64,000 bases of DNA. Origin: Arthrobacter sp. zg-Y844 (GTDB lineage: Bacteria; Actinomycetota; Actinomycetes; Actinomycetales; Micrococcaceae). The notes beneath the pieces are model-generated. The model did no database searches. It saw nothing but the letters and a program-made list of their open reading frames with translations, and was not told the DNA's origin. Location of the stretch: positions 806,001-870,000 of the forward strand of contig NZ_JANFLS010000002.1 of the NCBI RefSeq assembly GCF_024385465.1, given 5' to 3'. Shown here one piece after another: positions 1-64,000 of this stretch; position 1 is the first letter of the stretch; each line of letters starts with the position of its first letter. The position numbers and the translations under genes are program-made.

Positions 1-404
1 TCGCGGCCTGGCGTGCGGCCCTGCCGTGGCTGCCGACATCGATGCTGGCCCAGCACTCGGTGAACGAGCTGATCGAAATGCTCGCCGACGACGAGGCGCT
101 GCGGAAGGTGGACCGGATGACGCTCGTCCGCGCCGTGGCAATTGTCGGGTCCGGGTCCCCCGCGGTACCCGGGGCACCGAAGTCCCCGGCCGTACAGCAG
201 GACAGCCTGCGCGGGACGCCCCCGCTGGCTTTGGGTGCCCCCGAGGGGTCAGAGCCGCTGGGTATTGCCGGCAGGCTCAGCCGCTTGCTCACACCGCAGC
301 CGCCCCTGCCCCGCTGGCAGCAGTGGAGCGTGCTGTGCCTCTCGGCCCTGCTGCTGGCGGTACCGACCACCCTGCTGATCGCCCCGGGGCTGCTGCAGGA
401 TTAG
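1..404 (+). CDS. C-terminal part of a putative M56-family metallopeptidase (partial)
   Basis: The frame is open from base 3 to the TAG at 402-404, so the gene begins before the window. The visible 133 residues contain an HSVNELIEMLADD stretch that resembles the region after the metal site in M56/BlaR1-like membrane peptidases. A proline-rich linker follows, then one hydrophobic segment just before the C-terminus (about LCLSALLLAVPTTLL). The HExxH motif, if present, lies outside the window, so catalytic competence cannot be judged. The family assignment rests on this short similarity and on the terminal membrane helix. An unrelated membrane protein is possible. Confidence 0.5.
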   Translation, partial: AAWRAALPWLPTSMLAQHSVNELIEMLADDEALRKVDRMTLVRAVAIVGSGSPAVPGAPKSPAVQQDSLRGTPPLALGAPEGSEPLGIAGRLSRLLTPQPPLPRWQQWSVLCLSALLLAVPTTLLIAPGLLQD

Positions 405-470
405 GTCGGGCACGCCTCGTGAGATGCGGACCGCGGCCCACCGGCCTGCTTCCCCGGGCACGGGTCCCGG

Positions 471-2582
471 CTAGGCGTCGATCCGGTCCCGGTCCAGCAT
501 GGCCGCGCCGGCGATGATGAAGTCCTTGCGCGGCGCCACGTCGCTGCCCATCAGGAGTTCGAATGCCTGCTCGGCGGCAGCCGCCTCCGAAATCCGGACC
601 CTCCGCAGGGTGCGGTGCCGGGGATCCATGGTGGTCTCGGCCAGCTGGCCCGCGTCCATCTCGCCCAGGCCCTTGTAGCGCTGGATCGGTTCCTTGTAGC
701 GCTTGCCTTCCTTTTCCAGGCGGGCAAGGACCTGGTGCAGTTCCTTTTCGCTGTAGGTGTAGACCATCTCATTGCTCTTGGAGCCTGCGTTGATGACCTC
801 CACCCGGTGCAGCGGCGGAACGGCCGCATAGACGCGTCCGGCGTCCACCAGCGGGCGCATGTAGCGGAAGAACAGCGTGAGCAGCAGGGTCCGGATATGG
901 GCGCCGTCGACGTCTGCATCGGTCATGAAAATGACCTTGCCGTACCGGGCCGCGTCGAGCTGGAAGCTGCGGCCGGAACCGGCCCCCACCACCTGGATCA
1001 GCGCCGCGCACTCGGCATTGGACAGCATGTCCGCCACCGACGCCTTCTGCACGTTCAGGATCTTGCCGCGGATGGGCAGCAGCGCCTGATAGTCCGAGGA
1101 CCGGGCAAGTTTGGCCGTGCCCAGGGCGCTGTCGCCTTCCACGATGAACAGTTCAGAGCGTTCCTGGTCATCGATCCGGCAGTCCGCCAGCTTGGCGGGC
1201 ATGGTGGAGGTTTCCAGCGCGTTCTTCCGGCGCTGGGTCTCCTTGTGCACCCGGGCGGAGATCCGGGACTTCATCTCCGCCACCACCTTTTCCAGCAGCT
1301 GCGAAGACTGCGCCTTGTCGGCGCGCGCCGTGGAGTTCAACCGGGCGGTGATTTCCTTCTCCACCACCTTGCTCACAATGGCCCTTACGGCGGAGGTGCC
1401 GAGGATTTCCTTGGTCTGGCCCTCGAACTGCGGTTCGGCGAGGCGGACCGTCAGCACAGCCGTGAGCCCGGCGAAAACGTCGTCCTTTTCGATCTTGTCG
1501 TTGCCGGCCTTGAGTTTGCGGGCGTTGGCTTCAATGACCTTGCGGAAGGTCTTGAGCAGGCCCTGCTCGAAGCCGGTCTGGTGCGTTCCGCCCTTGGGTG
1601 TGGCAATGATGTTCACGAACGAGCGGATATTGGTTTCGTAGCCGATCCCCCAGCGCAGGGCGATATCCACCTCCGCCTCGCGTTCAATCTCTGTGATCCG
1701 GCTATGTCCGCTTTCATCGAGTACGGGCACGGATTCCTTGAACTTGCCGGAACCGTGCAGGCGCCAGATATCGGTGACGGCGGCGTCGGCGGCCAGATAG
1801 TCGACGAACTCGGCGATCCCGCCGTCGTGATGGAAGACTTCCTCCACGGGACCGTTCTCGCCCGGGGTTCCGGGCAGGCGCCGTTCATCGCGCAGGGTGA
1901 TGCGCAGCCCGGGGACCAGGAAGGAAGTCTGGCGGGCACGGGCCTGGAGTTCGGTGTAGGAGAACTTGGCGTCCGGCGTGAAGATCTGCCGGTCGGCCCA
2001 GTACCGGATGCGCGTGCCCGTGACGCCGCGCTTGGCCTTACCCACAACTTCAAGGCGCGAGCTGTCCAGGAACGGAGAGAACTTGGCCTCGGGGCCGGGC
2101 TTTCTGCCGGTGTCGTCGAAGTGCCCGGGCTCGCCGCGGCGGAAGGCCATCTGGTACGTCTTGCCCGCCCGGTCCACCTGCACGTCGAGTCGGGAGGAGA
2201 GGGCGTTGACCACGCTGGCGCCGACACCGTGAAGGCCGCCGGAGGCAGCATAGGACCCGCCGCCGAACTTGCCGCCGGCGTGGAGCTTGGTGAAGACGAC
2301 TTCGACGCCGGAGAGCCCGGTTTTCGGTTCGATGTCCACCGGAATCCCGCGGCCGTCGTCGTGGATCTCCACGGAACCGTCCGGGTGGAGGATGATCTTG
2401 ATGCTCTGCCCGAAGCCGGCGAGGGCTTCATCGACGGAGTTGTCGATGATTTCCCAGAGACAGTGCATCAGGCCGCGGGAGTCGGTGGACCCGATGTACA
2501 TGCCGGGACGCTTGCGGACGGCTTCCAACCCTTCCAGGACGGAAAGGTGCCGGGCAGTGTAATCGGAACTAGGGGGCGCCAC
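471..2582 (-). CDS. parE: DNA topoisomerase IV subunit B (type IIA, GyrB/ParE family)
   Basis: 703-residue ATPase subunit of a type IIA topoisomerase, which with its partner A subunit decatenates and relaxes DNA using ATP. The N-terminal GHKL ATPase shows NSVDEA, DDGRGIP and GGLHGVGAS. The transducer domain follows. The C-terminal TOPRIM domain shows VEGDSA and the metal-binding MTDADVDGAHI, then IQRYKGLGEM. Length and the lack of an adjacent gyrA or recF/dnaN favour the ParE-type paralogue over GyrB; this split is inferred. The start is GTG at 2582, with an AAGGAG ribosome site about 12 bases upstream. The partner parC is not in the window. Confidence 0.9.
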   Translation of the reverse strand: MAPPSSDYTARHLSVLEGLEAVRKRPGMYIGSTDSRGLMHCLWEIIDNSVDEALAGFGQSIKIILHPDGSVEIHDDGRGIPVDIEPKTGLSGVEVVFTKLHAGGKFGGGSYAASGGLHGVGASVVNALSSRLDVQVDRAGKTYQMAFRRGEPGHFDDTGRKPGPEAKFSPFLDSSRLEVVGKAKRGVTGTRIRYWADRQIFTPDAKFSYTELQARARQTSFLVPGLRITLRDERRLPGTPGENGPVEEVFHHDGGIAEFVDYLAADAAVTDIWRLHGSGKFKESVPVLDESGHSRITEIEREAEVDIALRWGIGYETNIRSFVNIIATPKGGTHQTGFEQGLLKTFRKVIEANARKLKAGNDKIEKDDVFAGLTAVLTVRLAEPQFEGQTKEILGTSAVRAIVSKVVEKEITARLNSTARADKAQSSQLLEKVVAEMKSRISARVHKETQRRKNALETSTMPAKLADCRIDDQERSELFIVEGDSALGTAKLARSSDYQALLPIRGKILNVQKASVADMLSNAECAALIQVVGAGSGRSFQLDAARYGKVIFMTDADVDGAHIRTLLLTLFFRYMRPLVDAGRVYAAVPPLHRVEVINAGSKSNEMVYTYSEKELHQVLARLEKEGKRYKEPIQRYKGLGEMDAGQLAETTMDPRHRTLRRVRISEAAAAEQAFELLMGSDVAPRKDFIIAGAAMLDRDRIDA

Positions 2583-2821
2583 GTGCGTTGAAACTCCTTG
2601 GTGTCGGCTGTTTCGCCGGTAGGGATAGCCGGGAACAATCAGGAACTCCTACAAGGTTAATCCCCGGCGGTGACACTTCCGCTCAACGACTCAGTTGCGT
2701 GAGTTTGCCCACGGTGGCCGCGCCGAAAGGGTACGCGTAGAGCGAAAGGCGGGCCAACCTGCAAGGGACGGGGTGTCAAAGGTGGTTATATGAAGTATCA
2801 ACACCCTTGAGGAGGCAACTC

Positions 2822-3043
2822 ATGACAGCAGCAGTAGCAACCCGTGAGCTGAACAGCCTGGACCGCTGCGACCGTTGCGGCGCACAGGCATACGTACGTG
2901 CCGTACTGGAATCCTCCGGTGGGGAACTGCTTTTCTGCGGGCACCACGCCCGTGCGGTGGAGGCGAACCTCCGTCCGCTCACTTCGGAATGGCAGGACGA
3001 GACCTCGCGCCTGAACGAGAAGGCACCGGTTTCTGCAGAGTAA
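2822..3043 (+). CDS. Small zinc-ribbon protein, DUF7455 type
   Basis: 73-residue protein with a CDRCG pair followed by LFCGHHA, which together look like a compact zinc-binding knuckle. This matches the small DUF7455-type proteins encoded beside sigA and parE in actinobacteria; their function is unknown to me. The ATG at 2822 is chosen over a TTG at 2807 because a strong GAGGAGG ribosome site (2811-2816) lies immediately before it and would be inside the longer frame. It is transcribed divergently from parE and ends in a strong terminator, so it is a single-gene unit. Confidence 0.8.
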   Translation: MTAAVATRELNSLDRCDRCGAQAYVRAVLESSGGELLFCGHHARAVEANLRPLTSEWQDETSRLNEKAPVSAE

Positions 3044-3113
3044 ACACGCAGGCGCCTGAATGGTCAGCGAAGCCACGGAGTAAAGTCCGCGTCGACGCGG
3101 CGTACCAAGCTTG

Positions 3114-3151
3114 AAGAAGTCCCCTTCCGGATCGGAAGGGGACTTCTTTTT
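3114..3151 (+). terminator. Rho-independent terminator after the DUF7455 gene
   Basis: A perfect 16-bp stem (3114-3129 with 3133-3148) closes a GAT loop and is followed by a T run to 3151. The A-rich left flank means it could also work on the minus strand against sigA read-through. Confidence 0.9.
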
Positions 3152-3185
3152 GTCCAGCTGCATCTTGGTCCGCCGGGGCGCACAC

Positions 3186-3224
3186 AACAGCACCCCGACC
3201 GCAGACGCGGATCGGGGTGCTGTT
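3186..3224 (-). terminator. Hairpin downstream of sigA, terminator-like
   Basis: A 14-bp stem (AACAGCACCCCGAC paired with its complement ending at 3224, one G-T pair) lies about 35 bases past the sigA stop codon. There is no clear T run, so it may be a U-poor terminator or an mRNA-stabilising 3-prime hairpin. Confidence 0.6.
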
Positions 3225-3257
3225 GGTGAAGCGGATTGCCGGCGAACCGGCAGGTGT

Positions 3258-4544
<1,287 letters not shown>

Positions 4545-4847
4545 AGAAAACCTTTCATACGGCGGGTTGTGGCACCGCCATTGGGGGCAACACCACTATG
4601 ACCCTGTCAAGTCCGTGATTCTATCCAAGTGTTTCGGTTTGGCTTGCTCTGAATAGAACACGCCGTGCCGGTGTATTGTTCCGCTGGCCACAAGGACTGG
4701 CAGTTCAAAGGACACTTGATACACGAACCCGACCGGGTCTCGGTTCCCATTGTCGCACGTTTTCCGTCCCGCCACAGCACCGGCGCACGTTATCGGCACA
4801 CTCCGCGGGCCTGTTCCGCCGTGCGGCTTTTCCCCGCCGGTTCTCTT
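4545..4847 (-). promoter_or_regulatory. Upstream region of sigA, with a candidate promoter
   Basis: 303 bases between the DUF4192 gene and sigA hold no gene that I can see. On the minus strand a good -10 hexamer TAGAAT lies at 4618-4623, which would give a leader of about 65 bases. A TTGACA at 4605-4610 has no matching -10 at normal spacing. Assignment of the real sigA promoter is uncertain. Confidence 0.4.
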
Positions 4848-6185
4848 TCAGCACCGGTTCATCGGGGTCTCGGGCCAGCCGTCCGCCGTGCCCGGCCACG
4901 ACCCGTCCCGGGAGCCGGTCCAGTCCGGGAGGATTCCCGTACCCAGCAGTTCGCGCAGCAGCAGCGCCAGGCGGTAGCCGGGGCACGCCTCGAGCGCGTG
5001 CTGCAGATGGACGTGGGCACGCGAGCCGCGCCCCCTGGCCCACTCCATCCAGGCCAGCAGCGAAAGCAGCGCCGCCTTGGCATCTTCGTCCGCGGCGGGC
5101 ACGAGGTCCGAGAAAACGGCGTACGCCCGGTCCAGCAGGCTCCAGTCCGGGGCACCCCCTCGGCCCACCAGGATGCTGCGGAAGTCCGCAGCTGCCTTGG
5201 ACTGCCTTCGAGGGCGCGGCAGCAGGGGAACGACGCCGGATGCTGCCGCTCCGCGATCTGCGGAACCGGGAAGGACCACGGGGTGGACCTGCCGGCGGAC
5301 CAGGCCGTTGGCCTCTGCGCCGTAAACGGCGGCGGCTTGGCCCGCAGCAGTCAGGACCAGCAGGGCATCACGGATCCCGCGGTCAGAGAGGCTCGCCAGG
5401 AGAAACCCGGCACATTCGGGATCGCGGTGCAACGGGTTCCGGGAACCGGCGAACGGCTCGAACGCGTCTTCCGCATACGGTTCAGCACCCGTATCGAGGA
5501 CGCCGCCGGCAAAACAGTTTCCCCATAGCTCCAGGGTGCGGTGGAACTGGTCCCGTTCACACCAATGCGCACCCACCTGTTCCCCAAAGCGTGCCCGGTT
5601 GTCCGCAACCTCGCCCTTGTTGGGCCACTGCAGCGGGAAAGACTCCCCCACCGCCCTTTCCAGCGACGCGGCAAAGGCACTTCCCCGGTACACCAGTTCC
5701 GTGTTCAGCATGCTGTCCGCAATCTGCGACCTGGGCGCCCCCGGCCAGGGGCAGCAGTCCGGTTGGGTGCAGAAATAGTCCCGCCAGGTGTCCGGCCCGA
5801 CCAGCCAGCCATCCTGCAGCGGGATGCCGGCGGCGGCCAGGTCCTTCCCAAGGCGGCGGACCAGCGGCCGGTAGGGCGGATGCGCCGGGTCCTTCCAGGT
5901 CCGGTCCGTATACAGTGCCAGCAGCACGCCGTCAGCCTCGGTGTCGGCGGCCATGAACCGGCAGGCCGCGGCGGCATAGGCGGCATTCGCTCCGGCTTTG
6001 GCTCCCGGCCCCGGAGGCAGGTCCAGCCGCAGCGTCGCACCGAGCCGGCCGCCGCATAATGCCATCAGCACCAGGGACTCGCGCGGCTCGAAGCCCAGCG
6101 TGTGGGGAACCAGGCTGAGGATGTCCGCCGGAGCGTTGATGCGGTAGGGGTTGCGCGGGGTGCCGTCGGCCGGTTCTGTGCTCAT
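4848..6185 (-). CDS. DUF4192 domain-containing protein
   Basis: 445-residue cytoplasmic protein of the actinobacterial DUF4192 family, function unknown. The family signature is clear at the N-terminus: INAPADILSLVPHTLGFEP, then ESLVLMAL. There is no signal peptide or obvious catalytic motif. The same frame stays open upstream to 6563, but that part is Arg/Pro-rich and overlaps the ABC permease frame, so the ATG at 6185 is taken as the start. The C-terminal 150 residues look helical and tetratricopeptide-like (repeated LLxLLAWMEWARG-type stretches), which is only an impression. Confidence 0.8.
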   Translation of the reverse strand: MSTEPADGTPRNPYRINAPADILSLVPHTLGFEPRESLVLMALCGGRLGATLRLDLPPGPGAKAGANAAYAAAACRFMAADTEADGVLLALYTDRTWKDPAHPPYRPLVRRLGKDLAAAGIPLQDGWLVGPDTWRDYFCTQPDCCPWPGAPRSQIADSMLNTELVYRGSAFAASLERAVGESFPLQWPNKGEVADNRARFGEQVGAHWCERDQFHRTLELWGNCFAGGVLDTGAEPYAEDAFEPFAGSRNPLHRDPECAGFLLASLSDRGIRDALLVLTAAGQAAAVYGAEANGLVRRQVHPVVLPGSADRGAAASGVVPLLPRPRRQSKAAADFRSILVGRGGAPDWSLLDRAYAVFSDLVPAADEDAKAALLSLLAWMEWARGRGSRAHVHLQHALEACPGYRLALLLRELLGTGILPDWTGSRDGSWPGTADGWPETPMNRC

Positions 6186-6275
6186 GGCCCAAGGGTCCCC
6201 GGGAATCCGCGGTCGCTGCAGAGCAGGCCCGGGGCATGTGCATCCGGCGCCGGCTGAGCCGCCGCGTCGGCAGCC

Positions 6276-6301
6276 GTGGAGGAAGAGTGGAGGAAGAGTG
6301 G
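6276..6301. repeat. 12-bp tandem repeat in the gap before the DUF4192 gene
   Basis: GTGGAGGAAGAG occurs twice in direct succession (6276-6287 and 6288-6299), followed by another GG. It lies between the permease stop (6353) and the DUF4192 start (6185). No function is evident. Confidence 0.7.
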
Positions 6302-6352
6302 CCGGGTGCAACGCGGGCCGGCAGGCATGCCCGCCCGCCAGCCACGGAGAGG

Positions 6353-7108
6353 TCACTTCCAGCGGAAAACCTTCGCGGCCGGCACCGCGCATGCAACGGT
6401 CCAGACGAGCATCACGAGGAAGGGGGCAACCGTCACGGTTCCTCCGTACCAGGCGGCGGTCAGCGCCTGGGTCATGGCACCGAGCGGGGTGAAAGACGCA
6501 ACCTGCCGGACGCCTTCCGGCATCAGCGGCCCGGGCGTCCATAACCCGGCGGTGAACATGCACCCCATAAACACCAGGAATCCGATGCCGTAGGCGTTCT
6601 GGGCGGTCCCGGCGAGGGCGGCAATGAGTGATCCCACGGCCATCATGGCAGCAACACCGAAAACCACCACGAGGACAACCACTCCGGGACTGCCCGGCAT
6701 CCGACTGTCAAAGACAACCCTGGCGAGCAGGACGGTGACGGTCACCGCAACGGCGAGCGCTGCGCCGCTGACGATCCATTGGGCAAACAGGATGCGGTGC
6801 GCGCCGACGGGCGTCACGCCCAGCCGGCGCAGCACGCCGGTCTCCCGGTAACCGCTGATCGCGGACGGATAATTGGTCACCGCCACACTGGCCAGTGCCA
6901 CCGCTATGGACAGCGGCACGAGCAGGTCAATGGGGCGCAGGGCCGCATAGACGGGATCCGTGCCTCCCAGCGGGACCCGCGTGTTGGGAATGACGAAGCC
7001 CTGGAGCAGCAGAATGGCCGAGGGCAGCACCAATGCCATGAAAATGCTCACCGGATTGCGCAGATACAGCGTCGCTTCCGTGCGCGTCAGGGCTCCCAGC
7101 GCCCGCAT
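6353..7108 (-). CDS. ABC-2 type exporter permease
   Basis: 251-residue integral membrane subunit of a drug/lipid-type ABC exporter. About six hydrophobic segments are visible, for example ILLLQGFVIP near the N-terminus, LLVPLSIAVALASVAV, VVLVVVFGVAAMMAVGSLIAAL and a last one near the C-terminus. The motif YRETGVLRRLGVTP in the first cytoplasmic loop is typical of DrrB/ABC-2 permeases. The ATG at 7108 is used; the open frame extends to 7315 but overlaps the ATPase gene with implausible sequence. It starts 16 bases after the ATPase stop codon, so the two form an operon. The substrate cannot be predicted. Confidence 0.85.
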   Translation of the reverse strand: MRALGALTRTEATLYLRNPVSIFMALVLPSAILLLQGFVIPNTRVPLGGTDPVYAALRPIDLLVPLSIAVALASVAVTNYPSAISGYRETGVLRRLGVTPVGAHRILFAQWIVSGAALAVAVTVTVLLARVVFDSRMPGSPGVVVLVVVFGVAAMMAVGSLIAALAGTAQNAYGIGFLVFMGCMFTAGLWTPGPLMPEGVRQVASFTPLGAMTQALTAAWYGGTVTVAPFLVMLVWTVACAVPAAKVFRWK

Positions 7109-7124
7109 GCTCCACCTCTCCCCT

Positions 7125-7892
7125 TCAATCGGCTGCCGCCTGCTCGATGAAGGCCAGATACGCATCCTCCAGAGCACCGGGCTCGGCGGCGTTCCTGCCG
7201 GAAACGGCGAGCAGTTCCGCCGGCGTGCCCACGAACCGTGTCCGGCCGGCGTCGATAATCGCCAAGCGGTCGCAGAGGCGTTCGACGTCGTCAAGGTAGT
7301 GGGTGACGAGGACAACCGTGATGCCGCCGTCCTTCACCCGTTGAATCAGCTGCCGCACATCGCGCCGGCCCTGCGGGTCCAGCCCCGTGGTCAACTCGTC
7401 GAACACGACGACGTCGGGATTGCCGATGAGCGCGAGGGCAATCGACAGGCGCTGCTTCTGCCCGCCGGAAAGCTTGCCGAAGGGGCGTTTGCGGTGTTCA
7501 TGCAGCCCGACGGTGCGCAGCAGCTCCGGCACATCGGCAGGCGCAGGGTAGAAAGCGGCAAACAGCCGCAGCGCCTCCTCCACGCGCAGGGCGGGAGGCA
7601 GGGCGGCGGCCTGGAGCTGATAGCCGACACGCTCACGCACGGTTGCCCGGTCAGCCGCGGGATCCACGCCCAGCACGGTGACGCGTCCGCCGTCGGGCCG
7701 CAGCGTGCCGGCCACACACTCCACCGTGGTGGTCTTGCCGGCGCCGTTGGGACCGAGAATTCCGAAGGCTTCACCGGCGTCGATCGAAAAGGTGACGTCC
7801 TCGAGCGCCGCGATACGCCGGAACGCCTTGGATATCCCGCTCACGCTAACCACCGTGCCGGCAGGCACCTGTGCCCTGGTCATGCGGATCAT
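7125..7892 (-). CDS. ABC exporter ATP-binding protein (DrrA-like)
   Basis: About 255 residues with a complete ABC ATPase core: Walker A GPNGAGKTTT, signature LSGGQKQR, Walker B VVFDELTTGLDP and a switch His in LVTHYLDD. It powers the permease encoded immediately downstream. The start is uncertain: ATG at 7892 and ATG at 7883 are both possible, and neither has a strong ribosome site; 7913 is a longer alternative. The long-chain DrrA/CcmA type suggests export of a drug or lipid. Confidence 0.88.
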   Translation of the reverse strand: MIRMTRAQVPAGTVVSVSGISKAFRRIAALEDVTFSIDAGEAFGILGPNGAGKTTTVECVAGTLRPDGGRVTVLGVDPAADRATVRERVGYQLQAAALPPALRVEEALRLFAAFYPAPADVPELLRTVGLHEHRKRPFGKLSGGQKQRLSIALALIGNPDVVVFDELTTGLDPQGRRDVRQLIQRVKDGGITVVLVTHYLDDVERLCDRLAIIDAGRTRFVGTPAELLAVSGRNAAEPGALEDAYLAFIEQAAAD

Positions 7893-7940
7893 TTTGGCGG
7901 CGGGGCCGCACAAGGGTCAAGGGTGAAGGGTGCCGCGCTG

Positions 7941-9284
7941 CTACTGCGGACCCTGACCGCCGCGTTCCCCGCGGCGGCGCTGCCGTTCGCGGGCCAGCGC
8001 TGCACGGAGCGGCGGCAGCGGGGATCCTTCATCGGCCAGCCGCGAGCGGATCAGCCCCCGGGTCCGGAGGATGCCCGCGACGCCTACCGCCATCACGGCA
8101 AACTGGACGGACAAGGCGATGCGGAAGGAGTCCAGGGCGTACAGGTTTCCCCCTGAAAAGCCGCTGTTGTTCAGCACGTCCAGCACCACGCCGATCAGGT
8201 ACATGCTGACCAGCGAGGCAATGAAGCCGCCGATGTTCACAATCCCGGTGGCTGTTCCCAGCCGGGCGCTGGGGTTGTACGTCCGGGCAAAATCGAACCC
8301 GATCATGGAGCCGGGACCGCCGACGGCAAGCAGCGCCACGAGGAGGACCAACAGCCACAGCGGCGCCGGACCGGGATATAGCAGCACGGCCGCCCACCCG
8401 GCCGCCATGGCGCCGGCGATCAGCAGCACCATAGTCGACCGGCGCAGCGGATGCCTGCCAACCCAGGACCCCATCCACGGTCCGCAGACAATCGCGACCA
8501 CCACGAAGAAGGTCATGAGGCCCGACGCGACGGCGGAAGACACGCCTTCGGCACTGACCAGGTACGGGAAGCCCCACATCATCACGAACACCGTGCCGGG
8601 GAACTGCACGGTGTAGTGGGTCCACATGCCCAGGCGCGTCCCGGGCTGGGCAAACGCCTCCGCCAGCGACGTGCCTGTCTGCCGCAGCGGCAGCGGGACG
8701 GGGGCTTCGCCGCCCTCGGGCCGGTTCCGCACGCAGGCCAGGGTCAGGACCAGGGCAAGCAGGGACAGCGAGGCCGCGGAGACAAACGCCGTGCTCCACC
8801 CGAAGCGGTGCAGCACATAGGCGAAAGGAATGGCGCTGGCAATCTGCCCCAGCTGGCCGACGATGCCGGTGTACTGGGTCAGGACGGGGATTTTCCTGCC
8901 GGAGAACCAGGCCGGAAGCAGCCGCAGCACGGAGATGAAGGTGAGGGCGTCGCCGGCGCCCACCAGGGAGCGCCCGAGGATGCCGGCGCCGACGGAATCG
9001 GCGGTAGCCAGCTGGAACTGTCCGGCAAGCATCAGTGCCGCTCCGCCGGCGATCAGCAGCCGCGGGCCGAAGCGGTCCACCAGCACCCCTACGGGTATCT
9101 GCAGCCCCGCATAGACCAGCAGCTGCACCACCGTAAAGACGGACAGGACGGACGCAGTCGCGGAGAAGCGTTCAGTGGCTTCGATGCCGGCCACGCCGAA
9201 TGAGGTCCGCTGGGTCACCGCCACCATGTAGGCAAAGACGCCTACGCCCCAGACAATCCAGGCCCGTGTTCCGTTCACCGGCAC
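7941..9284 (-). CDS. Major facilitator superfamily transporter
   Basis: 447-residue membrane protein with roughly twelve hydrophobic segments split by a central loop around residues 195-215. The MFS loop 2-3 signature is visible as GVLVDRFGPR. An IVGQLGQIAS stretch is the expected fifth-helix region. The C-terminus is charged (QRRRGERGGQG). Start GTG at 9284; no strong ribosome site. Substrate unknown: no neighbouring pathway gene helps. It lies just upstream of the ABC exporter pair on the same strand with a 48-base gap, so co-transcription is possible. Confidence 0.85.
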   Translation of the reverse strand: MPVNGTRAWIVWGVGVFAYMVAVTQRTSFGVAGIEATERFSATASVLSVFTVVQLLVYAGLQIPVGVLVDRFGPRLLIAGGAALMLAGQFQLATADSVGAGILGRSLVGAGDALTFISVLRLLPAWFSGRKIPVLTQYTGIVGQLGQIASAIPFAYVLHRFGWSTAFVSAASLSLLALVLTLACVRNRPEGGEAPVPLPLRQTGTSLAEAFAQPGTRLGMWTHYTVQFPGTVFVMMWGFPYLVSAEGVSSAVASGLMTFFVVVAIVCGPWMGSWVGRHPLRRSTMVLLIAGAMAAGWAAVLLYPGPAPLWLLVLLVALLAVGGPGSMIGFDFARTYNPSARLGTATGIVNIGGFIASLVSMYLIGVVLDVLNNSGFSGGNLYALDSFRIALSVQFAVMAVGVAGILRTRGLIRSRLADEGSPLPPLRAALARERQRRRGERGGQGPQ

Positions 9285-9317
9285 ACCTGCCCCGGGCAGG
9301 GGCGGGGATGCGCGGCG

Positions 9318-10382
9318 TCAGGCCGTGCCGGTCCGGCCGTTCCCGTCGTCGCTGCCGTGCCCCTCAACCGTGCCCTCGGTGGCATTTGGTGCATTCTCCT
9401 GATCCGCGTTTCCGCTCGGTCCGCTGTTCTCGGTTTCATGCTGGTTTTCGGGCCACAGCGCCTCGGATTCCTCTTCGGCCTGCGGGCTGGCCAGGTAGGC
9501 CTCCACCGCGGCTCCGATTTCCTCGGCGTCTGCCAGCTCGTCGTTGCCCTTGACCAGCAGGGAGCGCCGCACGGTGCTTTCGGTGTACTGGTCGTAACGC
9601 TTTTCGAGCGTGGCCACCACGCCCTTAACCTCCGCAGATGCCTCGACCTGTTCGGTGATCTGGCGTTCGACGTCGCGGCCTGCTTCGCGGAGCCGGTCCG
9701 TCGGCAGCACCAGTGAGGCGGCGGCACCGAGGTACTCGAGTCCGGCGACGGCTGCGGGCGGGAACTCCGCCTCCGCCAGGTAGTGCGGTACGTGCACTAC
9801 GTGACCGACGACGTCGACCCCTGCTTCGACGAGCCGGAGCTCCAGCACGTGTCCGACGGCGGCCTGTACCTGGGCGATCGGCGTCCAGGAGCTGATCCCT
9901 TCCACCAGGTCGGGCCGGTTGCCGTGCGTGGTCACGCCGATCGGGCGGGTGTGCGGGACGGGCATCGGTATCGAATGGACCCAGCAGACCAGGCTTACGT
10001 CGAAGGCCTTCACCAAATGCACTACGGCCGCCGTGAAACGTTCCCACTGCAGGTCCGGTTCGAAGCCGGTCAGGAACAGGAACGGTTCGCCCAGACCGTC
10101 ATACATCCGGTGCAGCTCAAGCCGCGGCGGTTCGTAGTCGCTGAGGTGGTCTTCGATAAAGGAAATCTGCGGCCGGCGGTTGCGGTAGTCAATCAATTGG
10201 TCCGCGTCGAACGTGGCCACCAGGTCATGGTCCAGGGCATCAAACAACTCGTCCCGGATCTGGCTGACCACGTGGCCGGCTTCGGCAAAGCCCGTGAAAC
10301 CGACCAGGAGCTTCAAGCCGGAGAGGTCCCCGGATTCCGCGACCTCCGGATTCAGATTAAACAGGGTCAACGGATCCAGCAT
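9318..10382 (-). CDS. PAC2 family protein (proteasome assembly chaperone-like)
   Basis: 354-residue cytoplasmic protein. LVGFTGFAEAGH near residue 30 and the later DLVATFDADQLIDYR and YEPPRLELH stretches match the actinobacterial PAC2 family, related to eukaryotic proteasome assembly chaperone 2. The C-terminal 60 residues are acidic and probably disordered. An ATG at 10382 follows a good GGAGGGG ribosome site. The role in actinobacteria is not settled; an ATP-grasp-like or proteasome-linked role is only suggested by the family. Confidence 0.85.
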   Translation of the reverse strand: MLDPLTLFNLNPEVAESGDLSGLKLLVGFTGFAEAGHVVSQIRDELFDALDHDLVATFDADQLIDYRNRRPQISFIEDHLSDYEPPRLELHRMYDGLGEPFLFLTGFEPDLQWERFTAAVVHLVKAFDVSLVCWVHSIPMPVPHTRPIGVTTHGNRPDLVEGISSWTPIAQVQAAVGHVLELRLVEAGVDVVGHVVHVPHYLAEAEFPPAAVAGLEYLGAAASLVLPTDRLREAGRDVERQITEQVEASAEVKGVVATLEKRYDQYTESTVRRSLLVKGNDELADAEEIGAAVEAYLASPQAEEESEALWPENQHETENSGPSGNADQENAPNATEGTVEGHGSDDGNGRTGTA

Positions 10383-10656
10383 GTCTTACCCCTCCCGGGA
10401 ACTCACGTGCGCTCTTGGCACAGGCTCTTGGCACAGGAAGGTGACGACCGGTGAATCCGGCTGCTTTAGACCGTTGCTGTGCCCTTACTCAAGGGTAAAC
10501 GCCCGGACGCGTGCGTTTCATTCCGGAACCGGGACCTGCCTTTGCTAACGGCCCCGTGCAGCAGCTAAGGAGCAACGTTGCGGCATGCGGGCGTTCTTCG
10601 GACTACGATCGGTGTGGTAAACGCAGAGCAACACAGAACCGTGAGGAACCAGCTTC

Positions 10657-12186
10657 GTGAACAAAGCCAGTGAACCCAGCCTGTCGGCAGTATCCAGGGA
10701 CGGGCGGAAGGTTGCCGCCAGCGCACTCGTGATCGGCGTCGGCCAGACCCCCGACGGTCCCGTCCTGATTGAAAGCCCGCTCTCCCCCAAGGCGTCTGCC
10801 GCCCTGGCTGCTTCACTGCCGCTGCTCGGCGTCACCGGCGCCGTTGACGAAGTCCACCGCCTGCCCGGCCTGCCCGAGGCCGACGCGGACATGCTGGTCC
10901 TTACCGGCCTCGGCAAGGTTTCGGCCGGCGTCGCCCTGACCGAGGAAGCCCTGCGCCGCGCCGCCGGATCAGCCGTCCGCCAGATTGCCGGCACCGGATC
11001 CGTCGCCCTCGCACTGCCGGCCGGCACCGTGGCCGACGCCGCAGCCGTCGCCGAAGGTGCCCTGTTCGGCGCGTACAGCTTCACCGAACACCGCAGTGCC
11101 GCCACCGCGGACAAGGTTCCGGCGCCGGTTTCCGAGATCACCGTTATCACTGCAGCCGCTGACGAGAAGGGCCTGAAGCCGGCCCTCGAACGCGCCCGCA
11201 TCCTCGGCCGTGCGGTCAACGCCACCCGGACCCTGGTCAACCAGCCGCCGAGCCACCTCTACCCGGAGACCTTCGCCGCCGCGGCCAAGGACCTGGCCAA
11301 GTCGCTGCCCGTGAAGGTCACCGTGATGGACGAAAAGAAGCTGGAACGCGAAGGCTTCGGCGGCATCCTCGGGGTGGGCAAGGGATCGGCCCGTCCCCCG
11401 CGCCTGGTCAAGCTCGAATACGCGCCGCTGCGTTCGAAGGTCAAGCTGGCGCTCGTCGGCAAGGGCATCACCTTCGACTCCGGCGGACTGTCCCTCAAGC
11501 CGGCCGCCGGCATGGAGGCAATGAAGTCGGACATGGGCGGGGCCGCCGTCGTACTGAACGCCCTGCTGGCCATCGCCGAACTGGGGCTTCCCATCAAGGT
11601 GACCTCCTGGCTCTGCATTGCCGAGAACATGCCCTCGGGCACCGCGCAGCGTCCCTCCGACGTCATGACCACCTACGGCGGCCGCACCGTCGAGGTCCTG
11701 AACACGGACGCCGAGGGCCGGCTGGTGATGGCCGACGGTCTGGTGGCTGCCAGCGAGGAAGCCCCCGACGCGATCATCGACGTCGCTACGCTGACCGGTG
11801 CCCAGATGATTGCCCTGGGCCGGCGCGTCTCCGCAGTCATGGGCGAAGAAGGCGTTCGGGACGCTGTCAAGGCAGCGGCGGACCGTGCCGGCGAGCTGTT
11901 CTGGCCGATGCCGATTCCGGAGGAGCTGCGGGCTAGCCTGGATTCCCAGGTGGCGGATATCGCCAACCACGGGGAGCGTTTCGGCGGCATGATGACCGCC
12001 GCCACCTTCCTGCGGGAATTCGTCGGCGAGGTCAACGGAACCAAGATTCCGTGGGCACACCTGGACATCGCGGGACCGGCTTTCAATGACAGCGCCCCCT
12101 ACGGCTACACCCCGAAGGAAGGCACCGGCGTCGCCGTCCGCACCTTGGTGGCCTACGCCGAAGACGTCGTGGCGCGCGCCTCATAG
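10657..12186 (+). CDS. pepA: Leucyl aminopeptidase (M17)
   Basis: 509-residue cytosolic di-metal aminopeptidase that removes N-terminal residues from peptides. The catalytic domain shows KGITFDSGGLSLKP, MKSDMGGAA and the family signature NTDAEGRLVMADG, which carry the metal ligands and catalytic Lys/Arg. The N-terminal 170 residues form the M17 macro-like domain. Start GTG at 10657 follows GAGGA by 9 bases. It sits upstream of lpdA and the E2 gene, as pepB precedes dlaT in M. tuberculosis. Confidence 0.95.
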   Translation: MNKASEPSLSAVSRDGRKVAASALVIGVGQTPDGPVLIESPLSPKASAALAASLPLLGVTGAVDEVHRLPGLPEADADMLVLTGLGKVSAGVALTEEALRRAAGSAVRQIAGTGSVALALPAGTVADAAAVAEGALFGAYSFTEHRSAATADKVPAPVSEITVITAAADEKGLKPALERARILGRAVNATRTLVNQPPSHLYPETFAAAAKDLAKSLPVKVTVMDEKKLEREGFGGILGVGKGSARPPRLVKLEYAPLRSKVKLALVGKGITFDSGGLSLKPAAGMEAMKSDMGGAAVVLNALLAIAELGLPIKVTSWLCIAENMPSGTAQRPSDVMTTYGGRTVEVLNTDAEGRLVMADGLVAASEEAPDAIIDVATLTGAQMIALGRRVSAVMGEEGVRDAVKAAADRAGELFWPMPIPEELRASLDSQVADIANHGERFGGMMTAATFLREFVGEVNGTKIPWAHLDIAGPAFNDSAPYGYTPKEGTGVAVRTLVAYAEDVVARAS

Positions 12187-12376
12187 CATCCAATACGGTT
12201 CCGTGAAACGGAACTGACGGTTGTGGCAGGTGTTTCTCATTACACTTCGCCCCCTACTGCCTGTGTTCAAGTGGATGCCGGTGGTAGGGGGCGATAGGGT
12301 GAGGACTGATCACAAACGCCCAATAACTCATCGGCGCGCATGGGCGCGTCTAACGAATACGCGAGGGAGCGTCCAA

Positions 12377-13759
12377 GTGGCCGATAAGGCAGCTGCGCAA
12401 GAGTTCGACATCCTGATCCTCGGCGGAGGCAGCGGCGGCTACGCCGCGGCACTGCGCTCCGTGGAGCTGGGATTCTCCGTAGGTCTGATTGAAAAGGGGA
12501 AGCTGGGCGGGACCTGCCTTCACAACGGCTGCATCCCCACCAAGGCGCTCCTGCACTCCGCTGAAATCGCGGAGAACGCCAAGACGGCCTCGAAGTACGG
12601 CATCAACGCCACCTTCGACTCCATCGACATGACGGCCGTGAACTCCTACAAGGACAACATCATTGCGGGCAAGTTCCGCGGCCTGCAGGGCCTGATCAAG
12701 TCCAAGGGCATCACCGTCATCGAGGGTGAAGGCAAGCTCACCAGCGAAAAGACCATCGAGGTCAACGGTGAGACCTACACCGGCAAGAACATCATCCTGG
12801 CCACCGGTTCCTACTCCCGTTCACTGCCGGGCCTGGAAATCGGCGGCAAGGTCATCACCTCCGACCAGGCACTGAAGATGGACACCGTGCCCAAGAGCGC
12901 GGTTATCCTCGGCGGCGGCGTCATCGGCGTCGAATTCGCCTCTGTCTGGAACTCCTTCGGCGTGGACGTCACCATCGTGGAGGGCCTGCCCTCGCTGGTT
13001 CCCAACGAGGACGCAGCCATCATCAAGCAGCTTGAACGCGCGTACAAGAAGCGCGGCATCAAGTTCAGCACCGGCATCTTCTTCGACAACGTCCAGCAGA
13101 ACGACGACGGCGTCGTCGTCACGCTGGCCGACGGCAAGACCTTCGAAGCCGATCTGCTGCTCGTTGCCGTGGGCCGCGGCCCCGTCACCGCCAACCTGGG
13201 CTACGAAGAAGCCGGACTGACCATGGACCGCGGCTTCGTCATCACCAATGACCGCCTGCACACCGGCGTCGGCAACATCTACGCCGTGGGTGACATTGTT
13301 CCCGGCCTGCAGCTGGCCCACCGCGGCTTCCAGCAGGGCATCTTCGTTGCCGAGGAAATCGCCGGCCTGAAGCCCGTTGTGGTTGACGACGTCAACATCC
13401 CCAAGGTCACCTACTGCGAGCCGGAAATCGCCTCCGTCGGCCTGACCGAGGCCAAGGCCAAGGACAAGCTGGGCGCCGAGAACGTCGAGGTCCAGGAATA
13501 CAACCTGGCCGGCAACGGCAAGACCTCCATCCTCGGTTCCTCCGGCCTCATCAAGATGGTCCGCGAGAAGGACGGCCCCATCGTGGGCGTTCACATGATC
13601 GGCGGCCGTATCGGCGAGCAGATCGGTGAAGCCCAGCTGATCGTCAACTGGGAGGCGTACCCTGAGGATATTGCCAGCCTGATCCACGCGCACCCGACGC
13701 AGAACGAAGCGCTGGGCGAAGCCGCTATGGCCCTGGCCGGCAAACCCCTTCACGGTTAA
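12377..13759 (+). CDS. lpdA: Dihydrolipoyl dehydrogenase (E3)
   Basis: 460-residue flavoenzyme that reoxidises dihydrolipoyl groups of 2-oxo acid dehydrogenases, reducing NAD+. FAD site GGGSGGYAA; redox pair C47 and C52 in GGTCLHNGCIPTK; NAD site GGGVIGVEFAS; C-terminal catalytic HAHPTQNEALGE. The GTG at 12377 is chosen because GAGGGAGC lies 8 bases upstream and the protein then begins MADKAAAQEFD; the frame is open back to 12221 but that part is not protein-like. It is followed by the E2 gene it serves. Confidence 0.96.
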   Translation: MADKAAAQEFDILILGGGSGGYAAALRSVELGFSVGLIEKGKLGGTCLHNGCIPTKALLHSAEIAENAKTASKYGINATFDSIDMTAVNSYKDNIIAGKFRGLQGLIKSKGITVIEGEGKLTSEKTIEVNGETYTGKNIILATGSYSRSLPGLEIGGKVITSDQALKMDTVPKSAVILGGGVIGVEFASVWNSFGVDVTIVEGLPSLVPNEDAAIIKQLERAYKKRGIKFSTGIFFDNVQQNDDGVVVTLADGKTFEADLLLVAVGRGPVTANLGYEEAGLTMDRGFVITNDRLHTGVGNIYAVGDIVPGLQLAHRGFQQGIFVAEEIAGLKPVVVDDVNIPKVTYCEPEIASVGLTEAKAKDKLGAENVEVQEYNLAGNGKTSILGSSGLIKMVREKDGPIVGVHMIGGRIGEQIGEAQLIVNWEAYPEDIASLIHAHPTQNEALGEAAMALAGKPLHG

Positions 13760-13774
13760 TACCTAAGATTCACT

Positions 13775-13813
13775 CCCCCGGGCCGCATCCGGTTTGCGGC
13801 TGCGGCCCGGGGG
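13775..13813 (+). terminator. GC-rich hairpin between lpdA and the E2 gene
   Basis: Arms of 13 bp (13775-13787 and 13801-13813, CCCCCGGGCCGCA and its complement) enclose a 13-base loop, followed by AAAT rather than a T run. It may partly terminate or stabilise the lpdA mRNA. Confidence 0.5.
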
Positions 13814-13879
13814 AAATCATCACCAGCACCAGCGGCACGGCTGGTCACAAAAGATCTAACAAGGAGAAACGGGGACAAT

Positions 13880-15655
13880 ATGTCTGAAACCGTGAACTTA
13901 CCAGCCCTCGGGGAAAGCGTCACCGAAGGCACCGTCACCCGCTGGCTGAAGAACGTGGGCGACCGCGTCGAGGTCGACGAGCCCCTGCTCGAGGTATCCA
14001 CCGACAAGGTTGACACCGAAATCCCCTCCCCCGTTGCCGGCGTCATCGAGGAAATCCTCGTGGCCGAAGACGAAACCGCCGAGGTCGGCGCAGCACTTGT
14101 GCGCATCGGCGACGGCTCCGGCGAACAGCCGGACGACGGCGGCAGCGCCGCCAACCAGGAAGCACCGGCCGAAGAGGCTCCGGCTCCGGCCGCTGAAGAA
14201 GCTCCCGCGGCTGCTGCCCCGGCTGAGGAAGCCCCCGCGGAGAGCGGCTCCGGCGAAGGCACCGAGGTCACCCTCCCCGCCCTCGGCGAGTCCGTCACCG
14301 AAGGCACCGTCACCCGCTGGCTCAAGGCCGTTGGCGACGACGTCGAAATGGACGAGCCGCTGCTCGAGGTTTCCACCGACAAGGTCGACACCGAGATCCC
14401 TTCCCCGGTAGCCGGCAAGCTGCTGGAAATCCGGGTCAATGAAGACGACACGGCCGAGGTCGGTTCCGTACTGGCCGTCATCGGATCCGGTGCTGCTGCC
14501 CCCGCCAAAGCCGAGCCCAAGGGAGCCGAGCCCGTAGCGGCCGCTTCCAAGGACGAGCGCGAAGCGCCGGCCGTCGAGCCGGAAAAGAAGGAAGAGCCCA
14601 AGGCGGAGGCTCCCAAGCAGGAAGCTCCCAAGGCCGAAGCTCCCAAGCAGGAAGCCCCCAAGGCCGAAGCTCCGAAGCAGGAGGCTCCCAGCGGTTCCAA
14701 CGACGGCGGCACCTACGTGACCCCGCTGGTGCGCAAGCTCGCCAACGAACACGGCGTCGACCTCTCCAGCATCAAGGGTTCCGGCGTCGCCGGACGCATC
14801 CGCAAGCAGGACGTACTGGAAGCCGCCGAGGCCAAGAAGGCCGCCTCGCAGCAGCCCGCCGCTTCCGCTCCCGCAGCCTCCGCCGCCTCCGAAAAGGCAG
14901 CACCGGCGCAGATCAGCGAAGCCAGCGCGAAGCTCCGCGGCACCACGGTCAAGGCACCGCGCATCCGCCAGACCATCGCGCGCCGTATGCGCGAGTCCCT
15001 GGAGGAGTCGGCACAGCTGACCCAGGTGCACGAGGTCGACATGACCCGCATTGCAGCCCTGCGCCAGAAGGCCAAGGGCAACTTCCAGCAGCAGAACGGC
15101 GCGAAGCTCACCTTCCTGCCGTTCATTGCCAAGGCAGTTGTCGAGGGCCTGAAGCAGCACCCGGTCCTCAACGCCTCGTACAACAACGAGACGCAGGAAA
15201 TCACGTACCACGATGCCGAGCACCTCGCGATTGCCGTGGACACCGAGAAGGGCCTGCTGGTTCCGGTCATCAACGACGCCGGTGACCTGAACATCACCGG
15301 CCTCGCCAAGAAGATTGCCGACGTCGGCAGCCGTACGCGCAACAACAAGATCGGCCCCGACGAGCTCTCCGGCGGCACGTTCACCATCACGAACATCGGC
15401 AGCGTCGGAGCCCTCTTCGACACGCCGATCATCAACCAGCCGCAGGTCGGCATCCTGGGCACCGGCGCGATCGTCAAGCGTCCCATGGTTGTCACCGACG
15501 CCGAGGGCAATGACAACATTGCCATCCGTTCGATGATGTACCTCTCCCTGACGTACGACCACCGCCTGGTGGACGGCGCCGATGCAGGCCGCTTCCTGCA
15601 GACGCTGAAGGCACGCCTGGAAGAAGGCAACTTCGAGGCAGACCTGGGGCTCTAG
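13880..15655 (+). CDS. sucB: Dihydrolipoamide acyltransferase E2, two lipoyl domains (DlaT/SucB type)
   Basis: 591-residue core of a 2-oxo acid dehydrogenase complex. Two lipoyl domains each carry [12 protein letters not shown], with the lipoylated lysines at K43 and K168. An Ala/Pro/Glu/Lys linker follows. The peripheral subunit-binding domain spans about 279-315 ([15 protein letters not shown]). The catalytic domain ends with [11 protein letters not shown], with active H561 and D565. Databases often call this protein SucB, but gene order (pepA, E3, E2, then lipB-lipA) matches M. tuberculosis DlaT, the E2 of pyruvate dehydrogenase, so a PDH role is at least as likely. The AAGGAG ribosome site is at 13861. 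Confidence 0.93.
14600..14689 (+). repeat. Three 30-bp tandem repeats inside the E2 gene linker
   Basis: Three near-identical units encode [10 protein letters not shown] three times in succession (residues 241-270). This is a flexible swinging-arm linker; silent differences between copies show that the protein repeat is maintained. Confidence 0.9.
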
Positions 15656-15671
15656 TTCCGGTTCCGCTGAG

Positions 15672-15713
15672 GCAGGGCGCTCTCCCGTTACCGGGAGGGC
15701 GCCCTGCGCTGTT
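15672..15713 (+). terminator. Terminator after the E2 gene
   Basis: A 16-bp stem with one wobble pair (15672-15687 with 15692-15707) closes a TTAC loop, 16 bases after the stop codon. The downstream T content is weak (GCTGTTTCTCC). Confidence 0.7.
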
Positions 15714-15809
15714 TCTCCGGGGGAATCGACCCTGCGGAACTTTCTCTACATGTTGTAGAAAAGTTACCTGCCTCCCGTGCTTTCCCCAAGGTTCCCGACT
15801 TCCAGTCGG

Positions 15810-15815
15810 TAAACT
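15810..15815 (+). promoter_or_regulatory. -10 element TAAACT, leaderless start at 15822
   Basis: TAAACT ends 6 bases before the ATG of the small membrane protein, so transcription would begin at or next to the start codon. No ribosome site is present. Confidence 0.55.
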
Positions 15816-15821
15816 GGCCTT

Positions 15822-16169
15822 ATGGACTTCCTTCACAGCTTCCTCGTTTTCCTGCACATCCTCGGTGCAGCCATCATTGTGGGCATCTGGTTTGCCCGCA
15901 TCAAGAATCCGACCGTTCTGCCCGGCCAGTTCCACGCAGCACTGCTGCAGCTGGTCACCGGCCTGGCATTGGTGGCGCTGAATGAGATGGGCGACGGCGA
16001 CGTCAACCACCTTAAGGTGGGTATCAAGCTGCTGGTCACCCTGGTGATTGCCGTACTGGCCTTCATCGGACAGCGCCGCTACAAGAAGGACGAGCCGGTG
16101 TCCTCCGGACTCGCGAACGGTGTGGGCATCCTCGCGATCATCAACATTGCCGTAGCCACTATGTGGTAG
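15822..16169 (+). CDS. Small four-helix membrane protein, unknown function
   Basis: 115 residues with four likely membrane segments: residues 5-25 (FLVFLHILGAAIIVGIWF), 38-58, 68-86 and 97-113. Charged residues sit in short loops. It looks like the conserved small integral membrane proteins found beside the E2 gene in Micrococcaceae, but I do not recognise a characterised family. It has its own predicted -10 element and no ribosome site, so it is probably a separate leaderless transcript. Confidence 0.75.
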   Translation: MDFLHSFLVFLHILGAAIIVGIWFARIKNPTVLPGQFHAALLQLVTGLALVALNEMGDGDVNHLKVGIKLLVTLVIAVLAFIGQRRYKKDEPVSSGLANGVGILAIINIAVATMW

Positions 16170-16250
16170 TCCGCACAACAGCGGAAATAGGATGGGATGG
16201 TGCGCCGGCTTGTTGCCGGCCCCGTCCCATCACTGTTTAAGGAGACCCCC

Positions 16251-16679
16251 ATGGCTACAGTCCGTTCAGCCCATACCGTTTGGAACGGCGACCTCTTCAA
16301 CGGCAAGGGAAACGTCACCCTCGACTCCTCCGGACTCGGCACCTATGACGTCACGTGGAAGGCCCGCGCCGAAGAAGCCAACGGCAAGACCAGCCCTGAG
16401 GAACTTATTGCCGCTGCCCACTCAGCCTGCTTCTCCATGGCCTTCAGCAACGGTTTGGCCGAGGCAGGAAAGACCGCGGAACGGATCGAAACGTCCGCTG
16501 ACGTGACCTTTGTCCCCGGCACCGGCATCACCGAAAGCCGGCTGAAAGTTACCGCGGTGGTTCCCGGCCTGACCGCGGAGGAGTTCACGGACATCGCTGA
16601 GGCTGCCAAGAGCGGCTGCCCCGTGTCCCAGGCCCTCGCCGGCATCAAGATCTCCCTGGACGCCACTCTCGAGTCCTAG
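16251..16679 (+). CDS. osmC: OsmC-family peroxiredoxin
   Basis: 142-residue cytosolic peroxidase that reduces organic hydroperoxides with thiols. The two reactive cysteines are in place: C60 in AAHSACFSMAFSN and C123 in KSGCPVSQAL. Length is normal for OsmC. ATG at 16251 follows AAGGAG by 7 bases; an upstream in-frame GTG at 16197 is not used because the extension is not conserved-looking. A TAGGAT at 16187 may be its -10. In E. coli, OsmC is induced by osmotic and stationary-phase stress; nothing here shows that directly. Confidence 0.9.
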   Translation: MATVRSAHTVWNGDLFNGKGNVTLDSSGLGTYDVTWKARAEEANGKTSPEELIAAAHSACFSMAFSNGLAEAGKTAERIETSADVTFVPGTGITESRLKVTAVVPGLTAEEFTDIAEAAKSGCPVSQALAGIKISLDATLES

Positions 16680-16692
16680 GAGCCGGCTATCC

Positions 16693-16740
16693 GCAGCACA
16701 GAGGGCCCCGTTCCGTCCGGAACGGGGCCCTCTGTGCTGC
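16693..16740. terminator. Perfect 23-bp hairpin between osmC and the urease operon
   Basis: Arms 16693-16715 and 16718-16740 are perfectly complementary around a 2-base centre. It begins 13 bases after the osmC stop. There is no T run on the plus strand, so it is a U-less terminator candidate. It marks the left edge of the urea module. Confidence 0.75.
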
Positions 16741-16891
16741 CGCCCCCCCATTTCTCCGGGTACAGGCGTAGATGGCCGGGAACGGGTGTTCGTGGCTGAT
16801 GCGTGCGCGTACGGTTTTTTGTAAGCGAGCCAGACCGGTGCGTCGGGCGAGCGGTCCAGATACGATCGCAACTGCGTCTGAAGGTGAAGGT

Positions 16892-17197
16892 ATGAACCTC
16901 ACTCCCAAGGAAATAGACAAACTCTACATATACCAAGTGGCGGATTTGGCCCGTAAGCGGCGCGAGCGGGGAACCAAGCTCAATGTCAGCGAGGCCACCG
17001 CCCTCATCTGCGAGGCGATCCTGGAGGGTGCCCGCGACGGCCGGACCGTCGCAGAGGTGATGGAACTCGGTAAGACCATCGTCTCTGAAAGCCAGTGCAT
17101 GGACGGCGTCCGTGAACGGCTGCCCCTCCTGCAGGTCGAGGCGACTTTCGCCGACGGCAGCAAGCTGGTCTCCTGTCACGATCCCATCGGGGTGTGA
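16892..17197 (+). CDS. ureA: Urease gamma subunit
   Basis: 101-residue small structural subunit of urease, which hydrolyses urea to ammonia and carbamate. It begins MNLTPKEIDKLYIYQVADLA and contains LNVSEATALI and TIVSESQCMDGV, all typical. Length matches the usual 100. The ATG at 16892 follows an AAGGTGAAGG ribosome site; the longer frame from 16772 is rejected. First gene of a nine-gene operon. Early codons include ATA and CAA, which are rare in this genome and hint at a different origin. No GlnR box was seen upstream; a weak -10 TACGAT is near 16860. Confidence 0.97.
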   Translation: MNLTPKEIDKLYIYQVADLARKRRERGTKLNVSEATALICEAILEGARDGRTVAEVMELGKTIVSESQCMDGVRERLPLLQVEATFADGSKLVSCHDPIGV

Positions 17198-17198
17198 C

Positions 17199-18095
17199 TT
17201 GACCTGGCCCATCGAGCCGGGTGTGACGGTGGTACTGGTCGGAGGACATGAGAGCGGCAACGGAGCGGATCTGTCCTTTGTCAGGGCTTCCCTTCCGGGG
17301 GCTCTCATTACCCCCGCCGGACGACCGCTGCACAATGTCCTTACTCGGCTGCGTGCGGACAGGGCCGACGGAGCGGACCCCGCACCCGTCGTCGTGCTGC
17401 CGCTGACCTTCGGCCGCAACCCGACACTTGTTGCGGACACGGCGAAGACCCTCCGCTGGCTGGGAGCCGGTGCAGTCCCGCGCGGTGCCGCCTCGGCCCC
17501 GCTGGCCCTGGCCGACGAATTCGGCACCGGCGACCATCTCACGGCTTGGCTTCGGGCCGCCGCCGTCGAGGTGCGCAGGCAGTCCCCGGAGGCGGCAGTG
17601 CTGATCGTCGGGGACGCCGCCAATCCTTTCGATGACGCCGAGCTCTACCGCATCGCGCATCTGGTGCGCACGAACGGGGCCGGCAACCTCGTGGAGGTTG
17701 CCACTGTCAACGACGCGGATGCGCTCCTGGAGGCCGTACGACGGCTGGGTCTGCTCGGCAGCACGGAGACGGTGGTTGTTCCCGGAGGATTTCGGCGGGT
17801 GCCGACCGTGCACGGCGAAACGGTGCCCTTCGGCGAGGGAGATTTCACCCAAGCCAGGTTCTACGGTGCACTCATGAGCGAGCAGGCGGTGCTTCGCGTC
17901 ATCGGCGAGCGTGTTCGCGACGCACTGCACAACCTCAGCCACGGCTCCACCGGTATTGACGCCGGACTGCAGGCTGATCACGGTCACGGTTACGCCCACT
18001 CACACGCCTTTGACGCGGACAACGGCCATTCCCACAACCACGGGGCGGCCGACGGCCATCCGCATCACCACCCTGTCCCGATCCGCTCGAGTTGA
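17199..18095 (+). CDS. CbiX/SirB-like protein with a His-rich C-terminal tail, inside the urease operon
   Basis: 298-residue protein between ureA and ureB. Residues 9-250 resemble two halves of the CbiX/sirohydrochlorin-chelatase fold: VTVVLVGGHESG at the N-terminus stands where chelatases have a HGSR metal site (H17), then PVVVLPLTFGRNPTL where a second metal histidine is usual, then AAVLIVGDAANPFDDAELY. Residues 261-291 carry 11 histidines among Gly, Asp and Ser. Such tails bind nickel in UreE, HypB and some chelatases. Nickel permease and urease genes adjoin, and no ureE is present, so a nickel carrier, store or insertion factor is inferred. TTG at 17199 overlaps no codon of ureA but follows GGGG by a few bases; GTG at 17223 is an alternative start. 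Confidence 0.75.
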   Translation: MTWPIEPGVTVVLVGGHESGNGADLSFVRASLPGALITPAGRPLHNVLTRLRADRADGADPAPVVVLPLTFGRNPTLVADTAKTLRWLGAGAVPRGAASAPLALADEFGTGDHLTAWLRAAAVEVRRQSPEAAVLIVGDAANPFDDAELYRIAHLVRTNGAGNLVEVATVNDADALLEAVRRLGLLGSTETVVVPGGFRRVPTVHGETVPFGEGDFTQARFYGALMSEQAVLRVIGERVRDALHNLSHGSTGIDAGLQADHGHGYAHSHAFDADNGHSHNHGAADGHPHHHPVPIRSS

Positions 18096-18155
18096 CCGCA
18101 AATCCCATCCAAACGCCACGTGCAGCGACGCTGCGCCGCAAGGGAAGGAAATACC

Positions 18156-18602
18156 ATGCTGGGCAGCCCCACCTACCACCACAAGCAAGAAGACATCGAG
18201 ATCAACGCCGGCAGGCCGAGCGTCACACTGCTGGTGAGCAACACCGGCGACCGGGCCGTGCAGGTCGGCTCTCATTTCCACTTCTTCGAAACCAACAAGG
18301 CGCTTCTGTTCGAACGCGAACTGGCGTACGGAATGCACCTCGATGTGCCGGCGGGTACCGGAATCCGGTTCGAGGCCGGCGACACCCGGGAGGTGACGCT
18401 CACCGCGTACGCCGGCAACCGGCGAGTCATCGGCTTCAATAACCTCGTCGACGGCGGCCTCGACTCTGCGGCCACGAAGATCCGTGCCATGGCGCGGATG
18501 AAGGAACTCGGATTCCAGGACGGAAAACCGAGCTCCAAACCCAGTGCAAACAACGCGGGCCCTGCAGCGCAAACGGGCCGCCCGGAAGAGGGGAAGAAGT
18601 GA
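18156..18602 (+). CDS. ureB: Urease beta subunit with a C-terminal extension
   Basis: 148-residue structural subunit. The core, residues 13-102, is typical: [32 protein letters not shown], and [14 protein letters not shown]. UreB is usually about 101-125 residues, so the last 45 residues (Lys, Ser, Pro and Ala-rich) are an extension of unknown role. The ATG at 18156 follows AAGGGAAGG. The stop codon overlaps the ureC start by one base (TGATG), indicating translational coupling. Confidence 0.96.
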
Positions 18603-20326
18603 TGGCGAAAATCTCGCGCAAGCAGTATACCGATCTCTTTGGTCCGACCACCGGCGACCGGGTCCACCTGGCCGATTCGAATCTGGTGATCGAGATCGAG
18701 AAGGATTACAACGAGGGCCATTACGGTGACGAGGTGGTCTACGGCGGCGGCAAGACCGCACGCGACGGCATGGCGGCCGATCCCCAGGCGACTTCCGCGG
18801 AAGGCGTGCTTGACCTGGTGATCACCAACGCAATCATCCTGGACCCGGTGCTGGGTGTCATTAAGGGCGACATCGGCGTGCGTGACGGCAAAATCGCCGG
18901 TATCGGCAAGTCCGGCAACCCGCACACCCAGAGCGGAGTGGATCCGCGCCTGGTGGTTGGCCCCGGAACCGAACTGCTGGCCGGCGAGCACTTCATCGCC
19001 ACCCCCGGCGGCATCGACTCACACGTGCACTACATTTCGCCGGAACAGGCGCTGGCCGCCCTCTCCAACGGCATCACGACCCTCTTCGGCGGCGGCACGG
19101 GACCCACCGACGGCACCAACGGCGTCACCACGACTCCGGGCGTCTGGAATCTCGCCAGACTGCTGGAATCGGCCGAAGGGAGTCCGGTCAACATGGGCTT
19201 CCTCGGCAAGGGGAACGGCTCGCTGCCCGATGCCCTGATAGAACAGGTCGAGGCCGGCGCCTGCGGACTCAAGGTACACGAGGACTACGGCACGACGCCG
19301 GCTGCGCTCAGCAACGCACTCTCCGTGGCCGATGACTACGACGTGCAGATCTCGGTGCATACAGACAGCCTCAACGAGGCCGGTTATGTGGAGAACACCC
19401 TTGACGCCATCGACGGCCGCACCATCCACACCTTCCACACCGAGGGTGCCGGCGGCGGCCACGCCCCGGACATCATCAAGGTGGCCGGCCACCCGAACGT
19501 GCTCCCGTCTTCGACGAACCCGACCCTGCCCTACACCGTCAATTCGGTGGATGAGCTGCTCGACATGGTGATGGTCTGCCACCACCTCTCCCACGACGTC
19601 CCCGAAGACGTCGCCTTCGCGGATTCCCGCGTACGGGCCGAGACGATTTCCGCGGAGACGGTTTTCCACGATGAAGGGATCATTTCGATGGTCTCGTCCG
19701 ACTCCCAGGCAATGGGTCGCATCGGCGAATCGTTTATGCGCACCTTCCAGATCGCCCACCACTGCAAGGACCAGCGCGGCCCGCTGCCGGAGGACAGCGG
19801 CGACAACGATAACTTCCGGGTGCTGCGCTTCCTCGCCAAGATCACGATCAACCCGGCCATCACCCAGGGCGTGTCCGACTACATCGGCTCGCTGGAAGAG
19901 GGAAAGATCGCCGATATCGTGCTCTGGCCGATCCAATCCTTCGCTGCCAAGCCCCGGCTGATCGTCAAGGGAGGCCTGATCAACTGGGCATTGATGGGAG
20001 ATCCGAACGCCTCGCTGCCCACCCCGCAGCCGGTGTTCTACCGCCCTATGTTCGGCGCGCAGGGCAAGGCGCTGCAGAGCACGCGGGTGACGTTCATGTC
20101 GAAGGCGGCTATCGACAAGGGCGTACCGGAGCAGCTCGGGCTGGAGAGCCAGGTGCTGCCGGTGCACCGCTGCCGCGGCATCGGCAAGGAGCACATGGTC
20201 CGCAACAACGCGACGCCGGTGATCGAGGTGGACCCGGAGACATACGACGTGACATACAACGGCACGCTGGCCACCATCCCGCCGGCCCAGTCCCTGCCGA
20301 TGACCCAGCTGTTCTTTCTCGCCTAG
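18602..20326 (+). CDS. ureC: Urease alpha (catalytic) subunit
   Basis: 574 residues. All active-site elements are present: nickel-binding H141 and H143 in [11 protein letters not shown], carbamylated lysine K224 in [11 protein letters not shown], the [14 protein letters not shown] segment, the flap C326-H327 in [13 protein letters not shown], and metal ligand D367 in [12 protein letters not shown]. Length is close to the usual 567-572. The ATG at 18602 is preferred to the GTG one codon earlier because it overlaps the ureB stop. Active enzyme needs nickel and carbon dioxide delivered by the accessory proteins encoded downstream. Confidence 0.98.
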
Positions 20327-20335
20327 GGCCGCGGC

Positions 20336-21025
20336 ATGTCGGATGTTCGCCAGTTGCTGACGAGCCTGCAGTTCGCGGACTCGGCCTTTCCCAGCGGCTT
20401 CTACACGATGTCGCACGGGCTCGAGGGATACAGGCAGGCCCGGCTCGTGTCCGGTGACGGAGTGCAGCAGCTGCTGGCCGAGCTGCTGCTGCACTCCGTC
20501 GGCCCCGGGGACGCAACGGCGCTTGCTGCTGCGCACCGCGCCGCGGCAGGCGGCGACGTCGACCTCGTGCAGGAGGTCGACCAGCGGTTGTTCGCCTCGA
20601 AACTGAACGCCGAAATGCGCACCGCCTCCGTACGCAGCGGCCACCAGCTGATCGATCTTGGCGCCGAGTTGACTGAGCACGCACTGCTCGGTGAGTACGC
20701 AGAGCGGGTGAAGCTGCGCAGCACACCCGGCTGCCAGCCAGTCGCGGCGGCGGTGGTGTATGCGGCCAACGGAGTCACAACCCGGCAGGCCGTGGCATCG
20801 GACCTGTTCGCCTTCTCGGCGAGCTTCGTCGGGGCGGCCCTTCGGCTGCGGCTGACCGACCACCGCCAGGCGCAGGCCATCCTGCTGCAGACATCCCCCG
20901 TCATGGAGCAGGTGACGGAGGCCGCCCTGGCGCGCGATCTCGCTGACCTTGGCGGCTTTGCGCCCATGGCGGACGTTATGTCAGCCCAGCATGAGAGAGC
21001 CGAGGCCCGCCTGTTCGCCAGCTGA
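20336..21025 (+). CDS. ureF: Urease accessory protein UreF
   Basis: 229-residue all-helical activation factor that forms the UreD-UreF-UreG complex on apo-urease. Typical LLTSLQFADSAFPSGFYTMSHGLEG at the N-terminus is visible in part (LQFADSAFPSG). Length is standard. The start lies 9 bases after ureC, with only a weak ribosome site, so its translation is probably coupled to ureC. Confidence 0.94.
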   Translation: MSDVRQLLTSLQFADSAFPSGFYTMSHGLEGYRQARLVSGDGVQQLLAELLLHSVGPGDATALAAAHRAAAGGDVDLVQEVDQRLFASKLNAEMRTASVRSGHQLIDLGAELTEHALLGEYAERVKLRSTPGCQPVAAAVVYAANGVTTRQAVASDLFAFSASFVGAALRLRLTDHRQAQAILLQTSPVMEQVTEAALARDLADLGGFAPMADVMSAQHERAEARLFAS

Positions 21026-21109
21026 GGGCGGCACTCCGGACACGAAGAATGAAACGGCGCCGATGGGTGCCCACACGAACACAGCAGATCCACTGGAAAC
21101 GAGGAATTC

Positions 21110-21745
21110 ATGAGTGAGAACGTATTGAGGATCGGCATCGGCGGGCCCGTGGGCAGCGGCAAGACGGCGCTGACGGAGGCGCTGGTGCCGCTGTTGATCG
21201 AGGCGGGGCGCACCCCCGGCGTCATCACCAACGACATCTATACCCAGGAGGATGCCCACCACGTGCGCAGGGAGCTGGCCGGCATCCTCGACCCCGAGCG
21301 AGTGGTGGGTGTCGAGACCGGTTCCTGTCCGCATACAGCCGTGCGCGACGACCCGACCATGAACCTGGCCGTCGGCGCGGAGATGCTCGAACGGTTTCCC
21401 GACATCGACACGCTCATTTACGAGTCCGGCGGCGACAATCTGACGCTCACCTTCTCCCCGGCGCTTGCCGATGTGTTCGTGTTCGTGCTCGACACCGCTG
21501 AAGGCGAGAAGATGCCGCGCAAGCGCGGTCCCGGCATCACCGACAGCGACATCCTGGTGATCAACAAGATCGACATCGCGCAGTACGTCCGCACCGACCT
21601 CAACGTGATGGAGTCCGACGCACACCGGGTACGTGAGGACCGGCCGGTGGTGCTGACCAATTCACTCACCGGGTTCGGCGTCGATGAACTCCACCAACAA
21701 ATCATGTCGCATTGGAACGGTGCCAGAACCGAGCTCATCGGATGA
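21110..21745 (+). CDS. ureG: Urease accessory GTPase UreG
   Basis: 211-residue SIMIBI GTPase whose GTP cycle drives nickel delivery into urease. P-loop GPVGSGKT at 12-19; metal-binding C73-P74-H75 in ETGSCPHTAVRDD; ESGGDNLTLTFSP; NKID in VINKIDIA. The residue before Cys is Ser where many UreG proteins have Gly. There is no N-terminal His-rich stretch, so UreG itself does not make up for the missing UreE. ATG at 21110 follows GAGGA. Confidence 0.97.
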   Translation: MSENVLRIGIGGPVGSGKTALTEALVPLLIEAGRTPGVITNDIYTQEDAHHVRRELAGILDPERVVGVETGSCPHTAVRDDPTMNLAVGAEMLERFPDIDTLIYESGGDNLTLTFSPALADVFVFVLDTAEGEKMPRKRGPGITDSDILVINKIDIAQYVRTDLNVMESDAHRVREDRPVVLTNSLTGFGVDELHQQIMSHWNGARTELIG

Positions 21746-22839
21746 CGCTCAAAGCGACGGAACAGCGAAGTGTGCCGGCACCCGGAGGCAACACCGCGGC
21801 GGGTGAGAGCGGGCTTGCGGGCGTGACCCCTCTCCCCCGTCCACCGGTTCCCCGCAACGCGGGCCGGACGGGCCCGGGCACGGGTGGCTACCGACTGGAT
21901 CCGGCGTTTTATGAGCCTGGCCGTGCGCCTGCCGAAATGCGGCGGCACACCCAGGAAGAGTGGAAGAATCTGCCCGTCGGCAGCCCGGGCAAAGTCGGCA
22001 TCCTGCAGCTCGGGTTCGCCTGCAACCGGGGCCGAACCGAGCTGGTGCAGCACTACCAGAAGTCACCGTTGCAGATCATGCATCCGCTCTATTTCAACCC
22101 GCTGCGCCCCGACATGGCTTACACCTACCTGATGTCCTCGGGCGGCGGCATTCTGCAGGGAGACCGGCTGCGCACCGATTTGACCTTCGGCCCCGGCACT
22201 TCGGCGCACGTCACCACTCAGACCCAGACCAGGGTCTACCGCATGGACCACGACTACGCCTCCGCGCTGATGAACATCACGGTCGAAGAAGGCGCACATG
22301 TGGAGTACCTGCCCGAGCCCGTGGTGCCCTTCGCCGCTTCGCGATACTACCAGCAGACATCAGTGGTGATCGATGAGTCGGCTACCTTGCTGCTCGGCGA
22401 CACCATGTACGCGGGCAGGCTCGCCCGCGGCGAGCGGCACGCCTACGATGTGTACGCCTCCGACCTCGAGGTGCGGCGGCCGGACGGCCGTCTGGTTGCC
22501 CTCGACCGGGTTCGGCTCAGCCCGGGAGCGGGAGCCCACGGAGCGGTCTCCGGGGTCAGCGGGCTAGGCGTGCTTGCCAACCACGATGTGCTCGCCATGC
22601 TGTACGTCTTCACGCCCCTTGTTCCGGCGGCCCAGCTCGCTGATACCCTGCACCGTGCGCTTGGCGAAAGCGGCGGCGACCTGATCTTCGGGGTGAGCAC
22701 GTTGCCCGGTGATGCCGGCGTGTGGATGCGCCTGGTGGGCAACGACACCGTAGCTGTGGCGGCCGCAAACACGGCCGCAGCATCGGCGGTACACGAGTTG
22801 CTGACCGGGAAGCAAGCACCCGCGATTCGAAAGAGCTAG
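21742..22839 (+). CDS. ureD: Urease accessory protein UreD/UreH with an N-terminal extension
   Basis: 365-residue scaffold that docks on apo-urease and channels nickel. The UreD core begins near residue 82 (GKVGILQLGFACNRGRTELV) and includes SSGGGILQGDRL, TTQTQTRVYRM and YLPEPVVPFAASRYYQ. UreD is usually 270-290 residues; the Pro/Gly-rich first 80 residues are extra. The ATG at 21742 overlaps the ureG stop (ATGA), so the two are coupled. Starting further in would still leave a long leader segment. Confidence 0.93.
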   Translation: MTLKATEQRSVPAPGGNTAAGESGLAGVTPLPRPPVPRNAGRTGPGTGGYRLDPAFYEPGRAPAEMRRHTQEEWKNLPVGSPGKVGILQLGFACNRGRTELVQHYQKSPLQIMHPLYFNPLRPDMAYTYLMSSGGGILQGDRLRTDLTFGPGTSAHVTTQTQTRVYRMDHDYASALMNITVEEGAHVEYLPEPVVPFAASRYYQQTSVVIDESATLLLGDTMYAGRLARGERHAYDVYASDLEVRRPDGRLVALDRVRLSPGAGAHGAVSGVSGLGVLANHDVLAMLYVFTPLVPAAQLADTLHRALGESGGDLIFGVSTLPGDAGVWMRLVGNDTVAVAAANTAAASAVHELLTGKQAPAIRKS

Positions 22840-22853
22840 AGAGGGGTCTAAGG

Positions 22854-24047
22854 GTGAGTGAACAAGCGAACACGCAAGAGAAGGCTGTGGCCCCGGGGCG
22901 CTCCTACCGTGCGCAGGTGGTGCTCGCCTTCATCCCGGTCGCGCTGTTGCACATCGCGGGCTTCGGACTGTTCTTCTTCCTGGTCGAACCGCTGCATCTG
23001 CAGCTGGGCTCCTCGGTCTTCGGGGTTGGTATCGCCGTGGTGGCCTACGTCCTCGGCGTACGGCACGCCTTCGACGCCGACCACATCGCTGCGATAGACA
23101 ACACCACCCGCAAACTGGTGGACCTGCGCAGGCCGGCCGCCGGGGTCGGATTGTTCTTCTCCCTGGGGCACTCCACCATTGTGTTTCTGATGGCCGCGCT
23201 TCTGGCACTCGGGGTGAGCTGGGCCGTGGGGCTCAGCGATGACGGCAACGAGGTGCGCAACGGCCTCGGTGTCTTCGGTACGGTCGTCTCCGGAGTCTTC
23301 CTGCTGCTCATCGGACTCATCAACGCCGTCGCGTTCATCGGAATCCTCAAGGTCTGGCGGGCCTCGCGCAATGGCGACCTCGACCAGCTGGAGCTGGAGC
23401 GGCACCTGCAGGGCCGCGGCCTCATCAGCCGCCTTATCCGGCCGATGCTTCGTACCATCGACCGCCCGGGGAAGATGTATGCCGTTGGCTTTTTGTTCGG
23501 GCTCGGCTTCGACACCGCCAGCGAGATTGCCCTGCTGGTGCTGGCCGGAACCGGGGCAGCGACGGGGCTTCCCTGGTATGCCATCCTCTGCCTGCCCCTG
23601 ATCTTTGCCGCAGGCATGAGCCTGTTCGACACGCTCGATTCAGCCATCATGGTGAAAGCCTATGGCTGGGCGAGCGTCAACGCGGTGCGCAAGCTGTACT
23701 ACAACCTCACCATTACCGGGCTCTCAGTCATGATTGCCGTCATGATCGGTGGCATTGAGCTGGTCGGGTTGCTGAATGAGAAGCTCGGGCTCCAGGACCC
23801 ACTCACCGGGTGGGTAGCCGCCATCGACCTGGAGAACGTGGGCTACATTGTCGTGGCCACGCTGATACTGGTCTGGTTGACCTCTACCGCCTACTGGCGG
23901 TTGGGCCATGTGGAGGAACGATGGGCGCTGGCAGGCGGCGGGGCGGGCACACCTGGCGGCGCAACCGCGCCCGGCGGGCCGGAGTTGAGGCAGAGGCCTG
24001 GAAAGGACGCGCCGCCTGAGGACGCCCCGCCAAAGGAGCAAGCATGA
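22854..24047 (+). CDS. nixA: NiCoT-family nickel permease (NixA/HoxN type)
   Basis: 397-residue membrane permease that imports nickel for urease. The metal signature RHAFDADHIAAIDNTTRK (HX4DH) is in the second helix region. LGHSTIVF and LGFDTASEIALL are the other NiCoT signatures. About eight hydrophobic segments are present; the C-terminal 45 residues are Gly/Pro-rich and cytoplasmic. The GTG at 22854 is chosen because GAGGGG lies upstream and ureD ends at 22839. Cobalt transport cannot be excluded from sequence, but urease context favours nickel. Confidence 0.93.
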   Translation: MSEQANTQEKAVAPGRSYRAQVVLAFIPVALLHIAGFGLFFFLVEPLHLQLGSSVFGVGIAVVAYVLGVRHAFDADHIAAIDNTTRKLVDLRRPAAGVGLFFSLGHSTIVFLMAALLALGVSWAVGLSDDGNEVRNGLGVFGTVVSGVFLLLIGLINAVAFIGILKVWRASRNGDLDQLELERHLQGRGLISRLIRPMLRTIDRPGKMYAVGFLFGLGFDTASEIALLVLAGTGAATGLPWYAILCLPLIFAAGMSLFDTLDSAIMVKAYGWASVNAVRKLYYNLTITGLSVMIAVMIGGIELVGLLNEKLGLQDPLTGWVAAIDLENVGYIVVATLILVWLTSTAYWRLGHVEERWALAGGGAGTPGGATAPGGPELRQRPGKDAPPEDAPPKEQA

Positions 24048-24973
24048 GCAGCGCCGGTGCGGCCTCGCCGAACCCATCCATCTCGAGTGCAGGCTGGCTG
24101 AAGGGCTGGGGCCAGGGGCTGTCGCAGATCTTCTTCCAGAGCAATATCTACACAGCGTTGCTGATTCTGGCCGCCTTCGTTGTCGCGGACTGGCGCATGG
24201 CCGTGCTCGTGCTGATCGGCTGTGCGGGAAACACGGTGGGAGGGCGCCTGCTCAAGGCCGATTCATCCTCAGTGACATCAGGCCTGGAAGGTTTTTGCGG
24301 CGCCCTTGTTGGGGCTGCGACGTTCTCAACCATTGGGGGTCAGTGGGCGGCGTATCCTATCGCGCTCATCGGCGGCTTGCTCTGTGCCCCGGTGACGTGG
24401 CTGGTGGTTGCGCTGTTCACCAAGACACCGCTGAGGGTGTTCTCCCTGCCGTCCACGACGGCACCGTTCTGCATCGTGGCGACGGGCATACTGCTCAGCA
24501 CGGAGGCACTGCACGTGACCTCGGCGCCGTCGGCCACCATCGATTCCGAACCGCTCGCCTTTGCACGCTCCCTGCTGACGAATGTGTCAGAGGTGGTGCT
24601 GGTCAACAACGTCTGGTCCGGCGCCCTCATCCTGCTCGGCCTGTTCGTTGCGAGCTGGAAGGTGGGGCTGGCCGGGTTGCTGGGCAGCGTCGTGGGCAGC
24701 TTGTGCGCCCTGGCAATGGGAGAGGCCCTAACCGAGACGGCCAACGGCCTTGCCGGCTACTCCGGTGTACTCACCGCGATTGCACTCGCCGTGGTCTTCC
24801 TCCGCAGCAGCACGCTCTCCTGGGTTCTGGCCGTGATCGGAACGGTGGTCACTGCGGTGGTGACAGTGATCATGCATGATCTTTCAGCTCCCACCTACAC
24901 CTGGCCGTACATCCTCACCACGTGGGTGTTCCTGGTCATCGCCCATTACATTCCCGCAGCCAAGCGCCCATAA
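24044..24973 (+). CDS. yut: Urea transporter (UT/Yut family)
   Basis: 309-residue channel-like urea transporter. The family pattern is visible as GLSQIFFQSNIYTALL, CAGNTVGGRLLK, and a duplicated half beginning near SEVVLVNNVWSGALILLG. About ten hydrophobic segments alternate with short loops. Its ATG overlaps the nickel permease stop (ATGA), so it is the last gene of the operon. It brings external urea to the cytosolic urease. Confidence 0.9.
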   Translation: MSSAGAASPNPSISSAGWLKGWGQGLSQIFFQSNIYTALLILAAFVVADWRMAVLVLIGCAGNTVGGRLLKADSSSVTSGLEGFCGALVGAATFSTIGGQWAAYPIALIGGLLCAPVTWLVVALFTKTPLRVFSLPSTTAPFCIVATGILLSTEALHVTSAPSATIDSEPLAFARSLLTNVSEVVLVNNVWSGALILLGLFVASWKVGLAGLLGSVVGSLCALAMGEALTETANGLAGYSGVLTAIALAVVFLRSSTLSWVLAVIGTVVTAVVTVIMHDLSAPTYTWPYILTTWVFLVIAHYIPAAKRP

Positions 24974-25028
24974 GCGCCCCTCGCCGGGGAAGTCACGCGG
25001 TAGGCCTCGCTTCTGCTTACACCTCTTC

Positions 25029-25406
25029 TTACACCGAGGCGCCCACCCAGAGGCCAAGCACGGCGGCCGCCACTGAGAGCACCAGCATGACGATACCGCT
25101 GATGAAGGATGCACCGTAGCGGCCCTCCTTAATCAACTGCACCGTCTCGTAGCTCGCGGTGCTGAAGGTGGTGTAGCCGCCGAGGAAGCCGGTCCCGATC
25201 ACGATACTGAGGTCGGTCGACACAAAGTGCTCGATGGTGAGGCCGGTGAGCAGGCCGAGCACCACGGAACCGGAGACGTTGATGATGGTTGTTGCCCAGG
25301 CAAACCGCGTCTTGAGGTGCGCGCGGATGAGTCCGTCAATGACGAACCGCACCGTTGCACCTATCCCGCCGGCCAGCGCCAGCAGCAGGAAAATTCCAGG
25401 GGTCAT
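25029..25406 (-). CDS. crcB: Fluoride channel CrcB/Fluc, subunit 1
   Basis: 125-residue four-helix fluoride channel subunit. GGIGATVRFVIDG and GFLGGYTTFSTASYETV match Fluc signatures, including the polar TTFS track. Its start overlaps the end of the second crcB by four bases, so the two are co-translated and probably form a heterodimer. It is convergent with the urea transporter gene. Confidence 0.92.
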   Translation of the reverse strand: MTPGIFLLLALAGGIGATVRFVIDGLIRAHLKTRFAWATTIINVSGSVVLGLLTGLTIEHFVSTDLSIVIGTGFLGGYTTFSTASYETVQLIKEGRYGASFISGIVMLVLSVAAAVLGLWVGASV

Positions 25407-25858
25407 GAAGCATCCTCCTGCTTATGCTGCGGGTCCGAGCCGCGGGCGTGGAGACCGCTTGCGGCGGCGATGCCCGCCCAAGTGGCGCAGGCACCGACGA
25501 TCACCGTGCCGAGGGCGTAGATTATGGCGGTCCAGGGAAAACCGTCGCGAAAGAGTACAGCGGTGTCGGTGGCCAGCGAGCTGTATGTGGTGAAGCCGCC
25601 GCAGAAACCGGTACCGAGCAGCAGTTTGAGGTTCTTCCCTGTCGGACCGGACCTGTCCAGGCGAGTGACAGCCTCGTAGAGGTAGCCGAGCAGAAAGGCA
25701 CCGACCACGTTGATGATCGGGATTGCCACCGGCACTTCACCGAGGTTCGGTATGACCAGGGACAGGCCCTCGCGGCTGGCGGCACCGGCTCCGCCTCCGA
25801 GGGCGACAAGTCCGATGGGGCCCCAGCGCAGGTATTGTGGGCGCATTCCGGTACTCAT
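25403..25858 (-). CDS. crcB: Fluoride channel CrcB/Fluc, subunit 2
   Basis: About 151 residues, four hydrophobic segments, with GGGAGAASREGLSLV and GFCGGFTTYSSLATDTA. The C-terminus ends in a charged tail with HARGSDPQHKQED. Start is uncertain: ATG at 25858 has AAGGA directly adjacent, ATG at 25846 has it at a longer distance, and the open frame reaches 25921. No fluoride riboswitch was recognised upstream. Confidence 0.88.
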   Translation of the reverse strand: MSTGMRPQYLRWGPIGLVALGGGAGAASREGLSLVIPNLGEVPVAIPIINVVGAFLLGYLYEAVTRLDRSGPTGKNLKLLLGTGFCGGFTTYSSLATDTAVLFRDGFPWTAIIYALGTVIVGACATWAGIAAASGLHARGSDPQHKQEDAS

Positions 25859-26156
25859 TCCTTGCTTCGAGGATAGGTGGCCCCCGGCATCGGCGCGGGC
25901 TGATTGGCAGGCCACGTGCACGGGTTGCCCGGGGCCACGCCTAAGAATAAGGCGTTATGTCGTGGGGAATCAGGGGAAAAGACCCGTTTTTGAGGTTACT
26001 CCTGCCTTTTCCCGCCTTCAACGGCCGGCAGGCCTAGATCCACTGTGCGGCGCCGATTGGGTCTGTCTCCGCCCGCCGCGTTCCCTGACCGGGCGCCGTC
26101 CGGATCGGCCCGGACCGCTGGTGCAGCGGTCCGGGCCGATCAACCGGGTGTGGTGA
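25859..26156 (-). other. Intergenic region between the tricorn gene and the crcB pair
   Basis: About 298 bases with no gene I can support. It contains the hairpin at 26103-26141 and an A/T-richer block near 25940-26010 that could include the crcB promoter, but no convincing hexamer pair was found. Confidence 0.5.
26103..26141 (-). terminator. Perfect 17-bp hairpin after the tricorn protease gene
   Basis: Arms 26103-26119 and 26125-26141 are fully complementary with a GGTGC loop, 16 bases past the stop. No T run follows on the minus strand, so it is a U-less terminator candidate. Confidence 0.75.
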
Positions 26157-29100
26157 CTAGTGCCGGCTGTCCCGGCTCGCTGCGTCCGCTCCGGCACCTG
26201 CACTCACCGGTGCAGGCAAGGACGGGTCCGCCTCTTCCGTGTGCTCCTGGGGCCGCTTCGGCAACGGAGCGGGCTGGAGGTTACGGTAGCCGGACATGGC
26301 CGGCGGTTCGTCCGTAGGCAGCTCGGACAGCATTTCGCGCAGGATGCCCACGCCGTGTTCCAGTTGCGGGTCGTCCCCGGCCACATAGGCGTGCGGCGGG
26401 AAGGCCACCTCGATGTCCGGCTCCACCCCGCGGTTTTCCACGTCCCAGCCGACACCGCCCGTGAACCAGTAGGCGTGCCGCGGCTGGTTCACCACCGTTC
26501 CGTCGACCAGGTTGAAACGTCCGTCGATTCCGACGACGCCGCCCCAGGTCCGCGTGCCCACGACGGGGCCGATGCCGCGCAGCTTGGACACCTGGGTGAC
26601 GATGTCGCCGTCGGATCCGGCGAATTCGTCCGTCAGGATCACTACGGGACCGCGCGGTGCATGCGCCGGGTAGGGGGTGGGAGCGCCGCCGCGGGGAACG
26701 CTCCATGCCGTAACCTTCCGCCCGATCAGCTCGGCAACCAATTGGGACGTGTGTCCGCCCCGGTTCCGCCGGACGTCGACCACCAGGCCACGCAGGGATG
26801 CTTCCTGGTCCAGGTCCCGGTGCAGCTGGGACCACCCATTGGCCATCATGTCGGGGATATGCAGGTAGCCGAACTCACCGTTGGAGGCTTCCCGCACGAC
26901 GCGCCGGTTGGCACTGACCCAGTTCTGGTAACGCAGGCGTTCCTCGCTTCGCAGCGGAACGACGGCGATCCGCCGCTGTTCCGGCGCGCCGTCGCTGCCG
27001 GCGGACACAACGGTCAGTTCGACCGTCCTGCCGGCTGCTCCGGCGAGCAGGACGGCCGGTCCCTCGTTCGGGGGAACCGGCTGCCCGTCCACTGCGGCAA
27101 TGACGTCACCGGGGTGGACGTCGGCACCCGGCGCAGTCAAGGGAGACGTGGCCGCCGGGTCCGAGGACTCGGCGCCGAGGATCCGCACCACTTCCCAGCC
27201 GCCGGCGCCGGGGCGCAGATCCGCACCGAGGAAACCCTGACCGCCCGAGCCCTGCTCGGTGACCGGAACGGGAGTGACATAGGCGTGGGACGTGCCGAGT
27301 TCCCCGTGCATTTCCCAGAGCAGGTCCACGAGGTCGTCATGGCTTCCGAGGTTCTGGACCAGCGGCCGGTACCGGGCGTGGACACCGTCCCAATCGAGCC
27401 CGCCCATGTCCGGTGCCCAGAAGAAGTCACGCTGCAGGCGCCAGGCCTCATCAAAGGCCTGTCCCCACACCTTCACGGGATCGATCCGTATCCGGATCCG
27501 TTCCAGGTCCACGCGGATGTTCTCGGCCGAGTCCTCTTCCACCCGGGAAACTGCTGGAACCATGCGGACGCTGCCTTCGTGCTTCAGCACCACCTTGGTG
27601 CCGTCGCCGCTGACTTCGAAATCGTCCAACGCCGGAACCAGGACCGATACCTCCTTCTTCTCCAGGTCAAAGCGCTCCAGCCTGGCGGCCGGATCACGGT
27701 CTGCTGCCGATGCGCGGCCGTCGCCGGTCACCCCGTAGATGTCCGAGGACTGCCAGAGAAGTCCGCTCTCTGCGGCCCGGAGCTTTTCGTAGCGTCCCTG
27801 GGGCACCGGCACGGCAATCAGGCGGTCACCGATCCGCTCGGCGTCCACCTGCACCGGCGGCACCGTGTCCTGCGGCGCGTCTGCCTCGGTTCCGGCCGCC
27901 GTGTTCTTGGAGGCTGCGGGGGAAGTGCCGGATACCGACGGCCCGAACGGCGACGGCGTCCCGGCGGCCAGTGCCACCAGGAAGGGTTTGGTGGAGGACG
28001 GGAAGCTGAGGTCGAACCGGTGGGTGTCGTACACCGGGTCGAAGCTGCGCTCCGAAAGGAACGCCAGATAAAGGCCGTCGGTGGTAAACGAAGGATCATG
28101 GTCGCTAAACCGGCCGTCGGTTATATCCACTACGGGCGCTGCTGTATCCCGCACGGACCGCAGGCGTATCCGCGACCGGCCTTCGCCGCTGGACGGTTCA
28201 GCCCAGGCGAGCCACTGCGAGTCCGGGGAGAAAGCCAGCTGGTCGACGGCCCCGAAATCGGAAGACGCAACGGGGAACAGCTCGGCGGTGGCCACGTCCA
28301 GCACAAACACTTCACCGTATTCGGTGGAGACGCCCACGTGCTGTCCGTCCGGGCTGGCAACGAGCTGGCTGACGCGGGTGGGGCGGTCGAACCCTACCCG
28401 GATGGTCTCGGCAGCTGCCCCGGCCTCCGGCGCTCCTGTAGGTGCCGATTCGGCGCCCTCCGTCCCGACGTCGTGCCCCGGTTCCCTGCTCCCGGATTCC
28501 CGGGCGGCCGAAACGGCAGCTCCGGAAGCGGACACCGGGCTGGGCAGAACCAAACCGTTGCCCTCACCGGCGCCGGCAGCCGGAATCCCTCCGGGGACTC
28601 GTTCTTTGGCAGCCGGACTGGCCGCCACCGTGCCGAGCTCGGCGAAAACGTCCTTGATGTAGATCGCTTCTTCGCCGCCGCGGTCCGCCACGTACACGGC
28701 ACGGGACCCGTCCAACGGCCTGCCCAGACGGGCGCGGACGGTCGAATCTGCCTCGATCACGCGCGACGGCCCGTCCCGGTGGGTCAGCCAGTGCAGGGTT
28801 CCGTGGCTCTCCACCACGCTGGCGGTTCCCTTGGTATCGGGAACAACCGCTGACAGGTGCTTTGCGACGTTGAGCGGACGCGGCCGGCGGGCAGTGCCGG
28901 CTGAGCCCAGGACGATGTCCAGCGGCTCTGCTTCGGCGTCAAGCGAGGACAGGAGCCAGATGCGTCCTGCGGATTCGAACACGATGCGGCTGCCGTCGGA
29001 GGAGGCGTGCCGAACATAGAATCCTTCGAAGTCGGTGTGCCGGCGGAGATCCTCCCCCTGGGGTGTCACCGAGTAGAGGTTGCCGTAGCCTTCGTGGTCC

Positions 29101-29726
29101 GAAAGGAAGACCACCCGGCCGTCAATCCACATCGGGTCCGACAGGTTGCCGTCCAGTTCCGGGACGAGGCGGAGGAATTCCCCGTTGCCGTCGGCGTCGA
29201 TCCAGAGCTTTCCTGCGGTGCCGCCGCGGTAGCGCTTCCACCATGCCTGCTCCCGGGTGAGCAGACTGCCGATCACCATCGGGCGTTCATCGCCGACTGC
29301 GGGGCCCTCGGCAATGGTTTCCACCGGGCCGTACGGAAGCTTGACCGGCGCCGACCCGTCGAGAGGAACCGCGAAGGCCCAGCGGAGCCGGTTATCCTCC
29401 TGTTCCACGGAGCACGTGGCAATGGCCGCTCCGGCGGAGTTGAATCCCTTCAGGCGCGTGCTCTGGCTGCCCCAGAAGGTCAGCTGCCGGAAATTCCCGC
29501 CGTCGACGTCTGCCGTGACGATTTCCGGTGCACCGCCCTGGACCACCTGCCAGGCAAGCCGGGTTCCGTCCGGGGAGAACTTCGGGCTACGGGCCGGCAG
29601 CTGCATCGCGGAAACCCGCCAGGCGCGGCCACCGCCCACGGGAGCCATCCAGACATCGTCTTCGGCGACAAAGGTGACGAGGTTCCCGTGCAGATCGGGG
29701 TAACGGAGGTATGCAGTTGGACTCAT
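26157..29726 (-). CDS. Tricorn protease homologue (S41 peptidase)
   Basis: 1189-residue peptidase that in archaea and Streptomyces digests peptides released by the proteasome. The first 350 residues and about 440-700 form the two beta-propellers. A PDZ domain spans roughly 845-930. The C2 catalytic domain carries the expected tetrad: His near 812 in GELGTSHAYV, Ser near 1037 in EFAGSDGDIVTQ, and Glu near 1101 in NRGVEPDIEV. A low-complexity Ala/Gly/Glu insertion lies between the two propellers. Length is usual for the family (about 1070-1200). A TAGGAT hexamer ends 6 bases before the ATG, so the mRNA is probably leaderless. Confidence 0.93.
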   Translation of the reverse strand: MSPTAYLRYPDLHGNLVTFVAEDDVWMAPVGGGRAWRVSAMQLPARSPKFSPDGTRLAWQVVQGGAPEIVTADVDGGNFRQLTFWGSQSTRLKGFNSAGAAIATCSVEQEDNRLRWAFAVPLDGSAPVKLPYGPVETIAEGPAVGDERPMVIGSLLTREQAWWKRYRGGTAGKLWIDADGNGEFLRLVPELDGNLSDPMWIDGRVVFLSDHEGYGNLYSVTPQGEDLRRHTDFEGFYVRHASSDGSRIVFESAGRIWLLSSLDAEAEPLDIVLGSAGTARRPRPLNVAKHLSAVVPDTKGTASVVESHGTLHWLTHRDGPSRVIEADSTVRARLGRPLDGSRAVYVADRGGEEAIYIKDVFAELGTVAASPAAKERVPGGIPAAGAGEGNGLVLPSPVSASGAAVSAARESGSREPGHDVGTEGAESAPTGAPEAGAAAETIRVGFDRPTRVSQLVASPDGQHVGVSTEYGEVFVLDVATAELFPVASSDFGAVDQLAFSPDSQWLAWAEPSSGEGRSRIRLRSVRDTAAPVVDITDGRFSDHDPSFTTDGLYLAFLSERSFDPVYDTHRFDLSFPSSTKPFLVALAAGTPSPFGPSVSGTSPAASKNTAAGTEADAPQDTVPPVQVDAERIGDRLIAVPVPQGRYEKLRAAESGLLWQSSDIYGVTGDGRASAADRDPAARLERFDLEKKEVSVLVPALDDFEVSGDGTKVVLKHEGSVRMVPAVSRVEEDSAENIRVDLERIRIRIDPVKVWGQAFDEAWRLQRDFFWAPDMGGLDWDGVHARYRPLVQNLGSHDDLVDLLWEMHGELGTSHAYVTPVPVTEQGSGGQGFLGADLRPGAGGWEVVRILGAESSDPAATSPLTAPGADVHPGDVIAAVDGQPVPPNEGPAVLLAGAAGRTVELTVVSAGSDGAPEQRRIAVVPLRSEERLRYQNWVSANRRVVREASNGEFGYLHIPDMMANGWSQLHRDLDQEASLRGLVVDVRRNRGGHTSQLVAELIGRKVTAWSVPRGGAPTPYPAHAPRGPVVILTDEFAGSDGDIVTQVSKLRGIGPVVGTRTWGGVVGIDGRFNLVDGTVVNQPRHAYWFTGGVGWDVENRGVEPDIEVAFPPHAYVAGDDPQLEHGVGILREMLSELPTDEPPAMSGYRNLQPAPLPKRPQEHTEEADPSLPAPVSAGAGADAASRDSRH

Positions 29727-29732
29727 GGGACG

Positions 29733-29738
29733 ATCCTA
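29733..29738 (-). promoter_or_regulatory. -10 element TAGGAT, leaderless start of the tricorn gene
   Basis: TAGGAT on the minus strand ends 6 bases before the ATG at 29726. No ribosome site is present. Confidence 0.55.
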
Positions 29739-29774
29739 TCTTTCGCCGCTGCCTTGTCCGTGTAGGCTGCTGCC

Positions 29775-31721
29775 TCATTGCGGAGCCAGGATGCGGCTGA
29801 TCCGCCATTCTCCCCCGCTTCGCACCAGCATCAGCAGCACCTCCTGCTGCTGTGCCTGCCCGTGACGCAGCACGGCACCGGCGCTGTCTACCTGCGTGTA
29901 GCCGGATACCCGCAACCGAACGCGCAGCTCCGCCGTTGCCGTTCCCTGCGCCGCCGGGGCAGCCCCGCTGCCGTCCACCACGGCTGCCTCCATGACCAGT
30001 CCGGACAGGGCATGCCCTTCAGCAGCGAGCCGCGCAACCTGCTCCTGATCGGCCTGCAGCGCTTCCGACCCCGGGGCATTCACGTAGTGAAGCAGCGACG
30101 GGTCCGCACTGGCAAAGGCCCTGCTCCGCAGTTCGGCGAGCGCGGGCAGGGCCTGTGCCGGATCCTCCGCCGCGGTCACTGCCCGGAGTGACTCCACGGT
30201 TTCTGCGGGTCCCCCCGGTGCGGGCTGTGTTGGAGCTTCCATCGTTGAAGCTTCCGGCGTTGGTGTCGGCGGAGCAGCGGGCGAAGGAGCGGAGGTGCCC
30301 CGGGCAGCCCCCTGGGAACCGCCGGGTGGATTATCCGGGGCACCGGCGCCGGCACCGCGGGCACGCAGGAGATCAGGGGCGGCGAGCGCTATCCCGGCAA
30401 GAAGCAGGACCGCAACAACCACCACCGCGGCTGCCACGGGGAACACCCTGCGTCCCATGGGGGAACTACGGGACCCGCGGCCGCGTAGAGCGTGCTGACG
30501 GTCCCTGCGGGTCCCCGGGGCCTGGCCCCGGGCGGCATTCTCTTCGAGGCTCCGCTCCCGAACCACCGGTGCCCGATCCGCGTCAGTCCCGCCCCCTGGC
30601 AAAGCGTTCCCCCGCCTGCCGCTTCCCCACCGGGCATTCCCCCACCAGCCCCTCCCCGCCGCACCCGGCATCCGGGCCATTCCCCGCGCCTGCCCTCGTC
30701 CGCGCCCCTGCCTTCGTCCCAGCGCCCTGCTGCGTCCCCCTTCCGGTTCCCGTCCTCCAGCTACACCGGACGGACCCCGCTTACCCCGCCAGCGCTTCCG
30801 TTTCTCCGTCCCGGCTCCGGCGGAACCGGTACGGCGCGTCAGCAGCTCCGGATGAACGTCCGGATGGACGGCGGCCACCAGGTCTACCGGCAGCGCAGGA
30901 GCGCTCCGGAACGCTGCCGCCGCAAATTCGTCGGCTGCGGGCCGTTCGGCAGGATCCTCCGCCAATCCCGCTTCCAGCAGGGCCGGCAGCTCGCGGCCGA
31001 CGCCCGGAACCAGAATCGACAGCGGGGGACGGTCGCGGCTGGGCGGAGGAGTCCGCCCGGTCAGCAGAAACCAGCCCGCGGCGGCCAGCGCATACATATC
31101 CATTGCCGCCCCCAGCGCCGGCTCTGCGGCGTCCGTGCTCTCCGGCGCAGAGAACCCGGGTGTCCCCAGGCGCCGTACCCCGGGCTCTCCCAGCAGCCGA
31201 CCCGAGCCGAAATCCGCCAGCAGCGGCCTGCCCTCGGAAGTGAACAGGATGTTGCCCGGTGATACGTCCCCGTGGGCCGCACCCCGGGCATGGAGGTACC
31301 CCAGGGCTTCGGCTATCCCCACGAGGATGCTGACCGCCTCTCCGGGCCGGACCGGACCCCGGGCAGCCACCAGACCCGCAGCGCTGCCGCCGGCCGCGTA
31401 TCCGCAGATGAGGCCCGCACCGTGATTCGTCTCGACCACCGCGTAAATCCGCAGCAGATGCGGGTGCTCCAGGCGGGCGAGGATATTGACCTCCCGTCGG
31501 GCTTCGAAGGCGTTCAACGCCCCGCCTCCCCCGGTTGCCGGGACTTTCAGCGCGAACGGAGCGCCGTCGTCGTCACGCACCAGCCACACGGCAGCGCTGC
31601 CGCCTACTCCCAGCAATCGCTCTATCCGGAAACCGGGCACCTCGGGTGCGGGAGGTACCGGATTTCCGCCACTGGCCGCGGGATGTTCCGCCGGGGGTTC
31701 CGCCGGCTGAGTCGTGTCCAT
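29775..31721 (-). CDS. Membrane-anchored serine/threonine protein kinase
   Basis: 648 residues. The kinase domain spans about 31-275: glycine loop LGVGGSAAVW, ATP-binding K59, E77 in the C helix, catalytic loop HGDVSPGN (150-157) and DFG at 170-172. The catalytic Asp152 and Asn157 are present but the usual Arg of HRD is Gly, so activity may not depend on activation-loop phosphorylation. Residues 300-420 are a basic low-complexity linker. One membrane helix spans about 426-449. The extracellular 200 residues end in a domain with VTAAEDPAQALPAL and LRVRLRVSGY, possibly NTF2-like. An AAGAAT lies 8 bases before the ATG. Confidence 0.8.
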   Translation of the reverse strand: MDTTQPAEPPAEHPAASGGNPVPPAPEVPGFRIERLLGVGGSAAVWLVRDDDGAPFALKVPATGGGGALNAFEARREVNILARLEHPHLLRIYAVVETNHGAGLICGYAAGGSAAGLVAARGPVRPGEAVSILVGIAEALGYLHARGAAHGDVSPGNILFTSEGRPLLADFGSGRLLGEPGVRRLGTPGFSAPESTDAAEPALGAAMDMYALAAAGWFLLTGRTPPPSRDRPPLSILVPGVGRELPALLEAGLAEDPAERPAADEFAAAAFRSAPALPVDLVAAVHPDVHPELLTRRTGSAGAGTEKRKRWRGKRGPSGVAGGREPEGGRSRALGRRQGRGRGQARGMARMPGAAGRGWWGNARWGSGRRGNALPGGGTDADRAPVVRERSLEENAARGQAPGTRRDRQHALRGRGSRSSPMGRRVFPVAAAVVVVAVLLLAGIALAAPDLLRARGAGAGAPDNPPGGSQGAARGTSAPSPAAPPTPTPEASTMEAPTQPAPGGPAETVESLRAVTAAEDPAQALPALAELRSRAFASADPSLLHYVNAPGSEALQADQEQVARLAAEGHALSGLVMEAAVVDGSGAAPAAQGTATAELRVRLRVSGYTQVDSAGAVLRHGQAQQQEVLLMLVRSGGEWRISRILAPQ

Positions 31722-31854
31722 GAAAGCAGATTCTTACCCTCCACACGGACCGCGGAGCAGTTATCCACAAGGTAGCGGGACCCGCGGGAAGACCAGGAAA
31801 ACGCCCCTGGCCGGGCAGGCCTGAAGTGTGGTCCACATTACGTCTGCGGGGGTC

Positions 31855-31860
31855 TAGGCT
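31855..31860 (+). promoter_or_regulatory. -10 element TAGGCT, leaderless start of lipB
   Basis: TAGGCT ends 7 bases before the lipB ATG at 31868, so the mRNA probably begins at or beside the start codon. Confidence 0.6.
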
Positions 31861-31867
31861 AGTGGCC

Positions 31868-32596
31868 ATGGCTTTGGAGTTCACCCGCGTAGGCCTGTCT
31901 CCGCACTACGTGGAATATTCAGCAGGCTGGGACCTCCAGCAGCAACTGCACCGGCAGGTACGTGAGGGCAAGGCGCCGAACACGGTGCTGCTGCTTGAGC
32001 ACACCCCTGTATATACCGCCGGACGGCGTACGGAGCCGCACGAGCGGCCTTTCGACGGAACTGAAGTGGTCAACGTGGACCGGGGCGGGAAGCTGACCTG
32101 GCACGGTCCGGGACAGCTCGTGGGATATCCGATCCTGAAGCTCGCCGATCCCGCGCGCGTGCTGGCCTATGTTGACGCCCTGGAAGCGGCGGTCATCAGC
32201 GTGCTGCAGGACTACAAAATCCCCGGCGTCCGGGTCGAAGGGCGTTCGGGGGTGTGGATCCGCGGAGACGGGCAACCTTTCGGGCGTCCGGACCGCAAGA
32301 TTGCTGCCGTCGGTATCCGCGTCCACGAGGGTGTCACCATGCATGGATTCTCGCTGAACTGCAGCAATGATCTGGCGCCCTACAGCCAGATCATCGCCTG
32401 CGGCATCAGCGACGCGGGAACCACGTCGATCAGCGTCGAGACGGGACAAGCAGTGTCCCCGGCCGACGTCGTCGCCCGCGTGGAAGACGAACTTGCCGCC
32501 CGCGAGGCGGACCTGACCGGCACCACCCCCTCGAAGAACTTCCCCGGCATCGGCGCCGTCCCTGCCGGCGGCCGGCCGAAAGGAGCCCTGCTGTGA
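31868..32596 (+). CDS. lipB: Octanoyl-(ACP)-protein N-octanoyltransferase
   Basis: 242-residue enzyme that moves octanoate from acyl carrier protein to lipoyl-domain lysines. Family signature [17 protein letters not shown]; catalytic Lys in RKIAAVGIR and Cys in [11 protein letters not shown]. The ATG at 31868 gives the normal N-terminus; the longer frame from 31826 would run through the promoter. It overlaps lipA by four bases and serves the nearby E2. Confidence 0.96.
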
Positions 32597-33597
32597 CCCT
32601 CGCCCCTGAAGGCCGGCGCCTGCTGCGCATTGAACAGCGCAACGCCGCCGTCCCCGTGGAACGAAAGCCCGAATGGATCAAGGCCAAGGTAAACATGGGC
32701 CCTGAATACGTGGAGCTGAAGAAGCAGGTGAAGAAGGAAGGCCTGCACACCGTCTGCGAGGAAGCGGGCTGCCCCAATATCTTCGAATGCTGGGAGGACC
32801 GCGAAGCGACGTTCCTCATCGGCGGGTCCGAATGCACCCGGCGCTGCGACTTCTGCCAGATCGACACCGGCAAGCCCTCGCCGCTGGACCTGATGGAACC
32901 CACCAAGGTGGCACGCTCCGTCCAGCAGATGAACCTGCGCTACGCCACGGTCACCGGCGTGGCCCGCGACGACCTCGCGGACGAGGGCGTCTGGCTCTAT
33001 GCCGAAACGATCCGGAAAATCCACGAGCTGAACCCCGGCACCGGCGTCGAGATCCTGATTCCGGACTTCTCCGGGAAAGTGGAGCACATCATCGACATCT
33101 GCGAAGCCCTGCCCGAGGTCTTCGCCCACAACGTGGAAACGGTTCCACGCCTGTTCAAGCGCATCCGCCCCGCCTTCCGCTACGAACGGTCCCTTGACGT
33201 CATCACCCAGGGCCAGAACATGGGCATGGTTACCAAGTCCAACCTGATCCTGGGCATGGGTGAGACCCGAGCGGAAATCTCGGGCGCCCTGAAGGACCTG
33301 CGGGACTCCGGGTGCGACCTGATCACCATCACCCAGTACCTGCGCCCCAGCGAACGCCACCTGCCGGTGGACCGCTGGGTCAAGCCGCAGGAATTCGTCG
33401 AGATCAGCACCGAAGCCGAGGAACTGGGTTTCCTCGGCGTCATGAGCGGCCCGCTGGTGCGCTCCTCCTACCGTGCCGGGAGGCTTTGGGCCGGGGCCAT
33501 GCGGCGCAAGGGCCGCGAGCTGCCTCCGCAGCTGGCGCACATCGAGGATTCGGGAAGCACGCTCCAGGAGGCCTCCTCCATCCTCGCCCGCGGGTGA
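32593..33597 (+). CDS. lipA: Lipoyl synthase (radical SAM)
   Basis: 334-residue enzyme that inserts two sulfurs into protein-bound octanoate. The auxiliary cluster cysteines C55, C60 and C66 ([12 protein letters not shown]) and the radical-SAM cysteines C81, C85 and C88 (CTRRCDFC) are present, as is the C-terminal RSSYRAG. It starts with GTG inside the lipB stop (GTGA). Length is standard. Confidence 0.97.
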
Positions 33598-33690
33598 CGG
33601 CGGCCCGGTTCCCCGGGCACTGCGCCGCCCCCTGCCTCCCCGACTGCCGCCCAACCGTGCAGCCTTCCTAACCGCACGCCTTACATCACG

Positions 33691-33696
33691 TAGAAT
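33691..33696 (+). promoter_or_regulatory. -10 element TAGAAT before the DUF4191 gene
   Basis: TAGAAT ends 9 bases before the ATG at 33706, leaving no room for a ribosome site; a leaderless or near-leaderless mRNA is predicted. Confidence 0.55.
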
Positions 33697-33705
33697 GAAC
33701 TCATT

Positions 33706-34458
33706 ATGGCCAAAAGCACCGATTCAGACGCATCCCAGAGCGCCCGCAAAGGCGTCTTTTCCCGCAAGCCGAAGGGGGAAAAGAAGCCCAAGAAGGAAGG
33801 GCGCATGAAGCAGATTGCCCAGGTCTTCAAGATGACCCGGCGCAATGACCCCAACGTCGTATGGCTGATGCTCGGCGCGTTCCTCGGCATCATCGCCGTG
33901 GGCCTGCTGATCGGCTTCCTGATCGACAACTGGATCACGATGCTCATCATCGCCATCCCGCTCGGCCTGCTCGCGGCAGTGTTCATCCTGTCCCGCCGTG
34001 CAGAGCGGGCGGCATTCACGCAGATTGAAGGCCAGCCGGGAGCCTCCGGCGCCGCCCTGAGCGTGCTGCGCCGCGGCTGGATCCTTGAGGAACAGCCCGT
34101 CGCCGTGAACCCCCGCACCCAGGAAGCCGTGTTCCGGGCCATCGGCCGTCCCGGCATCGTCCTGGTCACCGAAGGCTCGCCCGCCCGCGCCAAGGCACTT
34201 GCCGACGGCGAACGCCGCCGGATGAACCGGATCGTTCCCAAGGTTCCGATCACAGTCATCCAGACCGGCCGCGGCGAAGGCCAGGTTCCGCTGTCCAAGG
34301 TGGCCACCACAGCCAAGAAGCTTCCCAAGGCACTGACCAAGCAGGAAGTCGCCACCGTCAACAAGCGACTCTCCGCGCTTGGCACCCGGCTGCCGATCCC
34401 CAAGGGCATCGACCCCTACCGTGCCCGTCCGGACCGCAAGGCAACCCGCGGACGCTAG
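33706..34458 (+). CDS. DUF4191 domain-containing membrane protein
   Basis: 250 residues, orthologous in position and type to M. tuberculosis Rv2219. The first 40 residues are strongly basic. Two adjacent membrane helices follow (about 62-82 and 85-102), then a cytoplasmic domain rich in basic residues with LRRGWILEEQPVAVNPRTQ. Function unknown; the synteny with lipA and glnA is conserved across actinobacteria. Confidence 0.85.
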   Translation: MAKSTDSDASQSARKGVFSRKPKGEKKPKKEGRMKQIAQVFKMTRRNDPNVVWLMLGAFLGIIAVGLLIGFLIDNWITMLIIAIPLGLLAAVFILSRRAERAAFTQIEGQPGASGAALSVLRRGWILEEQPVAVNPRTQEAVFRAIGRPGIVLVTEGSPARAKALADGERRRMNRIVPKVPITVIQTGRGEGQVPLSKVATTAKKLPKALTKQEVATVNKRLSALGTRLPIPKGIDPYRARPDRKATRGR

Positions 34459-34471
34459 CCGATTCTCCACC

Positions 34472-34504
34472 AAAAGGGCCCCTTTACCGGGGGCCCTTTT
34501 GTTT
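34472..34504 (+). terminator. Rho-independent terminator after the DUF4191 gene
   Basis: An 11-bp stem AAAAGGGCCCC with its complement (34472-34482 and 34490-34500) is followed by GTTTT. It can serve both the plus-strand DUF4191 gene and, with its A run, the convergent epimerase gene. Confidence 0.9.
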
Positions 34505-34509
34505 TGCCC

Positions 34510-35571
34510 TTAGCTCCCTTCCGGCAGCAGGGCCTTCGCGTCCTCGAGCCGGGCCAGCAGGTCGCGTTCTTCCGCCGGGGTGAGTCCCGCGCCGCGCGGA
34601 CGTCCGACGCCGGCGGCTTCCTCCCAGGCGAGGGTGTCCTTGAGCGTCTGCCGCAGCGGCCGGAGGCGTAGTCCGGCGGAACGCGCCCGTGCATTGGACC
34701 GGGCGTTCATGCCGTGCCAGTCCGGGTCTTCCAACCAGAGCGGCAGCGGCCGGGGGCCGGACCACTCGTTCACGCCCTGCTCACGGAGCCATTGCGGCGC
34801 TGCCGGGACGGTGATCCGCGGAGGGGCCGGGTCCGCCACCCGTGAGTTCCGTGCAGGTGGCTCCCCGGCTCCTGCTGCCGCCGCTGCCTCGGCCAGGTGC
34901 TCCGTGAACGGCGCTGTCTCCCCCACGGCGTTGAACACTCCGGCGGTCCGCTGCTCAGCCACCCGCACGAGCCACTGCGCCAGGTCCCGGACGTCGATGA
35001 GCTGCGTAGGCTGGTTCGGCACGTCCGGCACGAGGACAGGCCCGCCCTGGGCGAACCGCAGCGGCCAGTATCCGCTGCGCCCCGAGGTATCCCCCGGGCC
35101 GCCTATCAGCCCGGCGCGGACCAGGGCATGGGAGCCGGCACCGAAGCCTGCAGCGACGGCCTGCTCACAGGCGACCTTGGCGGGACCGTAGCTTTCCATG
35201 CTGTCCATGACGTCCGCCGCCAGGGGCGCCAGCAGCGGGGCGTCCTCCGCCTGGCCGAGTTCACGTTGGCTGGCATAGACGTTGCCGGTGGAGACAAACA
35301 CATAGAAGCACCCGCCGGACCTCAGGTCGCGGACGGAGCGTCGCACCTGCCCGGGCTGGCGGGAGACGTCGATGACAGCGTCCCAGTGCTCCCCTGCGGC
35401 GGCTGCGAGGCCGTCGTCGGCGTCGCGGTCCACCCGTAGGAAATCCGCTCCAGCCGGCGGCTCGCCGGAGCTTCCGCGGGCGGCGCACGTAACGTCGTGG
35501 CCTGCGGCCAGCGCGGCGGCGGCGGTCTGATGTCCAAGCCAGGCGGTTCCGCCCAGAATCAGTAGTTTCAT
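34510..35571 (-). CDS. NAD-dependent epimerase/dehydratase family protein
   Basis: 353-residue Rossmann-fold protein. The nucleotide site is GGTAWLGHQ at residues 8-16, and the SDR-type catalytic stretch appears as SYGPAKVACEQ. Extended short-chain dehydrogenases of this kind act on nucleotide sugars or related carbonyls; the substrate is not predictable. The ATG at 35571 gives MKLLILGG, the usual start for this family. Confidence 0.82.
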   Translation of the reverse strand: MKLLILGGTAWLGHQTAAAALAAGHDVTCAARGSSGEPPAGADFLRVDRDADDGLAAAAGEHWDAVIDVSRQPGQVRRSVRDLRSGGCFYVFVSTGNVYASQRELGQAEDAPLLAPLAADVMDSMESYGPAKVACEQAVAAGFGAGSHALVRAGLIGGPGDTSGRSGYWPLRFAQGGPVLVPDVPNQPTQLIDVRDLAQWLVRVAEQRTAGVFNAVGETAPFTEHLAEAAAAAGAGEPPARNSRVADPAPPRITVPAAPQWLREQGVNEWSGPRPLPLWLEDPDWHGMNARSNARARSAGLRLRPLRQTLKDTLAWEEAAGVGRPRGAGLTPAEERDLLARLEDAKALLPEGS

Positions 35572-35609
35572 ATGCAGGAATCTGCCAGATTCCTGCAGTT
35601 CCGGGAAGC

Positions 35610-36050
35610 CTAGTGTTTAACCTTCACCAGCACGGTACCCAGGGCCCGGTCGTGCAGGCCGCGCTGGTCGGCGTCGAACACCACTGCCGGAATCACCAGG
35701 CACAGCAGCAGCGTGCGGACAATCGCTGCCGGGATTCCCGCCGCGCGGCCGTCCATTTTCTGCACCTGCAGGCTGAACACACGGTGCCCGATGCTGTAAC
35801 CGAGCAGGCTGACGAGCAGGATCTGCTCGACGGCGAAGATCGCCAGGATGGCGAAGTCATCTCCGCCGAAGAGCCAGTAGGCAATGAGCGAGGCGATGGC
35901 CCAGTCGATGACCAAGGCGCCCAGGCGGGGGCCGACGCGAGCAATGGACCCCGGGCCGGTACGCGGGCGGCCGAGGCGTTTGCCCGGCCACGTGCTCTCA
36001 TCGGAGGGAGGGCCTTCCAGCCAGGAACCTATATCGCTTCTATCGACCAC
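35610..36050 (-). CDS. RDD-family membrane protein
   Basis: 146 residues. RVGPRLGALVIDWAIASL carries the Arg and Asp of the RDD signature. About three hydrophobic segments follow. Orthologous in position to M. tuberculosis Rv2219A. Function unknown; RDD proteins are suspected transporters. Start GTG at 36050 lies 6 bases after a TAGTCT hexamer. Confidence 0.85.
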   Translation of the reverse strand: MVDRSDIGSWLEGPPSDESTWPGKRLGRPRTGPGSIARVGPRLGALVIDWAIASLIAYWLFGGDDFAILAIFAVEQILLVSLLGYSIGHRVFSLQVQKMDGRAAGIPAAIVRTLLLCLVIPAVVFDADQRGLHDRALGTVLVKVKH

Positions 36051-36056
36051 GGTTAA

Positions 36057-36062
36057 AGACTA
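36057..36062 (-). promoter_or_regulatory. -10 element TAGTCT, leaderless start of the RDD gene
   Basis: TAGTCT on the minus strand ends 6 bases before the GTG at 36050. Confidence 0.5.
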
Positions 36063-36147
36063 CCCGGGTGGCAGCGGCGGAAATAAACACTCCATTATCA
36101 CTGTCCCCCGAGGATGCGGATAGGGTGGAAGGGAGACCATCGACTGC

Positions 36148-36185
36148 GTAACGTACCGGAAACACATGTGTCACCGCCGGGAAAC
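36148..36185 (+). promoter_or_regulatory. GlnR operator upstream of glnA
   Basis: Four half-sites at exact 6-base spacing read GTAAC, GAAAC, GTCAC and GAAAC (36148-36152, 36159-36163, 36170-36174, 36181-36185). This matches the actinobacterial GlnR consensus gTnAC-n6-GAAAC-n6-GTnAC-n6-GAAAC completely. A TAGGGT at 36194-36199 could be the -10 it acts on, and another TAGGGT lies near 36122. The glnA leader is then about 90 bases. Confidence 0.88.
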
Positions 36186-36297
36186 CCGGCCCCTTTAGGG
36201 TCATGGTGAGGCGCCGGACGTTCAAAGGGCCCGGCGCCAGCCAGGTCTTGCAGCCCGAGGTCTTCCACCCAAACAGTTGTATAGGAGTACATAAACG

Positions 36298-37722
36298 ATG
36301 TTCAAGAACGCGGACGAAGTCCTCAGGTTCATCGCTGACGAGCAAGTGAAGTTCGTCGACATCCGATTCACCGACGTACCCGGAGTGCAGCAGCACTTCA
36401 ACGTGCCGGCCAAAACCGTAGATGCCGATTTCTTCGTCAACGGTCAGCTGTTCGACGGCTCGTCCATCCGCGGCTTCCAGGGCATTGCAGAGTCCGACAT
36501 GCAGCTCATCCCGGATGTCACGACGGCGTTTATTGATCCCTTCCGCATCGAGAAGACCCTGGCGCTGAACTTCTCGATCGTGAACCCCCGCACCGGCGAG
36601 CCGTACCACCGCGACCCGCGCGGCGTTGCCGAGCGTGCCGAGGCGTACCTGGCCTCCACCGGCATCGCCGATACGGCTTTCTTCGGTTCCGAGGCTGAGT
36701 TCTACATCTTCGACAACGTCCAGTACGAGTCCTCCCCCAAGGGCAGCTTCTACAAGGTGGACTCCGAGGAGGCACCCTGGAACAGCGGCCGCGAGGAAGA
36801 GGGCGGCAACCTGGGCAACAAGACCCCGTACAAGGGCGGCTACTTCCCCGTGGCACCCGTGGACAAGCAGGCCGACCTGCGCGACGCCATCAGCGTGGAG
36901 CTGGACAACGTGGGCCTCGAAGTCGAGCGTGCCCACCACGAGGTCGGCGGTGCCGGCCAGGCCGAAATCAACTACAAGTTCACCACCCTGACGCACGCGG
37001 CAGACGATCTGCAGAAGTTCAAGTACATCGTCAAGAACGTTGCCGATGCCTGGGGCAAGTCCGCCACCTTCATGCCGAAGCCGATCTTCGGTGACAACGG
37101 TTCGGGCATGCACTGCCACCAGTCGCTCTGGAACGGCGGCGTGCCGCTGTTCTACGACGAGAAGGGCTACGCCGGCCTGTCCGACCTGGCCCGCTGGTAC
37201 ATCGGCGGCCTGCTCAAGCACGCCTCGGCCGTGCTTGCCTTCACCAACCCGACGGTCAACTCCTACCGCCGCCTGGTCAAGGGCTTCGAAGCTCCCGTGA
37301 ACATGGTCTACTCGCAGGGCAACCGTTCCGCCGCTATCCGTATCCCGATCACCGGTTCCAACCCGAAGGCCAAGCGCCTCGAGTTCCGCGCTCCGGACCC
37401 CTCCTCCAACCCTTACCTGGCGTTCTCCGCACAGCTGATGGCGGGCCTGGACGGCATCAAGAACCGCATCGAGCCGGCAGACCCGATCGACAAGGACCTC
37501 TACGAACTGCCGCCCGAAGAGGCCAAGCACATCCAGAAGGCTCCGGCCTCGCTCGAAGAGGCACTGGTTGCCCTGGAGAATGACAACGAGTTCCTTCAGG
37601 CCGGCGGCGTGTTCACCCAGGACATGATCGACAGCTGGATTTCGTACAAGCGTGAATTCGAAATCCTGCCGCTTGCACTGCGCCCGAACCCGTTCGAGTT
37701 CGAGCTGTACTACGGCGTCTAA
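36298..37722 (+). CDS. glnA: Glutamine synthetase type I
   Basis: 474-residue ammonia-assimilating enzyme. [52 protein letters not shown] and NRSAAIRIP are all present. Y402 in DLYELPPEE is the adenylylation site used by GlnE, encoded 6 kb away. The gene is preceded by a perfect GlnR operator and followed by a strong terminator, so it is a single unit controlled by nitrogen both in transcription and in activity. Confidence 0.98.
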
Positions 37723-37766
37723 TCCGCCTCCAAGCTGCAGCCTCCAGCCGCAGCCCGGACACCCCA

Positions 37767-37801
37767 ACCGCCTCCGCCCGTCACCGGGCGGGGGCGGTTT
37801 T
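37767..37801 (+). terminator. Rho-independent terminator after glnA
   Basis: A 14-bp stem (37767-37780 with 37785-37798) with a TCAC loop, followed by a T run. Confidence 0.9.
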
Positions 37802-37951
37802 GTCTTCCCTCGGGCTTTCGGCGTCCGCAGGGTGTCCCACGGAGTGGGGCCGGCGTGACTGCTGTAACCACTTCGGGAAACATCCGTACCGTTCCGTGGG
37901 ATGCTGTGCCGGCGGCCGAACCCTCTGCAGGACCTGCAGGCCCCCCGGCGG

Positions 37952-38605
37952 CTAGAGCGTCACGCCGTCGGGAAGTTCCGGTGCATCGAATTTCTGCCGC
38001 TCGCATTCGGCCTTGAGCTGCGGGTAGGTGTCGGCAATCAGGTCCAGGATGCGGTTCCGGACCACCAGGTACGCCTCGCCGACGCCCACCACGCCCTTGA
38101 ATTCCTGAAGCTCCTCCTCGTAGGAGGTCTGCTGGTGCCGCAGGTAATTCACGGTCAGCCGGTTCAGCCGCGACGGTGCCGTGGAAAGGCTGGCCGGGGA
38201 CTGCTTGCCGCGGAGACGTCCGTTGAAATGCCCGATCGCCTTGCGCTGCATGGTTTCCCACGGCTCGGGAACAATGCGCAGCTCCAGCGCTTCGGCGACG
38301 GCGACCGCTGCCTTCTTCTTCACCAGGGCACGTTCCCGTGCCGCCAGCTGCCGGTTGCGTGAGGCTTCGCGGGCCTTGGCGTACTCCGGTGTGGCCTCGA
38401 TGGCAACAACCCGTTCCAGGGCGTAGAGCTTCATGGGGGCTGCCTTGCGGGAAAACGGGTTCCGTGCGGTCTTGTCCGGTTCGGGCAGGAAGGTCTTGAT
38501 CTGTCCGTCGGTCCAGCCCCGCTCCTTCTTCAGGTCATTGGCGATGAGCATGCCCTCGCTGTTGGCCGGTTTGGGACGCGGCGGATGGTGTTTGCCTCTG
38601 GGCAC
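37952..38605 (-). CDS. Conserved-looking hypothetical protein, XPA-C-like module
   Basis: 217 residues, basic, with no signal peptide or membrane helix. Residues 22-70 contain ERGWTDGQIKTFLPEPD, then NP (49-50) and PMKLYALERV (57-66). The order NP, then MKLY, then a hydrophobic helix resembles the C-terminal DNA-binding part of eukaryotic XPA proteins. Residues 75-105 form a charged Ala/Arg/Lys helix, possibly coiled coil. The rest shows no known motif. Start GTG at 38605 follows GGGGAG. I do not recognise the gene, and the XPA resemblance is only a visual impression. Confidence 0.7.
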   Translation of the reverse strand: MPRGKHHPPRPKPANSEGMLIANDLKKERGWTDGQIKTFLPEPDKTARNPFSRKAAPMKLYALERVVAIEATPEYAKAREASRNRQLAARERALVKKKAAVAVAEALELRIVPEPWETMQRKAIGHFNGRLRGKQSPASLSTAPSRLNRLTVNYLRHQQTSYEEELQEFKGVVGVGEAYLVVRNRILDLIADTYPQLKAECERQKFDAPELPDGVTL

Positions 38606-38669
38606 GGTGCTCCCCGGATGTAGGAATGGTGTTTTTCCATTCTAGAAGAGCACCGGTGTCCGGAAATGC

Positions 38670-38705
38670 AAAAACGCCGCCATTCCCGGGCGGGAACGAC
38701 GGCGG
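38670..38705 (-). terminator. Rho-independent terminator after the 58-residue gene
   Basis: On the minus strand a 13-bp stem with two wobble pairs is followed by five T residues (38670-38674). Confidence 0.85.
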
Positions 38706-38733
38706 AGACTTCTTCTGCGCTGTGCCTTGTGCG

Positions 38734-38910
38734 TTAGGCGGTTGCTTCGGCGATGACCTGGCTGGGGGCCGGTTCTGCGTTCAGCATGGCGATTTCGGCC
38801 GCCGATACTCCCCCGGCAACCAGCGCACATCCGGCGGCAATGGCCGTGACCTGTGCGGTGAATCGTGAAGTGGTGGTCCTGGTGCGCGTCACTGCAACGT
38901 GCTTCAACAT
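38734..38910 (-). CDS. 58-residue putative exported or membrane peptide
   Basis: The frame gives a basic N-terminus (KHVAVTRTRTTTSR), a hydrophobic core (TAIAAGCALVAGGVSA) and a short Ala/Glu/Pro-rich tail. This is a signal-peptide or single-helix pattern. An AGGGAG ribosome site lies about 10 bases before the ATG at 38910, and a good terminator follows the stop codon, which together support a real small gene. An upstream in-frame start at 39024 is rejected. Function unknown. Confidence 0.65.
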   Translation of the reverse strand: MLKHVAVTRTRTTTSRFTAQVTAIAAGCALVAGGVSAAEIAMLNAEPAPSQVIAEATA

Positions 38911-39159
38911 ATAGCTGATGCTCCCTTCGAGAGGCATGGGATGGTACTCCGGGCACAACGAATCGGTGTGCCGCAAAGCGGTGGCTTCTGTGCCGGAGTG
39001 GTGATGTTGCGGTTCGTCGCCCAAGGCGGACCGCGGATTTCAGGAGAGGCTGCGCGTGGTGCCGATACCGGCTGCGCTTATGGGGCCTTCGGATCCTGTC
39101 CGCTTTCCATTCTAGTGGTATTACCTTCTGCGCTCAAGGTGCGGGGCCCGGGATGGCAG

Positions 39160-39165
39160 TACGTT
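39160..39165 (+). promoter_or_regulatory. -10 element TACGTT, leaderless start at 39173
   Basis: TACGTT ends 7 bases before the ATG of the first hydrolase gene. No ribosome site is visible. Confidence 0.5.
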
Positions 39166-39172
39166 TGAACAC

Positions 39173-39850
39173 ATGCAAGTTGATCATCTTGACCTGTCCA
39201 TTCCCGTCGGCGAGGGGACCGTATCCGCCGTTTTGTCCCGTCCCGCGGGCGCGGAGGTGACCGTCGTCGTCGCCCATGGCGCCGGCACCGGGATGGAACA
39301 CCCCTTCCTCGCCGGGTTTACCGGCGCATTGAACGACGGCGGCGCGGCCACCCTGCGCTTCAACTTCCCGTACCGCGAAGCCGGGAAGAAGTTCCCGGAC
39401 CGGGCTCCCGTGGCCGTCGAAACGTGGAAGGCCGTTATGGCCGCGGTGGCGGCGCGCGACGGCGGCGGGCCGGTCTGGGCGTGCGGAAAGTCATTCGGCG
39501 GCCGGATGGCGTCCATGGCGGTGGCGGAGGGCATGCCTGCGGCCGGCCTGGTGTACCTGGGCTACCCTCTGCATCCGCCCGGCAAGCCGGAGAAGCTGCG
39601 CGACGAGCATTTGTACGGCCTGGCCCTGCCGATGCTGTTCCTGCAGGGAACCCGTGACACTTTTGCCCTGCCGGGAGAACTCGAACCGGTGGCCGAGCGG
39701 ATCGGCCCGAACGCGCACGTCCAGCGCGTGGAAGGCGGCAACCACTCCTTTGAGATCCGCGGGCAGAAGCGTACGCCCGATGCCATCGGTGCCGGACTCG
39801 CTGAGCCGGTCCTGCGGTTTATCCGGGCCACGGAAGCCGGGAGGACTTGA
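39173..39850 (+). CDS. Alpha/beta hydrolase, KANSL3/Tex30-like
   Basis: 225-residue hydrolase. AHGAGTGMEHPF is the oxyanion region; the nucleophile is Ser in GKSFGGRMAS; the acid is Asp in LQGTRDTFA; the histidine is in GGNHSFEI. This order matches the small dienelactone-hydrolase-like family of KANSL3/Tex30. Substrate unknown. Its stop overlaps the start of the next hydrolase gene (TGATG). Confidence 0.85.
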   Translation: MQVDHLDLSIPVGEGTVSAVLSRPAGAEVTVVVAHGAGTGMEHPFLAGFTGALNDGGAATLRFNFPYREAGKKFPDRAPVAVETWKAVMAAVAARDGGGPVWACGKSFGGRMASMAVAEGMPAAGLVYLGYPLHPPGKPEKLRDEHLYGLALPMLFLQGTRDTFALPGELEPVAERIGPNAHVQRVEGGNHSFEIRGQKRTPDAIGAGLAEPVLRFIRATEAGRT

Positions 39851-40749
39851 TGGCAAGCCTGCCGATGCAGCTCCTGGCGCCGTATCTGCGGCTGACCCGC
39901 AAGCCGCTGACGGCCACGGCGGAACGCGCGGAGGCAAGACTGGCGCGGCGCAAGCGGGCCGCCCTGCCTCCCCGAAGCCTGTTGCGGAAGTTCCGGGTGG
40001 AGCAGAGGAGCGTCGCGGGGTTCTCCTGCTACTCGGTGTTGCCCCGGGCCGAGGGCAGCTCCGTGCCCGGAACTGCCGTCCAGGCGGTGTTGTACCTGCA
40101 TGGGGGTTCGTACATCAGCCCGATCAGCGCCTGGCACTGGCGGTTCATCGCCCGCCTGGCGGCAGCGGGCCACCGGGTGGAGGTTCCGCTGTACGGGCTG
40201 GCACCGGAATCCAGCCATCGGGATGCGTCCGGACTGCTGGCGGCCGTGTACCGGAACCTGCTTGAAGACTTCGATTCCCAGGATGTGGCTTTTATGGGCG
40301 ACTCGGCCGGTGGTGGACTGGCCCTGGCCTTTGCCCAGCAGCTGGCGGAATATTCACTGCCTCTGCCGCGGCGTTTGGTCCTGCTGTCCCCCTGGGTGGA
40401 CGTGGCCATGGAAAATCCGGAGCTTGCCGCGGTTGAAGCGGTGGATCCGTGGCTTAGCCGTGCCGGGCTTCGGGTTGCCGCACGTGCCTGGGCGTCCGGT
40501 GATCCCCTGGCTGATCCCCGGGTCAGTCCCGTCAACGGGACAATGTCGGGGCTCCCGCCGACGGATGTGTTTGTCGGAACCCATGACCTGCCCTACCCGG
40601 ATGTGCTCAGGCTGGAAAGCCGGATGAGGTCTGCCGGCATCCCTGTTTCGCTGCACATCGCTGACGGCGGGGTCCATGTTTACCCGCTGCTTCCCGTGCC
40701 TGAAGGGCGGGCCGCACGGAAGAAGATACTGGAGCTGCTGCGGTCTTGA
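39850..40749 (+). CDS. Alpha/beta hydrolase, HSL/acetyl-esterase type
   Basis: 299 residues. HGGSYISPIS is the HGG oxyanion motif of the hormone-sensitive-lipase family; GDSAGGGLAL holds the catalytic Ser; VDPWLSR and the terminal GGVHVYPLLP hold the later triad residues. Probably an esterase or lipase on short acyl chains. It is translationally coupled to the previous hydrolase. Confidence 0.88.
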   Translation: MASLPMQLLAPYLRLTRKPLTATAERAEARLARRKRAALPPRSLLRKFRVEQRSVAGFSCYSVLPRAEGSSVPGTAVQAVLYLHGGSYISPISAWHWRFIARLAAAGHRVEVPLYGLAPESSHRDASGLLAAVYRNLLEDFDSQDVAFMGDSAGGGLALAFAQQLAEYSLPLPRRLVLLSPWVDVAMENPELAAVEAVDPWLSRAGLRVAARAWASGDPLADPRVSPVNGTMSGLPPTDVFVGTHDLPYPDVLRLESRMRSAGIPVSLHIADGGVHVYPLLPVPEGRAARKKILELLRS

Positions 40750-40783
40750 GCCAGCAGCTCCGGTCCCGTCCCGGAGCTACGGG

Positions 40784-41458
40784 CTACCGGGTGCGCTCGT
40801 AGCGCCACCCGGTTTTGTCCATCACGAGCCGGTGCCGCGCCGGCCTGGCATCACCCGAAGCACCGCCCGCGCCGTCGTACTCCTCGTCGCCCGCCCAGGC
40901 AAGGACGGTCGCGGGCTCGTATCCGGTGAGGGGGCGGGTCCGGAAGGTTTCCGGGTCGGCATCCGCGAGCCGGGCAAGGGCCGCACCGGCGGAGGCATCG
41001 GAGGTCAGGGAGTGCAGCGTGACCCAGGTCGGTGCAACCAGCTGAATCAGCCCGTTGCGGTGCCGGTCCAGAGCTTCCGCCGGCAAGAGCCACACGTGGT
41101 TGAGCAGCTCCCCCGGATTGAGGTGAATATCCCCGGCCGGAGCCTTCGCGGCAAAGAACCATGTCTGGTACCGACGGGGGATGTTTTCCGGCGGAATCCA
41201 GCAGGAAAGCGGCACCAGATCCTCAGGGTCCAGCGCGAGTCCGGTCTCTTCCGCGGTTTCGCGGACTCCGGCCCGCCGGGCGGCTTCTGCTTCGGGCTCT
41301 CCTTCGACACGGTCTTCCGGGTCCACCCGGCCGCCGGGAAAGACCCAGGCACCGCCGAAGGAGCCCGCGGTCGGCCGCTCCAGCAGCAGGACCTCGGGGC
41401 CGGCGTCGGAATCCCGCAGCAGTACGACAGTGGCCGCCGTACCGGTTAGTTCGCTCAT
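40784..41458 (-). CDS. NUDIX hydrolase, NUDT7/NUDT19-like
   Basis: 224 residues. The Nudix box is extended: GGRVDPEDR, then a spacer, then RETAEETGLAL, as in the coenzyme-A-type subfamily. It would hydrolyse a nucleoside-diphosphate-linked substrate such as CoA derivatives; this is inferred from the subfamily look. The ATG at 41458 is used; a TATGCT hexamer lies 7 bases upstream of it, so a leaderless mRNA is predicted. Confidence 0.85.
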   Translation of the reverse strand: MSELTGTAATVVLLRDSDAGPEVLLLERPTAGSFGGAWVFPGGRVDPEDRVEGEPEAEAARRAGVRETAEETGLALDPEDLVPLSCWIPPENIPRRYQTWFFAAKAPAGDIHLNPGELLNHVWLLPAEALDRHRNGLIQLVAPTWVTLHSLTSDASAGAALARLADADPETFRTRPLTGYEPATVLAWAGDEEYDGAGGASGDARPARHRLVMDKTGWRYERTR

Positions 41459-41465
41459 TGATAAG

Positions 41466-41471
41466 AGCATA
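41466..41471 (-). promoter_or_regulatory. -10 element TATGCT, leaderless start of the NUDIX gene
   Basis: TATGCT on the minus strand ends 7 bases before the ATG at 41458. Confidence 0.5.
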
Positions 41472-41512
41472 ACGAATACCGGCGGCGGCCACTGCGGGGG
41501 TCGAGTGGAGCG

Positions 41513-42241
41513 CTAGAGCACCTTGGCCAGGAAGTCCTGCAGGCGCGGGGCCTGGGGGCTGCCGAAGAGCAGGCCCGGGGTGTTCTCTTCGACGATGTGG
41601 CCGTCGGCCATGAAGATCACGCGGTCAGCCACTTCGCGGGCGAAGCCCATTTCGTGGGTGACAACGACCATGGTCATGCCTTCCCGGGCCAGGTCACGGA
41701 TGACCTGGAGCACTTCGCCCACCATTTCCGGGTCGAGGGCGGAGGTGGCCTCGTCGAAGAGCATGATGTCCGGCTGCATGGCCAGCGCGCGGGCAATAGC
41801 CACACGCTGCTTCTGGCCGCCGGACAGCTGAGCCGGGCGTGCGTCGGCCTTGTCTGCCAGGCCGACCCGGTCCAGCAGTGCCAGCGCGGTCTTGCGGACC
41901 TCGGCCTTCGGCGCCTTCTTCAGCTGCACCGGAGCGAGCATGATGTTGTCCAGCACGCTCATGTGCGGGAACAGGTTGAAGTGCTGGAAGACCATGCCGA
42001 TGTGCTGGCGCACCTCGTTCAGGTTCACCTTTGGATCGGTGAGGTCAAAACCGTCGACTTTCACCGTGCCGCCGGTGATGTCTTCGAGCTTGTTGAGGCA
42101 GCGAAGGAACGTGGACTTGCCGGAACCGGAGGGGCCGATCACGCAGACCACTTCGCCTTCGGCCACACTGACGTCCAGGCCCTTGAGGACCTCGTTGGAT
42201 CCGTAGGACTTCCGGAGTCCGATGGTTTGGATCTTGCTCAC
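41513..42241 (-). CDS. glnQ: Amino-acid ABC transporter ATPase, GlnQ type
   Basis: 242-residue ATPase with Walker [10 protein letters not shown], signature LSGGQKQR, Walker [14 protein letters not shown] and switch His in [15 protein letters not shown], typical of polar amino-acid importers. Its ATG overlaps the end of the fused binding-protein/permease gene by four bases. Glutamine or glutamate is the likely substrate by family and by nearby glnA/glnE, but the specificity is not certain. Confidence 0.93.
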
Positions 42242-43698
42242 TTGTTAAACCTCTTATCCAGGACGTCCGCCAGCTTGGTCAGCAGCGTAATCACGATGAA
42301 GTACAGGGCCGCCACGATGATCAGGACCTCCGCGGTACGGAAGTTCACCGCGTAGATCTGCTGGCCCTGGTACGTCAGCTCCGCAAAGCCGATAACCGCA
42401 AGCAGGGAGGTGTCCTTCAAGGTAATGACGAACTGGTTGATGAAGGAAGGCGTCATGATCTTGATGGCCTGGGGAATGATGACCTTCTGCATGGTCTTCC
42501 CGTAGCCCAGTCCGAGGCTGCGTGCCGCTTCCATCTGGCCGGGATCCACGGACTGGATGCCGCCGCGGACAATCTCGGTCATGTAGGCGCCGGCGTTCAG
42601 GCTCAGCGTCAGCACGCCGGCCGTAAGTACGTCCACCGGCTGGCCGATGATCTGCGGCAGGCCGAAGTAGAAGAAGAAGGCCTGGACCAGCACCGGGGTG
42701 CCGCGGAAGATGCTCACGTACACGGTGGCGATGCCGCGCAGGATCTTTGACGAGCCGACCTTCAGGAAGCCGAAGAACACGCCCAGGACGAGGGCGAAGA
42801 GCAACGACAGCGCGGTTGCCAGCAGGGTCAGGCCCATGCCCTTGGCGAAGGCCGGGCCGTTGTCCGTGATGAGGGACCAGAAGCTTGAGTCCTTGGCACC
42901 GGCTTCCAGGTAGGTATCCAGGATTTCGTCGTACTCGCCGCTTTCCTTCAAGTCGGCGAGGCCGGCGTTGAAGGCGGTGAGGAGCTCGGGGTTGGCACCC
43001 TTGTTCACGGCGAATCCGTACGAGCTGCCGGCTTCCTTTTCGGTGACGGTCTTCAGGCCGTTGCCGGAGGCCACGCCGTAGGCAAGCACGGGGTAATCAT
43101 CAAACACGGCCACGGAGCCGCCGGCCTTGACGTCGTCGTACATCTGGGCGGACTGCGCGAACGCAACCACCTCAAAGCCGTACTGGTCCTTGATGGACTC
43201 GGCGAAGGTCTGCCCTTCCGTGCCGGTCTTGACCGCTACGCGCTTGCCGCGCAGGTCCTCGTACCCCTTGACGTCGTTGTTGTTCTCGGCGACGGCCATC
43301 TGGATGCCGGACTCGAAGTACGGATCCGAGAAGTCGAAGACCTGCCGGCGCTCATCCGTGATGGACATGCCGGCAATGACGCCGTCCACCTGGTTGGACT
43401 GCAGCGACTGCAGCGCCGCGTCAAAGCCGAGGGACTGGATTTCGACATTGAAGCCCTCCTCCTCGGCGATTGCGTTGAGAAGGTCCATATCGATACCGAC
43501 CAGTTCGCCGTTTTCACGGAATTCGAACGGTGCGAAAGTGGTATCGGTGCCGATGACGAAGGTCTCACCCTCGACGCCGTCCGCTGCATAGGCTCCGGCC
43601 GCAGGTATCCCCAGCAGCAAAGCCAGGGTTGCGAGGAAGGTGGTCAGCGGTACGGCCAGTTTAGCCGGGCCCTTTAAGGCCCGTTTGCCACTAAGCAA
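42238..43698 (-). CDS. Fused substrate-binding protein and permease of an amino-acid ABC importer
   Basis: 486-residue fusion. A signal-anchor occupies residues 1-38. Residues 45-268 are a family-3 solute-binding domain ([27 protein letters not shown] in part, [19 protein letters not shown]). Residues 285-480 are the permease, with about five helices and the EAA loop [14 protein letters not shown]. Fused GlnPH-type importers carry the binding domain on the outer face of the membrane. It forms a two-gene operon with the ATPase. Confidence 0.93.
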
Positions 43699-43808
43699 AG
43701 TAAACGTCTCCTAGCTCTATCACTGCGGCACACGCCGCAAATGCCCTCATAGAGCGTACCTAGAGCAGTGGCAATGCAACGAACCGATTGGGCCGTCAGC
43801 GACGTGAG

Positions 43809-46800
43809 CTAGGTCCCGTATCCGTAGAAATACCGTTCGAAAACGGCCCGGGCGTGCCGGGTGAGCTTGAGATAGTCCTCCTCCAGGTCCCCGCCCTGGC
43901 CGGCGCCGTAACCGCACCAGCGGGCCACGGCGTCCAGTTCCCGGCGGGAGGACGGCAGCACATCGGGGTTCCGTCCGCCGCGGATCACATTTGCGCTTCG
44001 GACCCGGCTGGCGAGCAGCCAGGCCTGCCGGAGGGTGTCGACGTCGACGGCGGGAAGCAGGTCCGCTGCCTCGATCGCGTCCAGCGCGGGTAGTGTCGCC
44101 GTCGTCCGCAGCTCCGGCACCCGGTGTGCGTGCTGCAGCTGGAGCAGCTGGACCAGCCACTCGACGTCGCTGAGGCTGCCGCGTCCGAGTTTGAGCTGGC
44201 GGGAGGGATCCGCGCCCCGGGGCAGGCGTTCGGCTTCCACCCTGGCCTTGATCCGGCGGATTTCCCGCACGTCCTTGACCGTAACCGCATCCGGGTAGCG
44301 GACCGGATCGATCAGCGCCATGAACTCTTCGGCAAGGGCATCGCTGCCGGCCATCGGACGTGCCCGCAGCAGGGCCTGTGCCTCCCAGATCACCGACCAG
44401 CGCTCGTAGTAGCCGGCGTAGGATTCCAGGCTGCGTACCATCGGCCCCTGCCGTCCTTCGGGGCGCAGCCCGGCGTCGAGAACCAACGGGCGTTCGGCCT
44501 GGACGGCCGGGCTGCAGGGCTGCTGCAGGAAGGTGGAGATCTGGGAGACGACCTTCTCGGCCTGCGCCTGCGCTGCGGCCGGGTCGGCGCCGGGCAACGG
44601 GCGGTGCACGTACATCACGTCCGCGTCGGAACCGTAGCCGATCTCGCGTCCGCCCTGCCGCCCCATCGCGACCACCAGCAGATCGGTGAGCTTCTCGCTG
44701 CCGCCGAATACCTCGGACTCCGCCACGTGCAGGGCCCCCAGGACTGCGGCACGGTCAGCATCGGCCAGGGCACGGCCGACGTCCTGCTGGCTGAGCAGGC
44801 CCGCACTGTCGGCGATGGCAATGCGCAGCATCTCCCGCCGGCGGATCAGCCGGATCAGCCGCATCGCCTCCGCGGGATGGGGGTGGCGGGACATCTTTGA
44901 CTGGATTTCCTGCCACTGCGTGTCAAACGACGCCGGCACCAGTTCCTTGTCGGAGGCCAGCCAGGACGTGGATTCCGGCGAAACCTCCAGCAGGTCGGTA
45001 ATGAACCGGCTTGAGGACAGGATGGAGCACAGCCGCTCCCCCGCGGCCGACGAATCGCGCAGCATGCCCAGGTACCAGTGCGTATCGCCCAGGTTTTCGC
45101 TGAGCCGCCGGAAACCCAGCAGGCCGGCGTCGGGGTCCACGCCGTCGGCCAGCCACGCCAGCAGCACCGGGAGGAGCTGCCGCTGCAGCGCGGCACGGCG
45201 GCTGACCCCCACGGTCAGAGCCTCGATGTGGCGCATGGCCCCGCGGGGATCTGCGTAGCCGAGTGCGGCCAGGCGGGCCTGCGCGGCCTCGGGCGTCAGC
45301 CGGACCTCGTCCGCGCTGAGGTTCGCCGCGGTGCTCAGCAGCGGGCGGTAGAAGATGCTCTCATGGAGCCGCCGTACCAGTCGCTTGCGGCGCTGCCACT
45401 GCTCCCGCAGGCGTTCGGCACTGGGCCGCTCCAGCGAAAGGGATCCCGCGCTGGACTTGGCCAGGGCCCGCAGTGCGGCCTCACCCTCGGGCATCAGGTG
45501 GGTCCGGCGCATGTGGACCATTTGGATGCGGTGTTCAAGGACACGGAGGTAGCGGTAGGACTCGTCCAGTTCCCGGGCATCGGTGCGCCCGATGTACCCG
45601 GCGTCGCTGAGCGCGGCAATCGCCGCGGTAGTGGTGCGCACCCGGAGGGATTCATCGATCCGGCCGTGCACCAGCTGCAGCAGCTGGACCGTGAATTCGA
45701 CGTCTCGCAGTCCGCCGCTGCCCAGCTTCAGCTGCCGCGCCTCTTCGTGGGCCGGAATGTTGTCGGTGACCCTGCGGCGCATGGCCTGCACCGATTCCAC
45801 GAATCCGTCCCGCTCGGAACTGCTCCAGATCAAGGGTGCGACGGCTTCTTCGTAGCGCCGGCCCAGGTCCCTGTCCCCTGCCATGGCGCGGGCCTTCAGG
45901 AGCGCCTGGAACTCCCAGCTGTGCGCCCAGCGCTGGTAGTAGTTCAGATGCGAGTCCAGCGTGCGCACCAGCGGGCCGTCCTTGCCCTCGGGGCGCAGGT
46001 TCGTATCCACCTCCCAAAGCGGGGGCTCCGGTGCCGAAGCGTTGATGGCGCGGGAAATCCCGGCGGCCAGCGCCGTGCCGATGGCGGAGGCCCGCTCTTC
46101 CGGCAGGCCGGAGGCTTCGATCACGTAGATGACGTCCACGTCGGAGATGTAGTTCAGTTCCCGCGCGCCGGCCTTGCCCATCCCGATGACGGCCAGGCGT
46201 ACAGCGGAGATCTCTTCGGCCGGATAGTTTGCCGTCAGCTCCGCCCGGGAGACCGCCAGCGCAGCTTCCAGGGCCGCGCCGGCCAGGTCGGCGAGTTCGC
46301 GTCCAGCCGCAGGCAGGAAGTCAGTGGGCGACGCCGCACCAAGGTCCCGCACGGCAAGGTCCAGCAGGTGCCGGCGGTACCGGGACCGCAGCGCCACGTA
46401 GGCTTCGATGCCCGTCAGGCCGGCCACGGGCGCTGCGCCGCTGCCCGCATGCACGGCGTCCAGCAGTGAGGCCCGCAGGGTGGGTTCATCGGTGCTGCCC
46501 GGTTCGGCGCGCAGCTCGCGGCGCAGCACTCCGACATCCCCGGGGTGCCGCATCAGGAACTCCGCCAGGGCATCGGAGGCCCCCAGGAGCCGGAACAGGG
46601 CTTCGCTCCGCTCGGCGCCGCCGTTGACCAGTTCCACCAGCTCCGGGGCACGGCCGATCAGCCGAACCAGCGACTGCAGTGCCAGGTCCGGATCCGCCGC
46701 GCAGTTGAACCCCGCGAACAGTGCGTCCTCATCGATGCCCTCAAGCTCCGAAGCCGCCAGGAACCGCGTGCTTTTTTCCAGGTCGCGGAAACCCGTGGCG

Positions 46801-46823
46801 ATCAGCCGTCGAGTCAGGCTCAT
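43809..46823 (-). CDS. glnE: Bifunctional glutamine synthetase adenylyltransferase/adenylyl-removing enzyme
   Basis: 1004-residue protein that adds AMP to, or removes it from, the GlnA tyrosine. The two nucleotidyltransferase domains are seen as YISDVDVIYV (about residue 230) and GYGSDADVMYV (about 730). Length is standard for actinobacterial GlnE. A GGAAAGGG ribosome site precedes the ATG at 46823. It lies 16 bases downstream of glnA2, forming an operon as in M. tuberculosis. Confidence 0.97.
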   Translation of the reverse strand: MSLTRRLIATGFRDLEKSTRFLAASELEGIDEDALFAGFNCAADPDLALQSLVRLIGRAPELVELVNGGAERSEALFRLLGASDALAEFLMRHPGDVGVLRRELRAEPGSTDEPTLRASLLDAVHAGSGAAPVAGLTGIEAYVALRSRYRRHLLDLAVRDLGAASPTDFLPAAGRELADLAGAALEAALAVSRAELTANYPAEEISAVRLAVIGMGKAGARELNYISDVDVIYVIEASGLPEERASAIGTALAAGISRAINASAPEPPLWEVDTNLRPEGKDGPLVRTLDSHLNYYQRWAHSWEFQALLKARAMAGDRDLGRRYEEAVAPLIWSSSERDGFVESVQAMRRRVTDNIPAHEEARQLKLGSGGLRDVEFTVQLLQLVHGRIDESLRVRTTTAAIAALSDAGYIGRTDARELDESYRYLRVLEHRIQMVHMRRTHLMPEGEAALRALAKSSAGSLSLERPSAERLREQWQRRKRLVRRLHESIFYRPLLSTAANLSADEVRLTPEAAQARLAALGYADPRGAMRHIEALTVGVSRRAALQRQLLPVLLAWLADGVDPDAGLLGFRRLSENLGDTHWYLGMLRDSSAAGERLCSILSSSRFITDLLEVSPESTSWLASDKELVPASFDTQWQEIQSKMSRHPHPAEAMRLIRLIRRREMLRIAIADSAGLLSQQDVGRALADADRAAVLGALHVAESEVFGGSEKLTDLLVVAMGRQGGREIGYGSDADVMYVHRPLPGADPAAAQAQAEKVVSQISTFLQQPCSPAVQAERPLVLDAGLRPEGRQGPMVRSLESYAGYYERWSVIWEAQALLRARPMAGSDALAEEFMALIDPVRYPDAVTVKDVREIRRIKARVEAERLPRGADPSRQLKLGRGSLSDVEWLVQLLQLQHAHRVPELRTTATLPALDAIEAADLLPAVDVDTLRQAWLLASRVRSANVIRGGRNPDVLPSSRRELDAVARWCGYGAGQGGDLEEDYLKLTRHARAVFERYFYGYGT

Positions 46824-46839
46824 CGGTGCCGGCCCTTTC

Positions 46840-48180
46840 CTAGAGGATGCCCAGGTTCTTCTGCAGCTCGAACCTGGTCACCTGCTGGCGGTATTCGTTC
46901 CAGTCCGCACGCTTGTTCCGCAGGAAGTTCTCGAAGACCTGCTCGCCCAGGATGTCGGCCACCAGCTCGGACTCCTCCATGACACGCACGGCGTCATGCA
47001 GGGACGCCGGCAGCGGGTCGTGGCCCATGGCCCTGCGTTCGGCGGCGCTCAGGCTCTCGATGTCGTCCTCGGCGCCGGGGGGCAGGTCATAGCCCTCTTC
47101 AATGCCCTTCAGCCCGGCCCCGAGCAGGACGGCGTAGGACAGGTACGGGTTGGCGGCGGCGTCGATGCCGCGGTATTCGATGCGTGCCGACTGGCCCTTG
47201 TTCGGCTTGTACAACGGCACCCGCACCAGCGCGGACCGGTTGTTGTGGCCCCAGGACAGGTAGCTCGGGGCTTCACCGCCGCCCCAAAGCCGCTTGTAGG
47301 AGTTCACGAACTGGTTGGTGACGGCCGTGAATTCCGGGGCGTGCCGCAGGATGCCCGCCATGAACTGGCGTGCGGTGGTGGAGAGCTGGAACTCGGCACC
47401 GGCCTGGAAGAAGGCGTTGCTGTCGCCCTCAAAGAGGGAGAAGTGGGTGTGCATGCCGGAACCGGGATGATGCGAGAAGGGTTTGGGCATGAAGCTCGCG
47501 TAGCAGTTGGTCATCAAGGCGACTTCCTTGACCACTGTGCGGAAGGTCATGATGTTGTCCGCGGTCTGCAGGGCATCGGCATAGCGCAGGTCGATCTCGT
47601 TCTGCCCCGGCCCGGCCTCGTGATGGCTGAACTCCACGGAGATGCCCACTGCTTCAAGCATGGACACGGCCGTGCGGCGGAAGTCCTGCGCCACGCCGCC
47701 CGGGACGTGGTCGAAGTAGCCGGCCTGGTCCACGGGAACGGGCTGGCCGTCTTCGCCGAGTTCATCGGACTTCAGCAGGTAGAACTCGATCTCGGGGTGG
47801 GTGTAGCAGGTGAAGCCCATGTCCGCGGCCTTCGCCAGCTGGCGCTTGAGCACGTTCCGCGGGTCGGCAGCCGACGGCTGGCCGTCCGGGGTGAGGATGT
47901 CGCAGAACATCCGCGAGGTCTGCTCCTCGTCGCCGCGCCAGGGCAGGATCTGGAAGGTGGAGGGGTCGGGCTGGGCCAGCAGGTCCGACTCGAAGATCCG
48001 GGCCAGGCCCTCGACCGAGGAACCGTCAAAGCCCAGGCCTTCCTCGAAGGCGCCTTCCACTTCCGCCGGCGCCAGCGCCACGGACTTCAGCTGGCCGACG
48101 ACGTCGGTAAACCACAACCGCACAAACCGGACATCGCGCTCCTCGATGGTGCGCAGAACGAATTCCTGCTGGCGGTTCAT
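46840..48180 (-). CDS. glnA2: Glutamine synthetase GlnA2 (type I, not adenylylated)
   Basis: 446 residues with LWFTDVVGQLKS, LGFDGSSVEG, HHEAGPGQNEIDL and FMPKPFSHHPGSGMHTH. The tyrosine segment of the adenylylated GS is replaced by EEGYDLPPGAEDDI, so control by GlnE is not expected. The ATG at 48180 follows AAGAAGGTAAGG; the frame is open to 48282, but that extension is not protein-like. Confidence 0.94.
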   Translation of the reverse strand: MNRQQEFVLRTIEERDVRFVRLWFTDVVGQLKSVALAPAEVEGAFEEGLGFDGSSVEGLARIFESDLLAQPDPSTFQILPWRGDEEQTSRMFCDILTPDGQPSAADPRNVLKRQLAKAADMGFTCYTHPEIEFYLLKSDELGEDGQPVPVDQAGYFDHVPGGVAQDFRRTAVSMLEAVGISVEFSHHEAGPGQNEIDLRYADALQTADNIMTFRTVVKEVALMTNCYASFMPKPFSHHPGSGMHTHFSLFEGDSNAFFQAGAEFQLSTTARQFMAGILRHAPEFTAVTNQFVNSYKRLWGGGEAPSYLSWGHNNRSALVRVPLYKPNKGQSARIEYRGIDAAANPYLSYAVLLGAGLKGIEEGYDLPPGAEDDIESLSAAERRAMGHDPLPASLHDAVRVMEESELVADILGEQVFENFLRNKRADWNEYRQQVTRFELQKNLGIL

Positions 48181-48320
48181 CCTTACCTTCTTTCCTCTAC
48201 ACGGCTCAGAGACATGTGAAACCTTCTTCACTCTACCTACGTGTGCAGGATTTGGTCGGCAGCCCGCGGGTATCCCCCGCAACGAATCCGCCGGGCGGGT
48301 CCCCGCGGTGCGTTGTTTAG

Positions 48321-48326
48321 TAGGCT
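48321..48326 (+). promoter_or_regulatory. -10 element TAGGCT, leaderless start of panB
   Basis: TAGGCT ends 6 bases before the panB ATG. Confidence 0.6.
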
Positions 48327-48332
48327 CGAAGC

Positions 48333-49199
48333 ATGACCAGTGCCGAACAGCCCTCCCCGTACGCCGCCAATCCCGCGGACCCCTCCGTTCCTGAAGCTCC
48401 GGCGCTGAAGAAAATCCGCATCTCGCACCTGCAGCAGTTGAAGGACAACGGCGGCCGGTTCGCCATGCTGACCGCTTATGACCAGTACGCCGCCGGCATT
48501 TTCGACGAAGCCGGCATCGAGGTGCTGCTGGTGGGCGATTCGGCCGCGAACAACGTGATGGGCCACGCCACCACCCTGCCGATCACCATGGACGAGATGA
48601 TCGTCTTCGCGCGGTCCGTCACGGCCGGAGCCAGCCACTCGCTGGTGGTCTGCGACCTTCCGTTCGGTTCCTATGAGGTTTCCCCCGCCCAGGCCATCGA
48701 GTCTTCGGTGCGGCTCATGAAGGAAGGCCTGGTCCATGCGGTGAAGATGGAAGGCGGGCGGCATTACGTTGACCATGTCCGTGCCATGACGGCGGCAGGC
48801 ATTCCGGTCATGGCGCATGTGGGCTTCACTCCGCAGGCCGAGCACGCGCTCGGCGGCTACAAGGTGCAGGGCCGCGGCGATGCGGGAGCCGCAGTGGTGC
48901 AGGACGCCGTCGCCCTCGCGGAGGCCGGGGCGTTCTGCGTGTTGATGGAAATGGTGCCCGCCGACGTCGCCGCGGAGGTCGACGCCGCGGTGAGGGTACC
49001 GACCATCGGGATCGGCGCCGGCAACGCCACCACCGGGCAGGTGCTGGTCTGGCAGGACATGGCCGGCCTGCGCGGCGGGAAGCAGCCGCGTTTCGTCAAG
49101 GCGTTCGCGGACCTGCGCACCGAGCTGTCCCGGGCGGCGAAGGAATACGCCGCCGAGGTACGCAGCGGTTCCTTCCCCGGCCCGGAACACAGCTTCTAG
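48333..49199 (+). CDS. panB: 3-methyl-2-oxobutanoate hydroxymethyltransferase
   Basis: 288-residue first enzyme of pantothenate synthesis, adding a hydroxymethyl group from methylene-tetrahydrofolate to 2-oxoisovalerate. Metal and substrate motifs LLVGDSAANNVMGHATT, VKMEGG, HVGFTPQ and PTIGIGAGN are present. Position after glnA2 is as in M. tuberculosis. The gene ends in the first copy of a short repeat array. Confidence 0.96.
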   Translation: MTSAEQPSPYAANPADPSVPEAPALKKIRISHLQQLKDNGGRFAMLTAYDQYAAGIFDEAGIEVLLVGDSAANNVMGHATTLPITMDEMIVFARSVTAGASHSLVVCDLPFGSYEVSPAQAIESSVRLMKEGLVHAVKMEGGRHYVDHVRAMTAAGIPVMAHVGFTPQAEHALGGYKVQGRGDAGAAVVQDAVALAEAGAFCVLMEMVPADVAAEVDAAVRVPTIGIGAGNATTGQVLVWQDMAGLRGGKQPRFVKAFADLRTELSRAAKEYAAEVRSGSFPGPEHSF

Positions 49200-49261
49200 G
49201 GGCACAGCTTCTAAGAGATGCAGCGCCTAGGGAAACAGCCCCTAGGCGGCGCAGCTCCTAG
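49190..49261. repeat. Five 15-16 bp tandem repeats covering the panB stop codon
   Basis: CAGCnnCTAG-type units begin at 49190, 49205, 49221, 49236 and 49252. The first contains the panB stop (49197-49199), and the last contains the stop of the convergent small gene. Later copies add further TAA/TAG codons. Confidence 0.8.
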
Positions 49262-49419
49262 TCTTCGTCGGCGTCCCAGGCCTTGTTCCGTGCCTGCACC
49301 TTCTGCAGCGCGAGCTCGGCTTCCTCGCGGGTGGGGTACGGTCCCAGCAGCTTTGTCCAGTCCGACTGCGGGCCCTCCTCCACCTCGTGGGTCACTACGT
49401 TGAACCAGTAATCGGCCAT
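49258..49419 (-). CDS. 53-residue SPOR-like small protein
   Basis: The peptide runs from ADYWFNVVTHEVEEG through LLGPYPTREEAELALQKVQ to an acidic end. The phrase YPTREEAELALQ is typical of short SPOR-like proteins in Micrococcales. A strong AGGAGG ribosome site lies 5 bases before the ATG at 49419. It is convergent with panB and divergent from map. Function unknown. Confidence 0.82.
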   Translation of the reverse strand: MADYWFNVVTHEVEEGPQSDWTKLLGPYPTREEAELALQKVQARNKAWDADED

Positions 49420-49542
49420 GGGGTCCTCCTGTTGACGTGCCTTGGAACTTGCTTATGCCTTGCGTATCCCGTGCGTGTGCTTTGTGCACGGATCGGACCT
49501 GCCCTGCCGGCCGTCTCGTCCCGCCGTCGGGCACGCTGGCGA

Positions 49543-49548
49543 TAAGAT
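49543..49548 (+). promoter_or_regulatory. -10 element TAAGAT, leaderless start of map
   Basis: TAAGAT ends 7 bases before the map ATG at 49556. Confidence 0.6.
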
Positions 49549-49555
49549 CGATGGT

Positions 49556-50434
49556 ATGCCCCAGAAACTTGCCACTGCACCTGCTGGACACCTGACGCCG
49601 GGGAGCGTGAGCCCCCGGCTCCGGGTTCCGTCGTCGATCCCCCGCCCCGAATACGTGGACAGGGAAGCACCCGCACCGTTCACCGGGTCCGAGGTCAAGT
49701 CCGCGGAAACCATCGAGAAGATCCGGATCGCCAGCCGGATTGCCGCGCAGGCCATCGTTGAGGTCGGCCGGCACATCGCTCCCGGCGTCACCACCGACGA
49801 GCTGGACCGGATCGGCCACCAGTTCCTGCTGGACTCCAATGCCTACCCCTCAACGCTGGGCTACCGCGGATTCCCGAAGTCCCTGTGCTCCTCCGTGAAC
49901 GAGGTCATCTGCCACGGCATTCCGGACACCACGGTGCTGCAGGACGGCGACATCATCAACATCGATATCACCGCCTACATCAACGGCGTCCACGGCGACA
50001 CCAACTGGACCTTCCTCGTCGGAGACGTCGACGACGAGTCCCGGCTGCTGGTGGAGCGCACCCAGGAATCCCTGCGCCGGGCCATCAAGGCCGTCGCCCC
50101 GGGCCGGGAAATCAATGTCATCGGCCGTACCATCGAGTCCTACGCCAAGCGTTTCGGCTACGGTGTTGTCCGTGACTTCACCGGCCACGGCGTCGGCGAA
50201 GCCTTCCACACCGGCCTGATCATTCCGCATTACGACGCCGCGCCCGCCTACAGCAGGCTGATGGAACCGGGAATGGTGTTTACGATTGAACCTATGCTCA
50301 CTCTCGGCACCATCGAGTGGGACATGTGGGATGACAACTGGACAGTCCTCACCAAGGACCGCAAACGCACCGCGCAGTTCGAGCACACCTTGCTCGTCAC
50401 TGATGACGGCGCCGAAGTTCTGACCCTTCCCTGA
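49556..50434 (+). CDS. map: Methionine aminopeptidase type I
   Basis: 292 residues; removes initiator methionine. Metal ligands appear in [17 protein letters not shown] (two Asp), GHGVGEAFH (His), FTIEPM (Glu) and QFEHTLLVT (Glu). An N-terminal extension of about 40 residues with SSIPRPEYV is like the SH3-binding type Ic enzymes of actinobacteria. The ATG at 49556 has a -10 element directly before it and no ribosome site; starts upstream are rejected. Confidence 0.95.
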
Positions 50435-50471
50435 TCCGCCGACCCGAGCTCAGAACTACTACTGGAGAACC

Positions 50472-51275
50472 ATGGCCAAGAAGCATAAGTCCGACAAGCA
50501 CGTCGACGCCGTCATTGGAATTGATATCGGGGGCACGGGCATCAAGGGCGGCATCGTCGACCTGTCCAAGGGCAAGCTGATTGGCGATCGTTTCCGCATT
50601 CCCACCCCGCAGCCTGCGACACCCGAGGCCGTGGCCGGAGTGGTGAGCCAGATCGTCGAGGAGCTGTCCTCCCGTCCCGGCGGCCCCGGCCCCGACGTCC
50701 CGGTGGGCGTCACCTTCCCGGCCATCATCCAGCACGGCATTGCCCGTTCCGCGGCAAACGTGGATAAGAGCTGGATAGACACCGACGTCGACACACTGCT
50801 CACCAAGGCCCTCGGCCGCGACGTGCAGGTCATGAACGACGCCGACGCCGCGGGACTCGCGGAGGCCCGCTACGGTGCAGGCCGTGAAGTGGACGGCACC
50901 GTCCTCGTGATCACCCTGGGCACCGGAATCGGTTCGGCCCTGATCTACAAGGGCATGCTGGTTCCCAACGCCGAGCTCGGCCACCTGGAAATCGACGGGC
51001 ACGACGCCGAAACGAAGGCTTCCGCCTCCGCCCGGGAACGCGACGGGATCGGCTGGGAAGAGTACGCCCAGCGGCTGCAGCGCTACTTCTCGCATGTGGA
51101 GTTCCTCTTCTCCCCCGACCTGTTCGTGATCGGCGGCGGCATCTCCAAGCGCAGCGAGGACTTCCTGCCGATGCTCGAACTGCGGACTCCGATGGTCACG
51201 GCCAACCTCAAGAACAACGCCGGCATTGTCGGCGCCGCGCTGCAGGCAGCCATGCACTTCAAATACATCAAGTAG
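50472..51275 (+). CDS. ppgK: Polyphosphate glucokinase
   Basis: 267-residue ROK-family kinase that phosphorylates glucose with polyphosphate or ATP. Phosphate loop GIDIGGTGIKGGIVDL, catalytic VMNDADAAG, and LGTGIGSALI, all as in PPGK of mycobacteria and Arthrobacter. A GGAGA ribosome site precedes the ATG. It lies 37 bases after map and ends in a strong terminator. Confidence 0.95.
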   Translation: MAKKHKSDKHVDAVIGIDIGGTGIKGGIVDLSKGKLIGDRFRIPTPQPATPEAVAGVVSQIVEELSSRPGGPGPDVPVGVTFPAIIQHGIARSAANVDKSWIDTDVDTLLTKALGRDVQVMNDADAAGLAEARYGAGREVDGTVLVITLGTGIGSALIYKGMLVPNAELGHLEIDGHDAETKASASARERDGIGWEEYAQRLQRYFSHVEFLFSPDLFVIGGGISKRSEDFLPMLELRTPMVTANLKNNAGIVGAALQAAMHFKYIK

Positions 51276-51286
51276 CAGTTACACCA

Positions 51287-51320
51287 AAAAGCGGCGGAAG
51301 GGTTCCTTCCGCCGCTTTTG
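51287..51320. terminator. Bidirectional terminator between ppgK and nrdR
   Basis: A 15-bp stem AAAAGCGGCGGAAGG with its complement (51287-51301 and 51305-51319), A-rich on the left and T-rich on the right, fits both convergent genes. Confidence 0.9.
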
Positions 51321-51337
51321 CTATGCCTGGATCCATT

Positions 51338-51397
51338 TACTGCGCAGGCTCTTTTACTGCGAGGGCTCTTTCTTGCTGCGAAGGGCCTTTTACTGCG
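51338..51397. repeat. Four 17-19 bp imperfect tandem repeats at the nrdR 3-prime end
   Basis: TACTGCG-type units begin at 51338, 51355, 51374 (altered) and 51391. The last covers the nrdR stop codon (minus strand CGCAGTAA), so the stop region has been copied downstream of the gene. Confidence 0.75.
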
Positions 51398-51890
51398 CGG
51401 TGAGCGGGCGCTGGGCACCGCTCGGGACTCGTCCCGAATTTTCCCGGGCCTCGGTCCGCAGCTTCTCGATGGCGGTCTCGAAGTCCTCGAGGGAGTCGAA
51501 GGACTGGTAGACGCTGGCAAAACGCAGGTACGCCACCTGGTCCAGCTTCTGCAGCGGAGTGAGGATGGCCAGCCCCACCTCGTGGGCATCGATCTCTGCT
51601 ACCCCGCTGGCCCGGATGGATTCCTCCACTTCCTGGGCCAGCATGGCGAGGTCGTCTTCGCTCACGGGCCGGCCCTGGCAGGCTTTGCGCACGCCGTTGA
51701 TCACCTTGCTGCGGCTGAAGGGCTCGCCGACCCCGGAGCGCTTGATGACGCTCAGGCTGGTGGTTTCCACTGTGGAGAAACGGCGCCCGCACTGCGGGCA
51801 CTGCCGGCGCCGGCGGATCGCAGAGCCGTCGTCAGCCAGGCGGCTGTCCACGACGCGGGAATCAGCGTTGCGGCAAAACGGACAGTACAT
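51390..51890 (-). CDS. nrdR: Transcriptional repressor NrdR
   Basis: 166-residue ATP-cone repressor of ribonucleotide reductase genes. Zinc ribbon cysteines C3, C6, C31 and C34 (MYCPFC and CPQCGRRF). The ATP-cone runs from about residue 49 ([16 protein letters not shown]). Its own promoter and two NrdR-like boxes are upstream, so autoregulation is likely. No ribonucleotide reductase gene is in the window. Confidence 0.96.
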
Positions 51891-51927
51891 ATCCCGTCCT
51901 TTCGCGAAGGGGCCTTATGGTGCTCTC

Positions 51928-51957
51928 ACTATAGGGCCCGCCCTGCCGCATCACCAA
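51928..51957 (-). promoter_or_regulatory. nrdR promoter
   Basis: Minus-strand TTGGTG (51952-51957) and TATAGT (51928-51933) are separated by 18 bases. Transcription would start near 51921, about 30 bases before the nrdR ATG. Confidence 0.65.
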
Positions 51958-51963
51958 GTGCAT

Positions 51964-52004
51964 AACCACAACATGTAGTGCCGGCATTACTACATGTAGG
52001 TAGC
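51964..52004. promoter_or_regulatory. Two NrdR-like boxes
   Basis: ACAACATGTAGTG and ACTACATGTAGGT share a central ACATGT at 51971-51976 and 51992-51997. Their centres are 21 bp apart, two helical turns, as expected for cooperative NrdR binding. They lie just upstream of the nrdR -35 element. Confidence 0.7.
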
Positions 52005-52100
52005 TCCGCGTGCCGGACTGCGAAGCGAGCGGGTCCGGGGCGCGCCGGGCCCCGGGCCGGGGCCGAATCCCTCCCGTTGAGGAAAAACCCCGCGGGCTGT

Positions 52101-52170
52101 CGCAATCCCTGCGGTTTGTGGCAATCCCTGCTTCGCGCGGCGCAGGGATCAGCACAAACCGAAGGGATCA
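52101..52170. repeat. Large imperfect inverted repeat with internal direct repeats
   Basis: The left arm (52101-52131) and right arm (52142-52170) pair through GCGGTTTGTG with CACAAACCG and AATCCCTGC with GCAGGGAT. GCAATCCCTG occurs twice in the left arm, and CCGAAGGGA recurs on the right. No T run follows. Confidence 0.6.
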
Positions 52171-52328
52171 GGACCAACCGAAGGGAAACCACGGGCCCGG
52201 AGCGCGCAGGCGCCCGGGTTAGGCGGCTTTAGTCTCCCGGCGAACTCTGCGAGCAAGGGATTTCGTTGCCGCCGTTCCGGGCGCCGAAGCGCTCCGGAGC
52301 CGAAGCGGGCCAAACCCTGGCCCGCGTG

Positions 52329-53678
52329 CTATTCGAAGCGGATGCTGACGGCGTCGCCGTGGGCCGGCAGGTCTTCCGCCCGCGAGAGGGCCACGATATC
52401 GGCGCTCACTTCTTCCAGCGCTTCACGGTTGTAGTTGACCACCTGGATGGCACGCATGAAGGTGGTGACGTTCAGCCCGGAGGAAAAAGCCGCCGTGCCG
52501 CCGGTGGGCAGCACGTGGTTGGAACCGGCGCAGTAATCGCCCAGGCTGACGGGACTGTAGTCCCCTACGAAAATGGCACCGGCGCTTCGGACCCGCGCTG
52601 CCACGGCCTCGGCGTCGGCCGTCTGGATTTCGAGGTGTTCGGCGGCGTAGGCGTCGCAGACGGCAATGCCCTGCTCCAGCCCGTCAACCAGGATCACCCC
52701 GGACTGGGCGCCGGAGAGAGCCGTGCGCACGCGTTCGCTGTGCTTGGTCTCCGCGACCTGGCGCTCCAGTTCCTCCCGGACCTTCCCGGCGAGCTGCTCC
52801 GACGCAGTGACCAGGACGGATCCGGCATTGGGATCATGTTCGGCCTGGCTGACCAGGTCCGCAGCGACCAGCCGGGCATCGCCCGTCTCGTCCGCCAGGA
52901 CCATGATCTCGGTGGGACCCGCCTCGGAATCAATGCCGACCACGCCCTTGACCAGGCGCTTGGCAGTCGCCACGAAAACGTTGCCGGGTCCGGTCACCAC
53001 GTCTACGGGCAGGACGGCGGCATTGGCGTCGTCCGCAGGAACACCGTAGGCAAACGCGGCAATGGCCTGGGCGCCGCCCACAGCGTAGACCTCGTCAATA
53101 CCCAGCAGCTTGGCGGCGGCAAGGATGGTGGGGTGCGGCAGTCCGCCGAATTCCTTCTGCGGCGGAGAGGCCAGGGCCAGGGAAGCGACGCCCGCCTCCT
53201 GGGCAGGCACCACGTTCATGACCACGGAAGACGGATATACCGCCAGTCCGCCCGGAACATAAAGCCCAACGCGGGAGACGGGCATCCATTTATGCGTCAG
53301 GACCGCACCGGGACGGATTTCCACCTCGGCATCGGCAGGGCGCTGGGCCCGGGCAAAGATCCGGGTCCGCTGGATAGCTGTTTCCAGGGCGGCCCGCACG
53401 GCGGGGTCCAACTGCTCGAGCGCCGAGTCGAGCGCGGCCGCCGGCACCCGGACCTCGTGCTGGTCCACGCCGTCGAAGCGCTGGGCCAGTTCCGTCAATG
53501 CGGTAAAGCCCCGCGTACGGACATCGGTAATGATGGCGGAGACGGCGTCCGACGCCGCGTCGAACGTGGTTTCGGCCCGCGGCATGGCAGCCTTCAGCTC
53601 AGCGGGACTGAGATGCTGCCCGCGCAGGTCAATCGTGCGGAAGGAATCAAAGGCTGCTGCGGGGCTGGATGAATTCAC
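52329..53678 (-). CDS. hisD: Histidinol dehydrogenase
   Basis: 449-residue zinc enzyme that makes histidine from histidinol in two NAD-dependent steps. [50 protein letters not shown] and the catalytic EHLEIQ are present, as is [11 protein letters not shown]. The start is GTG at 53678, 6 bases after TAGAAT. No other his gene follows in this window on this strand. Confidence 0.97.
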
Positions 53679-53684
53679 ACCATC

Positions 53685-53690
53685 ATTCTA
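53685..53690 (-). promoter_or_regulatory. -10 element TAGAAT, leaderless start of hisD
   Basis: TAGAAT on the minus strand ends 6 bases before the GTG at 53678. Confidence 0.6.
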
Positions 53691-53762
53691 CCCAGCACCG
53701 TTCACGGCCTGCGGCGAATATGTCGCCGGACGCAGCAATGGACGCCGGGCGCCCGGCCGGGC

Positions 53763-56700
53763 CTAGCCGTCCAGGCAGGCCGGGCCGAGCAGCACCTTCA
53801 GGTCACCGAACAGCGACGGAGTGGGGTTCACCCGCATGTCCACGCCCAGCTTCATTACTTCCACCGTGCGGGAGCCGTTGAGCCGGATCTGCACCTCGGA
53901 GGTACCCGGGTGCGTCCGCAGTACGTCGCCGAGCTGGGAGACCACGGTCTCGGTGGCCTTGTAGGTGGCCATGGAAATCACCACAGGCCCGGAATGACCC
54001 TCGCTGAGGTCGGGGACCGTGAGTTCCTGCGCGTTCAGCGTGACGGCGCCGTCGTCGCGCCGCTGCAGCCGGCCGCGGACCACCACAATCAGGTCCTCGG
54101 CCAGCACGGCGGCAATGGGACCGTAGACCTGCCCGAAGAACATCACTTCCATGGAACCGGCGAGGTCCTCGATCTCGCAGCGGGCGTACGCATTGCCGCT
54201 GTTCTTGGCAATACGCCGCTGGAGCGAGGTGATCATGCCCGCGATGGTGACGATCGCGCCGTCGGGCGGGCCTTCCTCTCCGACAATGTTGGTGATCGAC
54301 GAGTCGGCGTGCTGGCTGAGGATGCCCTCCAGGCCCTGCAGCGGGTGGTCCGAGACGTAGAGGCCGAGCATGTCGCGTTCGAAGGACAGCTTGTCCTTCT
54401 TCTCCCACTCCGGAAGGTCCGGAATATCGATGCTGATCGAGTCCTCCGGTTCCTGGTCGGAAATGGCGGCGAAGAGGTCGAACTGCCCCACGGCCTCGTT
54501 GCGTTTGAGCACCACCACGGAGTCGATCGCTTCTTCGTGGATCATCGCCAGCGGACGCCGGGCATGGCCCATCGAGTCGAAGGCACCCGCCTTGATCAGG
54601 GACTCGATGGTGCGCTTGTTGCAGACCACCGCCGGAACCTTCATCAGGAAGTCCTTGAAGTTGGTGTACGCGCCCTTCTCCTCACGGGCGGCGACCATGG
54701 CCTGCACCACGTTGGCACCGACGTTGCGGATGGCGCCCATGCCGAAGCGGATGTCCTTGCCGACAGGGGTGAAGTTCACCGAGGATTCGTTCACGTCCGG
54801 CGGCAGGACCGTGATGCCCATCTTGCGGCACTCGTTCAGGTACAGCGCCAGCTTGTCCTTGTCATCGCCCACGGAGGTGAGCAGGGCCGCCATGTACTCG
54901 GCCGGATACTGGGCCTTCAGGTAGGCGGTCCAGTAGGAGACGACGCCGTAGGCCGCGGAGTGCGCCTTGTTGAAGGCGTAGTCGGAGAATGGGAGCAGGA
55001 TGTCCCAGAGCGCCTTGATGGCCGCTTCGGAGTAGCCGCGGTCCACCATGCCCTGGTGGAAGCCGGCGTACTGCTTATCCAGCTCCGATTTCTTCTTCTT
55101 GCCCATGGCACGGCGGAGAATATCTGCCTGGCCCAGGCTGAAGCCTGCCACCTTCTGGGCGATGGCCATAACCTGCTCCTGATACACAATCAGGCCGTAG
55201 GTGGTGTTCAGGATTTCCGCGAGCGGTTCCTCGAGCTCCGGGTGGATCGGGGTGATTTCCTGCTGGCCGGTCTTGCGCAGGGCGTAGTTCGTGTGTGAGT
55301 TCGCGCCCATGGGACCCGGGCGGTACAGGGCAATGACAGCGGAGATATCTTCAAAGTTATCCGGACGCATGCTCTTGAGCAGCGACCGCATTGGCCCGCC
55401 GTCGAGCTGGAACACACCCAGCGTGTCACCGCTGGCAAGGAGGTCGTAGGCTTCCTTCAAATCCAGCGGCAGGTCTTCCAGGACCAGGTCCTCGCCGCGG
55501 TTGTTCTTGATGTTCTCCACCGCGTCGGAGACGATCGTCAGGTTTCGAAGGCCGAGGAAGTCCATCTTGATGAGCCCCAGGCCTTCGCAGGTGGGGTAAT
55601 CGAACTGCGTGATCACCTGCCCGTCCTGTTCGCGGCGCATGATCGGGATGATGTCGATCAGCGGATCGGAGGACATGATCACGCCGGCGGCATGCACGCC
55701 CCACTGGCGCTTAAGGCCTTCAAGGCCCAGCGCGGTATCGAACACACGCTGGGAATCGGGGTCGGTGCGCAGCAGCTCGCGCAGCTCCTCGGCCTCGCCG
55801 TAGCGCTTGGCTTCCTTGTTGTGCACGTCGGCCAGGGACAGGCCTTTGCCCATCACGTCCGGCGGCATCGCCTTGGTAAGGCGTTCTCCGACCGAGAAGG
55901 GGTAGCCCATCACGCGGGAGGAGTCCTTCAGGGCCTGCTTGGCTTTGATGGTGCCGTAGGTAACGATCATGGCAACGCGCTCGTCGCCGTACTTCTCTGT
56001 GACGTAGTGGATCACTTCGGAGCGGCGCCGATCATCGAAGTCGACGTCGAAGTCAGGCATGGAGACGCGGTCCGGGTTCAGGAAGCGCTCGAAGATCAGG
56101 CCGTGCTGCAGCGGGTCCAGGTCGGTGATGCCCATCGCGTAGGCGGCCATTGAGCCGGCACCGGAGCCGCGGCCGGGGCCGACGCGGATTCCGTTTTCCT
56201 TGGCCCAGTTGATGAAGTCTGCCACCACGAGGAAGTAGCCCGGGAAGCCCATCTGGGCGATGATGCCCACTTCGTAGTCGGCGCGCTTGCGCACGGCGTC
56301 GCTGATCCCGTTCGGGTAGCGGCGATGCAGTCCGGCTTCGACTTCCTTGACGAACCAGGACTCCTCGTTCTCACCCTCCGGAGTCGGGAAGCGCGGCATG
56401 TAGTTGGCTTTGGTGTTGAATTCGACGTCGCAGCGCTCGGCGATGAGCAGGGTGTTGTCGCAGGCGTCCGGATGGTCGCGGAAAATGGCCCGCATTTCGT
56501 CCGGGGACTTGAGGTAGAACTCGTCGGCGTCGAACTTGAAGCGCTTGGGGTCGGCCAGCGAGGAGCCGGACTGCACGCACAGCAGCGCCGCATGCGCGGA
56601 GGCGTCTTCGGCGTGGGTGTAGTGCAGGTCATTGGTGGCCACCAGGGGCAGCTGCAGCTCGCGGGCCAGTTTGATCAGGTCCGCCTGCACGTTGCGCTCG

Positions 56701-57302
56701 ATGTCCAGCCCGTGGTCCATCAGCTCGCAGAAGAAGTTTTCCCGTCCGAAGATGTCACGGAAGTCCGATGCCGCCTGGACGGCTTCCCGGTACAGCCCCA
56801 GGCGCAGCTTGGTCTGGACTTCGCCGGAGGGGCAGCCGGTGGTGGCGATCAGCCCCTTGCCGTAGGTCTGCAGCAGGTCCCGGTCCATGCGGGGCTTGTA
56901 GAGGTAGCCTTCCAGCGAGGCCAGGGAGGACATCCGGAAGAGGTTGTGCATGCCCTCGGTGTTCTCGGCCCACATAGTCATGTGGGTGTAGGCACCGGCA
57001 CCGGAAACGTCGTTCCTGCCGCCGTCGCCCCACTTCACGCGGGTCTTGTCCCTGCGTGCCGTACCGGGCGTCAGGTAGGCCTCCACACCGATGATCGGCT
57101 TGATGCCGGCACCGCGGGCCTTGTTCCAGAAGTCGAAGGCGCCGAACACGAAACCGTGGTCGGTGGTTGCCAGGGCGTTCATGCCCAGCTCGTCGGCGTG
57201 GCTGAACAGATCCGTCAGCCGGGCAGCCCCGTCGAGCATCGAATATTCGGTGTGGTTGTGAAGATGGACAAACGATTTCGACGTACTAGTTGCAGAAGCC
57301 AC
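53763..57302 (-). CDS. dnaE: DNA polymerase III alpha subunit
   Basis: 1179-residue replicative polymerase. PHP domain at the N-terminus (FVHLHNHTEYSMLDG, TDHGFVFG); polymerase metal Asp in PDFDVDFDD; GRGSGAGSMAAYAMGI; C-terminal helix-hairpin-helix and OB domains (AIVTIAGMITSLQRR). Length is typical of DnaE1. The start is GTG at 57302 with TAGAAT 6 bases upstream. Confidence 0.97.
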   Translation of the reverse strand: MASATSTSKSFVHLHNHTEYSMLDGAARLTDLFSHADELGMNALATTDHGFVFGAFDFWNKARGAGIKPIIGVEAYLTPGTARRDKTRVKWGDGGRNDVSGAGAYTHMTMWAENTEGMHNLFRMSSLASLEGYLYKPRMDRDLLQTYGKGLIATTGCPSGEVQTKLRLGLYREAVQAASDFRDIFGRENFFCELMDHGLDIERNVQADLIKLARELQLPLVATNDLHYTHAEDASAHAALLCVQSGSSLADPKRFKFDADEFYLKSPDEMRAIFRDHPDACDNTLLIAERCDVEFNTKANYMPRFPTPEGENEESWFVKEVEAGLHRRYPNGISDAVRKRADYEVGIIAQMGFPGYFLVVADFINWAKENGIRVGPGRGSGAGSMAAYAMGITDLDPLQHGLIFERFLNPDRVSMPDFDVDFDDRRRSEVIHYVTEKYGDERVAMIVTYGTIKAKQALKDSSRVMGYPFSVGERLTKAMPPDVMGKGLSLADVHNKEAKRYGEAEELRELLRTDPDSQRVFDTALGLEGLKRQWGVHAAGVIMSSDPLIDIIPIMRREQDGQVITQFDYPTCEGLGLIKMDFLGLRNLTIVSDAVENIKNNRGEDLVLEDLPLDLKEAYDLLASGDTLGVFQLDGGPMRSLLKSMRPDNFEDISAVIALYRPGPMGANSHTNYALRKTGQQEITPIHPELEEPLAEILNTTYGLIVYQEQVMAIAQKVAGFSLGQADILRRAMGKKKKSELDKQYAGFHQGMVDRGYSEAAIKALWDILLPFSDYAFNKAHSAAYGVVSYWTAYLKAQYPAEYMAALLTSVGDDKDKLALYLNECRKMGITVLPPDVNESSVNFTPVGKDIRFGMGAIRNVGANVVQAMVAAREEKGAYTNFKDFLMKVPAVVCNKRTIESLIKAGAFDSMGHARRPLAMIHEEAIDSVVVLKRNEAVGQFDLFAAISDQEPEDSISIDIPDLPEWEKKDKLSFERDMLGLYVSDHPLQGLEGILSQHADSSITNIVGEEGPPDGAIVTIAGMITSLQRRIAKNSGNAYARCEIEDLAGSMEVMFFGQVYGPIAAVLAEDLIVVVRGRLQRRDDGAVTLNAQELTVPDLSEGHSGPVVISMATYKATETVVSQLGDVLRTHPGTSEVQIRLNGSRTVEVMKLGVDMRVNPTPSLFGDLKVLLGPACLDG

Positions 57303-57308
57303 CTGTAC

Positions 57309-57314
57309 ATTCTA
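57309..57314 (-). promoter_or_regulatory. -10 element TAGAAT, leaderless start of dnaE
   Basis: TAGAAT on the minus strand ends 6 bases before the GTG at 57302. Confidence 0.6.
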
Positions 57315-57387
57315 GGCCCCGGCCCGCGGCGCGTCGGACGCCGCCGCGCCGGGCCGGAAGCCGGTGTGCCGCGGCTCTCCAGCGGGC

Positions 57388-58323
57388 CTAGACCTCGCCG
57401 CTGCGCAGCGCGTCGACAGCGTACTGCAGGTCCTGCGGGTACTCACTGGTGAACTCCACGTACTCCCCCGAGCCCGGGTGGGTGAAGCCCAGTTTCCGGG
57501 CGTGCAGCCACTGCCGGGTCAGGCCAAGCTCTGCGGCCAGCTTTGCATCCGCACCGTAGGTCAGGTCGCCGGCGCAGGGATGGCGCAGGGCCGAGAAGTG
57601 AACGCGGATCTGGTGGGTGCGGCCCGTCTCCAGGTGCACCTCCACCAGCGAGGCCTTGCCAAAGGCTTCCAGCACCTCGTAATGCGTCACCGACGGCCGG
57701 CCGCCCTCAACGACGGCGAAACGCCAGTCGTAGCCGGGATGCCTGCCGATCGGAGCGTCGATGGTGCCCTTGAGCGGGTCGGGCAGCCCCTGGACCACTG
57801 CGTGGTACATCTTGTCCACGGTGCGGTCCTTGAACGCCTGCTTCAGGAGGGTGTAGGCGTGCTCGGTCTTGGCAACCACCATGACCCCGGAGGTGCCGAC
57901 GTCGAGCCGGTGGACAATGCCCTGCCGCTCGGGGGCGCCTGACGTGGAGATCCGGTAGCCGGCAGCGGCCAGCGCCCCGACCACCGTTGGCCCCACCCAG
58001 CCGGGTGAGGGATGCGCGGCCACGCCTACCGGCTTGTCGATGACGACGAAGTGCTCGTCATCGGCCAGGATCAGCAGGTCGTCAACCGGCTCGACGACGA
58101 CGGACAGCGGGTCCCGCTGCTCCGGGACGTCCGCGGTGATTTCCTGCCCGGCGTGCAGCTTGTCCGATTTCGTCAGCACCTTGCCGTTGGAACTGAAGTA
58201 GCCGTCCGTGCACCAGGTGGCGGCGACGGAACGGGAGACGTCAAGCAGGCCTGCCACTACGGCGTCGGCCCGCTTGCCGTCGGCTTCCTCGGGGACTGCA
58301 AAAACTGCGTGGAGCTCATTCAT
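57388..58323 (-). CDS. rluD: RluA-family 23S rRNA pseudouridine synthase (RluD type)
   Basis: 311 residues. An N-terminal S4-like RNA-binding domain covers residues 1-75. The catalytic motif is [18 protein letters not shown] with the nucleophilic Asp; [10 protein letters not shown] is the later signature. It overlaps the end of lspA by four bases, and the lspA-rluD order is conserved in actinobacteria. The exact target uridines are inferred from the family. Confidence 0.93.
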
Positions 58324-58913
58324 CGTGTTGCCTCGTCGTCATTACGCTGGTCTGTCGTTACTGTCTTGCCGGACGGCGTGCGTACGCCGTCCAAACCGAT
58401 TCCCCGCAGCGTGAGCAGGCAGACCAGGATCACGCCGGAGACCACGCAGGAATCGGCGATGTTGAAAATCGCGAAGTTCGGGAAGGCGATGAAGTCCACG
58501 ACATGGCCCTGGCCGAAGGACGGTTCCCGGAAGAGCCGGTCGGTCAGGTTGCCCAGCGCACCGCCGAGCACCAAACCCAGGGCCGTGGCCCAGGCCAGGG
58601 AACGGACCCGGAACATCAGGTAGGCCAGGAAACCGGACACAAGCACCATGATGATCGTGAAGACCCACGTGTAGTCGGTGCCGATCGAAAACGCTGCACC
58701 GGGATTGCGGATGAAGTGCCAACGCAGGATCGGGGGCAGGACATCGGTTATCTGGCCCTCGGCCATGGTGCTGACCACCCACAGTTTCGTGAGCTGGTCG
58801 GCGATAACGGCGACGACCGCCACAGCAAGCATGATGAGAGCAGGCTTGCCCCTGCGGGCACGGCTGCGTCCGGCTCCCGTGTTGTCCGGGGTCTGCGGTG
58901 AGGAAGGAGTCAT
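58320..58913 (-). CDS. lspA: Lipoprotein signal peptidase (signal peptidase II)
   Basis: 197-residue membrane aspartyl protease that cleaves lipoprotein signal peptides. Four hydrophobic segments; the conserved NPGAAFSIG, the catalytic Asp in [13 protein letters not shown] and the second Asp in [11 protein letters not shown]. The N-terminal 25 residues are a basic cytoplasmic extension. Coupled to rluD by a four-base overlap. Confidence 0.95.
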
Positions 58914-58989
58914 GGTGCTTTCGTGATCGGAATGCCGGGGGAATCAGGCGCCGACTGAACTGCGCGGTGAATCGAATGTTCGTGCATAA

Positions 58990-59035
58990 AAACGTAAGGG
59001 CCGTCGGCCGGGGTGACCCGGCCTCCGGCCCTTAG
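58990..59035 (-). terminator. Terminator downstream of divIVA
   Basis: An imperfect stem of about 17 bp (TAAGGGCCG pairing with CGGCCCTTA, then GGCCGGG with CCCGGCC) is followed on the minus strand by ACGTTTTTA. It closes the divIVA transcript before lspA. Confidence 0.75.
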
Positions 59036-59165
59036 GTTTCATTCAGCTAATACGTTGCTTAACTTCTGCATTGTTCAGCTTCTTCAATAACTCGACTTCT
59101 GGAATGCCGGCTGCTGCCTGTACATCAGTTTAACCGATCCTCCAGGAGCGCCGTGTCCGAGGCAA

Positions 59166-59828
59166 TTACGCGTCGGCGGTTTCCGAAGCTACGGAACCGC
59201 GTGCATCCAGATCGCGCAGCTGGCCTTCGATGTAAGCCTTCAGGCGCGAACGGTAGTCCCGCTCGAAGCCGCGCAGCTGCTCGACCTTGCGCTCCAGGAC
59301 TGCCTTCTGCTGCTCCAGGGTGCTGAGGATCTTGCGGCTCTTCTCCTGGGCGTCGGTGACGAGGCCGCTGGCCTCGATCTGCGCTTCGGCGATGATCTTG
59401 TCGCGCTGCTCAATACCGGCACCGACATAGTCGTCGTGCATCTTCTGGGCCATGGCCAGGATGCCCGCAGCGGTCTCCGTGTTGTTGGCCGCGGGAGCCG
59501 CGACGGGCTCCGGCTTGGCCTCGACGGGTGCCGGGCGCTCTTCTACGACCGGAGCTTCAACCTCAGGCTCGGGCTTGGGCTCTTCCGGAACCTTTTCGAT
59601 CTTCGGTGCAGCGGCTACGGGAGCCGGAACCGAGTTCGCCGAAGCGGTGGACCCACCGGCTGCGGCCGCAGCCAGCTGGCTGCGGAGGTCTTCGTTTTCG
59701 GAGTTCAGCCGGCGCAGTTCCACCACGATCTCGTCGAGGAAGTCATCGACTTCATCCTGGTCATAGCCTTCCCGGAACTTGGTCGGCTGGAACCGCTTGT
59801 TGACAACATCTTCTGGCGTCAGAGCCAT
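59166..59828 (-). CDS. divIVA: DivIVA/Wag31 polar growth protein
   Basis: 220-residue coiled-coil scaffold that marks poles and septa. The DivIVA N-terminus is clear: ALTPEDVVNKRFQPTKFREGYDQDEVDDFLDEI in part. A disordered Pro/Ala/Glu linker covers about 60-110, and a long coiled coil covers 115-205. ATG at 59828 follows GAGGTG. It has its own promoter region, separate from the sepF-yggT genes upstream. Confidence 0.95.
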   Translation of the reverse strand: MALTPEDVVNKRFQPTKFREGYDQDEVDDFLDEIVVELRRLNSENEDLRSQLAAAAAGGSTASANSVPAPVAAAPKIEKVPEEPKPEPEVEAPVVEERPAPVEAKPEPVAAPAANNTETAAGILAMAQKMHDDYVGAGIEQRDKIIAEAQIEASGLVTDAQEKSRKILSTLEQQKAVLERKVEQLRGFERDYRSRLKAYIEGQLRDLDARGSVASETADA

Positions 59829-59846
59829 CTGGTCACCTCATACTGG

Positions 59847-59878
59847 ATTATAAGATTCGCCTGCGAGTCAAGCAGGCG
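59847..59878 (-). promoter_or_regulatory. divIVA promoter region with an inverted repeat
   Basis: On the minus strand TATAAT (59847-59852) lies about 20 bases before the ATG. A TTGACT (59866-59871) is only 13 bases away, shorter than normal. A 7-bp inverted repeat (CGCCTGC at 59858-59864 and GCAGGCG at 59872-59878) has TTGACT in its loop. Confidence 0.45.
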
Positions 59879-59984
59879 GTTCTACGTAGAGAATTACGGA
59901 CATACAAAAATGCAGGGTTGTATTCGGTTTCACACTATATCGTTTGGTTTCCGAAAACTAACCGGACCCCTGAGGCGCGGAACG

Positions 59985-60275
59985 CTAGCGCGCGACGCCG
60001 ACGACAATCTGCGTGAGGATCGATACGAGGATAAACAGGACCAGGAAAGCCAGGTCCAGGGCCACTCCCCCAAGCCGCAACGGCGGGATGATGCGCCTGA
60101 ACAGCCGGACGGGCGGGTCGGTAACACCATATACGCCGGTAGCGAGCACGAGTGCCGGTCCCTTTGGCCGCCACTGCCGGGCAAACATCTGCACGGCGTC
60201 GTACACGATCCGCAGGATGAGGGCGAGCTGGAAGAGAACCAGCACCAAGTACACCAGGGGAAGAATGATATTCAC
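59985..60275 (-). CDS. yggT: YggT/YlmG family membrane protein
   Basis: 96 residues with two main hydrophobic segments (VYLVLVLFQLALILRIVYD and LDLAFLVLFILVSILTQIVV) around a basic loop TDPPVRLFRRIIPP, the YGGT signature. Located between sepF and divIVA as in other Gram-positive bacteria; linked to division and membrane organisation. Start GTG at 60275. Confidence 0.9.
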   Translation of the reverse strand: MNIILPLVYLVLVLFQLALILRIVYDAVQMFARQWRPKGPALVLATGVYGVTDPPVRLFRRIIPPLRLGGVALDLAFLVLFILVSILTQIVVGVAR

Positions 60276-60338
60276 GCGCAGGGTTTCATTTCCGAAGTCG
60301 GTCAGCAGCCCCTGCGGCCCGTCGGTGCGGGCCTTGGG

Positions 60339-60869
60339 CTAGCTCTGGTTGAAGAAAGTGGACTGTGATTCGCTGATCTTCTTGTCGTCGCCCAAAACCT
60401 CAACGTAGGACGGCGAAAGCAGGAAGACCTTGTTGGTGACACGCTCAATGCTACCGCGGAGGCCGAAAACGAGGCCCGCGGAGAAATCAACGAGGCGCTT
60501 GGCGTCCGCTTCTCCCATATCGGTGACGTTCATGATGACGGGGATGCCGTCACGGAAGCTCTCACCGATGATCTTGGCATCGTTGTAGGACCGGGGGTGG
60601 ACCGTGGTGATCTGGCGCAGGCCGGACACATCCTCACGGGACGACGGGGCACGCTTGATGGGTGTCACGGGTGCGCGGTACTCCTCCACTGCATTTCGTA
60701 CGACGGGGGCAGGAACCGCCTCCGGCGCTTCCTCATCGGGCTCATGGACGGGAGCAAAGTCTTCCTCCCGGGCAGGGGCTTCCCGCAGGTGCCGCTGTTC
60801 GGACTCGTAGTGCTCGTCACCGTCGGCGAGCCCAAGGTAGATCATTGTCCTGCGCATTGCGCCAGCCAT
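60339..60869 (-). CDS. sepF: Cell division protein SepF
   Basis: 176 residues. The N-terminal amphipathic membrane-binding part ([13 protein letters not shown]) is followed by an acidic linker, and the SepF domain from about 85 ([23 protein letters not shown] in part, and [21 protein letters not shown]). Anchors FtsZ to the membrane in actinobacteria, which lack FtsA. ATG at 60869 follows AGAGGAG. Confidence 0.95.
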
Positions 60870-60975
60870 GGTTGCTCCTCTTAATCCTTCAACGCCTAGC
60901 TGCCCATTACTGTACTGTTACTGCACGGTACTGCAGGGTGCTGCGCGGCGGCTGTATGGTGTTCGTACTTTGACG

Positions 60976-61734
60976 CTACCGTACCGGCGGGCGCGGGCCC
61001 AGAACATCGGACCCGATTCTCAGGTGTGTCGCCCCGTGTGCGACGGCGGCCTCGAGGTCCGAGCTCATGCCGGCGGAGATGCTTCGCGCCCCTGGGTGCT
61101 GCGCCTGCAGCTGCCCCGAAAGTTCCCGGAGGCGGGCGAAGGCCTCCCCGGCATCCGCGCCGAGCGGCGCAACGGCCATCAGCCCGGACAGGAGCAGCCC
61201 GGGAGTACCGGCAACGGACTCGGCCAGAAGCGGCAGATCCCCGGGCAGTGCTCCCCCTCGGCCCGGATCCGCAGCCCGTGCGGCGTCGTCCCGCAGGTCC
61301 ACCTGCAGGAAGCAGGACAGGTCCCCACGTGGCACCAGCCCTGCGGATTCACGGCGCCGCTGCTCTGCTGCCATCGCCTTGCCCAGGGCAGCCACCAGGG
61401 AACGGCGGTCCACCGAGTGGACGGAGGCGGCGTAGCGCACCACGGACTTTGCCTTATTGGACTGCAGCTGGCCGATGAAGTGCCAGTCCAGGTCCAGGTG
61501 CGCCAGGTCAGCGGCCTTTGCGGCGGCCTCCTGGTCCTTGTTCTCGCCCACGTCCCGGACTCCCAGTCCGGCAAGGATCCCGACGTCGGAGGCGGGGAAA
61601 TACTTGGTGACCACAATCAGGTGCGGTTCTTCGGCACCGGCGGGGCGCTCGGCTGCCGCGATGCGGTTCCGGACGCGCTGCAGCCTGTCCCGCAGCTCAT
61701 CGGCGCGGGTGGGATATTCGGATATTGAAGTCAT
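60976..61734 (-). CDS. yggS: YggS family pyridoxal-phosphate homeostasis protein
   Basis: 252 residues. The PLP lysine is in LIVVTKYFPASDV. DVGENKDQEAAAK, WHFIGQLQSNKAK and GLMAVAPLG follow the family pattern; SxGMSxDLEAAV closes it. The Met-rich-free C-terminus ends near the phosphate site RIGSDVLG. Binds PLP without catalysing a known reaction. Confidence 0.94.
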   Translation of the reverse strand: MTSISEYPTRADELRDRLQRVRNRIAAAERPAGAEEPHLIVVTKYFPASDVGILAGLGVRDVGENKDQEAAAKAADLAHLDLDWHFIGQLQSNKAKSVVRYAASVHSVDRRSLVAALGKAMAAEQRRRESAGLVPRGDLSCFLQVDLRDDAARAADPGRGGALPGDLPLLAESVAGTPGLLLSGLMAVAPLGADAGEAFARLRELSGQLQAQHPGARSISAGMSSDLEAAVAHGATHLRIGSDVLGPRPPVR

Positions 61735-61784
61735 GGTCTTTCCATTATCTCCGGCCCGCCGGCCTTCGATGCGCCGGTGGAGGT

Positions 61785-62507
61785 TCAGGAACGCTGCCAG
61801 ATCACGCCGGCGAACCGTCCGGTGGCGGGGTTCCGGCGGTGGGAAAACAGCTCGTCGTTCTCCAAGGTGCAGCCCTCGACCCGTTCTACTGATACCCCCA
61901 GGGCCATGAGCTGCGCCTGGGCTCCCGCGGGAAGATCAAGCGCCGGGGTCCCGCTGCGGGTTACTGCGGCAGTAGCCGGCAGCAGGGCAACCGATTCGTC
62001 CCGCATGGCTGCCGGAACCTCGTAGCAGTGCCCGCAGACGCAGGGACCTATCCAGGCACGGAGCCCGGTTCCACCGGCGGAACGCATCCGGTCGACGGCG
62101 ACGGGCAGGATGTTATCCAGCAGGCCGCGGCGGCCGGCATGCACGGCGGCGGTAACCGGCCTCCCGTCCGGGCCGGCACCGGCCAGCAGGACCGGCACGC
62201 AGTCGGCCACCATCACCGCCAGCGGGTCTGCGCCGTCGGCACTGACCAGGCCGTCCGCCGTGGGAGCACCGGAGCCGGGGCCGGTTGCTTCTGCCACCAG
62301 TGCGGAATGGACCTGGTTCATAAAACGCAGCGAGCCGGGGCGGACGCCCATCGCGGACTCGAGTTCCGCACGCCGCCTGCGGACCGCATCCGGGTCATCC
62401 CCCACATGCAAAGCGAGGTTGCCCGCGGAAGCGTTGGTGAATCCCGCCCACAGGTTGTCGCCAACCTGGCGGTGCCACCAAAACATCCGGGACAACCCCG
62501 CTGTCAT
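61785..62507 (-). CDS. pgeF: Laccase-domain protein PgeF/YfiH
   Basis: 240 residues. The three zinc-binding residues of the family sit in MNQVHSALV, ADCVPVLL and AAVHAGRRGL; the GPCVCGHCYEV motif is present. Members edit peptidoglycan precursors or act as polyphenol oxidases. Located directly downstream of ftsZ, as usual. Confidence 0.92.
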   Translation of the reverse strand: MTAGLSRMFWWHRQVGDNLWAGFTNASAGNLALHVGDDPDAVRRRRAELESAMGVRPGSLRFMNQVHSALVAEATGPGSGAPTADGLVSADGADPLAVMVADCVPVLLAGAGPDGRPVTAAVHAGRRGLLDNILPVAVDRMRSAGGTGLRAWIGPCVCGHCYEVPAAMRDESVALLPATAAVTRSGTPALDLPAGAQAQLMALGVSVERVEGCTLENDELFSHRRNPATGRFAGVIWQRS

Positions 62508-62550
62508 GCTCAGCTGTTCTTGCTCTGCTGCTCTTGCTCTGCCGGTCTTC

Positions 62551-63750
62551 CTACTTCAGGAAGTCCGGTACGTCCAGGTCATCCGGACGGCCGGTGGAGA
62601 GATCGGACTCCACGACTGCCGGAAGATCGATGTCGAAGCCGGCGTCGGCCGGGACATCGCTGTGCTGGTGCGACCGCTGGGACCAGGCCGACAGGCCTGC
62701 GGAAGCCGGAGCGGCAGCCCCGAAGCCGCCTGCAGCCGCTGCCGAGGCAGGCGGCGTGGCCGGCTCGGCCGGCTTGTTGTGCTGCGCCGGCTGCGAGGTG
62801 ACATCCACCTGGTCGAAGCCTGCCGCGATAACGGTAACCCGCGCTTCGTCGCCCAGGGCGTCGTCAATGACGGCACCGAAGATGATGTTGGCTTCGGGGT
62901 GGGCAACTTCCTGGACCAGGCGCGCTGCCTCGTTGATCTCGAACAGGCCGAGATCGGAACCGCCCTGAATGGAGAGCAGCACGCCGTGGGCGCCGTCGAT
63001 CGAAGCTTCGAGCAGAGGAGAAGCTATTGCCAGCTCGGCAGCCTTGACTGCACGGTCCTCGCCGCGGGCCGAACCGATGCCCATGAGGGCCGAACCTGCA
63101 CCCTGCATCACCGATTTCACGTCCGCGAAGTCGAGGTTGATCAGGCCCGGGGTGGTGATCAGGTCGGTAATGCCCTGAACGCCGGAGAGCAGGACCTGGT
63201 CCGCGGAACGGAAGGCATCCAGCATGGAGACGTTGCGGTCGCTGATGGACAGCAGCCGGTCATTCGGGATGACGATCAGCGTGTCGACTTCGTCGCGCAG
63301 CGTATCGATACCGGATTCGGCCTGGTTGGAGCGGCGCCGGCCTTCGAAGGTGAAGGGACGGGTAACCACGCCGATGGTCAGGGCGCCGAGCGAACGGGCG
63401 ATCCGGGCGACGACGGGAGCGCCGCCGGTACCGGTTCCGCCACCTTCGCCTGCGGTCACGAAGACCATGTCCGCTCCGCGGAGGACTTCCTCGATCTCCT
63501 CGGCGTGGTCCTCGGCGGCCTTGCGGCCGACCTCGGGATCAGCGCCGGCGCCCAGGCCACGCGTGAGTTCGCGGCCGACGTCGAGCTTGACGTCTGCGTC
63601 GCTCATCAGCAGTGCCTGTGCATCGGTGTTGATGGCGATGAACTCCACGCCGCGGAGGCCAACATCGATCATCCGGTTTACGGCGTTCACGCCACCGCCG
63701 CCGATGCCGACGACCTTGATGACGGCCAAGTAATTCTGCGGTGCTGCCAC
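62551..63750 (-). CDS. ftsZ: Cell division protein FtsZ
   Basis: 399-residue tubulin-like GTPase forming the division ring. [14 protein letters not shown], the tubulin signature [12 protein letters not shown], and NTDAQAL are present. The linker is Ala/Pro-rich, and the C-terminal peptide ends [10 protein letters not shown], which binds SepF. The GTG at 63750 ([12 protein letters not shown]) is chosen over a start at 63780, because other actinobacterial FtsZ proteins begin [12 protein letters not shown] and AAGGGA lies just upstream. Confidence 0.96.
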
Positions 63751-63945
63751 GTCCTGTGTCCCTTGTTCGAATCTCTGCAACTTTTATGTTTTTCGCAGCT
63801 GCGTTCGTTCTGCAGCTGCATGTGTCCTACTGAACCGGCCTGCGTACAAACCGGTTCCCGGCCGCCGACGCCCCCGTGGTTTCCAGCGGAATCCCGGAGA
63901 TCTCCACTGGACGCCCGGCCGAAAACCTTGAACCTACACAACCCT

Positions 63946-63993
63946 AACCCTCAACTTGAGGGTTATAGTTATGTCAAGTAATCCATTACTTGA
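63946..63993. promoter_or_regulatory. Two perfect palindromes upstream of ftsZ
   Basis: AACCCTCAA-C-TTGAGGGTT (63946-63964) and TCAAGTAAT-CC-ATTACTTGA (63974-63993) each have 9-bp arms. The second contains TTGACA on the minus strand (63972-63977), close to TATAAC. They may form operators of an ftsZ promoter. Confidence 0.55.
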
Positions 63994-64000
63994 GACGCTA

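Follow-up and report, generated by a model that had tools for sequence, protein, structure and literature searches.

UreE is encoded within urease operons, carries a His-rich C-terminus and has as its partner a UreG without a His tract. A separate or terminal His-rich segment also serves the nickel enzyme in the case of HypB and of CooJ of CO dehydrogenase, and we know of no His-rich nickel accessory protein of this kind that derives from a chelatase. According to a published rule, genomes lacking UreE carry a His stretch on UreG, with some listed exceptions, and in M. tuberculosis, Streptomyces and plants the tract of the His-extended UreG is taken as a substitute for UreE (PMC2770081). The class II chelatases, among them CbiX-L, SirB and CfbA, hold their metal through the catalytic pair His10 and His76 together with Glu43 in SirB numbering (PMC11301274).

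The urease operon of Arthrobacter sp. zg-Y844 described here lies in a stretch of 64,000 nucleotides (the window) and contains an additional gene, termed X. Like ureE, X belongs to a urease operon, encodes a His-rich C-terminus and is accompanied by a UreG without a His tract. Unlike UreE, its product has neither a UreE_N nor a UreE_C domain, its body is larger, two-lobed and of the CbiX type, and the gene is located between ureA and ureB instead of between ureC and ureF, where the UreE operons read from the family of this genome have ureE. With CbiX-L, SirB and CfbA the protein shares a profile match across both lobes and the N-terminal active-site His; the His-rich tail is found in many actinobacterial CbiX proteins and in B. 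megaterium CbiX-L as well. In contrast to these chelatases, X has lost the second His and the Glu ligand, lacks the CDxC motif and was found only with urease genes. As in organisms with His-extended UreG, a His tract may substitute for UreE, but here a protein other than UreG bears it, and UreG itself has none. The folds of HypB and CooJ are unrelated to that of X.

Results

The operon has the order ureA-X-ureB-C-F-G-D-nicT-urea transporter, all on the forward strand:

16892 to 17197, + strand: ureA, urease gamma subunit (PF00547, E 2e-40)
17199 to 18095, + strand: gene X, His-tailed, probably CbiX-derived protein of 298 aa with TTG start (family alignment, PF01903, hhalign)
17979 to 18071, + strand: His tail of X, residues 261-291, 11 His (His count, conserved columns, dN/dS)
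18156 to 18602, + strand: ureB, urease beta subunit, ATG after AAGGGAAGG (PF00699, E 6e-40)
18602 to 20326, + strand: ureC, urease alpha subunit (NF009686, 934 bits, over cut-off)
20336 to 21025, + strand: ureF (PF01730, E 1e-33)
21110 to 21745, + strand: ureG, starts MSENVLRIGIGGPVGSGK, no N- or C-terminal His tract (TIGR00101, 239 bits, over cut-off)
21742 to 22839, + strand: ureD, ATG start inferred, overlaps the ureG stop (PF01774, E 3e-52)
22854 to 24047, + strand: nickel permease NicO/NicT, GTG start inferred (PF03824, E 6e-88; TIGR00802 over cut-off)
24044 to 24973, + strand: urea transporter (PF03253, E 9e-60; NCBIfam TIGR03441 below cut-off)

Pfam placed every other urease gene, the nickel permease and the urea transporter where a preliminary description, made from the sequence alone, had put them. 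NCBIfam models were matched over cut-off by ureA, ureB, ureC, ureG and the permease, and gave no match for ureF and ureD, both of which are matched by Pfam. The motifs located in ureC are presumably the usual nickel-ligand, carbamylated Lys and flap Cys motifs. A single match, not to a riboswitch, was obtained in the whole window at Rfam gathering thresholds. Outside the window, locus L023 (G000:C4) is a second urease operon of this genome; it too is devoid of ureE, and its UreG ends in a His tail of its own.

Absence of UreE

The preliminary description had recognized no ureE in the operon, which was borne out. Nor did UreE_C (PF05194) and UreE_N (PF02814) match anywhere else in the genome, which comprises 3.37 Mb and is listed as 100% complete, while the UreE-bearing relatives G032 and G106 were detected in the same search. 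UreE_N was missing in 27/27 X genome records tested (two of them, G798 and L048, probably represent one strain) and UreE_C in 22 X genomes; X and UreE never occurred together in the genomes tested. Three members of the genus had no urease other than the X operon as far as found, and UreE_C was without match in them. X itself does not resemble UreE. The window protein had no UreE match in Pfam or NCBIfam, and a comparison of the X family with UreE proteins in hhalign gave 0.2%. One of 21 X members touched the NCBIfam UreE model PRK13262 (E 5e-4), presumably through its His tail.

Relationship of X to CbiX chelatases

The assignment of X as CbiX-like held at the level of the family and not for the window protein alone. 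Compared with 14 actinobacterial CbiX proteins, a set itself found by the X profile, the X family scored 98.2% over 217 columns in hhalign; after removal of the tail the value was 97.4%, in comparison to 0.1-4.5% for nine unrelated urease-operon families. PF01903 was touched by 12 of the 21 X members (E up to 1, best 1.6e-5). The window protein by itself reached no Pfam match below E 0.23 and did not reach PF01903; no Pfam or NCBIfam model was matched, and a single-sequence search of the PDB returned nothing useful. The X profile found no chelatase in the PDB and matched best with a de novo TIM barrel, via repeated short segments. Two CbiX-like lobes occupy approximately residues 10-248, and the profile match spans both. 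The AlphaFold2 model of the window protein has a pLDDT of 73.6 with residues 262-298 under 50, and the AlphaFold models vary in confidence (mean pLDDT 38.8 to 73.6).

One of the three chelatase metal ligands is retained, namely the equivalent of His10 (H17 of X), which is present in 21/21 X proteins. None of these proteins has a His in alignment columns 70-77, where the second His would be expected, or a Glu in columns 36-42, the region of the Glu ligand. CxxC is likewise absent from all 21, whereas the C-terminal cysteine motif CDxC, taken as Fe-S site, is present in 12 of the 14 CbiX proteins used. The body of X has invariant residues throughout, including H17, R73, H113 and R119.

The His tail of X

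X starts with TTG at 17199, 1 nt past the ureA stop. TTG occupies the corresponding position in 14/14 genus members, and in 17 loci the distance to ureA ranges from an overlap of 4 nt to a gap of 17 nt (-4 to 17 nt). The previously noted 11 His within 31 residues were confirmed by count (residues 261-291); at the His frequency of the neighbouring proteins (2.3%), the chance of such a stretch is P ~6e-11, calculated for one stretch. Thirteen genus sequences all share H261, 263, 267, 269, 279 and 281, and 11 of them (L005 and L011 left out) share H287 and H289 as well. In the same 11 sequences both CAC and CAT are used in seven of the eight invariant tail His columns, and the tail has a median dN/dS of 0.19. 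Purifying selection maintains the tail. The X proteins read all have His-rich C-termini: the final 60 residues contain 8-21 His in 17 proteins and 13-22 in four more. As ordinary CbiX proteins also carry His tails, the tail alone is not specific for X. The family evolves fast: X showed the lowest identity among the proteins of the operon in 4/4 comparisons, although a protein that always docks on the same partner would be expected to vary somewhat less.

Distribution and genomic position

X was found only beside urease genes and is a fixed part of its operon lineage, as gene-order comparison showed: each of the 36 operon loci read, 31 of which are distinct, has it between ureA and ureB, and these loci range from Arthrobacter to Streptomyces. 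A UreD search of 396 genomes of the order, independent of X, recovered five close operons including that of this genome, and X was present in each. The X profile touched 44 of 296 genomes of the class, of which only G000 and G418 were counted as X; the other matches examined, a subset of the remaining genomes, look like CbiX or SirB-type proteins. A weak match in G206 (E 9e-4) was regarded as chance, the protein reading like what we take to be a regulator.

In UreC trees the X operons form one clade. The larger tree was calculated without six loci treated as repeats, L024 (same species), L043-L046 and L051, and without UreC pieces of <450 residues; the smaller one was built from 30 rows with X, 10 with UreE, the operon L228 and a random draw of 28 others, after three long UreE rows had been dropped. 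A closest relationship of X operons to UreE operons does not emerge from these trees: the larger one groups the UreE rows of the family with rows having neither gene (support 81). In the smaller, unrooted tree the X, UreE and neither groups meet at one node, and their branching order therefore depends on the root. Since one clade corresponds to one evolutionary event, the association of X with a particular form of UreG does not amount to many independent tests.

The preliminary description had placed X in the position of ureE, which turned out to be incorrect. The nine UreE operons read from the family of this genome have ureE between ureC and ureF, and an apparent exception, L229, results from overlapping frames. 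X does not replace ureE in position. Nor does every UreE-less operon contain X. A class survey comprised 109 stretches (the best urease-alpha matches listed down to E 1e-45, minus two of this genome), and 103 of these, among the matches listed, have neither X nor UreE. Absence of the gene from other UreE-lacking operons, named beforehand as an argument against its role, is thus literally the case; most of these operons are without X because UreG itself bears the His tract in most of them.

His tracts on UreG

A UreG His tract was present in 0/26 X operons, 0/11 UreE operons and 87/100 operons with neither (L043-L046 and L051 left out of the count; L043, from genome G012, is not a repeat in that set, and its UreG is also without His tract). 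In the class survey, among the matches listed, 78 of 84 operons with neither X nor UreE carried the tract. Of the 13 cases without His among the 100 operons, seven gain His when translation is taken from a more upstream start; among the remaining six, L141 has an in-frame upstream His-rich stretch and three are without a clear start. UreG was not obtained from 19 of the 109 stretches, five of them about 7 kb or less in length and 15 from family f36, which is consequently hardly covered by the survey. As judged from these sequences, the X operons extend the published UreG-His rule and are a clean class of exceptions to it. The sister of the X clade, operon L228, lacks X as well as UreE and a His tract on UreG, and UreE_N is absent from its genome. 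Up to six of the 84 surveyed operons, among the matches listed, are without X, UreE and UreG His tract in the stretch read. Ureases of this kind may mature without a His carrier.

Discussion

Absence of UreE, a fixed X in the operon and a UreG without His tract make it the best reading that X does the job of UreE. X is probably a chelatase-derived nickel metallochaperone of one urease lineage. The earlier proposal of such a function is therefore retained in substance and abandoned with regard to gene position. Its further suggestion that nickel comes from a chelatase-like site is weakened, because two of the three metal ligands are lost. Its ancestor would be a class II chelatase with two lobes, of the CbiX type, from which X would have kept the fold and a flexible His-rich tail while losing two metal ligands together with the C-terminal cysteine motif. 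NicT would bring nickel into the cell, and the disordered tail would gather several Ni(II) ions. The lobed body would then dock either on UreG, a GTPase, or on the complex that UreG forms with UreF, UreD and apourease, and nickel would be handed to UreG, which would insert it during GTP hydrolysis. We infer nickel binding, docking on UreG and the direction of transfer.

A more specific version of this model is plausible but tentative, and we would not yet put it on a par with the general one. A tetrapyrrole metal chelatase may have become a protein-to-protein nickel metallochaperone, in which the body with the retained active-site His H17 and the invariant H113, R73 and N/D74 forms the site of UreG docking and hand-over and the tail acts as an antenna for nickel. 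Urease maturation would then have, next to UreE and His-extended UreG, a third way of receiving nickel, one that spread among actinobacteria as a unit.

Alternatively, X might be a nickel store or buffer of a cell with high urease levels, in which UreG obtains the nickel imported by NicT directly in free form. A study on B. megaterium CbiX-L proposes metal storage and delivery for the His-rich tail, which was dispensable for insertion (PMC7689651), and L228 together with the few surveyed operons lacking any His carrier fits such a direct route. However, a simple store would have no need of the conserved two-lobed body, whose invariant residues are spread throughout, and we consider this explanation unlikely. 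Even less probable is a role in assembly or folding of the urease apoprotein, with X translated between the gamma and beta subunits and the tail being secondary: it would account for the constant slot and the close spacing to ureA, but leaves unexplained both the His tail and the absence of a His tract from UreG in the X operons. Homology to CbiX and the complete lack of a PF01903 match in this genome could point to a working sirohydrochlorin chelatase (for siroheme, B12 or a nickel tetrapyrrole) that entered a urease operon by chance. This is very improbable given the missing His76 and Glu43 equivalents and CDxC motif, the finding of X only beside urease genes and a separate PF01903 match in 14 of 22 X genomes (in a 15th, G291, the match is at its X locus). 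Finally, that another protein such as HypB or SlyD is the His carrier and X is dispensable hardly deserves credence: such a role of HypB has been put forward for Bradyrhizobium japonicum and for Frankia CcI3, a listed exception to the rule (PMC2770081), but as a general UreE substitute it was rejected, being over cut-off in only four of 22 X genomes and not in the other 18, this genome included.

Among the matches listed in the open-access literature searched, no CbiX-type gene is described in a urease operon. UreE-less ureases were common in our survey. For the class of exceptions defined here, X is a candidate donor of unexpected descent. If this is true, a chelatase would have crossed over to a metallochaperone role.

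Organization of the urease operon

The urease operon of the window has the order ureA-X-ureB-ureC-ureF-ureG-ureD-nicT-urea transporter, where X denotes the additional gene encoding a His-tailed protein.

16892-24973, plus strand: urease operon including X
17199 (TTG)-18095, plus strand: X, 298 residues, starting one base after the ureA stop codon

All 14 genus members compared have a TTG start codon at the equivalent position. All components claimed in the preliminary description (ureA, B, C, F, G and D, a nickel permease and a urea transporter) were identified, and the reported lack of ureE was borne out by a search of the whole genome, in which neither UreE_C nor UreE_N matched anywhere; the same UreE_N search gave clear matches in two UreE-bearing relatives (G032 and G106). 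Of 245 family genomes sampled, 103 had a UreE_C match, but none of the 17 members of the source genus did. The UreC of the window contains the motifs that presumably hold the active-site residues, so that the urease looks functional from its sequence motifs. Directly downstream of the urea transporter gene, two neighbouring genes of the CrcB family, which we take to be a fluoride exporter family, lie on the minus strand (25029-25921). An Rfam match to 5_ureB_sRNA (18763-19058, minus strand, 51.8 bits), antisense to ureC, may reflect the conserved ureC coding sequence only.

In Arthrobacter sp. Helios (citreus group), PEG-induced drought is reported to lower expression of urease genes 4- to 9-fold, those listed being ArtHe_04130 (gamma), 04140 (beta), 04145-04160 and 04170 (urea transporter), and a second urease set was down as well (PMC9608346). 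ArtHe_04135, numbered between gamma and beta, is absent from this list and, by its gene number, is probably X.

X is a distant relative of CbiX

As a single query, X retrieved nothing useful from Pfam, NCBIfam or PDB. An alignment of 21 family members displayed two lobes with the motifs GGHES, GRxLHN, PMTxGR(N/D)P, DHLxxWLR and NPF(D/E)DAEL. Pfam CbiX matched 12 of these 21 proteins with E-values up to 1, the lowest being 1.6e-5. When the family profile was compared with that of 14 CbiX proteins from actinobacteria, which had themselves been picked up by the X profile, the result was 98.2% over 217 columns covering both lobes, and 97.4% without the tail; nine unrelated protein families encoded in these operons served as controls and gave 0.1 to 4.5%. 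The designation "CbiX-like" thus holds for the family profiles over both lobes, but not for X searched alone. An AlphaFold2 model built with 13 sequences (mean pLDDT 73.6 for the best of five, 38.8 for the worst) shows alternating strands and helices, with the tail (262-298) below 50. The 11 histidines said to lie within about 31 residues near the end were counted in residues 261-291.

The metal ligands of SirB are His10, Glu43 and His76 (PMC11301274). X shares the N-terminal ligand as the invariant H17, whereas the other chelatase features are missing: the column equivalent to His76 is occupied by T, V, S, G, K, R or E and columns 70-77 contain no His, Glu is absent from columns 36-42, where Glu43 falls, and the CDxC motif occurs in 0 of 21 X members versus 12 of 14 CbiX proteins. 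Like X, Bacillus megaterium CbiX-L has a His-rich tail, for which metal storage and delivery have been proposed and which is dispensable for insertion (PMC7689651). Since CbiX-L carries such a tail and X lacks two of the three chelatase ligands and the CDxC motif, the tail was probably inherited from CbiX-L and the chelatase lost. Ordinary actinobacterial CbiX loci (L073, L077-L081, L083, L084, L087, L091-L093) contain CDxC, followed by 7-16 His in all except L087.

Distribution and evolution of the X operon

In a 59-genome sample, X was confined to the source genus, where 14 of 28 genomes have it. Scanning named genomes yielded 21 X loci: five each in Arthrobacter and Streptomyces, two in Catenulispora and one each in Rhodococcus, Oerskovia, Microterricola, Sanguibacter, Humibacter, Mumia, Nocardioides, Cellulomonas and Antrihabitans. 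The order ureA-X-ureB was found in all 21 and, overall, in all 36 operon loci read (the window, L033-L040, L043-L063, L198, L224-L227 and L233). Of these, 31 are distinct; four of L043-L063 duplicate L033-L040 genomes and L224 duplicates L048. A 37th locus on an Embleya sp. NBC_00896 plasmid (L234), with X and ureB and no ureA or ureC nearby, is probably what remains of an operon that was lost. X is rare, being present in 2 of 296 genomes of the class by our reading of profile matches.

Because most X loci had been found through X itself, 396 genomes of the order were searched with UreD. All five close matches (at least 291 bits, source genome included) have X. The next match (221 bits; locus L228 of G607) lacks it, and three of four weaker matches were read (L229-L231), all with UreE.

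UreC proteins of X operons group together on one side of a single branch (FastTree support 100 with 26 rows; SH-aLRT 99 in a second tree with 30 rows); in the second tree L228 is their sister, on a long branch. L228, on the minus strand, lacks X and UreE as well as a UreG His tract. By the UreC trees, either the UreE group or the group with neither X nor UreE may be nearer the X clade, so that ureE may have been lost before or after X was gained. The placement of Rhodococcus CH91 beside Arthrobacter and a plasmid copy of the X operon in Streptomyces NBC_01237 suggest horizontal transfer.

Median dN/dS among 11 genus members was 0.20 for X and 0.19 for its tail. X was the least identical of nine operon proteins in four of four comparisons. 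Over 17199-20326, UreB and UreC of the window share about 99% identity with their counterparts in G018 (L038; UreC 99%) and G012 (L043), and X shares 73% and 89%, respectively; either X evolves at an unusually high rate or lineages have exchanged ureBC.

Histidine-rich tracts in other urease operons

The source genome contains a further urease operon.

G000:C4:65000-82000 (contig stretch), about 4031-8650, minus strand: ureABCFGD (L023), without ureE and X

A nickel permease gene lies nearby on the opposite strand. The L023 UreG ends in a His-rich tail (PHFHADEDGGFVHAHGDEDTVHQH); such a UreG tail is common to the ten operons of this kind that were read from the genus (L023-L032). Urease was found in 13 of 17 genus members of the family sample: four have both operons, six the second only and three (G002, G016, G022) the X operon only. 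The single urease found in each of the latter lacks UreE as well as a UreG His tract.

It is reported that ureE is missing from several genomes that have ureG, and that all but two of these genomes carry a His stretch on UreG (PMC2770081). In our survey of the class (109 stretches, among the matches listed), 103 lacked both X and UreE. A UreG could be identified in 84 of these stretches and carried a His tract in 78, with six lacking it; 27 tracts were C-terminal and 51 N-terminal, seven of the latter requiring a longer start. Among the same listed matches, the tract was absent from five of five UreE operons and from the one X operon. In 15 stretches of one family (f36: L157, L160, L161, L167, L170, L171, L175, L177, L181, L182, L188, L189, L191, L194, L195) ureABC had no identifiable UreG gene next to it; ureG is either located elsewhere or escaped the search. 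Over all loci, the tract occurred in 0/26 X, 0/11 UreE and 87/100 operons with neither (Fisher p 1e-17, but the X rows, as a single clade, do not count as 26 independent observations). In X operons, UreG has 8-9 residues before the P-loop motif and no extension. Of 22 X genomes, four have a HypB match above the cut-off.

To judge from L228 and, among the matches listed, up to six survey operons, some urease operons may encode no His carrier. In the open-access literature searched, no description of an X-type gene in a urease operon was found. On the comparative evidence, X stands in for the UreE or the UreG His tract of other operons. Most likely, the tail would collect nickel and X, docking on UreG, would hand it over. 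We rate X as a putative His-rich nickel metallochaperone with an unexpected scaffold.
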